Source: Venturia oleaginea (Eukaryota; Ascomycota; Dothideomycetes; Venturiales; Venturiaceae). From it: a stretch of 64,000 nucleotides of DNA. The DNA lies in the NCBI GenBank assembly GCA_013176395.1, contig JABMLP010000006.1, forward strand, positions 496,001 to 560,000, given 5' to 3'. Within the stretch, counting starts at the first letter, position 1; each line of letters begins with the position of its first letter. The notes below the pieces were generated by a model, which was given only the letters and a program-made list of their open reading frames with translations, did no database searches and had not been told where the DNA came from. Both the position numbers and the translations under genes were made by a program. This document shows positions 1 to 64,000 of the stretch, piece by piece.

Positions 1-1047
1 CCGACGCTGAGAGCCCATTCGCATGCAGCGGGGGCTCTCTTATTGTGTGACTTGATATTGATCGTGGAATTGAAGATGGAGTACTTGGCATCGTCGAGTA
101 AGCGCAGCGGATTGGAGCGTTAGCTTGGTGCTCGTTGACATAACGCTCTTGATGTGAACGAATACGTCGACAAGCCCGCAATCAATTGACAATTACCACC
201 TCCTAAGCTGGCTGCGCGGATTTTGAGGGTATCAGCCGACGACCAGACTGTTTCTATCATGTAACGACGGTTTCCACAATGTATCTTGGACCGGTTTCAA
301 TCAGTTCCTAGCTCTTATGTAAAGATCGCTCTTCTAATAGGAACGGCAGGAGCGAAGTTCGCGTATCCTTCGGCGTGAGAATGAATGGAGGGTTTGAAAT
401 CAAGGCATAGCGCTTTTCGTCAAGAAAGTGTCGTGGGCTGCACGCCAGCGTGCTTAGTCTCTCCAATATTACCCATCCCATTTCCATGTCTGGTGACGCA
501 AAGATTGATAAGGAATCATGGCTGGTGCTTCTGTGGAACATCAGATGAATATCAACACAGTTGCCCAAAGTTTCTAGCGAAGAGAGTCCTTGTAGTCAAA
601 ACATAAAACCATAAAACCCACAAAATAGATATTCGTGTCAAGCAAACTATTACACCTCCTATTGGAACATCGGGTACTCGGGTTCTCTTTTTGCATGATT
701 CTGGAAGTAGAGTAGAAGAGTTCAGCTAGGGTGTTGGGAGGTCGAGGTGCTCGAGTACAGGTGTGGCGCATGTAGTCGAGGTCGAAGCTTTTCGATTGGG
801 TTTGGTAGAAGTGCAGCCCAACATGGGCTCGGAAGATTGAGCCTGCTGCCTTGGTCATCTACTCTGGCCTGAGCCATGGTCAACGTCACGTCTTCTCGTT
901 GGTATGAGTATTCGTGGGCAGCTGCGAATTCTGCCTCAATAAGCTCATTACAACCCGCGGCTTGGTTTGTTCGTGATGATTAGATAGTATCCGAAGGATG
1001 ACAAGTGATGGAATGTTGAAGCAAGCCATCCTATGTTTCGAGCAATA
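1..1047. other. Intergenic stretch, no gene recognised
   Basis: Short open frames exist on both strands, but none has recognisable protein character or splice signals that extend it. The right part probably includes the 3' UTR of the minus-strand GTPase gene. Confidence 0.5.
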
Positions 1048-1738
1048 TCACATCAGGAGGCATCCGCCATCCGTCCTACCACCGCTGCTCGTAGTCGTCT
1101 TCGCAGCTGTTCTCGCGATGTCTTCTAGCACTTCGCGACACAATTCACCAGTCAAAGAGCTGCACTCTGCATATCGATCACACCTCATCTCTTGACTGAC
1201 GCGCAAGCCCTCCTGTGGCATAACGCTTTCACCCAATCTGCCAGCATCCTTCTCTTCCTGAGTCCACTCCTTCCTCAGATCTCTTTTCAGTCCCAAAACT
1301 ACAACGGGTATCTGCTCATTGTAATTGAAATGCCCTTCAATCGTACTCTTCCATTGAGTTTGCAACGAATACAGTGTAGAGCGCCGTGTGACATCATAAC
1401 AGAGTATGAGGACATCTGGTCTTAGAAGTGTGTAATTCTGAGGAGAGGAGGTGTCGTAGAATTCGAATCGATAGGGACGATTGTACATCTTTATATCGAA
1501 GACGAAGGGTTGGTCTAGGTCGCGCAGAATGGGCAGTTCTGATGCCGGTTGAGGTTCTGCTCTCAGGATGGGCTGGAGACTGCGAGCCCCCAAAGCAAGC
1601 CGGCTGTATTCATATTAGGGACTAGTCTGAAATTATGGACATGAAGACATACGACAGGAAAGTCGACTTACCAACCCCATCGTCTCCTAGTAGGAGTATT
1701 GACACGGTTGGCTCATCACCAATTGCATACGAAGACAT
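1048..1738 (-). CDS. Atypical Rho/Ras-like small GTPase with CaaX tail
   Basis: Two exons: 1738-1653 and 1603-1048, about 213 aa. The 49-nt intron (GTATGT...ACAG with a CTAAT box) joins the P-loop GDDGVGKST directly to FLSRLALGAR. A GTAAGT inside the P-loop codons looks like a donor, but reading through it is what restores the motif. The family is membrane-anchored signalling GTPases; the protein ends CLLM, a CaaX prenylation box. The later motifs are degenerate: switch II reads DTSSPQNY instead of DTxGQE, and the base-recognition motif reads LKRDLRKE instead of TKxDLR. That suggests altered GTP hydrolysis or nucleotide specificity. Family assignment is firm; the exact subfamily and activity are not. 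Confidence 0.85.
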
Positions 1739-2425
1739 TTTGATAGTGGTTTGAATTTTCCGCTCTTTGAGCTCATAGAGAGCAAAGCGACTGCTTCAGA
1801 ATATCATGAAGGGGCAGAGAATGGAAAGCCATGGTGGAGCGGTTGATTTGGTCTGGGGACCCAACGAGTCTTGATAGTCTGGCTGGTCTTGGCAAACTTG
1901 CGTTGCTTCTTTCGGTCGTGGGGTAACATTTCACCTATCTTTTCACCTCTTCGGTTGTTCATCATTTTGTTGCAAGTCGCATCAAAGATTGTAAAACATA
2001 TCGTTCTTTATTTAGATTTGGGCAATCGTACCCTTCCGCTCTATGGCGTCTGCATTCAATGTCCCTGACCATACATGGATAAGTAAAAGCAAGGATCTCA
2101 TGTGTGGGAGTATATTCCGAACTTCACGGCTGTCCGAACCGCATTTGCCTTTGCAGATTTAACAGTCTGATAACTTCATAATCATCCAGTTGTACACAAC
2201 CTTCAGGAACCAATTCCTTCTTTGAATCATCACAAATATGTCCCAAAGCCTCTGGGTGCTTACAAAGACGGCATCTGCCCGAGTACACGCAGCCATTATT
2301 CTGTTCAAACAGGTAACTTGTTTCAATGAACAATCATGTCTTTGTTCAAGGTATCAACAAATAACATCTATAAACATTCTCATCTCGGTCCTACAGCCTT
2401 AAATCATCAAACCGATTTTATCAAA
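1739..2425. other. Intergenic stretch, no gene recognised
   Basis: This is promoter and 5' UTR space between two divergent genes. A cysteine-containing 69-residue frame on the minus strand (2124-2333) is visible, but nothing supports it as a gene. Confidence 0.4.
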
Positions 2426-2981
2426 ATGCCTTCTCCTTACAAGCCCGAACGACCATTTGACCATTCCTTTGATGTCAAACTCGTGGATGAGAAAATTGAA
2501 ATTGAAAAAGGAAAGGGCTACCGTGACTGGGAAGCAGGCGCCCCACACGACCCAAAACACCAAGCTCCGTTCGACTACATTCCAAACACAACCCACTGGC
2601 GTTGCTTCTCTATGGCACATAGTCGCCCTATATAGCTGCCTTTCCATTCTCGCCGTGGTCATTATCGTCTTGATTGCTGTATTTACGTCGAGGCTTCATT
2701 CGGCGACAAGTCAATTGGAGCCAGGGATTCCGGCTTCCTTCAACGCTTCAAAAGGCGTGGTTCCTACTGTCACGGTTTACTCGACGGTTCGCGGATCGAC
2801 CACGGTCTACTCGACGGTCGACGGGTCGGTATTCACTATGCAGGAGTTGGTAACAAACACAGTTGAGAGCACCATTACTGCGTCTGCGTCGACTGAGGTG
2901 GTAAACGAGGCACATGGAAACTACGAAGGTGGTTTTCTACACACCGCCACCAATGACAGTGAAGACAACTGTGAATGCTAG
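2426..2981 (+). pseudogene. Small single-pass membrane protein, frameshifted
   Basis: The first frame (2426-2635) starts with a charged, soluble-looking N-terminus (MPSPYKPERPFDHSF...) and ends shortly after the residues IPNTTHW. A second frame overlaps it and carries on with a strong membrane segment of about 25 residues (LWHIVALYSCLSILAVV...). After that comes a Ser/Thr/Val-rich tail with repeated TVYSTV units and acidic, cysteine-ending residues, up to 2981. The two halves fit one protein of about 185 aa (cytosolic head, one transmembrane helix, Thr-rich exterior) if one base is gained or lost near 2590-2625. I see no intron of workable length that would join them. It is either a recent frameshift or a sequencing error. 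No family recognised. Confidence 0.45.
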
Positions 2982-3308
2982 GAAGAAGTAGAGGCAGGTG
3001 GCGCTCAGTCGAGAGTGCAATGCAAATTGAGGGGGCTGAGGATTTTCTGCTGTAAGAAATCGTGGAGGAGAAGACCCGAATGTAGCACAGGCCTCTATTG
3101 GTTAGTTCAACATCAAAAATTAACAAAACGCTTCTTGTAATGCCTCAAAACGAGACATCTTGATGTCCTCAGGGACAAATTGAAGACTTACCGGTTGCCT
3201 TAGACACTCCGATATTGACAAACTCCACGACCCACCTTTCAAATTCTTCACGTCCGCAAGTGGGGAAAGATCACACTCAGCCTCGTACATTAAGGCAACA
3301 AAAACAAC
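2982..3308. other. Intergenic stretch, no gene recognised
   Basis: This is downstream space between the membrane-protein frame and the tRNA terminator. No coding signal seen. Confidence 0.4.
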
Positions 3309-3313
3309 AAAAA
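3309..3313 (-). terminator. RNA polymerase III T5 terminator of tRNA-Pro(CGG)
   Basis: Five T residues on the minus strand start 5 nt after the discriminator base of the tRNA. A second T4 run lies at 3301-3304. Confidence 0.8.
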
Positions 3314-3400
3314 GGCTAGGGCCGAACCGGGATTTGAACCCGGGGCCTCCTGCACATCTGATATTCAGCAAGGCTGAAGGGAAAAGTAACCCGAAGCAGG

Positions 3401-3458
3401 CTAACTTTGGTCAGCCAGGAGGATATATAAAGGCTGCGCTGCTGACTTCGAAACTCAC
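3401..3458 (-). other. Non-canonical tRNA intron at position 26/27
   Basis: It is 58 nt, begins GTGAGT and ends GTTAG. A CTGAC branch-like box lies about 12 nt before the 3' end. It separates the D-arm exon from the anticodon stem. These are the signals of this genome's mRNA introns. The AGG proline tRNA elsewhere in the window lacks it. Confidence 0.8.
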
Positions 3459-3468
3459 AATCATACCA

Positions 3469-3524
3469 CTGGAGCATTATTAACCTCAAGTTGTATGCAG
3501 TGCGAGATTTTGAAGACGGCTTAC
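3469..3524 (-). other. Non-canonical D-loop tRNA intron (15/16)
   Basis: It is 56 nt, begins GTAAGCC and ends TAATAATGCTCCAG. It sits after G15, before the TGG that supplies the conserved G18-G19. It shares its position, first six bases and last seven bases with the D-loop intron of the second proline tRNA at 51401-51449. Confidence 0.85.
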
Positions 3525-3539
3525 CTAGACCATTCGGCC

Positions 3540-4945
3540 GATGTTGGTGATGGAAATCTGGATATGTGAATATGATCATGATGCGGGGTTTGCGTCTCGG
3601 GTATAAACTTGTGGGTTTTGTGTGCGGTCCCACCGGAGAGCGTAATACGGGCGGCGGCATGAGTTCTTACTAGGATCTGAGCAAAGTTTAGACTGGGAGA
3701 GATGATTGAATTATGGAGGCCAGAAATCCGGATCAGACGTTGGGGAAATAGAGGTGAGGAAGGGGATTGGGTTGACTTACGAGAAAGATTTTGCGACTTG
3801 GACCAAGGAAGCTAATTTGCCATCAATGAAATGAGCGTAAAATGGCTGCTTTAGGTTAAGTATATCATCCGAGTTGCACAATGTTACCCGCCTCCGAGTC
3901 CGTTGCTTATACCAGCGCGCCCCAGGTCGATTTCAACAACGAATGACAACAGGTCTCTAGCAGGGTTAATTCAACAATCAGCGACATTAGATCTTAATAT
4001 TTACCTGCCGATTAGCTTACCAACTAATAAATACTAGGCCTCCAAAGTCGAAATCTGAGCCTGTACGAGGCGGAGGGCTACGAACCTGTATTCATCTCGC
4101 CACATCTCAGATGTAGGGCAGTGACCAGAGCCGATCAGATCAACGCACGCTCGTGGTGGTTGCCCGTCGTCGCACTCGCGCAGCAAGAGGCCACGTTGCA
4201 CCACGACCGTACCGCGAGCACACCATCGCCGAAAAGGCCCAGACACACCGGCAACAACAGGATCAATCAAACAAACGTAAAGAACGACCTCCCACGTACC
4301 AGGCGAGCATCGAGCCGTCCTCGACCTCTATCCTCCTCCGCACGATATCGCGATAAAACCCTTCAACCCTACACGGACAGAAAACTAGGTACGGAACTGG
4401 ATTGGTCCTCCAGGGTGCCATCAACAAACAGTAGGGAAGAACTTCTAAGGCGGAAGGAAGATGATAGGAGGATTCTTGGGTGCCCTTTCGGATAAGGGCG
4501 AGAGGCATGCGGATATAGGCGGGCGAAGGCACGGTACAGACACGGTATAAGCACGGAGGAACAGTAAAGAAGCAGATAACGAATTCAGGCTTGAATTTAG
4601 ATCAAGGATAATGGGCACATACAGAAAGTCATCGCCAGGGAAAGGCGAGCAACAGTTACAGAATAACCGCTCCCACCCAGGCCCGCCTGGGTACGGTTAA
4701 AATGCAGTCACTCTACATAGGTGTTACGACACGGTTTTGGAGCAATCGACCTAGCTATAGTGTTGACCCGAATAGCACTCAGAGACAAGCAGAAAGGGAA
4801 GGGACAGGCCGACTAGTACGGTTATCAAACTTCCCAGGAAAGAAACGGAAGGGAATTTTCCATGTCTTCGGTCTCACATGGTTTTATACCCCTTGTAAAT
4901 ACAGTGGATGTTGGCACAGGCACATCAGAGCCCTACATACAACAA
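3540..4945. other. Gene-free stretch with possible LTR fragment
   Basis: No coding sequence recognised. From 4722 the sequence TGTTACGACACGG resembles the start of a fungal retrotransposon LTR, but I found no matching end or second copy. Confidence 0.3.
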
Positions 4946-6052
4946 ACGTGTTTTACCATTCACTTGGCCGCCCCACTCACTTGGCCACCCAACCAAAAAG
5001 TCTAATCCCTTCGTACAATTATCGCGATAATGTCAACACCAACCCCCAGATCGGCTTGCAAAGAGGCTAGATTACTTCTTGCGAAGCAGATCTTTCAAAC
5101 GAATCCAAATTTAAGTCAACGTCAAATCTCAGCGTCGTACGATATTCCTCGATCTACACTTCAGTCTCGTCTTCAAGGTGGTAAACCACGAAGCGAATCT
5201 AACCACCAAAAGAGAAAGTTACAAATACATGAAGAGCAGGCTCTGGTTCAGTGGATCCTAGACCTTGATCGACGAGGATTTCCGCCCCAAATTATCGACG
5301 TACGACGAATGGCAAACGCTTTACTCGAAAAGCGCGGTACGAATCCTCCACCGTCATTAGTCGGGAAGAACTGGGTATCCCGCTTCATCAACGCTCAGCC
5401 GGAGCTTTGTACGAAGTGGAATCGTAAGTTCCATTCACAGCGTGCAAAATGCGAAGATCCAGCGACAATCAACGCGTGGTTTCAGCGTGTTGAAGAGACG
5501 CCCTCACCACCAGGTACACCCCATGGAGTAGCGCCACAGTGGACGTCAGAAACTCCTCGTACGATAGCTCAGCTTGAGCAGCAGGCTCAGCTCGTCCGAA
5601 ATTTTCTTCATCGCCAATCTCAGAGCCCAAGTAGTCAAGCAATCGGTCAACTCATCAAAGGATGTCAAGTCGCAATGAATTCAGCAGTAATACTTGCAGA
5701 AGAGAATAGGAAGCTTCGTACAGAGAACCAACGACGAAAACAGAAGCAACAGTATCGTAGACGATATATTGCATATGGAGGCGTTTTACAAGCTCAACAG
5801 GGTCAGTTCTTAGTCGAGGGATGCGAAAATAGCTCTAGAGATAGTGTTCAAGATCAGGAAGTCGTCGTACGACAGCGAGCATTACCAACATGTAGTGGCT
5901 GCGGTATTCAAGGTCATAAGATTAATCGATGCCCAAATACGTAAGAATGTATTGTTAGAATTATTTTAATAAAAGCTGTATTGGTGGGAGGTTTACCGCA
6001 CGATGACTTGAGATTTAGTGGTTGGGGTGGCCAAGTGAGTGGTGAAACACGT
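4946..6052 (+). mobile_element. Fot1/pogo-family internal-deletion derivative
   Basis: Terminal inverted repeats start ACGTGTTTTACCATTCACTT on the left. The right end reads ACGTGTTTCACCACTCACTT on the opposite strand. A subterminal CACTTGGCC is repeated inside. A TA follows the right end; the base pair before the left end is no longer TA. Length is about 1.1 kb. Its single ORF lacks the DDE catalytic core, so the element should be non-autonomous. Confidence 0.8.
5030..5944 (+). CDS. pogo transposase derivative: DNA-binding domain plus zinc knuckle, no DDE domain
   Basis: A single uninterrupted 304-aa frame. Residues about 10-60 form a psq-type helix-turn-helix (SQRQISASYDIPRSTLQSRL). Residues about 65-145 form a CENP-B-type DNA-binding domain (EEQALVQWILDLDRRGFPP, GKNWVSRFI). 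Right after NAWFQRVEE, where transposases continue into the DDE core, the protein jumps to the C-terminal segment. That segment has a basic coiled coil (about 215-245) and a CCHC knuckle, CSGCGIQGHKINRC. The deletion keeps the frame. By family knowledge it could bind the element's termini without cutting them; whether it is expressed is unknown. Confidence 0.8.
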   Translation: MSTPTPRSACKEARLLLAKQIFQTNPNLSQRQISASYDIPRSTLQSRLQGGKPRSESNHQKRKLQIHEEQALVQWILDLDRRGFPPQIIDVRRMANALLEKRGTNPPPSLVGKNWVSRFINAQPELCTKWNRKFHSQRAKCEDPATINAWFQRVEETPSPPGTPHGVAPQWTSETPRTIAQLEQQAQLVRNFLHRQSQSPSSQAIGQLIKGCQVAMNSAVILAEENRKLRTENQRRKQKQQYRRRYIAYGGVLQAQQGQFLVEGCENSSRDSVQDQEVVVRQRALPTCSGCGIQGHKINRCPNT

Positions 6053-7330
6053 TAAATCCTGATTATTATTAATAAATACTAATTAAACTCGTCACATGGC
6101 ACATACGCCATTACATACCACGTAAAATCCGATGATTATTATATTAATTAAACTCGTTGAAATCGTCCTGGGGCCGCAAATTATAATACCAACTATATGC
6201 CTATTACCCAACATTCTGGCTATAAAAAGATTAATGTGCTGGAAAGATAGATACCCAAGTACCCGGGCCCTGGTGTTACAGATCACCTCAAGACCAAAGA
6301 GCAGGGACAGCGGGACTTGCAGAGGATGGTTGGATAACAAGAAGTTGTTGTTAGGACTGATGTGGAGTGGAATCCGTTGGGCGCACAAGAGGGGACTGGT
6401 GCAACCAGGTCAGTCCTAAGAGAGAATAGTACGTGCAGGAGTCACGTGATATTCCCACAGTTCCCACAGCACTTGGCATTGCCCACAGTGTGGGAAGAGC
6501 CAAGAGGTGTGGGAATACACCTTGGCACCCAGAACCAGAAGGGTATATAGGGAGGACGTTGGACGGACTTTCCTTTCTCTCTTCGTGGTTATCTCATGTT
6601 ATGTTTCTCACATAGGAGCTTCTTCAACCTACTACAGTAACGACCTTTTACTTAGATACAATCAAGCACAAGTCATATGCACACGAAGCAAGCCCACCCC
6701 CAACCTTCATACTAACCGACAAGCGTTCAGGGTTGATCTGAGGATCAAATCGGTTAGACGACAATTGAATTGGGAGATACATCGGACGGCTAGGATCTAG
6801 TGAGCCTCCAAAGAACCTGAGCAAGGGAAGATACTTAAGGTAAGTACTTCCAGACTGATATTGCCCTTACCCCAAACCCGCGGAGGACACAGGTGTCAAG
6901 AAGGTTTTGACATAATCAACTGTGTTGAGAAACGAGTTCCCCGTAACATAATTTTCTCTACTAAAACCGAGAGCACAAGAAACGGTTCTCCCTCTAACGA
7001 ACAGAAATAAAAACTCCAATTAAATAGATCTGTAACTCTAATTCACGGAACTATCCCTCCAAGTTTCTGGAATTATTCGTTCTTCGGTGGTAGGGGAATC
7101 CCCCCTCAAATTTGTAATCTCTTGTGAGAGACAAGAATCGTTTGTTAGGGCCGCTATATTTGTCACCCGGGTGCCAAGATACTGCCGAGAAGTCTATACC
7201 CAAAATCTCTGCAATCCGGTCCTCTTTTTAGTGTGATCTGGTCCACCGACATAGGGTCAATCTAGACCGTTGTCTAATCCAATGTAAATCTGATCCAGTT
7301 TGAGTACATCACTGCTCACATCCGGAGCAT
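6053..7330. other. AT-rich repeat and gene-free stretch
   Basis: Right after the pogo derivative, a roughly 33-38-bp AT-rich segment ending AATTAAACTCGT occurs twice, near 6055-6092 and 6126-6158. A segment starting TGTTAGGACTGATGTGG at about 6350, with a TATATA box near 6544, could be a solo LTR, but its end is not certain. No coding region seen. Confidence 0.35.
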
Positions 7331-7954
7331 TTGGAGACCATGGGGAGTACTGAATCGACGGACCACTTGTGGATAAGGCAAGAAGGAGAAAGAAACGACA
7401 AATTGCTCGCAATATTCGCAAACGTTTACCACCCGTCAAACGACTTCCGCCATACATACCGCAGTCCACGTTTCATTGCCCATGAATCTATCCCACCGCC
7501 TTCATATCGTCTTCTGTTCAGAAATTATCAACGATTTTGGCAGACGAGTTGTCGATATTCGTTCGGTAATTGGAAAGAGTGCGGAAATTCCATCCTCAAC
7601 CACAATCCGATTATACGACGAGTCCCCTGGCCTCGAATTTGGGATTGAGAACGATGGCTGGATGCGAATAGTGTGTAAGGTGAAGTACAGCAACAAATTT
7701 GTCAGTTTGAATTTCTGAGCCAACGTTCGAGATGTCTGGAACAAGCCAGACTCCGAGTTCCAACAAAGATTCTTTCCACCAAGAAACTCCTGGGAACCTC
7801 CGTTGAAGTAGAGCCAGAATGGGCTAGCCTATGGAACGCACTCTCAAAACATTTCCCAGATCAAGCCTCCGTTGTCCCAATCGTCGCGGGCGTGTTCGTC
7901 GCTTGGTGCGAATCTCTCATCGAGATTGCCGAGCATGAGCGCAATGAGAATTAG
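7331..7954 (+). pseudogene. Degenerate unidentified gene remnant
   Basis: Protein-like stretches occur in different frames in the same direction. Around 7530-7700 one reads DFGRRVVDIRSVIGKS and LYDESPGLEFGIENDGW. Around 7745-7951 another contains VEPEWASLWNALSKHF and PIVAGVFVAWCESLIEIAEH before a stop at 7952-7954. No convincing introns link them, so I read this as a decayed gene. Family not recognised. Confidence 0.35.
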
Positions 7955-9044
7955 ACTGAGACGCTGCTTGAGATATTGAAGGTGAGCAGGGGTGTTTGGT
8001 TGTGAGTTCTTATTGAGGTTGGTGATGCGAGGCCAACTGTCGATGGCATGATAAGAATATGGCCTTTGGGAATTTGTCTGCCCGAGTCTGTTGTGCCTCG
8101 CTCACATACCATGATCGCTGGGTTCCATGATGATCTAAGAAGGGCCTTTCTGCCACTAGCTAAAGAGCCTTCTTTGCCTGTTCGAGGTGGCGGTGGACCA
8201 GTATCCACCGACCAATGTGATGCTTTCACGGATAGTGGTTCGGAATTTGGTGGAGCAGTGTTATGACGCCGTCTGCCACGAGTGGTAACTTTTTCAGTCA
8301 GCCTGGCAGATTGGATGGAGGGACCTGACGATCTGATGAAATTACTTCCTTACCACATGATCATTCATTCCTCGTATGGGACATTGGTCACCATTCAACG
8401 AGGCCCTCCTCCAACATTGGACCTGATCTCGGGAATCTTTACGCGTTGGTTGAAGAGAAAATCATAACCAAGCCAATAAATTATGTTTGCTTGTTGACCA
8501 ATAGCAGCAAACTGACTTTTGCTAGCCACCAGCAGCAAAGTTGTAGACGAGACAGTCATTGAACCAAGTAGGGAGTCCCTGCTTAGCTGCGTGAAAAGAG
8601 CTTGGGTTAAGACTTCCGTCTAGGCGAGTCTCGAAGAGGAGTCTTGTAAGCGTCTCATACCTTCGTAGCCTAGAAACCGGCTGGATATCACTCCGTACCC
8701 ACCCGTACCGTCTCTGCACTGACCTCAAGAATCCTAGTCTCGTCTACAACTTTGCACGGAATCTACGGTAGTCATGAGGGAGTCTTGCTCTGGCCTTGGT
8801 TTGATCTATGATCGATTGGAGTTTGTGGTCAATCGCTACGACCGCAAACATGGTTCATGACCAATCCTCATGTTGACCTTTGTCGGACGCATACGTTCTT
8901 GGGTATAATATAACATACGAAGAAGCCCCATCCCGTTTCTTGCATCGCGATATACCTTTCAAGTCCTAAGAGTTCTATACATCCCCAACTGAAATGGGAA
9001 GAGAATGCTGATTATGCGTGTAAAAGTACTATCCTCTATAACCG
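7955..9044. other. Intergenic stretch, no gene recognised
   Basis: Only short unsupported frames. The right edge is the 3' side of the flavin oxidase gene. Confidence 0.4.
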
Positions 9045-11152
9045 TTACGCAGAGCTAAAATTCTCGTTAACGTACAACTTCCCATCCTTTCCCTCGGTGA
9101 ACACATCCCCACCCACACAAGGAAAACACCACAACACATTCTGCGGATCATATTTCTGCTTGATCTTCAACAACTTCTCGTACCTCTCCCCACCCCCATA
9201 AAAGGTCGTCTTCCAATCTTTCTCGTACGGCGATGCCTCATTGATATACGCTCCATGATTCTCAGACAGAGCATCGAAAAGTGGAACATACTTGTTCATC
9301 ATCAAGTCCTCCATAGCCACGATCTTTTCTTTGGGCGCCCACGCAATGTCTTGGTATCCCTCGGCTTTGGCTAGACTTCTCTTCTCCTGTTGTGGTAACA
9401 CGAGTCGCTCTTGGACTTCGTCTGGGAGTACCATTTTGGTTTGGAAGGGCAGTTTTCCGATTCCGCCTGGTAAACCGTCGTTCCACATTGCAATCACATG
9501 TAAACTTGATGTCTTCCATGCTGGGTTCAATCCAATATCCCACTCTCGATTCTGGTGTTTCTCACCGGGAATGTTTGGGTAGGTTAGAATGTACATGTTC
9601 GGATCGTCCAAGATTGTCTTCACAAGCGAGGTGAGCTTTGGCAGATTCGCCGGGTCGGAAAGAGCTTTTCTCGAAAGGAGTCTAGATCCCATGACGAAGG
9701 GGTATCCCGATAGCTCGGTGACCATGCTGGAAGCACCTGACGACCCACCGAGCATTTTAGACACCAAGGTGCTGAATTGGTCTGATATGGGGTAGCTGAG
9801 GACTGAGACGCCTAGAGATCTCATTTTGGCCACCATTGGGTCCCAGCAAGCATTCACTTCCTCTACAGACTTGCTTGGAGCCAACAGAGCGCCTCTATAT
9901 GAGTCTCTCTTCAAGACAGGATATCCCGAAAGGCCGCAGTCATTAAGCGTGGGCATCATCGAGAAGAGGTAGCCGATGGCGTTGTAGTAGGCTTCCTGAC
10001 TCTCAGGTTTGCTGTTCTGCGGCGCGATATTGAACGCAAGGAGTGTTGCTGGTGGCATTGGGTATGCCTTGTAAGTGATTCGGGTTACGATGCCATAGGT
10101 AGAGGCTCCACCACCTCGAAGAGCATAGAAGAGATCGGGATGAGAGGTTTCCGAGGCCGTAACGATGTCTCCCGTCGGCGTCACCACCTGGAATTCGAGG
10201 ACTTGCTCGACTCCGAAGCCATACTGGTTGCTGTACGGTCCATGACCACTAGAGAGGGTGATTCAGTATTCACCTGACGAGGTGGGAGAAACTAGTTTGA
10301 AGTTTCCGTCAACTCACCCTCCTTGGATCCAGCCTCCACCAGCTCCTACCGTACCTTCAACCCCAGCAACCACGATATGCTTCTTCTTCGCGATCTCATC
10401 ATTAACAGCATTCCATATATTCCCAGCACCGTAAACGGCTGCGGCACCCTTCCACTGTCCAGAAACATCAGGTCGATTCGTCGTCCCATTCCACTTTTCA
10501 ACAAACTCCACTCCCTTCAAATGTCTCGTCCAGATGTTCAGTCCACCAGCTCCAACATTCCTACCCAGGAAATCGTGGCCAGTATTCTTCACGCTGACCC
10601 TTACACCCGTCTTACCAGCCCACTTCATAGCCGTCGCGATATCCTCGGCACTAGTCGCCGCAACAACATAGCCCGGATACTTACCACTGGAACATCCCTC
10701 GGCCGGTCCAGGCTGTAACGTGCCTCTCGAAACAGCAAGAGGCGGACACGGATTCCCAGCCCACTGAGGCCAGTTCGTGAGTCCCGGGGTATCGCCCATA
10801 TAGGTAGCATTTTGTATTTGTTTCTGGTATGATTTACAGCCCGCTTCGTCGAACATGGAGCCATAGCAGAGGGCACCCGGGTTGGTGAATTTGATTAGCC
10901 GTCCGGAGATGGAGGCGTTGAGGGCTTGCCATTCTTCTGGTGTTGGGTAGTTTGTTGAACCTAGCTCCTAGAGTGAGGAAGCCACATTAGTATTGCGGCG
11001 TAGGTGCGTATCAGAAATTGAGGCGAGCTTACTGCTTTCGCTAATCGTTGAGTGAAGCCAGCGGTTTGCCCATGGATGGTTTGACAAGTAGACAGCAGAA
11101 GCAGCCACCAAGCAAGCAGTGCGTATTGTGAGTTACGATTTCCCACAAACAT
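9045..11152 (-). CDS. Secreted FAD-binding BBE-family oxidoreductase (isoamyl alcohol oxidase type)
   Basis: Three exons: 11152-11033, 10967-10318 and 10248-9045, 657 aa. Exon 1 encodes a signal peptide (hydrophobic ALLAWWLLLLSTC). An FAD-binding PCMH domain follows: SVKNTGHDFLGRN holds the His expected to carry covalent FAD, and GAGGGWIQGG-GHGPYSNQYG spans intron 2. The C-terminus has the BBE motif (QKYDPQNVLWCFPCVGGD). The position that is Cys in bicovalent members reads T (GTVGAGGG), so single covalent attachment is likely. Such enzymes oxidise alcohols, sugars or alkaloid intermediates with O2 outside the cell; the substrate here is unknown. Introns are 65 and 69 nt with clean GT-AG ends. 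Confidence 0.9.
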
Positions 11153-13345
11153 CTCTACTAGGACAAGAAAGAGAATGAAATGATCGAAGGTTGCTTCGAA
11201 ACTCGGAATGGAACGTTAGCGATTATGTGAGAGAAATGGGTGGCATGGGGTCAATACATGATCACGACTGCAGTGTCCAGCGCCATGATGGCTACACGCT
11301 ATATTGGAGTAAGGATTTAACACTCTAAAAATTTCATATTACCTCAAAGACGAGCAGACCCGCTCAAGGCAAAGGTGAAAGTTCGGGTGTAGGCCAACAG
11401 GAAGTGATTTTCGCCAGAGACGAAACAAGCATCTACTCGATTCTGGTTAGAACGATGTGTTCCTCGTAGCGCCGCCGGGTCGCTTCCCACATATAGTGGC
11501 GGAACGACCCTGCCCCTAAATGCCCTAGCGGGCGATAGCGAAAACAACAAAATAAACTCCTCTAGATACTCGACACCTATTTCCAAATCTTATGCCCCAT
11601 GAGATGCATAGAAATGACATGGCGAAATATGAGACATATTCGAAGTCTAGCTCAAAGCTTGCTCTCCCTCCTCTTCTCCCAAACCCTGTACTGGACATAT
11701 TGTTTCAAGCTTTCTGGATTCGACACGGTACTTGACACCCGAACATCCCCATCGCTAATAATCTTCTTGACGGCGATCCCCGGGATGGCGAAAACGGGGA
11801 GAAGGAAGGCCGGGACGTGTCTTGGACCTGTGATTTGCGAATTGCCTTTTCAATATCGCTCCTCAGCATGTCTGTGAAGTGGTGACCTGGTCTTTCGACT
11901 ATCGAGTAGATTTCGGCTGACTGAGCCAAAGCGGATGCCGCTTGGATTCAGGGTTCCGTCACTGTGACGCGGCTTTAGCATGGAAGAGGATTTCTTCTCC
12001 AGGTTTTCGTTGTGGTTACCACGGTACGCACCTCTCCGCCCATGGATCTTGGCTCACCGTGTCTGTGGGTTATATTGAATCCTAATATAGAATCAGTGGG
12101 TCGTATTCTTTCTTTGCGACGAGAGCTTAATTACCAATCACGCTGTGCCTATATTTTGACACGATCAAAAGCTCAAAACAAGCCTCATGATAGTTTTTAC
12201 CGTCGCCATGGCCAAAGAAGTAGATTGGCATGAAAAGAAACGGGGTCCTACAAATGACTTGTCCAGCTTCTCCCAGCTAGATCAATCTACTGTCAGCCCG
12301 TTTTCTTTGTTCAAACAGTGGAGCAGCAGGACGCTGAATTAGACATCTCTCGATTGGCTTTTCGTGCGACTCGACTTCCAGATCGGAGGCTCGATCGTCT
12401 CCCCGCTCGGCCACGGCAATGACGTCGAGGGACTTGAACACTTCGGTCTTCGATTCCGTCTCCCCGCTCTGCCACGGCAATGACGTCGAGGGACTTGCTC
12501 TGCCATGGTGGTGACGTACATGCTTTCCCCCGTCTCTGCATCGCCAACATCGACGTCCTGTCCTCTGGATGTCCTCTATGCCCTTGGTATCATCGAATCC
12601 CTCCTTCAAACCAACGTCCGACTAAACATCTATCTAGAAGTTATGGCGACCTTGGCGAAAGATGGACCAGGCGTGGAGATGGTGCCATGTCTTGAGTGAG
12701 AGCGAATGTGTTGGCGACACTTTGCTATCGGCGTTGAGTCTGCGTTTGTGGGTTTCCACAGGGCCGTGGATTGGGGATGTTTGTTCGTTGCCATCTTGTT
12801 CTGGTTACAACTTACTGCGAGCAACGGTCGTCTAGATGATTCATATAGCTGTGATAAAGACAGGAAGATTTACTGACATGTGGTGAGACCTACTCGGCAC
12901 ACATGATTTTCCGGCTCTCGTCGGCCGGTCTCGGTCCCCACCGTCGTGGCGGCATATGATCATCATCGAAAAGTGGCGAATGGGATGGAGTTGGGGCAAA
13001 TCCAGAATTACTCCATTGGGATGAGATGAGGCTGGTGTATAGATGGCTATTGAACCCGTTCATGTAAGATTCTTGCAGGGAAGCGTCGACTCAGCGACAT
13101 GTATAGTAGAGACAAGTCTGAAACTGCCTTTGGTGGTGATTCCGATGTCGAGTATCCAACTACATGGCTCTATTCGAGCTGAATATCCATCTCAATAAGT
13201 TCCTGGTAACTCTGAGAGCTTACTTTGCCAGAAATTTAGCAACATCAATCTAAATTTGGAAATATTGTATCAAAGAAGATTGATTAATGAGGGAATGTGG
13301 ACTACTGTGCTCACATTCAGGAAGCCCACTCAACGAGTTCCGCTC
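11153..13345. other. Gene-free stretch with a short direct repeat
   Basis: No credible coding region. A roughly 45-bp segment (CCCCGCTCGGCCACGGCAAT..., ending GGGACTTG) occurs at 12391-12436 and again at 12450-12497. The short frames over it are repeat artefacts. Confidence 0.4.
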
Positions 13346-14658
13346 CTACTGTATCTTTATGAATCCCTGCTCTCCACTAATGCGATACACAACCTTAGTA
13401 CCACTAATCTTGCCGTTTTTCATTTCTTCCAGGCCATCTAAAATCCCATCAAGTCCACCCTCTCTGACTTCATGCTTGTGTGCCCGAATCGTCTTCTCTT
13501 CAATCAACTTCTGCGACAAGACCGAGAACTTGGAGCTGAATGCCAGATCATCAGGGTTCGCATCGAATTGCTTTCCAAATTTGTGGAAGGCTTCACCTAG
13601 CGCAGTGTAGCCCAGTGTAAATGTAGAGGTAACATCGTCGCGGGGACATTTGACGTTGAGTATGGCGCCGTAGCGGAGGGTTTGGCCGCTCGGAGGGTTA
13701 TCGGATAGAGCGTCGGCGCATACTTTTGCCGTTTCCTCCTCAGAAATCGTATCCCAAGCGTAAAATAGTTTGTTGTTCGACGCCTGGCGTATATCGGCCG
13801 CACATGATGGCGAGGAGTAGTCAAATACGTGGTCGGCGCCCAATGATTTGACAAGCTCGAAGTTGTGTTTGGAGCAGGTCGTGAGGACTTCGAAGCCGGA
13901 GCTGTATGTAGTAGGTATTAGTCTGGCTTTGTAGGTGGCGGATGGCACAAGTTCGCCATTCTTGAATGAACAGTCGAATTTGAAAGAGCATGCCTAAATC
14001 CAGGTTCAATATCGCTGAATTTCTGGCAACCGCAAACAACTCTGTCGCCGGAAAATTGTCGATCTCGATGCCCAGTTTGTAGTTTCAAATAACATCTAAC
14101 AGATCATGATTGGCAGGCTGGGTATTTTACTTACAGCTTCGCATACTGGATTGCTAGAGCGCCAGTCGCTGAGCTTCCACCATAGATCAGAATCAATGGC
14201 GAACCTTTAGCCGGCTGATCCGGAAACGGCAATTGCAGCTTCTGGTACATGCCTTGTCCAACAGTAAGAGTCCCAACCCCAAAAGTAGCCGCCTCTTCAA
14301 AGCTCATATCATCCGGAACCCTCATAATCGTAGCCCCCTTAGCAAGAAGGTACTCTCCAAAAGCTCCATCTTCTGGCGATCCAGTATTGCCACCATGTAC
14401 AAAGCCGAAGACGCGATCGCCTTTCTTCCAGCGTCCTTGTATGTTGGCCCCTACATCCTCGACTATGCCAGCGAAATCGCATCCAACGGTACAAGGGCCG
14501 TCGACAAAGCCTATGTGTTTCCAATCTGTGGGGTTCAATGCGACAGCGATGGTTTTGACGAGGGCGTAATCAGGTCGAAGGGAGGGGATTGGAACTCCCT
14601 CGTCCACAGACGCTGTCTTGTCGCCACGCGCTTTAAGTGCTCGCATTGTCCCTGCCAT
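13346..14658 (-). CDS. Zinc-type alcohol dehydrogenase-like / trans-enoyl reductase (LovC/ToxD-like)
   Basis: Two exons: 14658-14135 and 13901-13346, 359 aa from MAGTMRALKARG. That start fits the family better than an upstream in-frame ATG at 14742, which would add 28 residues. The GroES-like N-terminus has NPTDWKHI and GCDFAGIVEDVG. The Rossmann part has YGGSSATGALAIQYAKL, split by a 233-nt intron, and LGADHVFDYSSP. The zinc ligands of true alcohol dehydrogenases are absent. This family reduces enoyl or quinone-type double bonds with NADPH, often for polyketides. No polyketide synthase lies in the window, so the substrate is open. The intron is long for this genome. Confidence 0.85.
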
Positions 14659-14742
14659 GGTGTTTGATGATGTCCGGGAATCCTGTAAAACGCTCTTCGA
14701 TGGTTGTTGATACGGACCAGTTACGGCTGTGCCATCAGACAA

Positions 14743-15578
14743 GAGAGTACGGTCTAAGGAGCACTAGTAGAGGGTATATTATCTAATGCCATCATTACCA
14801 AGCTCTCATCCCGTTGGCGGAAATGCTACCCCATTAGGTAGGTAGGATCAGAACGAAATCGGCCACCATACTATGTAGAGCATGCTGTGCGGATTATGAC
14901 GCGATGATCGGATTGTGAGGCCGGTATCCGCTCGTCCTGGCAGTTTGGACTTTGGACTTGCATGCTTGCATGCTTGATGGCTAGAAGGTGTTTCGTAATG
15001 CTCGCGTGCGTTGCACTCGGGCAGTTGATGGTGAAGAGGCTGGCCCTCGGAATGAGGGAAATGAATTCTGGTACACTAGGTCGGCTGTGGTGGGATGGAG
15101 AATGGAGTTTTCAAGTTTTTCTCCTCACGTTCTAGACGTTTTCGACGTTATGCGAGGCCAAAGCAGTGCAAGTGCTGGGATATACTGTTCAACATGGACT
15201 TTCGTCGTCAAATACTCTCACTATGTAGTAGCACGTGAGCCTCACGTGTGAAGTCTGCTGTATCCGTTATCGCGGGCTTCGATGCAGATGGTGGGAGAGA
15301 AAGATTTTGATATACATGTTGAGACGTCTTTAGATGATCATGAATCGTTCTTCACTCAAATAGTACAAGAAGTTATATATACAGACACAGCCGACGGCCA
15401 TGGAAACAGAAGCAGCCAGGGTATAGACAGCCATTACGCGTTTCTAGAAGTAAAACATCCACATCCATCATATATCCCAGGTCTATAGAAGACGACTCGC
15501 ACAATGATCCCCTGACCAATCCAACGGGTTATCATAATATTTACATTATAGAATCATAAGAGCGTGCCCAGGCATGTG
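14743..15578. other. Intergenic stretch, no gene recognised
   Basis: Promoter side of the enoyl reductase and 3' side of the rhodopsin-domain gene. Nothing further seen. Confidence 0.4.
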
Positions 15579-17432
15579 TCATGACCACGGGCTCGCAGGT
15601 GGACTTCCAGGTCCCTCACTGCTCTCATCATCATCCATGAAGAAAGTGCTCTGACTCTCCCTCCGTTGCCAAAAAGATGGAGTGACTCTCGATTTCGAAT
15701 TTCTCCACCAAGCTCCACTATCACAACTTCTTGACTCGTCATCGGAGTGCGAGAAGCCATGAGGATGGAATTTTCCACAGCCTCTACATGCCACGAAGCC
15801 CGGACTCAGTGTTGGATCTGGCTGCGTGATCGTCGACCGGTGAGATAACGACGATGGACTCGCTGGCAGCACTGGAGTCGGTAGAGGTCTGAAGATGGCT
15901 GGTAGCTCCGGAAGTTCATCTTCTATTGGTTCTCTAGAGGTGATAGAGTCACCTGATTCGGGATCGGGGATGGATGTTCCTATTGTGCGAGTACCGGACC
16001 ATACCGTGAATCGTGATGATAGGCCTGAGCTGCGGAGCCCCGATCTCTCAAATGTGTCAGGGGTGGTAGATCTCCACACAGAGCTGGGAAAACGCAACGG
16101 GCTCTGTGGTGTTAGATCGAGGTGGATTGGGATACCAGGGTGGCCTGGTTCATAAGCAACAGCGACGAGGGGAGACATGGCTCGTGGACTACCGAGACCA
16201 TTGCCTAATCCGGTTGTGTGGATCTCGCGGAACAAAGGTGAAGCGAAGGCCATCTGGCTGTCAGGAGTCTCCACGGTACGGGGTTTCTCAGCGATCTCCG
16301 ATTTGCGCACAGCGATTGTGTTGGAGAATTCCAGGAAAACCTGGCGAAGTGAGGGTGCGCAGGCGCAAATCAGTGCGAGGTGGTACTCGAATAGCGAAGC
16401 CAGAATTGCAAGGCCTCCCAACCCTGTAATGCTCCATTAGTATCAGTCCAAGGGCTGGAAACAGCAAGGAAAATGTGGACGTACAAGTGAAATCCTCTCG
16501 TATCTGAACCAGTTGAGAGACGAGAATTGCCCTTGCAATTCCGGCTCCAACAACTCTGCAAGATTAGGTAAGTGACTTGATCCAGATTTCGATGGCAAAG
16601 AGTACGTACAGAAATCCGACCGCAAAGACTGAATACAAACCAATCTTCTGCTTCATCGGTTTGCGTAATCCACTAAGAATCACCAGGGGAATGGTGACAG
16701 CAGCCAGATCAGTCGCAGCGCTAAGAGCAGCAGCTACCGGCCACGTAACAGTATCGGCAATACATCTATAAGACTTGGTATATGATGGGTCGTACATGTT
16801 CCAATTTGCAGCAAGTGGGGCGCATTTTGCCAAAGGTATTATAGTGAAGACGAGCATATACACAACTACGAATGCTAGACACGCTCGGATAGCCCAAAGC
16901 AAATTGCGGTTGTTGAAAATGTTGATCAGTCGGAGATAGAGCAGAAGAACCGATATTTTGTTGAACGATGTCGCAAGAATGAAAAATAGTTCTATAAGCC
17001 AGCCAGCCTTGAGAGTATCGTTAGCCACGAGCTGACCACGAGCATCAAGAAAAGACTGACAAAGACGGCATGCGAATAATCTCTGACAGGTACATCGACA
17101 ATATGTCGATTATACCCCCAGTTCAAAGCTCCTATTCTTGTCAGTCTGATATATGGGAAATGCCAATTTTTCCAATCCATACCTATTATCGCAAACGTAG
17201 TGAGGACTGTTCCAAACAACTATCGAGTGGTTAGACTATGGTAACATCTTCTGGTTGTGTCACATACCCAACCAATGACCAGGAAAGCATCGTCCGTTCC
17301 TGCTTTTCCGCTCCTCCTTGAAAACCGGGTGTACAGCCTCAATGCAAGGAATCCTGTCGAGATGATCTGAAGGACTATAGCGACGATCGAAAGGTAGTTG
17401 TGATGCCCGTGTCCAGCCACTTCGTTTGCCAT
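15579..17432 (-). CDS. Rhodopsin-domain integral membrane protein (SAT4/PTH11-like)
   Basis: Six exons: 17432-17268, 17219-17183, 17131-17061, 17007-16610, 16555-16485 and 16423-15579, 528 aa; phases agree throughout. About seven transmembrane segments fill residues 10-290. They include YLSIVAIVLQIISTGFLAL, ELFFILATSFNKISVLLLYL, ACLAFVVVYMLVF and LGGLAILASLFEYHLALI. The extracellular loop with paired Cys (LAKCAPLAANW ... YRCIAD) is typical of the fungal SAT4/DUF3112-type family. A long Ser/Pro-rich cytosolic tail of about 240 residues follows and contains CRGCGKFHPHG. Such proteins are thought to sense external signals. The donor of intron 3 (GTCAGT) is the least certain junction. Confidence 0.85.
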
Positions 17433-19763
17433 CGTGGTGGATGAGGTTTTGATGAAACGAGACGACGAATTATGGGTTAAAAAAGACAAACAATTAATGA
17501 AGGAAATCCGACAGGACGGAACGACAAACAGGTATACCGAAAGAATGAAGACTTCATGCGGGGTACCTGATCTTTGGAAAGTACATGGCTGGGTACTTAC
17601 GCTGGTAATTGATCTTTTGATAGGCGGAGCTAATGGATCGTTCGAAACTGCCTGTGCAGGACCAAAACAACTTGCTGATAGGGCGAGGCGTAGAACTACG
17701 CATCACTGCCCTCTCCCGATTCGTGCGAATTCTAAGATAATGCATAGACCATAGTTCGTAGCAGGAACAGCTGACTCGTTCGCGCAGCAAGCTTGGGATA
17801 TCTCAAACCAACTGGACCTGGGAAATAATCAAAAAGATAATCCTGTCCAGGTACGCGGAGGCTTATTCGGCGAGTTGAGGCTGTCCTAGCAGTTCCCGGT
17901 ATGCAGTTCCGGGCATATTCTTCAATTTATTAGCAAGGCAAGCTGTGGATACTAGTAGACTTTTTGCTAGAACTCCACTCTACACACCACGCTGCCGAGG
18001 CCGGGGGCCGGGGGCCATCTGGAGGGTCCTTGTCCCTTGACAGCGGAATGGTGCGGCAACATCCTCTCGTTACCTGACCACTGGACATTGTAAGGTGAAG
18101 TCTTTCCAAGGCCATGGAATCAGAAAAACAACTGCTTTTAGAACGACATTGCAATATTTTCGTGATTGGTCCGGCGCATGAGAATTTCCTGGCCTAAGAG
18201 TTGAAGAATTGGGTCTGCATGCTGCATGCGGCCGCTTTCTTCACACAATCTGGCCCTTGCAGAATGATGATGGCGAGCTGATGTTGGGGTAGTGGGTACT
18301 CCTTGGTAGCAGCGCCGCGCTGAACTAGAGGTCACATCAATGATTGGCTCAAGGACCTAGCCGAGAAGGGCCAAAGACGATGCAGAAAATGGAGGCTTGG
18401 CGACTCGAGTGCTCCTTCGATTGAACTCCTATAAGTCATGGCCCTCGTGGGTGATAGCATGATACGGACAGTGGCATGGCCCGCCAAATGGTCGGAGCGG
18501 CCTCAGCAGGATCCCATGTTGAGTAGGGTATAAGAAATAACGAGTCGAGGGACAAGTGCCAACGGAGATACAAACTTGGTCGGAGCATCAAGTGACAGTA
18601 TCATTGAAACCAAAATGCGGACCGTCTTCTCCTGTCGGATGGCCACACTTGCAGCAGCGCAGCAGTATCAGCCAAATGAGGACAAGTCTTCCAAAGTTTG
18701 ACAGCTGTATCTAAGCTCAAGTTTGTCAAGTACTCTTCTCTTCGAGCACCTAGGACTATCTCTCGGCTGCGCTATGATTACTCGTTTGCGTGTTTGTTGT
18801 GGTACTGACTGCTGTGCTGAGTGCTGAGTGCTGAGTGCTGAGTGCTGAGTGCTGAGTGCTGAGTGCTGAGTGCTGAGTGCTGAGTGCTGAGTGCTGAGTG
18901 CTGAGTGCTGAGTGCTGATTGCTGATTGCTGATTGCTTATTGCTTAGGCAGCTGAGCGCACGGAGCTGTATGCCGAATTCTCCTAGAATTTCTCTCCTGA
19001 TTATTCAGCAGATACCACTCTGCGAGCATGGCTTCGACCCATCCTCCCACAATCATAACCACAATCCTTCGCACTTCGGTTCATCAATTCGACCACGACA
19101 TCGAAACTGCCAAGTACTGCCGATGAGCACAGCACCACACTCACTGAATCAGCACTGCTAGCATCCTCATCATGCAGGAAGGTACAGCTGCCGACGAATG
19201 AGACAATGTGTTTCATCATGCACTTCAAACAAACACGATTGCGTCAAAGAAACACTGCACTTGACGGGTAGACTTTCAACAATTCGACTCAATTGCTAGC
19301 CGATGTACCTTGTACCTTCGTCCTCCACACCTCCCTGTATGAAGAAAAATGCTAAGAGAAGTACAGATATAACTAAATTCAGCCACAACTTAGTTGCAGT
19401 AGGAGAGAAGGGTAGCAACGGTCGAGCGCGTGGCAATACAGGACCGAACTGGCACCTTACAGGTCCGGCATTGGCAATGACTCGGACTTTCGAGTCTCAT
19501 CAAACTTTCGGCTCTGACGGCACATCGAAACAAATGATAGATCTAGACTTTGTTCAAGAGCATATAAGTATCTAGCTGTCCCACTTTTCACGCACTCCTC
19601 AGGAGTATCCGAACTTTCATTTTCTGTATGCAAATCGCAAGCCTTGTGGTCTTTGGTTGATAGCTTTGGCAGGAAACCACCCTTCACACTTCTGAAACCA
19701 CTCGGTCCGCATACGAGATGCACCTCTGTAAACACATTGAATTATCGGAACCTCGCCTGCTCT
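17433..19763. other. Gene-free stretch with a 7-bp microsatellite
   Basis: No coding region recognised apart from short unsupported frames. The main structure is the GCTGAGT array at 18813-18936. Confidence 0.4.
18813..18936. repeat. 7-bp tandem repeat (GCTGAGT)n
   Basis: About 14 near-perfect GCTGAGT units are followed by degenerate GCTGATT and GCTTATT units at the right end. That gives a gradient of decay from left to right. Confidence 0.9.
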
Positions 19764-21692
19764 TCAATCTTCAACATCTCTCGGAGCATGCGACTTCCAA
19801 AAAGCCTCGTAATCTTCAGGACTCTGAGTGGCAAATTCCGTTGGCCGAGTCAGAGGAAGGAAAGGTTCATTTCGATCCTCAAACTCCTGCAACCTTCGTC
19901 GTGTCTTTTCTTTGGCCTTATTGACGCTGTATATCTTGACACGATGGCAAGAACTCGTGACATGCAGTCCCCAATTCCAGGCGGACCGCACGAAGGTGGG
20001 CTGTGTGTTCAACGAGTTGTCCCAGCACCTGACCGTCAGCTCCATCCATCCTTCATGATCGACAGGCAGATCAATGTGCCAGATCCTCCACGAGAACTTG
20101 TGCTTCTCGCTAAGATTCTCCCAAGGAACCTACATCACTGTTAGTATACAGCGATTCTAGGTCGAGGATGCAACGGTTGGACATACCTCATACCAGATGT
20201 ACCCGCCATCAGACGAAACTTCCACACGTTCTGGCCAACGCCCTCCACCGGAGTAGGCCCACCCTTTTACAGTGATTTTTCCCTCGTGGACAACGACTTG
20301 TTTTGACCACGGCTCCATTATGGCGGAACTGACTGGCATCTCCTGGATGTTTATACCCATCGAATACGCTTGATTATGTTTTCCGACCTGGCTGTTGAAG
20401 TAAAGATACTCTTTGGACTGAACGGGAGCCCGTGATGGCTGGTCAATCACTTTGATCCTGTAGAGCCATTTCACTGACCGCGCTCCTATGTAGCCGTACA
20501 CCACTGCTCTCAGTGGCGCTCCATGGATCTTTGGAAGTGGCTCGCCGTTCATCTCCCAGGCTAGAAGGACTTCATTGGTTTTCACCTTGGAGTATGGCAC
20601 GCTGACCACGTAGTTCATCACTTTGTTCTACACCATCATGTTAGCACCAGCAAACTGAATAAGCCAACTAACATGCTTACCTGTTTGAAGTAGGTGTCAG
20701 CTCCATGCAGCTCAACGTGCTTTCCACCATCAATGAGGCCTCCGCAATGTTTGATGACTTTCTTCAGGCTGACGCCAGTCCATTTCGCAGTTCCGATGGC
20801 CCCTTCGGCCCAAGGCGCATTGATCATCTCGTCACCTTCACCAGGGTATTCATTGATTTGTTCAATGCGTCTAGTTCCACTGCATTGAATTGTCACCAGA
20901 GTCGACTGTCGTGGAAACAAGCTCTCATTCTGCAGATCTGCCAATGAAAGTTTCAAAGGGTTCTTGACAAGGCCATCAAGTCTCAATTCGAATGCTTCAG
21001 GCTCGATGTTGGGAATACCTCCATGGTTTCGAACAAAATGGAGCGGATTAGGCGTTATCGGTTTCGCTGTCACAAGACGCTGGAATTGTCAGTATTCAAC
21101 TGGCCAGGCAATCGTGGAATCTTTACCTTGGGAGGCTCGCCATTGTATGGAAACTCCAAAAGATGAAGCATATCAGCATGTTTCTCCTGCACGACCCTCA
21201 ACCAACTCTCCTCGGGCACACTAGTCAAAGGCCCTCCAACAGCCTTGTGCCACATCTTCCACCTCACACCCTCCAAGACCGGATTCGTCGTTGGTAAATT
21301 CCCCCATTGAAACTCGGGAGGCGGCGGAAAAATGCTACTCTCCAGGATCTCAGCCGCCTTTGCTTTTTTCTCCGGATAGTCTTCCCATTCTATGTACCCT
21401 TCCCAACCCGGACGTTCTTCAGCGAAGATGAGGGCGCGATCTTCCGATGTGCCGTCGGTGTCGTAGGGATAGTCTGGTTCGAATGTACCGCTTGTTTTTT
21501 CGTCTTTTGTTGGGTTGTCTGCTTTTGGGTGGGAGGCGAGATTTAGAAGGGGCACGTTTGCTGAGAAGCCCTGTTCGAGGAGCCATTCCTCTTGAGGCTT
21601 GTTTTATTAGATTTGCTCACTTCGTGCATTTGCGAGGAGGAGGGAAAGCGGTATACCTGTCGAGCCTCGCTAGCCATGATTTTTGAAGCCAT
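19764..21692 (-). CDS. Sulfite oxidase-family molybdopterin enzyme
   Basis: Five exons: 21692-21657, 21597-21127, 21079-20681, 20627-20187 and 20129-19764, 570 aa; all introns are phase 0 and 47-59 nt. The molybdopterin domain begins around residue 170 (HFVRNHGGIPNI). It carries the Mo-ligand cysteine in TIQCSGTRR, then WTGVSLKKVI and the signature HGAPLRAVVYGYIGARSVKW. The C-terminal dimerisation domain has GWAYSGGGRWPERVEVS and WNWGLHVTSSCHRV. No cytochrome b5 heme domain and no clear mitochondrial targeting sequence are present. The N-terminal 160 residues are unlike animal SUOX. The family oxidises sulfite to sulfate or does related sulfur/N-oxide chemistry; the electron acceptor is not evident. 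Confidence 0.92.
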
Positions 21693-22437
21693 GACCTATA
21701 AACACGAGCACAAAGATAAAAACGAGTAACGGGAAGGGTTTTTCTATATATCGACCATGGCCAAGGCTTAGTCAAAATTACGTGAAATCATGGTTCTGCA
21801 ACGGCTGTCGGCGATCGTAACCACGACATGCCATCCCACCTCTGAACCATTCCCAAAACATACATTAAGCCGAAAAGGCGAAGATGCCGGCATCTCCACA
21901 GAAAGACTCCAAAACGATGAGCTCATCGAAGTCTTCGGCGACGTTGTCCGTCTATCCGCTGCAGGAAAGCTTGATGGTGGAAGTACGTGGTCGCGGAGAT
22001 ATTCCTTCCTTGCTTGCTTGCCTGCTTGTTTGCTTGCAGTGAGTGAGTGCTCCTTGGGTTTCTCTTATCGCGGGTAAGGGCGATTGCGTTGGGTTGAGAA
22101 CGACCAATTATGACGTCGGTGTTACTCTTTTGCCGAGTTTGGGGCGATGGGTGTAAGTTTTATTCAGCGCGTTGCAGGGCGTTGATGAGCGAATCATTTG
22201 AGTGCTGTGGTATCCAGATTGTAGTACCATTCAATCGCTCCATTAAAGGTAAGATACCGTTATCATGGATTACTACGTTTTAATGGAAAACACCATGTCT
22301 CCACAAAACCATCATGCCGCCCAAGAATGTCTGCTCGTGGACCGTCACGAGGGGGCAAGAAACCGAGTTTGGGAAGGGCGGCTACGTCGCTCACGGGCAA
22401 CAAGAGGCAAAGGGAGCCCGAGGCTGCCACTGAAGTA
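21693..22437. other. Intergenic stretch, no gene recognised
   Basis: Upstream of sulfite oxidase and downstream of the broken S9 gene. I looked here for the missing hydrolase domain of the S9 gene and did not see it on either strand. Confidence 0.4.
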
Positions 22438-23912
22438 TCAACGACAGAGCAGCCACAATGGGCATGGGTCACGACTCGAGAGATGCTCTATAATATTATA
22501 CGAACTGACGTTAAGTTGTGTTGACGAGAAAGGTTCTGGTATTATCTTCGAAGTGTTACAATTACCTTTGAGAGCAGCAGGATACGTGGGGCCGATGGAA
22601 AAATGATATACCAATCTCTGATAAATACTGCTGTCCGCAAAAGATGTCGAATTCATGAAACATGAGGATGACCCTTTCGGATCTTCATTTGCAAGAGAGT
22701 ACAAGGAGGTAATGGAACCGCTCGCGATAGGCACGTTCGTGGCCACGGCATCGAACGGACCGTGTTCAGAATCTGGTATAAGGATCAAATGAAGCAAGCC
22801 GTTTTTACCTCGATCCTCAGCGATAGCGAGAAGGCCACGGTCGGAGAATACAAACGAGCTTGGCGATAGATCCCAGGGGACATACTTCGTGGCTGAAGCG
22901 GAGATTTTGAGATTGTACAGCTCGAAGGGCAAGGTTTTTGCAATGCTATCCGCCATAACGAAGACGAGGAAAATGGAAGGGGTAGCCCAGTCACGTTTCC
23001 CATCCTTGTGCTTCAGCAAAGCGATCGTGCTACCGTCAAGGGAAAAAGTGCCGGCGCTAGCACTTCCTGTCCACCCTTCTAGCTCTTGTGTCAGAGGTAT
23101 GACTGTTGGCGATGATTCATTGAACGTCTCCAAAGGAATGTAAAACACCTCGCTCTTCATCTGTTTGGCTGGGTCGTATTTAGGATCTACGGCGTTTACC
23201 AGCAGACCAGTCTTGGCGATCTGGTAAGAACCTCCCATAGTGAGCTCTCCGACCAAGGGAACTCGATCGCTGTGTCCTTCATCGCATTGATTGGAGGCCA
23301 GTCGCACAATTCAAATCTGGAAGTCTTGCCGTCTTTGGCCATGGTCGTGTACAAAAAGAGAGTGCTGCGATATGGCTTTTGATACGTTTTCCAGAACCGA
23401 ACTCGGATAGTTTCGTACTCCCTTGCTGTTGAGGCGGGCTTGGTAAGAGGGTTGGGATTCAATAACGTACCATATTGTGATACTGGAGCTGTAAATGCAA
23501 CGGCAATGATCTTGCCCCCATCGAGAATTTTTGTCTTGATATTCGAAAGAGGCGCATTTACGGTTGCTATAACATGTCGACTGGTGATATTAAGCTTAAG
23601 ACCTCAAATGAGGCGGGTGAAGTTACCTCTCGTACACAGCTACAGCTTCGGCCGTCCAAATTTCGCTGAAGCCATTGTCTTTACTCGTTTTCCATATGAT
23701 CCGGGTCCCTATCATCCATTGCGGCTCTTCGATTGAATTGTGTTCCGAGAAGAATGTGATGGGTCTGTCGTAGTCGTTTAAGTCAATGATTTCGACCCTC
23801 CTGACTTCTGTATTGGACCCGATAGAACATGTTGAGACGGTAAACAGAGCATGAGTCCCATTCTCATTTAGCATCGCAGGAGAGCGCTGGGGAGCCGAGA
23901 GGAGTAGTCTAG
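22438..23912 (-). pseudogene. S9 (DPP-V-like) peptidase fragment: propeller half only, frameshifted
   Basis: The part seen corresponds to the beta-propeller half of prolyl-oligopeptidase-family enzymes. An upstream exon (about 23907-23623, LLLSAPQRSPAMLNENG) joins across a 60-70-nt intron to the residues ATVNAPLSNIKTKILDGG. The frame then breaks near 23240: one frame ends ...KDTAIEFP and another continues LVGELTMGGSYQIAKTG to the stop at 22438. The alpha/beta-hydrolase domain with the Ser-Asp-His triad is entirely missing. It cannot be an active peptidase. It reads as a decayed dipeptidyl-peptidase V-like gene. The true start is not clear. Confidence 0.65.
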
Positions 23913-24368
23913 TGCGTTTAGCACAAGGTTATGAAGAGCAAGATGGTCTTTACTCTGGCGTGATCTAGATTTTTTGCTTCGAACCATGTTTGAGATTTCC
24001 AGTGTTCGATGAAAGAATAATCAACCAAAAGAAATGGTTGCCTAGGTGAGCACTTGTATATAGACGATCCTCCAGATAAGCAGCCGAGAGCCTAGCCTTC
24101 TGAGACACGAATGGAGGACGCAGGCGCACGCCTAGACACTAGAAGGCTTCTTGAGAAGTAGTACTCGTATGCCTCCAATGAGATGGATCGATCCATTGGT
24201 GAGATCAAGTCGAAAGGGGATACTGAGCCGAGCCGAGACCCTGAATATCATCTGCGAACCTGAGGCCTCCCTTTGGAGCTCACACCTACGAACCAACATA
24301 ATCGTTGCTGATCGGGGAGATGAAGTAGGAATAGCAATGCTGTTCTACTGCGAACCAACACATACAAT

Positions 24369-26127
24369 ATGAGTTTCCCCGGGCGCATACTCGCGCCAAA
24401 GAACATCTTCAAACCAGCCTTACATTACCTCTCAAACCTCGATCCTTCGAACAAAGCACCCTCGAGCCCCCAGCGGGGATACGCAGACCAAAATGATGTA
24501 GACAACTCGCCTCCAGGACCATCCCATATCCAATACATGGCCCCATCGAGGCCATGGCATTCTCGCGACTCATCGGGAGAACTGGATCATGCTGGAGGCA
24601 TACCGTTGATCGACTACTCAAGGACTCCGTCTCCTTCGCCGTATAGAACAAGGACGAGAAGTGCTCCACAAAGTGAGGATGAGGATGAAGCTGTGCCTCT
24701 GTCGTTAAGACCGCTGGTCGCAGATGGAGAGGATGATGTGGATGAGCTGAGAAAGAATTGGTGGAGGATTATCACAAACAGTGGTAGTCTGGGAGAGTTC
24801 CTGTTTGGGACTTGGTTGGGATGGCAGGTCTGGGTGTGTCTGTTGATCATATGGAACATTGGTGTTGGCTTCACCCTGACATTGATGAATCGATTCATTC
24901 TTTGGAGTAAGAACTGGCAGGCTCTTCTACCATGGAAAAATGCTAACGGATGGTATAGCTGGCACATACAAATTCCCCTATCCTCTAGCTGCGACTTTCA
25001 TACAGCTGGCCTTCACGCACGGCTTTCTCTTGCTCGCTGCATCTATCACAAGAGGCCTTGCGACTCCTCTCAAGAAAGTAGGCTTCTCAGCTCTAGTAGC
25101 ACCCGCCTATCCCAGCATATCTTCACGACCAAGCGAGCATAGAAGACGAAGATTCAACCCTCTACGACTGGTCACATGGATCTTTGACAAATCAGGAGGA
25201 ATAGCAGGAGGTGGACTACTAGACTTTGACAGAAAGACTGCATGGAGTGTACTGCCACTGGCACTCATATACGTTGGCAAAGTTGTACTGAGCAATATAT
25301 CCTACGCGTATGAACTTTTCTAGTCCTGATCCCATTGATCGCTAAAACTAACACACGCCCCAGATACGCACCCCTATCCCTCTACACCCTCTCCCGCACG
25401 CCAATAATCCCGATAGCCCTCCTGCTGACCTCCTTACTCACCCGAGCCAATCATTCCATCTCAACCCTTAGCTCCACCCTCGTTGCCGCCCTCATGCTTA
25501 TGACAGCATCTATTCGCCGCTCCGAACGACTAACTTGGGAGTCCATCGTCGCAGGCATCTTCTCCACCCTCTTCGTCTCCCTATATCCCATCTTACTACT
25601 CCTCACCCACAAACAACTCACAACCCGCCAAGTGCCACATTCGGATATTTTGAGCTCCTACGAGCCAGCGAGCCAGACTGTAGGCAGGGGAGCGCAGGCG
25701 CCAGGATCAGGGACAAAGGAAGAGACAAGGGCGTATTGGCAGTTGTTGCATTATACGTCAATGCTCTCCCTTATGATTTTATCCCCTCTCCTCGTCCTAA
25801 GTGGAGAACTCCTAGATATACTAAGGAACTGCTATTTCTTAGACGTCCCATGGTTCTGGTTCCTCTCTCTACTCGGCGGACTGGCTTCTTTCGCTGTGTT
25901 TTCGACTACCCTGGCATTTGTACGAGGCTACCTCACCGCTTACAGGCGTGTTTGTGGGTGTCCCAAGAGCAGCGTGGCAAATGGTTGTATTGGAGCGATT
26001 CAGATTACCCGCCCACGCATGGGTTGGTGTGGGCATCTGCTGGTTAAGCAGTCTCTGGTTTGTATGGGTTCGAAGGGAGGAGAGTCGGAAATGGGAATTG
26101 AGAAGGATAGGCAGGGAGAGGCGGTGA
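24369..26127 (+). CDS. SLC35/triose-phosphate-translocator-like membrane transporter, with frameshift
   Basis: Exons 24369-24906, 24959-25307 and 25364 onward; introns are 52 and 56 nt and phases agree. A disordered N-terminus of about 125 residues precedes the membrane helices. These include WVCLLIIWNIGVGFTLTLMN, YPLAATFIQLAFTHGFLLLA and VLPLALIYVGKVVLSNISYA-YAPLSLYTLSRT. The order and the motif KVVLSNISYAYAPLSLY fit nucleotide-sugar/TPT carriers of the Golgi or ER. After STTLAF (about 25915) the open frame turns non-homologous and runs to 26270. The +1 frame continues the family pattern with ATSPLTGVFVGVPRAAWQ and ends at 26127. One or two bases appear lost in a T run. The coordinates given follow the homologous frame. 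Substrate unknown. Confidence 0.7.
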
Positions 26128-27171
26128 GTGTGGAATTGTATGTATGCTATATTGAGCGTTCATGCGTATTACGATCTATCGAGGTATACTTGTTAAATCT
26201 AGCATTTCTTTTCACCTTGCCTTCGTTTGGGAAGAGACCTATTTGTTTTGCGGACAACGCTCATGAATGAATGGGCGGGTTGTCTCTGATTTCTGGGAAT
26301 ATCAACGCGGAGAAACATGTCCTTGCTTCCTCTTTTCTAGTTGGTTGCGTTGAGAATCTCATTCCTATCTCTTGTTTGTCAGCTCAAACGGTCCTCTCAA
26401 ATTCTCTATTCTACCATTCATTGATTCAAAGATAAAGTATATCTTCTTTATTCCTGTCTCTCATTTCCCCCGTTTCTCAGGTAAGAGGGAGAGAAGAGAG
26501 AGTAAAAGGATGTCTCTGGAATGAGATCTAGGTCAGAATGAGCTCAAACATTCATTAGTGGGTGATATCGGCTGGACTTGGAATTGGGGCCAAAATCAAT
26601 AAGGGTAGAAAACGACTTCATCGGTAGGTGGGTGGGTGAGTGATAGGTAAGATTAAGGCGACCGACTAAACGTGAGGCAGTTGCTGGAGACGCTAGTGAG
26701 GACCTGTTTTTCTTTCTACCTTCAATCAACGCTGTCTTGAGGGACGAGAGAGTGAGTTCGAGATAGCCTGATCGAAAGTGCTGGCAACATAACATCCCGC
26801 GTACCAGTGCATGAAAATGGTACGAAATACAGTGGTGTACAATGATCGAACCAAAATTGATTCCCAAGCTCTTGCTTGCAACACACTCTGTAAACAAATA
26901 GCGAAAGTCTCAACATCGACAATCCTCATCACCTCAGCCTACATCCAAAATCCATTCCAAGGTCAAGTCGAATAAAGTCCGAAGCTACCCATGAATCACG
27001 ACTTGCCCCTTTCCCTCCAGCGCCATGCATGCAACAGGTCAAGTCGTGAGTACGTACAATGAAAGAAACATAAACCTCGACACCTTTCGTAAATGCTCCA
27101 ACGCTCAATAGCAAAAAAGAGAACATCAAATTACTATGTCCGAGAAATGGAAGAAAGGCAAAGGCAATCAA
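26128..27171. other. Convergent 3' intergenic space
   Basis: Lies between the 3' ends of the transporter and the Cdh1 gene. Only short frames; nothing recognised. Confidence 0.4.
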
Positions 27172-29030
27172 TCACCTGATAACACCCCAATTCTCTACTC
27201 CGCCCAAACTGGTCACCTTCTCCTTCTTTTTGAATGCATTCCAAAATCTCAACGTCTCATCACCGGCTCCCGTAACAATGACTTGACCATCTGGGCTCAT
27301 CGCGAGATAAAGCACACGATATGTGTGCCCCGTGAGACTCACAACTTGCTCCATTTTCGGGTACTTCCAAACAATGATTTGATTTTGCGAATATCCATGC
27401 GTTGACACGATTTCGTTGCTATTCTTGCTCCAGGCGAGATTGCACACTTGCGAGCCAGTGTCGAGACTGCTGATGAGATTGGCGGGCGCTGTTGGTGAGG
27501 CAGGCTCGTCTGAAAATGCCGCCGCGGCCGCTATCGATGACGGGCCATTTGCTGAGATTTGGGTGTTCCAGAATTTGATGGTTCGGTCTGCAGTACCACC
27601 TCCACTGGCCAACAGACCTCTTTGGTGAGGGCTCCACGCAATTGCCTTGACAGCAGCCGTGTGTTCTGCCCACTTGTACGTCGGCTCTGAATTCAGATTA
27701 TCCCAAATCATGAGCTTGTTGTCGTTACCACCTGACGCCAATTGACCATCCTCGGGATTCCACTTCAAGCCGCACACCTCCTGCTTGTGACCGGTAAGTT
27801 TCCGCAGCCATTGGTCAGGTGCTCGCACATCACGATGGTAGATATGTCGATCGCGTGACCCTGAGGTCAGAATATGCTCGTTCCACGCCAAAGCCCCTAC
27901 TCTTGCGGTGTGTCCAGTCATTGTCCGCAACCTGCGCTGACATGTGGCGTCCCAGATTTGTACCATTCCCTTGCCCGTGCCAATCGCGATATGGGACCCT
28001 CGCTGTATCCAATTGACACTTGTGACTGTATCGTCTGTCAAATCGCAAAGTTTGGTGACTCTCCCTGACGTTGAATTCCACATGTATACACATGATCCCA
28101 ACCCCACGCCCAGTATATTTTGACTTCCCCAATCCACGAGATTGAGGTAGAAATCGTCGGCTAGATCCGGTGCGTCTAGTACTTTGTACGGTACTTTGCT
28201 GACAGTGCGGGGTGTCTTTCGCGGGCTCAGTAGCATCTTCTGCGAACTGAATTTGACAGGCGATAAGCTATACATTTCTGAATTTGGATTCATGTTTATC
28301 CGTCTACTCGAAGGCGTTCGATTCGGCGTGGAAAGGGAGTTTTGATGTGGCGTTGAGAATGTGAAGAGGTTCTTGTGAGGCGTGGAGGGGGTCATGGCGG
28401 GACCTGGAAAGAGAGATGAAGTCGCAGGTGGTGTTTGTGCTCTGCTGCTTTCGTGCGATGCCTGTGGTATTGATGTGTCGAACATTTCGGCTCGTAATAA
28501 CGATGAGAACGTTCGGTCCGCAAGGTTTTCTGTCGCGTCATTAGATTCAGTTCAGCAAGGACACCAAAGATTGCCTACTCTTCTGGAAGTCAATTTCGCC
28601 ATTCGATGCCCGCTTCAATCTGGTAGCTGAAGAGCTTTCGTCTTGTAACACCTGATATCTCACAGATGGGTCTTCAGTTGTCCGGTTGGGAATGAACCTA
28701 GGCGCAAAGTCAGTATTTCCGCTCATCAAGCTCGCCACAGCCATAACCACAACCACAAACTCACCTGTCACCGATGATCCTTTGTCGCTTGTTTCGCCTC
28801 GGGCTTGCTTCAGGCGTTCTTTCTCGTTGTCTTACAGTCTGTTCGAAATTCTCCAATGCGCGGCTCAGCGCAGAAGCATCGATAGGTTGTGTATTAGCGC
28901 TGTGCGCTGAATCTGTATGCCGTGGGCGCATATCCGTATGGGGAGTCTTTGATTCTGGAGGCGAAATGAGAGGAGGCGTCCTTAGATCGCTGGGACCGGT
29001 CTGTGGTGGATTGGAATCAAGTTGCGACAT
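27172..29030 (-). CDS. Cdh1/Fizzy-related APC/C activator
   Basis: Three exons: 29030-28765, 28697-28579 and 28529-27172, 580 aa. The N-terminus is basic and Ser/Thr-Pro-rich, as expected for a CDK-regulated region. The C-box DRFIPNR is split by the first intron (GDR | FIPNR). The KVPYKVLDAPDLADDFYLNL motif begins the WD40 domain. Seven blades follow, with WDATCQRRLRTMTGH, SGSRDRHIYHRDVR and HKQEVCGLKWNPEDGQLASG. The protein ends in the IR tail (GVIR) that binds APC3. Together these mark a Cdh1/Ste9-type rather than Slp1/Cdc20-type activator. In the nucleus it directs APC/C ubiquitination of cyclins in late mitosis and G1. Introns are 67 and 49 nt; the second donor (GTAGGC) is weak. Confidence 0.93.
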
Positions 29031-30313
29031 TTTGCTTATCGGATGTTTGTTGACAGAGGCAGATATGATGACCCTTCGCGGGTGTATACAAGTCGGCGAG
29101 GACGATTATCGATGGTGAGATATTTTCAAACAATGGCTGAGCGAATGCGCTATTGTTTTTGAGCAGGTCCGGACGAAAGTTGTGATATTGTTGTGTTTTG
29201 GAACAATATACGATTGTGTTGTCGCAAAGAGTTGTTGACGCCCCTAGAAGGTCGTGTCGGCTAGGGAAGCGATGGATGTTGAACAGATGGGAATTCTGGG
29301 TCCCAATTCAGCAGCGATAGATGGTATTCGTAAATAACGACGGTTGTTGTTGTTGCTGTTGCTCTGAGTATAGGCAGGGCTGATGATAGTATAGGACTGA
29401 GATCTGAAGCCCGTCGTTTAGCAGAGTGGATGCCAAGGAGGGCCGTTGGTTCGTCGGTCGGTCGGGAGATTGCTGGCTATTACCCTGCAGAAAGGGGGAT
29501 GCCAGTCTAGTCGTCAACGACTGTATATGTCGAGAATTGAAGTTGTGGGAGAAGAGGAGGAGGAGAATTGAGCGTGTCTGGTTTTGTTGACGCCCGTCAC
29601 GTCCAGAAGCCGAAGCTACCTCGACGTTGTTTTGATCGCAGCACAACGCGCGAGGTTCCTGATGATTGGCTATGAACTGATGTTTTGAATCCACGGCTTT
29701 GCTCAGGGATGTGGATGTGCGCTAATGACTGTGTGAAGGAGAGAGGTCGATAGAAATGGCCAGAGACGACTACAATATTATAGGGAGAGGCTATTAAGGT
29801 ATTGTACATGGAGATGACAATGCCTATTCATTTTTCGTATTCACAATCCATTCCACAATAGCAAGACTTGCAGCTGATGCAAAACCCGATCCATTGTTAT
29901 GTTGCGCTTCTGTAACGGTCGATGAGAGTAGGAACGTATACTGGACATTCCAGCAGAATCCTTCTTCTCCCCTAAAGAGGATGGTGTTCAGCTCCGTGTA
30001 TGAGCACAGAAAATACACCTTTATTGCAGCTGATGGGTCCCTCAGCATGACAGTTCCCCAGATCTGAGAGCTACGCGCGGGATGATACTTACCGCAAGTA
30101 TGATACAAGACGCTAACCGTTTTGGAACAGTGTGTAAATGCAGAGACATCACCAAGTCGCTTGAATGAGGTTCCCGTCATGGACAAGCCCTGGAGAAGAA
30201 GCTGGACCCTGATTGTTTGAATCAAGGGCAATATCCCGCTCTCGGCTAGATATCGTATCGGGATTAAGCTTTGGATCTCTTCTGCTTTACCCCAATCTTC
30301 ACAAACACAACAC
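29031..30313. other. Divergent promoter region
   Basis: Shared upstream region of Cdh1 (minus) and aspartyl aminopeptidase (plus). A TTG-rich run (about 29340-29362) lies in it. A 178-residue minus-strand frame at 29824-30360 overlaps the aminopeptidase start and has no recognisable features. Confidence 0.4.
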
Positions 30314-31993
30314 ATGTCGCTCCGTTTACCATTCAGAACCAACAAGATACCCAAATACAATCCAGCTCAAACGAACTTCCGATATCACTCTAAACGAACT
30401 ATGGCTTCAATTCAAGCTGCCCAAGATTTCCTGACCTTCGTCGATGCTTCTCCAACACCCTTTCATGCTGTTCATTCTGCCAAAGAGAAGCTCGAGAAGG
30501 CAGGATTCAAACACATCAAGGTTAGTCAACATATCTTATACCGACAGAGTTTGGTATTTAACAGGCAGTAGGAACGCGACCCATGGTCGTCCACCCTCCA
30601 ACCAGGCAGTAAATACTACCTTACACGAAATGGATCCACCCTCGTCGCCTTCGCTATTGGAGAGAAGTGGAAGTCTGGAAACCCGCTTGCCATGATTGGC
30701 GCTCATACCGACTCTTGCACCTTCCGCATCAAACCTAACTCCAAGAGACAGTCCGATGGATTCATACAAGTTGGTGTTGAGGCCTATGGAGGCGGACTAT
30801 GGCATACGTGGTTTGATCGTGATCTCTCTTTGGCAGGACGCGTCATTGTCAAGACGAAGGATGGCAGTTTTGAGAGCAGGTTGGTCAAGGTCGAGCGACC
30901 GATTTTGAGGATTCCGACTCTGGCGATCCACTTGGAGAGACAGGATAACTTCCAGCCAAACAAGGAGACACAGATGTTCCCAATTGCTGGATTGGTAGCA
31001 GCAGAGCTCAACCGGACTGGAGAGACCGAGGCGGATCAGGCTGCCAAAAAGCTGGCAGAAACTACGATCAGCGAGGAGACCACTTCATACGAACCCATGA
31101 AGCTGGTCACCGAACGCCATCACCCATACATCGTCGAAATCCTCGCAAAAGAAGCCAAATGCGCACCATCCGAGATCCAAGACTTCGAAATCGTCCTCTA
31201 CGACACTCAAAAAGCAGCGTTGGGAGGCCTTAACGACGAATTCATATACTCCGCCCGCCTAGATAACCTCGGGATGACCTATTGCGCGACTCAATCCCTC
31301 ATCGAGTCCCTCGTCTCCCCTTCCGCGCTGAAGGACGACCCAACAATCCGCCTAATCGCCCTCTTCGACCACGAAGAAATTGGCTCCCGAACAGCCCAAG
31401 GCGCAGACTCAAATATGCTTCCAGCGGTTATTCGCCGCTTGAGCGTCTTCCAACCAAGCTCAACCACCGACTCAGACGCGTCATACGAACATGTGGGTGA
31501 AGAAGGAAGCACTGCTTACGAGCAGACATTGTCAAAATCATTCCTCATCTCTGCAGATATGGCACACTCGGTTCACCCGAACTACCCAGGAAAATACGAA
31601 GCAACTCACAGGCCAGAAATGAACAAAGGCACCGTCATCAAAATCAACGCAAACGCTCGTTACGCCACGAACTCTCCCGGCATTGTACTCCTCCAAGAAT
31701 GTGCGCGCCGAGCAAAAGCGGGATCCTATCCTGCCAGCGCAGCATCAAAGTCATCCTCCGGGGTTCCACTTCAGTTGTTTGTTGTGCGGAATGACTCATC
31801 TTGTGGGTCGACCATTGGTCCGATGCTTTCGGCAGCCTTGGGAGCGCGGACACTCGATTTGGGAAACCCGCAATTGAGTATGCATAGTATTCGTGAGACG
31901 GGCGGAACGCATGATGTAGAGTATGCTGTGAATTTATTCCACAGCTTCTTTGAGCATTTTGGGGAATTAGAGAGCAAGTTTTTGATAGATTAG
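30314..31993 (+). CDS. Aspartyl aminopeptidase, M18 family
   Basis: Two exons: 30314-30520 and 30572-31993, 542 aa; intron 51 nt. Family M18 metallopeptidases form dodecamers and remove N-terminal Asp/Glu. The metal and catalytic motifs are all visible: GAHTDS (about residue 130), SARLDNLGM (about 310), FDHEEIGS (about 345) and DMAHSVHPNY (about 410). A substrate-domain motif, GGLWHTWFDRDL, is also present. The first ATG adds a 29-residue basic, Arg/Lys-rich and acid-free leader that could send the protein to mitochondria. The second ATG at 30401 (MASIQAAQDFL) gives the usual cytosolic or vacuolar form. It is most like the DNPEP/Ape4 group; I do not assign the yeast orthologue. Confidence 0.93.
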
Positions 31994-34900
31994 TATGTCA
32001 GTCAGACTTGGTGTGGGATTGTAGTATGGTGCTGACGCTATGATCAGTACAGACTCAAGGCTTTGATAAAGTTGGCGAGGTGTTGAGCGATCTAGCGAGA
32101 CGCTTGTATCTTACAAATGAAATTGATGTGGAAACTGATGAGGGTTTTCCTTTTGCTTCTATTCCGTGAACGAAAAGTGTGCTCTTACAGCCTATTGATA
32201 GTGAGTCAATATTGATGACGGCAAAGGTTTCTGAAATCTCTGAATAACAGAGATTACAAGGATGGGAGGCTGAAGAAGCCCCAAAGCTTGTTGCTAGGAT
32301 GGATTTTATAGCGGTTTGAGAGAACGATTACACGCCTAAGAGCAGAACTGGCCGTGGCCCATTTGAAAACACTCGTTTTCCCCATTGTGGACGACAAAAA
32401 GGGCTAGTTATTGACATATGTTGGGCTAGCCAAGACACTGTTGTGTCTTTGGTACGATTCTTGTGGAGTGTGAAAGGTGGATCGATGGGTGGTGGGGAGA
32501 CGAAAGTGAGATGCGGCCTACACTTGGTTCAGGTACGGGTCAGGTGAGCGAAGATATGGGTTTACCCTTATTCGATGATTACTTGATGGAGAAGGTTCTC
32601 GACCAGTCTTCCGGGCGGTCGAGATATCTTCCAATTCATAAGTGCAGTCTGCACATCTTTCGCTGCCTATCACTGTGCCAATGTAACCTCACCAACTCCA
32701 AGAGGTCAATTTTCCATGCCGCCTCTTCACCGCCGAATTTGTGAGAACAAAGAGAATAGATCTAGATTTAACACCAAGAGTCAGCTTTGGACAGGAGGAT
32801 TCTGATCCCAGCATGCAGCCTCACTGATATGCAGTGAGTAGCGTGATCCATGGCTTGTGGGGTCATGTCCTGATCTGGCGGTGTACTGCTAAGATGGAGG
32901 TTGTTGTGGATGGGAAGAGGTCGAGATAAACCACGTTTGGAAGTACCCTTGTGGCAATGACGCAACATATGCTCCGATGATGGACGTTCCGAACCAGCAG
33001 AGTACTAGTATTAGCCCATGAGATTGTAATTATTAGTCATGCAAGGAATGCTTGTGCATGTGTGATGGCTGTCAGGATATCCATGTTATTTAATATGGGT
33101 TAGGTGTAGACATCCCAGCGTAGATGAGGACGAAAGAAAGGGGTATTCGGACCGGCTTTTTGACCGCACGCAAGGTTCGACGGGTCGACTGACGCGAACC
33201 GCATCCGTCTCGAGGTTGGTTCAACCTCTTTCGGCGACTCGCCGAACGTCTGCTCGACCTGTTACATGATCAAACGGACAGCATCACGAGTTGCTTTCTT
33301 GATTCTTCTCGAAGTCGCTGAGTCTCAAGGTTAGGTCCGACTTGGCGACATGTGGGGAGAATTTCATGATGCCTAAAATAATGCCGTGCAAAGATGGAGT
33401 AAATCCCAACCTCAGATCTGGCACTACTGTCCACCATGCGCCTGACGACCTCCCCGGAGTGGCCATGGTAGCACCCGACAACCTCCGAATCTGGGTATGC
33501 GGACAGCTCTTCCGAATGGCTGGGTGTATGTCCAGACTACAGACATAAAATGGTGTGTAGTTACTCTCGGCAGATATCGACGTGACCGTTTTTGAAGCTA
33601 GGATAGAAACAGTGGATACGGACGCTAGAGATCTCACCTTAAGATAGCGGCAGCGCGAATGAACAAAAGAGAAGAAAATGTCTTGGATCTGTGCAGTGTC
33701 TCAGCCTGTGATTTGTCCACACGATGAGCAGCTAAATGTGAATCAGGCTGAAGACCAAGCCATCCGGAGCGTTTCTTCAACTTTCACAGTTGCCCAGGCG
33801 AAATAATTTCTATTGGTCAAGCCCAATCATGAATTGACAAAATGGCCGCTCAGGGTTCAACTCGATCCGGCGCGCGTTCGTGAGGCGGAAACAAGCGAGA
33901 GTCGATCATACCCAGCCTCGTGCTGGTCCAAGGTATTGCGACTGTTTGTAGGAGCAACGTCCCGATGCTCTCGCATTTGAGTGCGCGGTTGCGTGAACAA
34001 GGTGAACCGTGACCAAAGATGAAACCGATGAAGTGGTGATCCTCATGAGCACCCGTCAACCAGGTTTCTTTTCATGTTCACACAATGTTGTACGCACAGT
34101 ACCATGTCCTCCCATCGCCGATGGTCAATGTCATGTGGAATGGAGAGTCAACTTCTGCAGCTGTATCGAGCTCTAGAATCTAGATGTCCACAGTATCTTA
34201 GAATCGAATTTAATGAAATCGGCCGATAATCGGATGCTCACGGCACTATCTGTGTTTTTCACGATAGCGGGGTATGGTGTCGTACTCTGATGCACGTTCG
34301 ACGAGACGAACTCTGATGGTCTGCGGGAGATGACAGGCCCCCACAAATGCAGCATGGACAAGGCATTCTTTCATTATCCAGTGAAGATCTGGGTTGTCCC
34401 TGCTTGACAGATTGACTGGACGCCGGTCGGCGGCGCGGCGCACAAATTCTCCTACTTGACAGCTTGCAGGGTTTTTTTCGGCGCATTTCGTTCCTTGCGA
34501 GTAGGACGAGTACCTTCACCGCCAGAACACGCCAAATGATTAGGGATAGATCTTGCCCAGAAGCGGTAAGTGGGGCTTCCGAAAGCACTCGAAATGGATA
34601 AATTCGAAACGTTGCAGAGCTGGTGGGGTAAAATTGGAGTGTATCATGTTACTATCGCGCGACGTGTGAGAGGCGCAAAAATGATTCGCAGATTAGAGTG
34701 GACAGGGTCTTCCACTCGAAGCTTTAAATAATTACAGAAAGAGACGATGTCATTCTGCAGCGTTAAGCTGAAGATAAACGGGGCACAGCCTTTCAAGGAT
34801 GCGTTGTGCTCCACCAGGTGCAAGATTTGCAACAGAATCTTCGTGATGTGCCCCACGGTAGCGGCTACTTCCTAACATGCATAGCCATGCATAGGAGAGG

Positions 34901-36589
34901 CGCTGCTGAGCGTCGCGCGCAGTCTTCTCACCAACGAATTGCACTCGTTCTGCTCCAGAGATTGCCGAAGATTCCAGCTCGCCACACTGTGTCGATGGCG
35001 ATGGCAGAGAGCCACGGACCTGGGCCAAAATGTGTATTGCAACACCATTGCAGCAAACAGGGTCTCTGCCATGTGACTCCATCTAATTTGTGATAGAGAG
35101 ACTGCTTCGGATAGACCCTGTTTGCACTGTTGCACGGCCGCTGCAGCCAGCAAGGCTCTAACCGCGTGAGAGATAGGGTGGATTCGAAGGCTGCGCGAAA
35201 GGCGGCAGCGATCTCGACTCAACTCCAAAATTTTCATGTCTGTCGCCAATCCTTCTTCACTATTTGGAAGTCGCAGAATTGTGTGCCCCGGAGAAGCGCC
35301 CATGCTGGTTAGCGACGACGATTGCTGCTGACCATTCATGCATGAGTGTTCAAGAGTAAGGTTTCGACTTCAAGGACATGAAGAGTCCCTGTATCGGTCA
35401 CACGGGCACCGAACTCGTCGATGGGAGAGCAGCGGTGAGAAGAGCAGAAATGAAGACAATAATTGTGTGGTATATCACTTTGGGCAGTGTGGTTGTGACT
35501 TGGTGGTTTGTATTGACGACGCGGTATCCATTAGCACGCCATGATGGGAGGTTAGCTAGGTAGCCCATGGAAAGGTCTGTGAGCCGTAGCGAGAACTACA
35601 GCCAGGGCATGGGCGGTTTAATTCGTAGCGGCCATGGCCTCGTCGACCTGAATTGGGATATCCTGGGCAATGAGCAGCTGCGACGAATGAGGAAGTGCGA
35701 GATCGTCGAGCAAATACTCTACACTGTACGGGTGTACGGGAGATACAATACTGCTACTCTCCGCCAGTCCGCCTCCTCACATTGCTAGAAGGTATTACTC
35801 GCAAACATCCGCGGCTCTTATTCTTCTCGTCCCTCGTAGCCTCACACGTCGCGGTAGACCATTGCGGGCCGTTAGGTATCATTGGCTTGCTGGGTAATTT
35901 CCACATATCCACTCTTCTCCTCCACCAAGAGGTTGTTTGTGTTGCTGGTCGTCGCGTATCACCTCACCTCTTCCTCTGCAACTCCTTCTCCTCCTCTCAA
36001 CTGAGCAGAATTGCTGTCTGCAAGTCCAGCAGGCGCCATATCTTCAGCCTGCTCCTCTCTCGCCTGGCGCTAGAACTTAGCACCCAAAGGATAGCCAGCT
36101 CGCTTCTTATTGGATCCGTTGCCGTGGGCTGCATATTAGAGGTGGGCATCCGTCTAATTGCCTTCCCAGTGGTAGTGGTCCTACCTGGACTCGGCCACGG
36201 CGATATTGACTGTGCAAAGGCTCTTCCTCGTCCTCCCTCGTCTTCATCCTCAGATACTTCACCCGGTTGGAGTTGGTAGTGGGGTTGTTGAAAGAAAGCC
36301 AGTGCGATTGAGTCAGTAAGTCTTATCTTCGCAACGGGCTTTCGTCTGACCCTTCAACCATCTGATCTCTGCGAACTATTCGGTATGACTGACACCTATC
36401 CTACAGTATCCGACCTGCTTCTGCTTCTGTGCCCGCCAATACCCAATGTCTCGGAAGTCTTCGACTACCTCTCTCATCCTCGCTGAGCGCTCCAGCATTT
36501 GAACCCCACATCGCACCAAGCCACATAAATCTGGTCGCGTATCTGACTGCCACGAGTGCGGATGTATGCAAGAGCACCTTGTTTAAGCC
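31994..36589. other. Long gene-free stretch (4.6 kb)
   Basis: Many short frames occur on both strands, but none shows domain signatures or joins another through splice signals. The last few hundred bases (about 36280-36589) are probably the 5' UTR and promoter of the LRR gene. It may hold non-coding RNA or diverged repeats; I see none for certain. Confidence 0.4.
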
Positions 36590-39074
36590 ATGGACACTGA
36601 AGATGGAACAACCTTCATAAAGGTACAAATCCCTCAAACTGTGCTACTCGACACCTTTCTTTGTCCCTGAGTCTAACCCTTGACATCAACAGAACCTGGC
36701 TTACTTTGTTCGCACCCATGAGAAAGCCCTCGCAAATGCTCTCCAACTACAGAGACAAAAGTCTGGCCATGTCTCTACTCCTTCAATGAGCGGGGTTGTC
36801 TCGCCGATCTCTGCCTATCCCTCCCCCTCCACATCCTCTACATTGGCCTCGGCGCTGTCGCTGCCGTACCTCAACTTCACATCACGGAATATAAAGCCAG
36901 CGAAACTTACGTTGACGCCGCACCACCTCTTCTATATCCTCTCGCGTTTCTCTGAGCTCGGCATAGAAGTTGGGCCTATGGACATTCGGTTGGAGAATAT
37001 CAACACAAACGTCGCTCCTGGCAATTATGTTTCCTTCCTCAGCGAAGCACAACGCAAGAAGATCCGGAGCTCTGACCGAGATTCCATACACTCGGTCTCT
37101 AGTATGAGAAGTGTCATGTCGAGCATGTCTTCTTTGTGGACCAGTCTGGGCATAAACTCCGAGGCCAAGGCAATCGCCAAAGCTGAAAAGCAGAAGGCTG
37201 TTGTCAAAGAAGATCTGCGCTATCTATACTCCGCTTTCACAAAGGTGCCATGTCTTCGGCTTTCACCAGATCATCGAGCTCCGCTTATCGCTGGATACGA
37301 GGAGTTTCCTTTTGACACGGCAGTACCACTTTTTGCCTTCAAAAATGTGAGCGCTCTTGAGATTAATGACATGGACTTTCGACAATTTTGTGGATGGGAC
37401 CGAATGGCAGATCAATTACGAAGTCTGACGATTAAGAGAGGCAACTTGGACGACTTGACTGACCTCATCATTAACATTGTTTTGGATGATATGGATAAGC
37501 GTAGAAGACGGTCTGCAAAGGTACCTATATCGCCGGTCACCGCTTGGCCGACGCCATCATTTAGATCATCTGAGATTGTTTCTACCAACTCGACTCCCGA
37601 GTCACCGCCCACGCTGAACCGTCCTGAGTCCTATGGCTCCGATACCAATCCCTTGGGAATCAAGAAGCAGGGTAGACCGCGAAGCACTTCCCCTGCTCGT
37701 CCATCTGTGTCACGTCATGGATCTCACGGTCATCCAAAACCCGATACACTAAACCCCCGTCGCTCATCTGGTAGCTCAACGTCAAGTGCGCGGGCAAGCA
37801 CGCCTCGCGGCAGCTCATTGAACCTTCTAGGGTCTGGCATTCTGCCCATGTCGAAATGGAGATTTCTGCGACATCTGAGTCTTACTGACAATGGCCTAAC
37901 TTCAGTGGCTCCTGGCAGTCTGTCACCGCTTGCCAACACCTTGCAGTCTTTAGATCTGTCTTCCAACCTCTTCACTGAGATTCCGGACAGTCTCGCCTCC
38001 CTTGTGTCTCTGAGAGCTCTCAACCTTTCTCACTGTATGATCCAGTCACTGCACTCACTTGGAAGAAATCCACTTCCCGCGATCACCACTTTGAATCTCC
38101 GTGCCAACCGGTTGCAATCACTCGCGGGAATTGAACGGCTCTTGTCTTTGGAGCGCCTAGATCTGCGTGAGAACAAGTTGTCGGATCCAAGAGAAATTGC
38201 TCGCCTGACTGGAATCCCTAACATGACCGAAATTTATGTCTACAAGAATCCTTTCACCAAGTCCTACCCCAACTACCGCGTCGAGATCTTCAACCTATTC
38301 CGGAACACCCCTGGCTACATTGACGACATCTATCTCGACACCACACAGCCAACATACGGTGAGCGTAAGAATCTTGTGGATCGCGTACCAGAAGCGCCCA
38401 GCGTCCCTGTAGTTAAACCGAAGCGAGTTGAGGCGCCGGCCCCATCGATCTCACGAGAGCCCGTCATCGAGCCTTTCAATGATCCGTTCTATGAAAGACG
38501 CAGGAGCCAGGAGATGCTGCGACAGCGCAGGAAGAGCGACTACAATGTTGGCTCTCAACGACAGAGAAAGAAGGGTACCAGAAGACGAGTAGTTGAACTT
38601 GCAGAAACAGACCTTGTTCCAGAACGCCGACCTGAACCCATCCACACAGAGTCAACGCCGGTGGCCACAAAGGCGAGCCTCACTGATGACAGCACATATG
38701 GAGGAAGTGAGGTCGAGTCCACTCCTGTTCGCACTCGTACGTCGCTCGAAAGTTCTGGGTCCAATCTTACACCAACCCTCCTCGAAACGTCAACCGATTC
38801 TCCTACCCTTCATCGAGCCAACACTGAAAGCACGGCTCAGGCTCTCTCTCAGCTCGGCGCCGACAGCGAAGCCTACAAACAACGGATAGAAGTCTTGCGC
38901 AATGACTTTGGCAATGGTTGGCTAAGTGCTCTAAGCGACGATAACTGGGAAGTGCATCAGCGAGCACCAGGATTCGAAGCAGCATTCGGTACAGTCTCAC
39001 CATTGAGCCCACCGCTAGCTTCAGTCCGGACCACCAGCCATGGAATTGTCTCTGGGGGCCGCACACTTGGATGA
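36590..39074 (+). CDS. Leucine-rich-repeat protein
   Basis: Two exons: 36590-36622 and 36693-39074, 804 aa; intron 70 nt. The short first exon encodes MDTEDGTTFIK, joining NLAYFVRTHEKALANAL, which gives a better N-terminus than the internal ATG at 36786. Residues about 70-260 form an unassigned folded region (LTLTPHHLFYILSRF ... DMDFRQFCGWDRM). A Ser/Pro-rich linker follows, then five or six LRRs at about 390-530 (RHLSLTDNGLTSVAPGSL, LQSLDLSSNLFTEIP, LNLRANRLQSL) and an LRR cap, NPFTKSYPNYRVEIFNLF. The C-terminal 270 residues are disordered with a basic patch (RRRVVEL). The LRR/cap type resembles SDS22-like and nischarin-like scaffolds; partners are unknown. Confidence 0.85.
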
Positions 39075-40728
39075 GCACGCCTGGTCGTCATCCTCGAACA
39101 CAGCGATAATCGAGATTGCGCCTGAGGAGGTATCGTCAGTCACGGTCCGCGGCATCCTATGAAACAACTCCATCCACTCCCTCCACTCAAAAAATTCCCG
39201 AATTTCAGACCACTCACAACTGATTTTTCGACCACTATACCCGCCACATGTGGCTTTCAGATACCCAGTCTCTCCGCTTACGTTCGATCCGTGTGGATAC
39301 CCGATTTTCTGGGCAGCGAGCCAGCGAGGCGTTAGCGTTTTCATTGTATACACTGTTTTTGGTTTTTCAGGTGCGCCTTTTCGATTCTAGTTGTCACTCA
39401 AAAGGGGGCATATTCTTGCACTGTTTTTACCCGGTTTTGGCTACTGCATTGTTAATGGAAATAGTGTTTTGATTGTTTGGCCACATTCAGTTTCCTTCGT
39501 TTTCGTATTGGGCATATCTTCCAGGGCGGGAAATGTGTTATGACTGTTCTTTGTATGATAGAATATTTCTTGGGATTGGCTACTTGCTCTTTGCGGATTG
39601 AATTGCATGGTAGAGAAAAGACGATGAGAAGGATTTGCTTGCTCTGTTGTCTTTTCTCTATTTTCGCGTGGATACTGTTTGTGTTGTTGGCATTGATAAC
39701 GAGGGAAACGGCTGGTTATCTGGTACTCTTAGACATGAAATGGATACTGTTTCGATGAAGAATTGCAACGTCGTGTCAAACGGCCCAGAATAACTTTGCC
39801 TCGACCAAGTAGAAGTGTATTCATAGTTGGACATTGATGCCGGGTCGCAAGAAAACCAAAACACTAGACAATGTTGGGAGCTCGAAAGATTTGAATTGAA
39901 CGTGATGTCTGGGGCAGATGTACGTGATGGTCCAGCTGTCATTCACGCTTGGTCCAGACCGCTTTAAAGGCACCAACGAATCAACCGATGGACTAATCGG
40001 ATTGGTGGGCGGGAGGTGGAGTAAGAACGTAAGAACATCATAGCCTGACCCTGATCGATGGAGAAAGTTATCTTCCAACCTTGACATTGATCGAGGGTGG
40101 AGCATATAAGGAATACTCAGAAAGAGTAGGACAACAGCAAGCACTTAGCACACCAACAACAATGACAGGATTTGCGGAGGTGGCTTTTGGCAATGGTTCT
40201 TCTGGAATAAAATGCTTTACACAGTATATTTCAACACCGGTTCGTATGGGGGTTGGTTCATGGCCTACCTCCGTAGTTTGATTCCCACAGTAAAGAGCAA
40301 GCCTAGACATGGATGGCTCAGCAGGAACGCCAGGAGGAACCGGGCATTTGATTGCTCTTCATTCGACGAGTGCGAGACCTGCGAGACCAGCGAGACCAGT
40401 CCAAGGATGCCCTACAGGGCGATGCTTGGCAGGTCGTCTCTAAGTGGACTTGAATTGCAGTAGCATCACCAAAGTGAGGTCTTGCGAAGAAGAGCAATTG
40501 AAGCCTCATTCCAGTGGAACCCCTCGATTCTTGATGCCGTACAAATACTCCTGCCCACCAGAAACATATATATGCAGTGTTGTTGTTGCAAGTTTGAGTC
40601 GGTGCCTTGCACCAGATTCCTATGCGGCGGTGTATTTGGTTGTGTGATGCTGGAGACAATAGTAACCATCGTAGTCGTGATTTCGCTGCTTGGGTGTGAT
40701 ACTCCGGGTATGCCCGTGGACGAGGCTG
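39075..40728. other. Intergenic stretch, no gene recognised
   Basis: Downstream of the LRR gene. Only short frames on both strands, none supported. Confidence 0.4.
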
Positions 40729-41450
40729 TCTGGTAGCTGCCGTATTGTATGGCGCCGATCGTGCTATAGACCTGCCGTCTTATAGTCGGAGCCTATCTGC
40801 TGCTAGTCGCTCTCCCTACTTGCTATATCGCGCTCCTACTCTTGCCAATGCCATAACTGGGACGCAACAGTCTGGGGAGAGGCTCAAGGCTACGTCTGCT
40901 GGCTTGTAGGGAGGGGATTTGCCGCCAATAAGCTCCTTCTATACGTCCTTACTGCTTACTGTGTTGCGCACCTACTCTTGCCAATGCCATAACTGGGAGG
41001 CAACAGTTTGGGGAGAGGCTCAAGGCTCTGGACATCAGCTTGCAGCAGGACGGTTTGCGGAGACGATAGTAGATGAGGTTCTCTAGCAGCTGCCGTATCG
41101 TGTCGCACCGATTGTGTTGTAGACCTGTCGTCTTATAGTCGGAGCCTATCTGCTGCTAGTCGCTCTCCCTGCTTGCTATATCGCGCACCTACTCTTGCCA
41201 CTGCCATAACTGGGACGCAACAGTCTGGGGAGAGGCTCAAGGCTACGTCTGCTAGCTTACAGGGAGGGGATTTGCCGCCAATAGGCTCCTTCTATGCGTC
41301 CTTACTACTTACTGTGTCGCGCACCTACTCTTGCCAATGCCATAACTGGGACGCAACAGTTTGGGGAGAGGCTCAAGGCTCTGGGCAACAGCTTGTAGCA
41401 GGACGGTTTGCCAAGACGTTGGGAGAGATTGTCTAGTCGTTGCAGTGGTG
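40729..41450. repeat. Tandem duplication of a ~353-bp unit with internal sub-repeat
   Basis: Two adjacent copies with period about 353 bp; for example TATAGTCGGAGCCTATCTGC occurs at 40781 and 41134. Within each copy a segment of about 50 bp (CTTGCCAATGCCATAACTGG...GAGAGGCTCAAGG) occurs twice, at about 40849, 40979, 41195 and 41330. Copies differ by scattered substitutions, so the duplication is not recent. The frames over it are repeat artefacts. Confidence 0.85.
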
Positions 41451-42415
41451 TGTGGTGCCGATTGTTGCGCACCGGGCGTCTGGTGTTTGAGATGTGTTGA
41501 AGGTATTGCCGTTCTAGCAGTGACTCGTCGACTCGGAGCGTTGCAGTGTCATCTGGGGTGATGGACTAGCCGGGAGATAGTGACTAGATGGTTGCTGTTG
41601 TCTTTGGTGGACGCATCGTTCGTGTAGCTTGCTCATGTATTCGTCTGCTTGCTCTGCCGTGGCCGCGACGGCGACTCTAGAGATATCTCATCGACGCTGA
41701 GGGACGCGCGATGGCCTCTAGAGGCCGGAGCGGCCACTGGCAGAGGTGTTTTGATGATCCTTAGATGATACTTCTGTAAATTCCAAAAATTGAGTTCTCG
41801 CTGTGTGTGCTGTTTTTAGTCGGGGGAGAATATACTCGTATTTTCAAACTTGAGCCATCTCTCTGTGCCCGTGACTAGCTCTCTCGCCCGTCGGTTGATT
41901 CCATCACTTCTCCTTGGTCGACCTTGAAACTACTCGTCTGCGGATAGCCACTCACTCCCTCGCACCACACAACCTCAACAATCCCACCCCAAACACCTCA
42001 CGTCTCGCTGCGCCCATCTCGCAGCGACTCAATCCCCTGATCAGGCAATCTACTGTTGCCCTCCGCACCTCGCCAAGCCGTCCACTCGGCCTTCCTCGCA
42101 AAGACAGCGCCCAGCCGAGCAGAAAACTGAAAACACTCCCAACCCGACCCCCAAAGACCAACACAACAACAACGCCGCCGCCGCCCGCACACCCCGACGC
42201 GATTGTACCCGTGAGCATCACACGAGCTCATACATTGACCTGTACTGGACATTACATCTAACAGCACGCCGCTTCCATCGCGCCGCCCAAGTCAGCGTCC
42301 AACCGAGGGGCTTTGTGCCATTTTCTTCACCTAACCACAAGTCGTGTCGCGGACTCCCCTACAATCCCGCGCTTACCACGCCTCAGTGTATCCAGCTACC
42401 TTCTCAATCGCTCAG
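41451..42415. other. Promoter and 5' UTR region of the PP1 gene
   Basis: The right half is C-rich and pyrimidine-rich, with CAACAACAACGCCGCCGCC-like runs typical of strongly expressed fungal promoters and leaders. No gene seen. Confidence 0.45.
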
Positions 42416-42536
42416 GTAAGCAATTTTCCGGCAGGCTCGCACACCCCCATCAGCCTCACAGTCACCGGCGAACTCCTTCGCCCACCCGATCCGCTTGTCC
42501 CGCTTTTGACCCTTTTGCTAACCGACTGTCCAACAG
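42416..42536 (+). other. Probable 5' UTR intron of the PP1 gene
   Basis: Donor GTAAGC, branch box GCTAACC about 20 nt before the end, acceptor CAACAG, length 121 nt. It lies 119 nt upstream of the start codon in a stretch with no coding frame. Confidence 0.6.
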
Positions 42537-42655
42537 CTTCAGGCCTTCTCGACTGCCGTTGACACCACCTCGACGACTTGCGCTTATTGGAGGAGCGGGT
42601 GACGGGACACGCGGAAGACACTTAATTGACCCATTTGCCATCAACACCGGTGGCT

Positions 42656-43837
<1,182 letters not shown>

Positions 43838-45892
43838 AGTGAAGAGCACAAATACCAACTATCGAAACAGCAGGTTCGGACGAAGATAAGGCACACCTTT
43901 CCTTCTTCACATGTCCTCGGTCACCCCTACGATTCCGTTCTCGTCAACACGACTCTCGACTACACATTCTCACAACGCAAAATACACCAACTCGTCCATC
44001 ATACTCTTTGTTTACGGCTCAATTGTTGATGTGTCTGAGCTTCATAGGAGTGAATGTCCTAGCCTTCCTCGTTCACGAACATCTTCTCAGCGACCTCCTC
44101 GTCGAAACAGCAGCACTTTAGGGGGATTCTTAAGAGGAGGTTAGCGCGTCCTTTGTCTCGACTTTCTGTTTCTCTGTAATCGAGCATTGCCGGGTTTAGA
44201 CACGTTAATGAAAAAGCTGGTAAACGACTATTCCCCTTTTCCAAAAGACACGATTGACATGCCCTTTATCAGGCGGCCTAGGTTTCGACACCTCAGCTGC
44301 CAACGACGCGGGCTACTATGACGACTTTGCGTTTTGCTATACTCAACTTTGTGGGCGTGTGTTTGTTTTTGATGGTTGCATCTGATTTGACAGTGTCGTG
44401 GTGTTAGGGCAGCCGCGTAGTGGAGCCTATAGAGGTGAAGCATGCTTGATGTGGGTGCGAAATGGCGATGGTGGTTGTACGATGTTGTTGAAATGGCGCG
44501 GGCCTTCTTTTGCTTTTTCATGATGCGATGGTGGGTTGTAGGCAATCATGACTATGGGACTCGAAATTTTCTTTTTGGGATGGGGTGAGGATGTTGTGCG
44601 CTCTCTGATGTGGTTTCCTTCCTTTTACTCCCTCTCTCTCTAGGTAATCCTTTCTACCAGCTTCCCCTATTGCAAATCAACGGTTCATCGGATATAGTTC
44701 TGCGACGTTACATGATGATACGGTGATGTTCGTGGCATGACGAGCAGCCTGTCAATTGCTCGCCGACTCGTTTAACACAGCCAAAGATGGGTGGCGAGTG
44801 AGGTGTGATGGTATCCCACGCCTGTTCGAGTGCACCATGCGGCGACCTCCAATCACCTATATACTCACTGCCGATTCGATTCAGCCTCCCGACACATTTC
44901 AGCAAAACCATCACATCGCTGAAGGTTGTTCTCCATGTTTCTTGGGTTCCATCAGAACGGGAGAAGCCGCAGGCCGACGAGACAGGAATGAAGGCTAAGA
45001 GACACTGGCACAGCGGCTTCTTCAATTCAGTGCCCTTCCCGATATCTCGAAATCGTAGTTACTATTGGTCATCCACTGCATAATGGATTCCACGCCATCG
45101 ACCACTTCTGCCATGTCTTAGCTGCAGGTTTTCACTTTACCCACCTTCTTTTTGGAAAAGTAGTAGAAATATGAGGCTATCTATTTGCTATGAGTATATC
45201 ATGTCGCCAGGTTTTTGGGGGAAATGAGTAGATGAATATTAAACTCCAATGTAGCTACAATGATGTCTAATTTTTCGAGAATCCCAGGGTTCACCTGACC
45301 ATCGCCACGGTTCTTTCAAAGGAGTTCACGAGGGGGTGAATAGGGACGGCGTTTCCTTCGACCTGGTTTTCGGGGATTTGACTTGTGGAACGCACGGTTC
45401 AGATCGGTAGTGATGGAGAAAATTCTGTAATTCCTCATATTCAAGTTTCGGTACTTTCGTTTCGAATGGTGTTATAGGAAAGTGGTAGAATATTCTTATC
45501 AACTGAAATTTGAAATTTGAGGCTTGGGCATTTCGACTTGCTTGTACATTCATCGATAACAAAGTACCTCAAAGGCGCTAAAGATAAAGGTAAATAATAA
45601 TGAGCTATCCCGCATTAGCAAGACAGGGAGGGTGCTGCTCGAATCCCCCGAGAGGTTTTCCTGGAATTGCATCTAGTCATCGCGAATGAATGGATATTCG
45701 CAACGCACAACAAAATTTCAAAGATACAAAAGAGCAAGGAGAAATAAAAAGTTCGATCAACAGGTACGTGCTACAGACGAATCTCCAACCACTCAAAAAC
45801 ACTAGGAAAAGACGTCTACCCCACAACAAGAAGAAATCCCGACTCAGGCACTCACCATACACACAAGACATAACCCCCAAAAAAACAAACCT
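43838..45892. other. Convergent 3' intergenic space
   Basis: Between the PP1 gene and the minus-strand disordered-protein gene. Pyrimidine-rich and AT-rich runs; no coding region recognised. Confidence 0.4.
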
Positions 45893-48775
45893 TCAAGGAA
45901 CAAATCCATCCCCATGCCCAGGCTGCCCCTCACCACTCCCATGTCTCCCAAACCACTTCCACTCCATTTCCGCCCCATGCTGAGAAGTCCAAAACTGTCC
46001 TCTACGTCCATGATCAGGCGTCGGTCTCTCACGACGCTCCTCCCCGTCCTCACGCGTCAACAATCTCTGATCCCACGGATTGGACAATCTGCCTCTAAAC
46101 GACCTCATAGGCGGCCTCGGTATCCTCGTCGCCGGCTCACTAGGACGGCGCAATGGCTCCGTGGAAGGAATATGCGTACCCTCTGCAGCTGTAGAAGACA
46201 CATCACATGGCCTCGACGTCTTCGTTGCAGGCACTCGAGGCTCAGGCGGAGGAGACGGTAGTTCTGAAGAGGTAGAATGATACGAGGACGTCTGCGTATC
46301 GCTCCTCTGTCTGTATTTTCGTTGTTTGTCATAGTGGCTTGATTTACGTTCACTCCGCTCCCGCTGATTAGGATCAGACACCTGTCTCTTCCTCGTTCTA
46401 GACACGCGGCTGTCAATGCTCTCCCTGGCAAGAACCGGCTCAGGCTCCATTATAGCTTCTATTGTGTCAGATACCACAGTGGATGTAGGCTTCTCTGCGA
46501 AAACGGGATCGAACGGTTCTAGCGGCAACGTGGACTGATTCCGACTCGCAATGTTCTGACGATAGGGCGTCGTAGGCACAGAACTGGGCGCAGAGTTGAC
46601 ACTATGGCGTGTAGCGCGCTGTGCGAGCGCAGCATCTCGATCGTATTCGCGCCCAGGGTCCATCATGATCGGTTCGTCCTCGTCAGAAGGTGTTGGCATA
46701 TTAGATTGAGTGAACATGTTCGGTGATGAAGCTCCCGAATCGAGTTCTAAATACTCGCTTGGCGAGATGAGAGATTGCCCGCCTGGAGAAATCGCAGACT
46801 CTCCAGGCGAGATCACATCAGTTTCCTCCGAGACCATCAATTTGGTCCTATGCTTTGGCGCTGACAATGGAAGATGTTGCATGTCTGCCGGTGATATCGC
46901 AGTCGATGGCGTTGACGGTGTCAATATGGACACGGTGGGCAAACCGGTTCTTCCATAACCGGCAGATGGTAGGCGCTCCACAGCATCTTGTGACAAGACT
47001 GGTCGATCGGCGCCTGAAGAAGGTGCTCGCGTGTTTGGTGGCGGTAATGGATGGTCTTCTTCTGAGATCCTGATTCTAGGAGGCGTCACCGTTCTAGAAG
47101 CCTTCCTGTTCATAACCGATCCAGCTCTTGCCAACAGCGGCGTCTGGTCATCGCTTGTCATTGTGAGATCAGGCTGAGTGATGCTCTTCGGAAGGCTATC
47201 GCGACGTTCTGCTACAAGCTTGCGTGCCAGAGCGAGACTGTCTCTCTTTTCTATAGCGACGGGTAGGCCCATGCCTGAAGCGGTAGAATCAATGAGTTGA
47301 AGCAACTTGGGTATAGAAGTCGTACGTCGGCGGAGCAATTTGGGTGGGTCTTCCAAACTTGGGCTCCTAGGAGATGCTGACCTAGAACTGTGCAAACTCC
47401 TAACGGAATGGGAGGGCGTGAGATTGATTGGAGAAATGGCCTTTGGACTTCGACGTGGCGATACTGAAGAACAGATTTGTTCTTTCTCGTGAAGTAGTTG
47501 GTGAGACTTGGTGATGACCATCTGTAGAGCCGTGGTATGCTCAGTGAGCACGCTATCGATGCTGGAAAGAATATCTTGAACCAAAGAGCTATCGACGTGA
47601 TGAGCGGGAAGAGGACTGGATGGTGGTACCCTGACTGCAGGCGGAGAGCTCAAAAGCTCCGTAGGAGGTTCCGTCCAATGTTGAGAAAGCTTGCGCGTAA
47701 TATATGTTGCGATAGAAGGTTCTGGTGGTCGCTGAGGTGCAGGAGTACGCATTTCGGGCTCTTCATTGATACTAGGTGGACTCATAGATCGTACCCGCTC
47801 GAAGGCTTTATGAGACATGGATTCTCGTATGGCAAAAGGACTTATACTGCGCATAGTTGAGCCGCTGCTGTTTCGTCTCACGAATGGGTTCAGTCTGTCT
47901 GTTGCGGGAGACACCTGGGGAACAACTGGAGGTTGTGGTGGTGATAGCTCTCCATAGAACAATCCCTGGCGCGGATCTGTATACGAAGACCTGGACCTTT
48001 CCCTTGAAGTACGTCTGGTAGTCCAGTCGCCTTTGCGTTCCGAGGCACGATCCAACGACCAGTCTCGAGCGTCATCGTCAGAAATTGAAGGAATCGAGTC
48101 ATCGAACATTGGCTGTACCTTGGCTGGTCGTGATGATTTTTTCGCCCAGCTTTCACGACGCTCCGAAGGTGGTGGCTGTTGTGATGAATGGGGTGGCTCG
48201 AATCGAGAAGTAAGACTCGGCTTACGCTGGCCCGATGCCCGTCTTGACCAAGGATCGTTGCGGGCGATATTCAACACATCCTGCTGCCATGCATATTGAT
48301 CTTGAGCGTGAATGCCCGTGATACTACGACGCGACTGCTGCTCGCGATGTATTGTCTGGCCTTCATGAGGCTGAGTGGCGCTCGTGCGTCGGCTTGGTTG
48401 AGCAATAGGGCTATAGCCACGAGGAATGGCTGGTTGCCTCGGTACTAGACTTTCTCGTCGATGATTCTGAAAAGGAGAAGGTTCACCTTTGCTTTCTTGA
48501 TTTTGAGACCTCCATGGAGAAACACGAGAAGCTGGTGATTTGTCGGAGCCATTACGAATGGTCTCGGCTCTTCCCCTTCCCCTGCCTCTCCCAACTCCAG
48601 TTCCAGTACGTGATGAGGCAGGCGGCACAGCGGCCGCCTCTTGCTCTCGCACCCGTGTGTCATGCAATTGGACCAATGACGCAACATTTCCGCGTTTGAT
48701 GACTGGTGTCTTTGTAGGTGCTTGGGTGGTGGTCGGCTTTGAGGGTGGATTGGTTACTGGAGGCTTCCGATACAT
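45893..48775 (-). CDS. Large intrinsically disordered protein, function unknown
   Basis: One uninterrupted frame of 960 aa, far too long to be chance. The start MYRKPPVTNPPSKPTTT has no competing upstream ATG in frame. The composition is Ser/Pro/Arg-rich with no transmembrane segment or recognised domain. Visible features: a VIKRGNVASLVQLHDTRVREQE segment near the N-terminus, an RGRGRGR patch near residue 65 that could bind RNA, and many SP/TP and RxxS sites. A possible short coiled coil lies near residues 395-430 (DILSSIDSVLTEHTTALQMV). A serial SPGES/SPGGQS/SPSEYL repeat lies near residue 670. The many SP/TP and RxxS sites suggest phospho-regulation. I do not recognise an orthologue. Confidence 0.8.
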   Translation of the reverse strand: MYRKPPVTNPPSKPTTTQAPTKTPVIKRGNVASLVQLHDTRVREQEAAAVPPASSRTGTGVGRGRGRGRAETIRNGSDKSPASRVSPWRSQNQESKGEPSPFQNHRRESLVPRQPAIPRGYSPIAQPSRRTSATQPHEGQTIHREQQSRRSITGIHAQDQYAWQQDVLNIARNDPWSRRASGQRKPSLTSRFEPPHSSQQPPPSERRESWAKKSSRPAKVQPMFDDSIPSISDDDARDWSLDRASERKGDWTTRRTSRERSRSSYTDPRQGLFYGELSPPQPPVVPQVSPATDRLNPFVRRNSSGSTMRSISPFAIRESMSHKAFERVRSMSPPSINEEPEMRTPAPQRPPEPSIATYITRKLSQHWTEPPTELLSSPPAVRVPPSSPLPAHHVDSSLVQDILSSIDSVLTEHTTALQMVITKSHQLLHEKEQICSSVSPRRSPKAISPINLTPSHSVRSLHSSRSASPRSPSLEDPPKLLRRRTTSIPKLLQLIDSTASGMGLPVAIEKRDSLALARKLVAERRDSLPKSITQPDLTMTSDDQTPLLARAGSVMNRKASRTVTPPRIRISEEDHPLPPPNTRAPSSGADRPVLSQDAVERLPSAGYGRTGLPTVSILTPSTPSTAISPADMQHLPLSAPKHRTKLMVSEETDVISPGESAISPGGQSLISPSEYLELDSGASSPNMFTQSNMPTPSDEDEPIMMDPGREYDRDAALAQRATRHSVNSAPSSVPTTPYRQNIASRNQSTLPLEPFDPVFAEKPTSTVVSDTIEAIMEPEPVLARESIDSRVSRTRKRQVSDPNQRERSERKSSHYDKQRKYRQRSDTQTSSYHSTSSELPSPPPEPRVPATKTSRPCDVSSTAAEGTHIPSTEPLRRPSEPATRIPRPPMRSFRGRLSNPWDQRLLTREDGEERRERPTPDHGRRGQFWTSQHGAEMEWKWFGRHGSGEGQPGHGDGFVP

Positions 48776-49620
48776 GGCAGGGCCTCCGCGAGCTTATGAG
48801 GGCGATCGGGGCCGCTGCAGCTGGAGGAGATGCATCATTCGAGATTGTAGAGCCAAGGAAGAGATATCTGGTACTGGATGTGATATGTGAAATGAACGCG
48901 GTGCTCCAGATAATAGGAGAGATGTGAATTGTTGGTGAGGCACGCCGCAAATGTGCGACGAAGCGTGATGATGGTTCCTTCCAATTCACTGACTTCACTC
49001 CTTCTCTTCTCGTTCACAGCCTACACATGCTGCCAGAAGTGACTCAATGCCGACGTGAGAAGGAGACCTCAAGCCATGAAGACTGTTCAGGCATCCCAGT
49101 TCTCTGCCTTCAGCACCTCTAGTTACTGTGTTGCTGTAGGGGCAATGAATTGTATGCCCGTCATGGTGTTGGTTTCCGTTTGTGGTCATCTCATTTCGGG
49201 TACGATGTGATGTCTTTCTGTACATAATGACAGAGTTTATCGGTCGAGAAATTGTTGATAGTGGATGCTGAATTACATCGCCTTTCGTTCAAACCTCATT
49301 TAGTCGTGTGATATCAGCGAGTCTTGAGAAGAACAGTGCTAAAGAACAGATTGCATTCTGGCATTCTGGCATTCTGGCATTGTCTTTGTGACGTGTTCAA
49401 GACCTAAATGTTCAAAGAATCTACTCCAATATGCGGGCTCTGTAGATGTGCCCCAAACGAATAAGAAACCTGTCATTTCATGATTGCCCCGGTTGTAAAT
49501 TGCATGTTTTCCGCATCTAGGAGTACGGATTGCACCGTAATAGTTCAAGGGTATATCGATTCAAGATCTAATTTTACTGTACATTTCATTGCCTTCAGTG
49601 CTAGGATTATCAACACACTT
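48776..49620. other. Intergenic stretch, no gene recognised
   Basis: A short GCATTCTGGCATTCTGGCAT triplication is visible near 49352-49380. Otherwise nothing recognised. Confidence 0.4.
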
Positions 49621-50468
49621 CTACTTCAACGAAGCTTGAAGGCTCTCCAAGACCTGTAAATTTATGTTAGTTTGTCCCATTAAATATAGGCATTTGCACC
49701 CTGCTCACCTCCAATGCAATCTTGGCCTCAGCAATGTCCTGCTCGCTTCCACCTCCGGAAGCAATCTTCTGCTCCTCCGCAATCTGGTTTCGTACCGCCT
49801 CCGCGCTGAAATCCTCAAGTGGGTAGCCTTCCACCTATGCTGTGTTAGGGTTTGATTGTATATTTCGTAGCGGAAAACGTACAGCGTTGATGCTCAATTG
49901 AGAGTCTGGCTGAACAACTGCGAAACCGCCGGAAACTAGTTGAGATTGTCAGCATCGAATGCTTCTTTCCTAAACCCCAGGGCCTAACTCACGGAAAAAC
50001 TGTTTGCTGCCGGATTCTTCGATAACCTCAACAAGACCTGGCTTCAATTGCTCAATGGACGGAACGTGGTTTGCAAGGATACCCATCTCTCCAGTCTCGG
50101 CTGCCAAATTCACCTGAACGCTGCAGATTGTCAGAATTGTAATGCGAATCGGAGGATGGTCGGTTGGGGGTCGCGTAGAGCGAAACGTACACATCAGCGG
50201 CCTTGTAGATTGCCTGTAATTGGCTTGATTAGCTTTTTGTCAAACAGCTCAAACCTGACCACCAATTGACACAGACCAATGTCTCGAATCATATCTCCAT
50301 AAATATATAGGAATTCCAACGAACCTGATGAGGCAGGGACAGAGTAACGCGGAGCTTGTCCGATGCTACGTCTGCATATCCTCGACGAAGAAGCGCTGGG
50401 CTGGCACGGAGGGTCGAAGGGCGGACCTTAGGGGCGGCGGCCCTGACGGCGATGCGAAAAGCGCTCAT
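49621..50468 (-). CDS. Mitochondrial ATP synthase subunit delta (F1)
   Basis: Six exons: 50468-50325, 50213-50191, 50120-49993, 49935-49883, 49834-49709 and 49653-49621, 168 aa; all phases agree. The arginine-rich leader MSAFRIAVRAAAPKVRP...LLRRGYADVAS is a mitochondrial presequence. The mature part has LRVTLSLPHQAIYKAADVVQ, then VNLAAETGEMGILANHVPSIEQLKPG and SGGFAVVQPDSQLSINAVE. The last two exons form the helical hairpin. The second exon is only 23 nt; it restores AIYKAADV. The protein is the central-stalk delta subunit (ATP16 type, equivalent to bacterial epsilon) in the inner membrane F1Fo complex. Intron 1 is 111 nt. Confidence 0.95.
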
Positions 50469-51346
50469 GGCTGGGTTTGGTATGGTGGCAGGTTCAGCGA
50501 GGATGGAGGGCCTCACTGCGATGTGGTGGAGATGGCAATGGCTGGAATTGGAGGTGAAGTACGCAGTCCCACGAAATCGTGAACACTCGGAAGCTCGGTC
50601 GACGCTGGATCACGTGACGAGTATCAGATGGCTAAACCGAGCACCAGAATTTTGGCAATGTTGCTTGACTTTCGAGAAGATTTCACACAGTAAAGTCTTG
50701 ATATCTATGCAAATATACGTCGCTCCAAGAATCAGAATTGGTACAATCTACCCATTAGCGGGTAGGTGAGTATAAATACGAACAGCACCACGTCAAAGCC
50801 GCAATAGTATCTCCATGAATCTATAATAGGACATAGAGACCTAATCCTTCCCATCAATAATGACTGTTTTTTCTTATCCTATATGTATCGTCAAAAACGT
50901 GGGGTAGACGCGTGTCTGCCGTTTTGGGACGAGGCCGAAGCCAAGGCTGCCGAGCAAAACATCGAGTCTACGAAGAACATGCAAAAATTGCTCGGAGGAG
51001 ATTTCATTGATGTATAAGACTAGATCTGAATGTATTTCGTCATGATCATCTTTGTGAAATGCCCAAATCTGCACGAGCCGGCCAAGACCAAGCCACTCGG
51101 CAAAACACAACTCCAGTAACCAAAAAATTGATCATGCTGTCCAGAGCGAATCCGTTTAAGCACACAAGTCTTGTCGCTTTTGTTTGATATTCCTGCGTCC
51201 CCAACAGCCGGAGAAAAGCGAGAGCAGCCCCTTGATGCAAATCCTGCACAACCGCACACTGTACCTATACCACACTACGGAGTACCACTCGCCCGCGTTC
51301 TAGTACTTCACAATTTGACATCAGCCGAGGGAGAGTAGTTGTCGCC
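50469..51346. other. Intergenic stretch upstream of tRNA-Pro(AGG)
   Basis: Promoter of ATP synthase delta on the left. Nothing coding recognised in the rest. Confidence 0.4.
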
Positions 51347-51365
51347 CAATATATATTATAAATTT
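51347..51365 (+). promoter_or_regulatory. TATA-like element of tRNA-Pro(AGG)
   Basis: An ATATATATTATAAATTTT-like AT run is centred about 30 bp before the first tRNA nucleotide. A CAACA sequence lies at the expected transcription start. This is typical of upstream TFIIIB sites in fungal tRNA genes. Confidence 0.55.
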
Positions 51366-51385
51366 TGGCTTATTACCCAACAACA

Positions 51386-51558
51386 GGTCGATTGGTCTAG
51401 GTAAGCTATCTGCTTAAACTTGCAATAACTATGTACTAATAAGCTCCAGTGGTATAATTCTCGCTTAGGGCACACCCTGGGTTGATTTGTCAGTAATGAT
51501 AGACTCCTGGTCTTTTCCATACTGCGAGAGGTCCCGCGTTCGAGTCGCGGATCGACTC
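51386..51558 (+). tRNA. tRNA-Pro(AGG) with two introns, one in the D loop
   Basis: Exons 51386-51400, 51450-51470 and 51523-51558, totalling 72 nt. Acceptor GGTCGAT pairs with ATCGACT (one G-T at 1:72). The D loop is TAGTGGTAT. Anticodon stem CTCGC pairs with GCGAG around loop TTAGGGT (anticodon AGG). Variable loop AGGTC; T arm CCGCG-TTCGAGT-CGCGG; discriminator C. Intron 1, 51401-51449, lies between nucleotides 15 and 16, exactly as in the CGG gene. Intron 2, 51471-51522 (52 nt), is the normal 37/38 intron; it contains CCT, which could pair with the anticodon as in standard pre-tRNAs. There is no intron at 26/27. The D-stem pair 12:23 is C-A. Confidence 0.92.
51401..51449 (+). other. Non-canonical D-loop tRNA intron (15/16)
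   Basis: It is 49 nt, begins GTAAGC, contains TACTAATAA (a near-ideal spliceosomal branch box) and ends GCTCCAG. These ends are shared with the D-loop intron of tRNA-Pro(CGG). Confidence 0.88.
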
Positions 51559-51566
51559 ACCCTTCC

Positions 51567-51571
51567 TTTTT
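51567..51571 (+). terminator. RNA polymerase III T5 terminator of tRNA-Pro(AGG)
   Basis: A T5 run lies 9 nt after the discriminator base. Confidence 0.8.
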
Positions 51572-51590
51572 GCCATCTTTGACAATTAAT

Positions 51591-51910
51591 TAACGTATTC
51601 CACTACCGAGCCGGCCACTTTTCCTTGGCACAGCCCTTATCCTCTTCAACACGCAATGTCTCAACAACGCAACGCGATAGCCGTTCAAGAAGAAGGCAGA
51701 ATTGATCTCGCTCTTCAGGCCTATACCTCTGGCCAATTTCAAAGCCTGGGCACAATGCGCGAAGGTGTAAAAAGGATATTGAAATATCTTCTGAATCAGA
51801 TAGGAGCACGACAGACTGGGAATCTATTATTGATAGCGATAAAATTGAAGAGGCGTAATGTGAGTTGGTCGGCTAAGGAAAAGTGGCCGGCTCAGTGGTG
51901 GAATACGTTA
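51591..51910 (+). mobile_element. MITE derived from a Fot1/pogo element
   Basis: It is 320 bp including the TA at each end. Terminal inverted repeats of about 38 bp start TAACGTATTCCAC and end with GCCGGCCACTTTTCCTT on each side. Inside, the left part (from 51656) encodes MSQQRNAIAVQEEGRIDLAL, matching the transposase start of the element at 62 kb. The right part matches its last 100 bp (zinc-knuckle end and stop). The roughly 1.5 kb between them is deleted, at a junction near AGCCTGGGC. Inner TIR sequence differs from the 62-kb copy, so the parent was a sister family. Confidence 0.85.
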
Positions 51911-52894
51911 TGTGAAAGTTTGGGAGCGATAGCTTTCGATCTGGTTGAGTTGCAAGATTTTTTTCGGTCAGGGGACAGCCTGGGATGAGATCTCGAGTAT
52001 CTCGGCTATTTTTTTACGTCCCACGCTGCCAGATCTTTCTTTTACTAATCAAGATCATAACAATCCAGTATCAGAGTGATTGAAATTATCGTGGTTGTGC
52101 TTGGTTGGTTTTGGTTCTTCAGGGGGTGGCCCAAGATTTGGCTTCCGGCGGGCGAGCTTCGAACACAGAACCTGCAAGAAACATCAAGTTCATCTCTCCT
52201 TATCAGCTTTGTCAAGTATGATAACAATACGCTCCATAATCCTCCCTATCTGGAAAACTTCGTGCAAAAAGAAAGATTGGGTCGATCCGCTCCTCGAACG
52301 CGCTCGTTCACCTGGGACAGTACCTCTTCCTCGTATCAATCGCATCAAGACGGCTGGAAAAACGGTGCAAAAGTAAAATACCAATCCGATACCTTGATTA
52401 TAAGAACATCCCGGGTTGAATGAAGTAAGGAGACAGGTAGAAACAAGGGAAGAACCTCTCGGGAAATCGAATGAGGCAGGAGGCCTCGTTCAAGTTCCCT
52501 CGACGATTCGATCTAAGACAAAGACAAACAGAGGAGAAGATGCCCGAGAAAAGTATTGTGGTTCTCGCTTTCGCGAAACCATATAACTTTTTGTTTGCTA
52601 ACGAGGAAAACTCTAGTGCCGCAGGAAAATGTGTTTTGGCAAAAGAGAGAGGAATAAAATAACGCGATCAGAAGAGGAAGAGATGTGAAGGTGGAAGACC
52701 TTCGAACGATGGGGAATCGCGAGGATGATTGAGGCAGAGCGCCGCTTTCAGGTTGCCCTCGGAATATTTCCTGCGACAGAATTACTTGGTTTATTGTACT
52801 GGTCGCGAAAGACCAGGTTCGTTTCTCCCATATTCTACCTATGTAGTCACGATCTGCCATACCTCCTGGTTCTGATGTGAAGACACCGCGCCCC
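51911..52894. other. Intergenic stretch, no gene recognised
   Basis: No coding region recognised. The short frames are unsupported. Confidence 0.4.
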
Positions 52895-53983
52895 TCAATT
52901 CTTGCCAGCTGGAGCATCTACGTTTCCATCCTCTGCTATTTCCGATGCCCGCTGGCTCTTCTCCACCTCATCCTTCTCGCTCTCCAATCCAGGTCCTTCA
53001 CGAAGCAGAACCTTCAGCATCATCGTCTTCTTCCGCATCTCCTTCACTGACTTCGCCGGCTCGACTCCTCCCAATTCTACAACCAGCTCCATCTCATCAG
53101 ATACTTCAAGAGCTATATCCAGATATGAATCGGCTAGTAGTTTGTCTTCTGCAGAGCAGCCCGCGAGGAGGTGTGTAGGGTTTCGCAGCGGACCATGCGT
53201 GCTGGGTAGTGGTTAGCTAGAGTTCAACTCCGCGTCCAAGGGTGTAATTACGAAGGTAGGCATTCGAGAGCATATAGTAGCACTGCTCTTTGCAGTCTTC
53301 GATGGAAACATCGTATTCTTCATTTGCCTATGAAAAGAGTTAGTGCTACCCGGACTACAACACCACACCAAAGATTTGAAACCCTCTCAATGTGACGGCT
53401 TGCTAGGCTACTGGAACAACCACAGTGTTCAAGCACCTAACAAGGCGCCACAGTACACGAGCCATGTGACGGCTTGCTAGACTACTAGAACAACCACAGT
53501 GTCCAAGCACCTAACAAGGCGCCACAGTACACGGGCCACAGCAAGACCTACAAGTAGGCCTTGCCCCCAGCCCCCATTTACATAGCTACCTGTAGTTCAC
53601 TATCACATTTAGTCCATACCTGATTGCTGCTCACGACTTTCATTAGTTACTACTAGCCTTGACACTCAATTCGAGACCGATCGCGATAAGAGCCTGCAGC
53701 AATTTTTGGAACTCATGTTCCAGAAATGTATCGATATCGATCCCCAGTTAGAAAAGTCATCTTAGTCATGGAGACTTACCCGTCTCAGCAAGAAGTGGTA
53801 CCCCTGTAACGCGGATTCGTCGCGCCAGCCAGAAGCATCTCCATCAGCTCGCGTGCTGTCGAGGTCTTTCATGGACGTGCCTCTGTCATTCTCCTTCAGC
53901 CATCGTATCTGCGTATGTTGTCTGCTTGTCGGTGTACTGTATACTAATGAACGGGCTTGATGAAGTAGCGAGTGATTCTGCAA
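52895..53983 (-). CDS. Unidentified gene with unresolved exon structure, possibly broken
   Basis: Three protein-like blocks lie in order on the minus strand. The first (about 53983-53782) ends DESALQGYHFLLRR at a GTAAGT donor. The second (53331-53219) starts after CATAG and reads ANEEYDVSIEDCKEQCYYML. The third (about 53185-52895) contains LLADSYLDIALEVSDEMELV and SVKEMRKKTMMLKVLL, ending in an acidic tail. Blocks 1 and 2 join in frame across a 450-nt gap, but blocks 2 and 3 do not join in phase through any splice pair I can find. The gap between blocks 1 and 2 holds a tandem repeat. The helical, TPR-like character is suggestive, but no family is recognised. Confidence 0.35.
53391..53538. repeat. 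Two tandem copies of a 74-bp unit
   Basis: TGTGACGGCTTGCTAG begins both copies, at 53391 and 53465. Both continue through AACAAGGCGCCACAGTACACG with only a few differences. The repeat lies in the putative long intron of the surrounding gene. Confidence 0.9.
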
Positions 53984-55238
53984 AAAGTGATGTCGGCGGC
54001 CGGAGGACCGTCTATTGCCAGACAGTCCCAGACCCAGCCATAGAGAGTCGCCTTGCTAAGATTAAGACTCGCACGACTAACAACTCCCAATCAACCTGCA
54101 CAACACCACGTCAAAAGGCTTCACCACACCCATCGACACTCGCCATCGCAAATCTGCATCCAGAAAACGCCTGCTAGTCTTCCCTCGTGACGGCAGGAAA
54201 ACTTCCTAAACCCAACCATCTACCATATCAACTTCGAACTGGACCGCAAGGAGCCTTCAGTTCAAAAATAGCAAAAGCCGCCGTCTTTAAGAAGCAAAAT
54301 TCTTGTTCAATCAATGCCCTCTCTCGAGCGATGTCCATTTTGAACTCCTCGAGAATGCTACCTACGCAGAAGACTAGGACAGTCGCGGCAGCTCTCATTA
54401 AGGCTCTGCAGCGACACTCTCATATCCATGAGCTGAAGTACAACATAACCTACAGAGAAGAGACGAAAACAAACCGAGTCCCACCCAGACCAAAAACATC
54501 AATTTCTTCTGCGCAGCAACTTCATCCACGATACTAGGACAGATGAACCAACAAGCCAGACAAAAGTCCTGGTTGCCTATAGTGAATTCTGCATGGACGC
54601 GAGAATTCCAGACATATATCCCAGCATATCCTTCACCATTACCCATGACTTCAGGTTATACATCCCGTCGATTCATATTCACTAGACCTTTTGGGGAGTG
54701 TAAATAGAAGCGTAATATCGGTTTTGATTGAAGGATGTGGCATCAAAGTAACTCAATTCTTGCTTGACACGAGTGCTTGACACGAGTTGACACAGGGACT
54801 GTAGAGATCCGATATGTCTTTACGGTCAGCAAACATCAGAGGAACGGAGAACCTTATTACACGTGTTTTGTGCCAGTGAATACTTCCCCAGTTCGAGAAG
54901 ATGCACAATCACATCTTTGACAATTTGCGATTTGGGTCAGCAATCACAGATCAGAGTGCTCGAAGCTAGTGGGCAAGCCTTATTAACATCATCTCTGAGA
55001 ATTCCCATTTCTTGCCCTGCCATCTACCGTCTATCCCTCAAAATTCAATGGCTGGAAAGATTATCCAGAGCTTTCGCCCAAAGCTTACCATCCCAACGCC
55101 CAAAAATCTGAAATAGTTCATGCCTTGCCTTACCAAACTGCTTCCTTTTTTTCTTTTTTTCTTTTCTAGGCAGCTCCAGACATTCCGCAAGCATCCAGCC
55201 AAACGCCCGTGTATAAGTTGCCATGCCTGACAAGGATC
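53984..55238. other. Intergenic stretch, no gene recognised
   Basis: The right edge is the 3' UTR of the helicase gene, with a TTTTTTCTTTTTTTC-type run near 55146-55166. No coding region recognised. Confidence 0.4.
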
Positions 55239-58200
55239 TCAGACAGCCAGACGTCCGAATTGTTGCTCCAGCTCTCTTGCGTGAGTGACGCCTTCCACAG
55301 CACGATGATTCTGTCCGCCGATCTGAGTGCCGCACTGCGGACAACGCGCTTGTTCCATGGGCATACCGCATTCTCCGATGGTAAAAGGGTGTCCATTGGT
55401 GCAGTAGTACTACTAATTGTTAGAAAATGGTCAACATGACGGGAAAAGGCAGAACCATACCCAATGTCCAGTTCCACGGAATTCAGTCGCCATAGCAGCT
55501 AGAACCTCCTTCATCTCATTGCTAGTGACTGGATCATAGAAAGTGCCGTTCTTCAACATCTTTTCGATGGCCTCAAGCTCGGTGTGGATGGCGCGTGTCT
55601 GGTGTTTGTAGGTCTCGGAAAGCTGAATTGCTCTATCCATATGATCGAGGGCTAAGAGATACTTGGAATTTGCCCGTTGATCCTCCGAATCTAGAAACTG
55701 GCGCTCCAATGCGGTATACTGAGCGTAGAACATGTGGCCCTCAACCTCCTGGAGGCGGTTGGATGAAGCGTTTGCCATAGCGATTAGCTGCTCGCAAGAT
55801 TGCTTGTTTTCTGAAAAGCCAAATGCGAAGTATCCGTGTTGGTCATTCGTAGAAGCGTACTGGCATAGATTGATGACATCAGAGAGTGTGACGAGGTCGG
55901 TGCGGAGGAGTAGCGCCATCGCCAGGACTGAAGCTCTTGTCTGTAGAAGATTGTCGCCCGAACTGAGATCCGAATTGACACCTTCACGACGAAGGCGCGG
56001 GTTCTGAGTCAGCGTGAGCACTCGCTTGAACGGCTGCTCTTCTATGCTGACCATAGAAGCATAACGAAAGACATCCATGCGCAACTTCAGCAATTCCCTG
56101 TATCTTGAGCCAGGAACCGACCACAATGCTTGAGCTTGGTCTTGTATACTTCCAGGAAGGACAAAGCCGTTGATGGAAAGTGCCTGGATAGCCTTTCCGT
56201 CCTCTTTCTCTGGGAGCGCGTCCTGTTCAGTCTGGAGTGCCTTTGCAAGAGGAATATACTGAGCGTTGGACCAGACGATGAAGCGCTTGGTGGCTTCGTC
56301 GAGCATAGCTCTCCTGATGAGACGTCCATAACGTCCGATGGATCGAAGCGAGCCGCGACATGTTGCACAGCGCTTGATCTCGTCAATTGAGAATGGGACG
56401 GATAGCGTCTGATTGATTCCAATAATCTTGTCATCGTCGTCCATTTCGTAGTACTGGCTCATTGACATCTGAGCGTCCATTGACTGTGTAGTTAAGAAGT
56501 GTCCACAGGGCGGAAAGATACAAGGATAGAGATTCAAATCAGTCTCATCGTAGGTTGACATTTCGATAAAATCAACGATAGCGGATTTGACATCGTCATC
56601 AGAGGTACAAATTTGGCAGTATTTGACTGGCGGACAAATCTCGCCGCAGATGGATACGCCTGGGATTCATTAGCACTTGGTTCAATGTAACATTACGATG
56701 GGTCTTCAATTCTCCTCCAAACAGTTGAGCGTCTGCATTTGAAGATGACTGTGAAGTTCTGGCAATGCCACAAAATTGGACTACCAGAATTCCAAAAATA
56801 TCGGTCTTCAACTGAGAAATTCTTTTGAAGATGTAGCTTCAACTTCGAGTAGACAGGAAGGAACAAGAATTAGAGATTAGAAGGAAACTCACATTGATGT
56901 CCGCAAGGTAGAAGCTTGGTGCAACGCTTCTCGCAAGGCAGATGGTCGCACGGGGCCGAACAAGGCATATTGCAGCGAGAATGTTCACAACCAGAGGCAC
57001 AATTCTCATCCGCGCAAGGACGACATGGTTCGGAACATGTCTTACCACAACGAGAGTGGCTGCATGAGTTAGTACATGAGCTTGTACAAGGAGGGCAGGG
57101 TTCGTCTCCATGGCAAGCCTGGTTGCAAGAATGGCTGCAATTCGTGAATGGACGGCCGCAGATTTGTTTGCATGCGCCGTGCTTGGTGTCGCAGAGGACG
57201 CTGTTGCCATCAACGATTCTTGTTGTGCAATGATGACATTGGTTCCTGCAGGGATGGCCACAAGGAAGATTGGAACTACATGTGGCTTTGCAAGAATACA
57301 TGGCGCTGTCCACGTCCTCATGGCAATGTACCTCGATGATGTGTCCGCATCCCGGAATGCTTCGTTTGACTTTGACCTTACACTGAACCAGATCGAGGTC
57401 CTGTGACTGCCAGCAGGGCAAGATTTTGGCACTATGACCACAAGGGAGCATTCTGGTTGAGTCTGAAACGTTGACCTGGCACCTTGCCAAGCATTTGTCA
57501 CCACAGTGCTTGGAGCAAGGATGATCGCATCCCTTCAGAGGACGTGGGCAAGGTTCCATGCAGTAGACCGCGTCGTGGAGGACTTGAGAGTGACATCTGG
57601 CACCACAGCTATGACCGCAGTGCAAGCGGTCATTGCACTTCAGACCACAGCCACCCTCTGGAGAGAACTTTGAGAAATCGTCGGGCGTTGTGATGGAGAT
57701 TGGAGTATCTGGATGGCGAGGGCACTGCAGTTCAAGGCTAGTACCAAGATTACCATCCTCCGTCAGCATGGCTGTGATCTCCGCCCACATTGCCACCTTC
57801 GCACTTGCTGATTGTGAATTCCCGATGATGACCATGCCGTGTTTTGCTCGACTAAGCGCAACATTGATACGATTCGAAGTTCCCAGAAAGCCGACTTTAT
57901 TCTGAGCGTTGCTTCGTACGAGGGACAAGATGATGATCTTTGCCTCCTCTCCCTGGAAGTTGTCCACAGTAGAAAGCCGCAAAGCTCGCAATAGGGTGGT
58001 CTGAGATATTGACGGTGCCGCAAGTTGACCCTCGCCCATCGCTTCCTCAATTCCAGCTTTGCCCAGATCTGCGACATCTCTGTCACTCAAGACAATCGCA
58101 AACGCGCTGCCCAAAGCATTTCGTAGACGCTGCAATTGGCCGAGATAGGGAGTCAATACGGCAATGTCTTCCGACCGATAAGCTCCCTGATTCACAATGT

Positions 58201-61200
58201 GTCGGACCAAAGCTGCAGTCATCTGAACTTCGTAGGCATTAAAATGCGACGTCTGGTTTGCATCGGCTTTGTCACCTCCTTCCGGCTTGGTATGGTCGAG
58301 CCAGAAGAGTCGCTTTCGTAAACCAATAATCTCTGGATATTCGTTCACATTCGAGGCATCCTTCAACGCTGGATACATGGTCTCACGGATCAACCGCGAG
58401 ATGGAAGGATGCATGCGACGCTGTGTCTCCAAAGTGCTGTAAGGAAGGCGTTGCATTCCAGGGCCTGGATGGACAAGCCGCTCGAATAGAGAAATGTCGA
58501 GAGAGTATTGTTTTCCTTGCGGGCTATCCGAGCGAAGTTCGTAGTTCTGGACTTGGGGTCGGAGCTGTTGATGGTCTCCAATTAGGACAGCATGCTCTAC
58601 TGATGGCAAAAAGGTCGTCAACAGGTGAGCTTCTAAAACCTCGCCAGCTTCTTCGCATATCAAAACTTTCGATCTCAATTTGCGCAGCATTGCCAAGTTG
58701 CGTGCCAGACCCGAAGTCGTGAGACCGATGATATTTGCGGCACGTAGACATCTCAAGTCTGTCTCTTCTTGGATGGCATCGAGTCGGCCCTTGACGTTGA
58801 CATGCGCTGTCATGGCATCAAGCAGCTTTTGCTCCAAATCCTCCTGGAATTGTGTTTCCCACGCATGGTAAATCTTGTACCGCTCGGCTTTTGACATGTC
58901 AACCAGACGGCAGCCAGTAAGATTCTTCACACTCCTGGGCGTAAGAGAACTTGGTGGGCCTCGTGCAAGCCATGTGCCAAAGACGTGTTGCGGAGCCTTG
59001 GTTCGCTTGTAAACGACCTCCTGAAATCCATCTTCGTCCACGCTTTGCTTAAACAGCTCGTTATGATGATGGGGCCACCGAAGCAAGAGAAAATCTTTCA
59101 GAGCCGTCGGGGAATGCGAGTCGTTGATGGTGTTCAGGATTTTGAACTGGGGATCCACCTCTTTCTCCTTCTCCTTGCGTAGTCGACCGAAGGACGATTT
59201 CTCATGCTTGGTTCGCTGCTCGGTCCTCGCGACAGATCGCAGATTGCAATCTTGCAGCACCTCGGACTTACATCCTGATCCGATTCGGATGATCTGTTTA
59301 ACACCAGCGTGGTGCAGATGTTCAAGAAGCTGATCCAAAGCGTGGTTGGTGTAGGTGACTACGATGATTGGGCCTATATCGTTACGTCCTAGAAATTGCC
59401 ATCAGTATACTTGCATAGTATTGTCATTTGTAAATTGAGATCGATATCGTTGAACTACCGGCGGCTTTGAGAAATGACATTGTAAGATATTTATCGATAT
59501 CGATCTCAAATTAGCACAGCTTTGTCCGAACATACCTTTCGGACCTGTTTGAGGCACGCCACCTATCATCACTTCTTTGTTGGCCAGAAGCACCTTGATC
59601 AAAGCAACTCCAACGAAGGACTTGCCAGTACCTGGAGGACCTTGAATGAGCGCTAGACTACGGCCTAAAGAGTCAACTAGAGCCTTGGTTTGGGCGTCAT
59701 CCAAGAGCGAGCCAGTCTGCAATTTTTGGGCATTGAAGGGCTGCCCAGGTGTGAGGAACAGGTCGCTGCTGTCAGTCATGAGACATTTGAGATTGAATCG
59801 AAAGCCACGCTTTTGCGTATATGCAGGAGGGGTGATCTGAACCTGCTCGTCATCGACGACAGGAGATGGGACCAACATATCCTTCAAGGGAAGATCGCTA
59901 GTCTGTTTCATTTGCTGCAGTGCAAGCAGTGTGGGCTTGAAAGCGGGAAGCAAGATACCGGGAAATTCGACCAGTAATTTAGTCGATCGACCCGCTTGAC
60001 GCCGGCAAAGTCGAAGAAGCTTTTGGATATTCTCCGCGGTTGGATCCTCCAAAACGAGGGAGACATATCCTCTCTCCTTCGAAGAGTACAATGCGCGAAA
60101 CTGCTTCTCTGCTTTCACGTCATCGGGCGATGGGCGACCGTGGTATTTGCAGCCCTTCGGTTTGCTACCCTGACCAACGACACAGAAGAGAACGGTGCCC
60201 GTAGCTCCCGCGACTTCAGCAAGACAGACCAAGGCATCAGGATCCAGTCGTTTCGATTGCAGCCACCAATTCTTCCGGGCTAATTCGCCGTCAGACATAA
60301 TGTCATCGCTAGATCGAGCTGGCTGATCGAAAGATATTTCAATCTTGAAGCCGCAGCGGGAATCTGGCATAAGGCGTTCGATTGCGAGATTGTTGTAAGA
60401 GTAGGTCTTGGTTCCGTTCCACGAATGGTTAGAGACACGGCGCTGGAGCTTCTCCATCTCTGCTTGAACTGTATCACGAAGCTGCCCTATTGTGTCTTCG
60501 CGCAAAAGTCTGAAGTGGCGATCAAAGACACCGTCAAGTCCTTGCACGTAATTTTCGTCAACCTTCAGATGAGGAAGGTATTCGGCCCGTCTACTGGTGA
60601 TCTCGTCAAAGGTGGGCATGATTTCGATCTGAGTGATGTCTCCAAAATCGTTGTTATGTCGACCGCCTGCAGGCTCTCGCTGCATGACGAAAGAAGCTTT
60701 GGCAGCTTTTGCACGCTGAGTTGGTATGGCAGCTGGTAATTCTGATCCAAGTCCGAGACGATATTGGACGCGTGCGAGCAACATGGTGGCTTCATGAAGG
60801 TCTGGCTGCTCCTGAGAGTCATTGCGCTCTTTGATCAATTCGTTGAAAGAATGAGCAATTGGGTGGAGGGTTTTATTGACTTGGGACTCTGTCTTAGTGT
60901 CGATAATCTTGGATAGAAGTTGGAGAGATACAGTGAAGTATGTATCGATCTCTTGAGAATCGGCGGGAGTGCCGTTGAGGCCTTTGATAACCAGGTCGTA
61001 GAGTCGGACAAGTCGCTGGCCCTCAACACCATATAGGAAGCCACATATGACTGCGACAGGCTCCTCCATGAGTAAAGAGGAAAAAATCTCAAGATGCGTC
61101 AAGACGTTGAACAGAGGAATGATTTGTTCTCTAAGTACGACCGGTGGCGAAATCGTACCAAAAGGATATTGCTGGTTGGCCAGTTGTGCGACGCGTGTTA

Positions 61201-61579
61201 AGCCGCCCTCGGTGGCCAAAGACTTGATGACATCTTGTCGCACACCAGCTTCGCTATCAATGAGCTGCTGTGCGGTTTGAAAGAACTTGGAAAGTTTGTC
61301 GATGGTGAGGAAGGGCTCTGAGCCCTTCAACTTGAAGCTCCAGGCACGCAATTTGGTCTCTGATAATGTTAAAGGTGCAGCTACTCGATCTTGCTGGATG
61401 TTCGAGGAAGTCTGGCCTTGCGGGCCATCATGGCTGTAATGGCATTTGTCGCCGAATCGACATTTCTGTCCGCTGGCCCAGGCGTGACAGGGTCTCCTGT
61501 AAAAGTTTAGTCCATGTCTACCAGATAATGTAATGATGCTGAAGAATAGCAGAATGACTCACTTCTTGGAGCCCGCCAT
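55239..61579 (-). CDS. ZNFX1/Hrr1-type superfamily 1 RNA helicase with CCCH and NFX1 zinc fingers
   Basis: Five exons: 61579-61563, 61496-59536, 59388-56893, 56659-55461 and 55409-55239, 1947 aa; phases agree. The order of domains is as follows. First is a CCCH finger near residue 10 (C-x8-C-x5-C-x3-H). The SF1 helicase has Walker A LIQGPPGTGKSFVG (about 605), YTNHALDQLLEHL, motif II CEEAGEVLEAH, GDHQQLRPQ, VDNFQGEEAKIIILS and ALSRAKHGMVIIGN. A row of NFX1-type cysteine fingers follows (CGHSCGARCH, CGHPCRNQC, CGKTCSEPC and others), then a C-terminal CGTQIGGQNH RZ-type finger. EEAG rather than DEAG is usual for ZNFX1. S. pombe Hrr1 works with the RNA-directed RNA polymerase complex in RNAi heterochromatin; a similar small-RNA role is inferred. 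Introns are 66, 147, 233 and 51 nt. Confidence 0.93.
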
Positions 61580-62044
61580 TACGAGCTGACGCTGGGTGCG
61601 CGTGCTGTAGTCAGGCAGGTTGCTGAACAGGAATACGAAGGCTGGGTAGCGCGGGGATGGAAGTAAGAGATGTACAAACTATGAAGCTTGATGGTTAAGC
61701 CAGAGAGACGGTGAGTTGCAAGATCGCAATACAAAGAGAGTTGATGAGGATCTGGACCAAGTGAGTTGAGGTGTTGATCGATGGTCAGCGAAGGATGTAG
61801 AAGTATTCCTGTTTGATATCACGCGGGCACGACTCAACAACACCGACGAGAAAACAGTTTTCCAAATTGTTTGTGCCTTGTCTGTCGAAAGTCGCCGACA
61901 GGTGTGGAAGTTTGCCTAATGGTCAACACCGTCAACAAATGCAAACCCGCCTAGCAGAACGACAGGCACAACCACAACGTTTGCAATCAGTCAGCCTCAA
62001 TGGTTCCTGAAATGTATCTACTAGGCTGAATCTCTCCTCTTCTA
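61580..62044. other. Promoter of the helicase gene and transposon flank
   Basis: Only a short unsupported frame. It ends at the TA target of the pogo element. Confidence 0.4.
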
Positions 62045-63897
62045 TAACGTATTCCACCATCGAGTGGGTCAACCCATCGAGCGGGTCAGTTTATGCCAAG
62101 ACCAGCTGCTCCCTTATCAACACAATATGTCTCAACAACAAAACGCGCAATCATCTAACAGAGAAGGCAGAATCCAGCTTGCCCTTTCTGCCTACAATAC
62201 CCACCAATTCCGAAGCCTCCGGCGCGCTGCTGAGGCGTTTGATATACCTCCTTCAACATTAACTAGGCGATATAACGGAATTACGTATCGCCTAGATACT
62301 CGCAACGCCCGACACAAGCTCACTACGACTGAAGAGCAGACAATTGTCCAATACATCCTCGACCTCGATTCGCGAGGATTCGCGCCCCGGCTGTGTGAGG
62401 TAGCAGATATGGCGGATAAACTACTGGGTGTACCCGGTGGAGAGCCAGTAGGGAAAAACTGGGCTGAGAGGTTCATAACGCGCTCAGATGAACTCAAGAT
62501 GGCCTTCAATCGAGCTAAGGATAGGCAGAGGATACTACAGGAAGATCCAGAGGTTATTGGCGCGTGGTTTAAGCTCGTTACAGACACCAAGGCAAAGTAC
62601 GGTATCCACGACGAGGATACGCACAACTTTGACGAGATTGGCTTCCAGATGGGTGTTATTGGGTCAATGAAGGTCGTCACAGCTTCTGAAAGACGTACAC
62701 GGCCTAATTTAATCCAGCCAGGCGATCGCGAGTGGGTTACAGTTATCCAGAGCATCTGCGCCGCCGGGTATGCGACCCCGCCATTCATTATCTACAAAGG
62801 ACGCGTTCATATCTCTGCGTGGTATGAGTAGGCAGATATACCACGGAATTGGAAGCTCTCGGTCTCTGAGAACGGCTGGACAAATAATGCGCTTGGTCTT
62901 GAGTGGTTGAAGCACTTTAACGCGTATACAAAGGCGCGGCAGGTGGGGGTATACAGGCTGCTTATTTTGGACGGCCATGAGAGCCATCTCAGCCAGGATT
63001 TCAAGGACTACTGCCTCGAAAACAAGATTATAACCCTCTGCATGCCATCGCACTCGTCGCATATACTCCAGCCCCTTGACGTGGTCTGCTTCTCGCCGTT
63101 GAAGCGCAAGTACTCCCAACGCATCCGGGACTTGGCACGCCGACGCGTGTACCATATCAACAAGGAAGGCTTTCTCACTGCCTTCAAAGACGCGTTTTTC
63201 GACGTGTTTACGAAAGAGAACTGTCAAAAGGCTTTTGAGGCAGTAGGGCTAGTCCCTATCGACGCGCAGGTGGTGTTGGATCGCCTTGAAGTACGGCTAC
63301 GAACCCCGCCAGAAACCCATCTCCCAGAAACGCCGTGGCAGTCCAAGACTCCAAGTAATACTTATGAATTTGGATCCCAATCCAAGCTCGTAAGCGAGTC
63401 TTTTACTCGGTCACCAGTTACTGCGCAGGCAGGCTTTTCCCAGCTTGTTAAGGGCGCTGAATTGATGCTACACCAAAACGCTCTGCTTGTTGCGCGTAAC
63501 CGCGAGCTTGAAGAGCAATTAGCAGTAACAACGAACCGAAAATTGCGCAAAAGGAAGTGGATCCAGCAAGGTGGTACTATGGAGTATGGGACTGCAGCAG
63601 CGCAGGTAGCTGCAGAGGCGTCTATAGCGCCTCAGGGATCAAAGAAGGCTCGTGGTAGTGGTGGTCAAGAAACAGCCCGACCAACTCAACGGCGCTGTAG
63701 GAACTGCGGCGCAGCTGGGCATAATGCGCGAACTTGTAAAAAAGATATCAAGATATCTTCTGAATCAGATAGCAGCACGACGGACTTAGAATCTATTGTT
63801 GATAGCGATGAAATTGAAGAGTCGTAACTTAAGTTGGTCGTGCCAAGCCTTTTTGACCCGCTCGATGGGTTGACCCGCTCGATGGTGGAATACGTTA
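62045..63897 (+). mobile_element. Near full-length Fot1/pogo transposon
   Basis: It is 1853 bp including the flanking TA at both ends. The terminal inverted repeat ACGTATTCCACCATCGAG is perfect at both ends and is followed by GGGT/ACCC-rich subterminal repeats containing the CGAGCGGGTCA motif. It encodes one transposase frame broken by one stop codon. Confidence 0.9.
62127..63827 (+). pseudogene. pogo-type DDD transposase with one in-frame stop
   Basis: The frame runs from MSQQQNAQSSNREGR (62127) to 63827, about 566 codons, with a single TAG at 62829-62831. Residues about 10-55 are a psq helix-turn-helix, and 60-145 a CENP-B-type domain (EEQTIVQYILDLDSRGFAP, GKNWAERFI). The catalytic aspartates are all visible: HNFDEIGF, LLILDGHESHLS and LQPLDVVCFSPLKRKY. 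The tail has a coiled coil and the zinc knuckle CRNCGAAGHNARTC, then an acidic end. The stop falls between the first and second catalytic Asp, in a region reading HISAWYE-stop-ADIPRNW. A CAG-to-TAG transition, as in repeat-induced point mutation or deamination, would explain it. The rest of the frame is intact, so inactivation is recent. Confidence 0.9.
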
Positions 63898-64000
63898 GTC
63901 TGTTAGCCTTCTGAATTCATTCCAGTGCAGGTGTTTGTGGTGGTGGTGATAAAAAGTATTCCATGATCAGGCTGTGCGCAAAGACCGGTCTGTATACGGG

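Follow-up and report, generated by a model that had tools for sequence, protein, structure and literature searches.

A fungal tRNA-Pro(CGG) gene with two putative spliceosomal introns and its interrupted relatives across the genome

The tRNA-Pro(CGG) locus and its surroundings

The window analyzed here is a stretch of 64,000 nucleotides (C56:496001-560000) from a 46.08-Mb assembly of 61 contigs, of which C56 spans 1.9 Mb. On its minus strand, positions 3539-3319 contain a tRNA-Pro(CGG) gene consisting of four exons and three introns. An earlier note on this DNA had proposed the gene together with the coordinates of its three introns, and all of these hold on the minus strand. The same applies to the proposed 72-nt product of three removals, which ARAGORN calls as tRNA-Pro(cgg) and which has acceptor, anticodon, and T stems of 7, 5, and 5 bp, C73, and the conserved loop bases.

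All parts of the gene lie on the minus strand. Exon 1 (3525..3539) comprises tRNA positions 1-15, with the 5' strands of the acceptor and D stems and the first half of the A box. Intron 1 (3469..3524; 56 nt, GTAAGC...CCAG) is inserted at D-loop site 15/16, where it splits the A box, and exhibits U2-type signals. Exon 2 (3459..3468; TGGTATGATT) continues through the D loop and stem up to position 26, and intron 2 (3401..3458; 58 nt, GTGAGT...TTAG), again with U2-type signals, follows at site 26/27, so that two of the three introns are indeed non-canonically placed, as had been claimed. Exon 3 (3390..3400) provides the 5' strand of the anticodon stem and the loop, with the anticodon CGG at 3393-3391, and is separated by intron 3 (3355..3389, equivalently 3388-3354; 35 nt) at the canonical site 37/38 from exon 4 (3319..3354), which supplies the 3' strand of the anticodon stem, the variable loop, the T arm, the 3' strand of the acceptor stem, and the discriminator C73. 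An intact B box (GGTTCAAATCC) is located at 3330..3340, and a TTTTT run at 3309..3313, 5 nt past position 73, represents a putative Pol III terminator. No long open frame overlaps the gene.

The GT-AG ends reported for introns 1 and 2 (GTAAGC...CAG and GTGAGT...TAG) are present and proved to be the key clue to their nature. Both donors fit a GTRNGY-like pattern, and putative branch sites, recognized by motif alone, are found in intron 1 (TTAAT, 3479..3483; 11 nt of intron after its branch A at 3480) and in intron 2 (CTGAC, 3410..3414; 10 nt after its branch A at 3411), the former being the weaker motif. Intron 3 is an ordinary 37/38 intron of the tRNA endonuclease type, and its CCC pairs with GGG of the anticodon loop in the predicted fold.

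The unspliced gene was detected neither by ARAGORN with default settings nor by Rfam at the gathering score, because its D arm is in pieces, and ARAGORN misread it as SeC when introns of up to 200 nt were allowed. After removal of introns 1 and 2 only, ARAGORN read the anticodon loop in a wrong frame and reported an intron-containing Met(cat); our own structure score selects CGG. This score reached 31.0 for the gene after the two GT-AG removals and did not exceed 26.0 for a null set of 36 non-tRNA B-box places, 6 of which lacked a candidate start and hence went unscored (L105, which overlaps L106, was omitted). Within the same set, 1 of 3 true tRNA genes (L103) scored just 22.4. The tRNA structure of the window gene is thus not a product of chance.

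Elsewhere in the window, an aspartyl aminopeptidase (30572-31993) is encoded that shares 95% identity with a protein of Venturia inaequalis, so that the DNA belongs to a species of Venturia or a close relative. The mRNA intron of this gene (30521-30571), which may be compared with introns 1 and 2, has 51 nt and reads GTTAGT...TTAAC...TAG. Two pieces of Tc5/pogo-like transposases were found at 5006-5944 (Pfam HTH_Tnp_Tc5) and 62025-63827 (DDE_1), both with a C-terminal motif resembling a zinc knuckle by eye. Opposite the first of these frames, 5567-5615 on the minus strand matches snoRNA sR39 below threshold (27.4 bits, gathering 50), probably by chance. Large open frames at 55431-61558 (minus strand) resemble, on inspection by eye, an NFX1-type zinc-finger helicase; they are distributed over several frames, which may reflect introns or decay.

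Interrupted tRNA and U6 genes in the genome

Searching the genome with the Rfam tRNA model (RF00005) yielded 62 matches. Of these, 45 lie on contigs other than C38 and C58, whose tRNAs (15 + 2 of the 62 rows) were taken as organellar on content and set aside. C58 is a small contig of 18,945 bp with AT-rich, mitochondrial-looking tRNAs, one Cys and two Arg(tcg) on opposite strands. Among the 45 nuclear matches, at least 7 read with GT-AG introns, and many isoacceptors are left without a gene. Patterns combining a B box with a T-run exposed hidden tRNA genes, with 24 rows compared to 3 in the control and 43 compared to 9, counts that include duplicate rows for one place. The bare B-box pattern matched 328 times in the genome and 254 times in the control; from 100 of these matches that were listed, 40 loci were read, yielding 3 tRNA genes (L103, L121, L140), while the other loci read looked like chance. 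When yeast-like tRNAs were compared with the genome by BLAST, the window gene alone matched. Split-gene patterns run against collections of viral contigs (two patterns) and prokaryotic contigs (one pattern) gave 0 matches, as expected there.

From candidate loci, 33 tRNA genes were picked by reading and parsed, and for 29 of these the best reading contains one or two GT-AG introns, with a total of 40; the set is not exhaustive, and 29/33 does not represent a genome-wide rate. Besides Pro, the isotypes concerned are Ala, Leu, Ser, Glu, Gly, and Arg, and one gene has the anticodon TAT. Introns occur at 15/16 and neighboring D-loop sites, at 9/10, 13/14, 22/23, and 26/27, from 50/51 to 53/54, and within the T loop, so that in some genes the A box or the B box is split. 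Their length ranges from 47 to 89 nt (median 52 nt), and a CTRAY motif is present in 33, G at position 5 in 38, and a YAG end in 37 of the 40.

Rows for L059 (Arg, 3' end not found) and L092 (Ser, mismatched acceptor) were left out, as were L084, L090, L098, L103, and L148, which were not parsed. Doubtful genes that were kept comprise L154 (one acceptor mismatch; called Lys by ARAGORN), L164 (one acceptor mismatch), L151 (AAG in our parse, TAA according to ARAGORN), L002 (its D-loop intron can be read as GT-AG in two ways), and L158, for which we read the anticodon AAC and ARAGORN reports Ile, and which probably has a further intron. For L094, the parse that fits its paralogue L088 was used. 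L158 (C59:100152) is itself a Leu-like gene, seemingly with more than two non-canonical introns. Furthermore, two tRNA-like copies at C19:646319 (L054) and C60:820814 (L055) are nearly identical in both sequence and flanks, the former lying approximately 0.25 kb from its contig end, and in an initiator-Met-like gene at C15:296563 (L049), the T-arm/acceptor segment is in part directly duplicated.

Several tests addressed the splicing signals. An intron-neutral pattern, TGGTCTAG-N40-70-TGGTATGATT, which consists of exon 1 and exon 2 sequence around the site of intron 1 and names no splice site, matched 7 times in the genome and 0 times in the reversed control, and all 7 inserts start with GT and end with AG. 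When all 256 pairs of terminal dinucleotides were compared, GT-AG restored 26 of the 29 genes to a structure score of at least 28 (3 genes scored below 28 with GT-AG), followed by GT-CA with 15 of 29 and a median over pairs of 5. With boundaries placed by structure alone, after first removing the other intron of a gene at its GT-AG ends, GT-AG was among the optimal solutions for 24 of 32 introns, compared to approximately 1.0 expected; in the remaining 8, it was absent from the strictly optimal boundaries. Moreover, 27 of these 32 introns contain a CTRAY branch motif, compared to a mean of 7.4 and a maximum of 15 in 200 shuffles. It should be noted that the latter three tests are partly circular, since the genes had been chosen by reading, whereas the intron-neutral pattern is free of this circularity.

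Interruption extends to the U6 snRNA genes. All 7 matches above the cut-off (L068-L074: C23:188483, C16:524005, C34:504708, C12:932536, C12:1178091, C36:59841, and C2:1122156) are interrupted, by 8 introns of which 7 are GT-AG and one is GC-AG. Five introns, including the GC-AG intron, share a single 5' site and three are internal; L072 and L074 have only an internal intron, at a common site. For 5S rRNA, no intron was found in any of the 33 matches over the cut-off.

A proposed maturation route and its alternatives

The window gene is very probably a functional nuclear tRNA-Pro(CGG) gene in which introns 1 and 2 are spliceosomal, of U2 type, and intron 3 is a normal tRNA intron, a reading based on sequence analysis. 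In the route that we propose, Pol III would transcribe the gene, which has an intact B box and a T-run terminator, the nuclear spliceosome would then remove introns 1 and 2, which allows the cloverleaf to form, and tRNA endonuclease and ligase would subsequently remove intron 3, with end processing as the last step. Two points speak for the spliceosome acting first: the body of the tRNA is known to be what the tRNA endonuclease reads, and in predicted folds the anticodon stem beside intron 3 forms once intron 2 is out.

A first alternative concerns the polymerase. Since intron 1 splits the A box, binding of TFIIIC should weaken, and the unspliced gene has no A box by our own consensus. Moreover, it is established that spliceosomes normally work on Pol II transcripts. 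Introns 1 and 2 could therefore be spliceosomal in a transcript made by Pol II or by both polymerases, an alternative that we regard as unlikely, though not negligible. Against it stand the intact B box of the window gene and the T-runs: 26 of 28 genes have TTTT in the 45 nt that follow them, compared to 5 of 28 upstream, a difference that is partly biased, as some of the loci were found via a T-run pattern. U6, which is normally a Pol III product, is likewise interrupted in this genome. In addition, TGCTCCAGTGG, made up of the 3' end of intron 1 and exon 2, agrees by eye with the A-box consensus at 10 of 11 positions and is a possible replacement A box.

A second alternative treats the window gene as a pseudogene that has decayed or been interrupted, its inserts being random insertions. 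Some isoacceptors do have paralogues with an intact D arm or without a GT-AG intron (L141, L015, L034). Paralogues lacking an insert delineate the introns. Out of 25 comparisons, 18 gave exact junctions, and 15 of these permit GT-AG; the other 3 (matches of 10-11 nt) do not, and 7 comparisons were without an exact junction. The Pro(TGG) gene L141, which lacks introns 1 and 2, shares 19 identical nucleotides across each of the two junctions of the window gene, and the Ser gene L051 corresponds to its intronless paralogue L015 (81 nt) plus a single GT-AG insert of 53 nt.

Random decay is difficult to reconcile with stems and conserved bases that are complete once the gene is spliced, or with inserts that have common signals and sites across genes. 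Two further Pro(TGG) genes, L163 and L165, are interrupted by GT-AG introns at both non-canonical sites of the window gene, 15/16 and 26/27. Between these two genes, exon identity is 100% along the entire tRNA, whereas the introns have diverged to 67% and 68% similarity, which compares to a mean of 56% and a maximum of 67% for random 52-mers in the same aligner. Selection on the spliced product explains this pattern best; gene conversion confined to the short exons is less likely. Altogether, 8 Pro genes were found, 7 of them with GT-AG introns. An intact CGG copy, which the earlier note had suggested looking for, did not emerge: the sole other copy found (L002, C1:112387...) is also interrupted by a GT-AG intron in the D loop, in a search that a copy with a T-arm intron might escape. 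For Pro(AGG), the only gene found, L164, likewise has a GT-AG intron in the D loop, although its acceptor mismatch means that it may not be the main AGG copy. A D-loop intron is present in all 4 Leu(AAG) genes found, and a genome search for an intact Leu(AAG) D/anticodon-arm pattern with up to 3 mismatches retrieved only a Leu(CAG) gene; such searches may miss diverged or doubly split copies. Taken together, a pseudogene is very improbable.

Third, introns 1 and 2 might be of the non-canonical bulge-helix-bulge (BHB) type that occurs in Cyanidioschyzon merolae and archaea and be cut out by the tRNA splicing endonuclease. Comparable sites in the D, anticodon, and T arms are on record in PMC9602550 and PMC4090602, where non-canonical tRNA introns of C. 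merolae and archaea are described as having BHB motifs for the tRNA endonuclease. Accordingly, the parallel to archaeal and algal multi-intron genes that had been drawn for this locus holds for intron positions only, the introns there having BHB motifs and introns 1 and 2 here spliceosomal signals. Intron 2 forms 8 of 12 BHB pairs (4/4 central, 0/4 inner, 4/4 outer) and intron 1 forms 6 of 12; 37% of same-junction shuffles of both window introns also attain 8 of 12. Across the 40 introns, mean pairing is 6.92 of 12 compared to 6.16 at random places, but the excess resides in the exonic outer helix (2.60 compared to 1.94 at random) and persists with the intron shuffled (2.57). Shuffling of introns leaves a total of 6.56, with the central part at 2.15 compared to 2.07 shuffled and the inner part at 2.17 compared to 1.91 shuffled. 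None of the 40 introns reaches 10 of 12 pairs, on a scale for which no known BHB intron served as positive control. Nor are GT-AG ends, a fixed spacing of the branch motif, or a median length of 52 nt features of BHB introns, so that this origin is very improbable.

Finally, an origin of the introns as copies of a spreading introner-like element is hardly credible, since, despite similar intron lengths in many unrelated tRNA genes, all-against-all BLAST of 32 introns returned nothing beyond one 13-nt match and a search with the whole pre-tRNA, in which very common words were skipped, retrieved no further genomic copy of introns 1 or 2.

Implications and comparison with known systems

If introns 1 and 2 are spliceosomal, as we favor, the consequences would reach beyond the window. 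With introns in dozens of tRNA genes, among them all the Leu(AAG) and Pro(CGG) genes that were found, the spliceosome would probably be an obligate tRNA-maturation machine in this lineage. The decoding of several codons would then need first the spliceosome and subsequently endonuclease and ligase to act on Pol III transcripts, and translation capacity would be coupled to mRNA splicing. Such a role would overturn the rule that the tRNA endonuclease alone deals with introns in nuclear tRNAs. It also raises the questions of how precursors as short as these Pol III products can be processed by a spliceosome, how a gene whose internal promoter is split can still be transcribed, and by what means spliceosomal introns enter non-coding genes. 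How and when such introns were gained is directly testable, since this genome contains Pro paralogues that have 0, 1, or 2 of them at the same sites. Furthermore, many of the genes described here escape ARAGORN and the Rfam tRNA model or are misread by them, so that fungal tRNA sets may be under-annotated.

Our search of the open-access literature retrieved no description of nuclear tRNA genes with spliceosomal introns, and the genes described here would represent a known class of intron in a class of host for which we found none reported. Compared with canonical introns of nuclear pre-tRNAs at 37/38, intron 3 of the window gene is alike, whereas introns 1 and 2 lie elsewhere and carry spliceosomal signals. 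Spliceosomal introns also occur in the rDNA of lichen-forming ascomycetes, which are similar in that mRNA-type introns reside in a structured RNA gene, but the host there is a Pol I-transcribed rRNA rather than a tRNA.

With the genes of C. merolae, of nucleomorphs, and of archaea (PMC9602550, PMC4090602), the present genes share the presence of several introns per tRNA gene in the D, anticodon, and T arms. The tRNA inserts of the Guillardia nucleomorph are given there as 3-24 nt long, with an unknown mode of removal. Unlike the introns of C. merolae and archaea, those described here combine GT-AG ends, CTRAY motifs, and lengths of 47-89 nt with no intron-dependent enrichment of BHB pairing. 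Precedents are the fungal U6 and U3 genes, for which spliceosomal introns are on record in PMC5832005, where these two are termed the sole small structured RNAs that are often interrupted by introns. As in those genes, spliceosomal signals are found here within small structured RNA genes, and the side-by-side occurrence of intron-bearing and intronless paralogues resembles that described for U3 in the same paper. In contrast to U6 and U3 as presented there, a tRNA host must fold, be processed at its ends, and often be spliced by the tRNA endonuclease as well.
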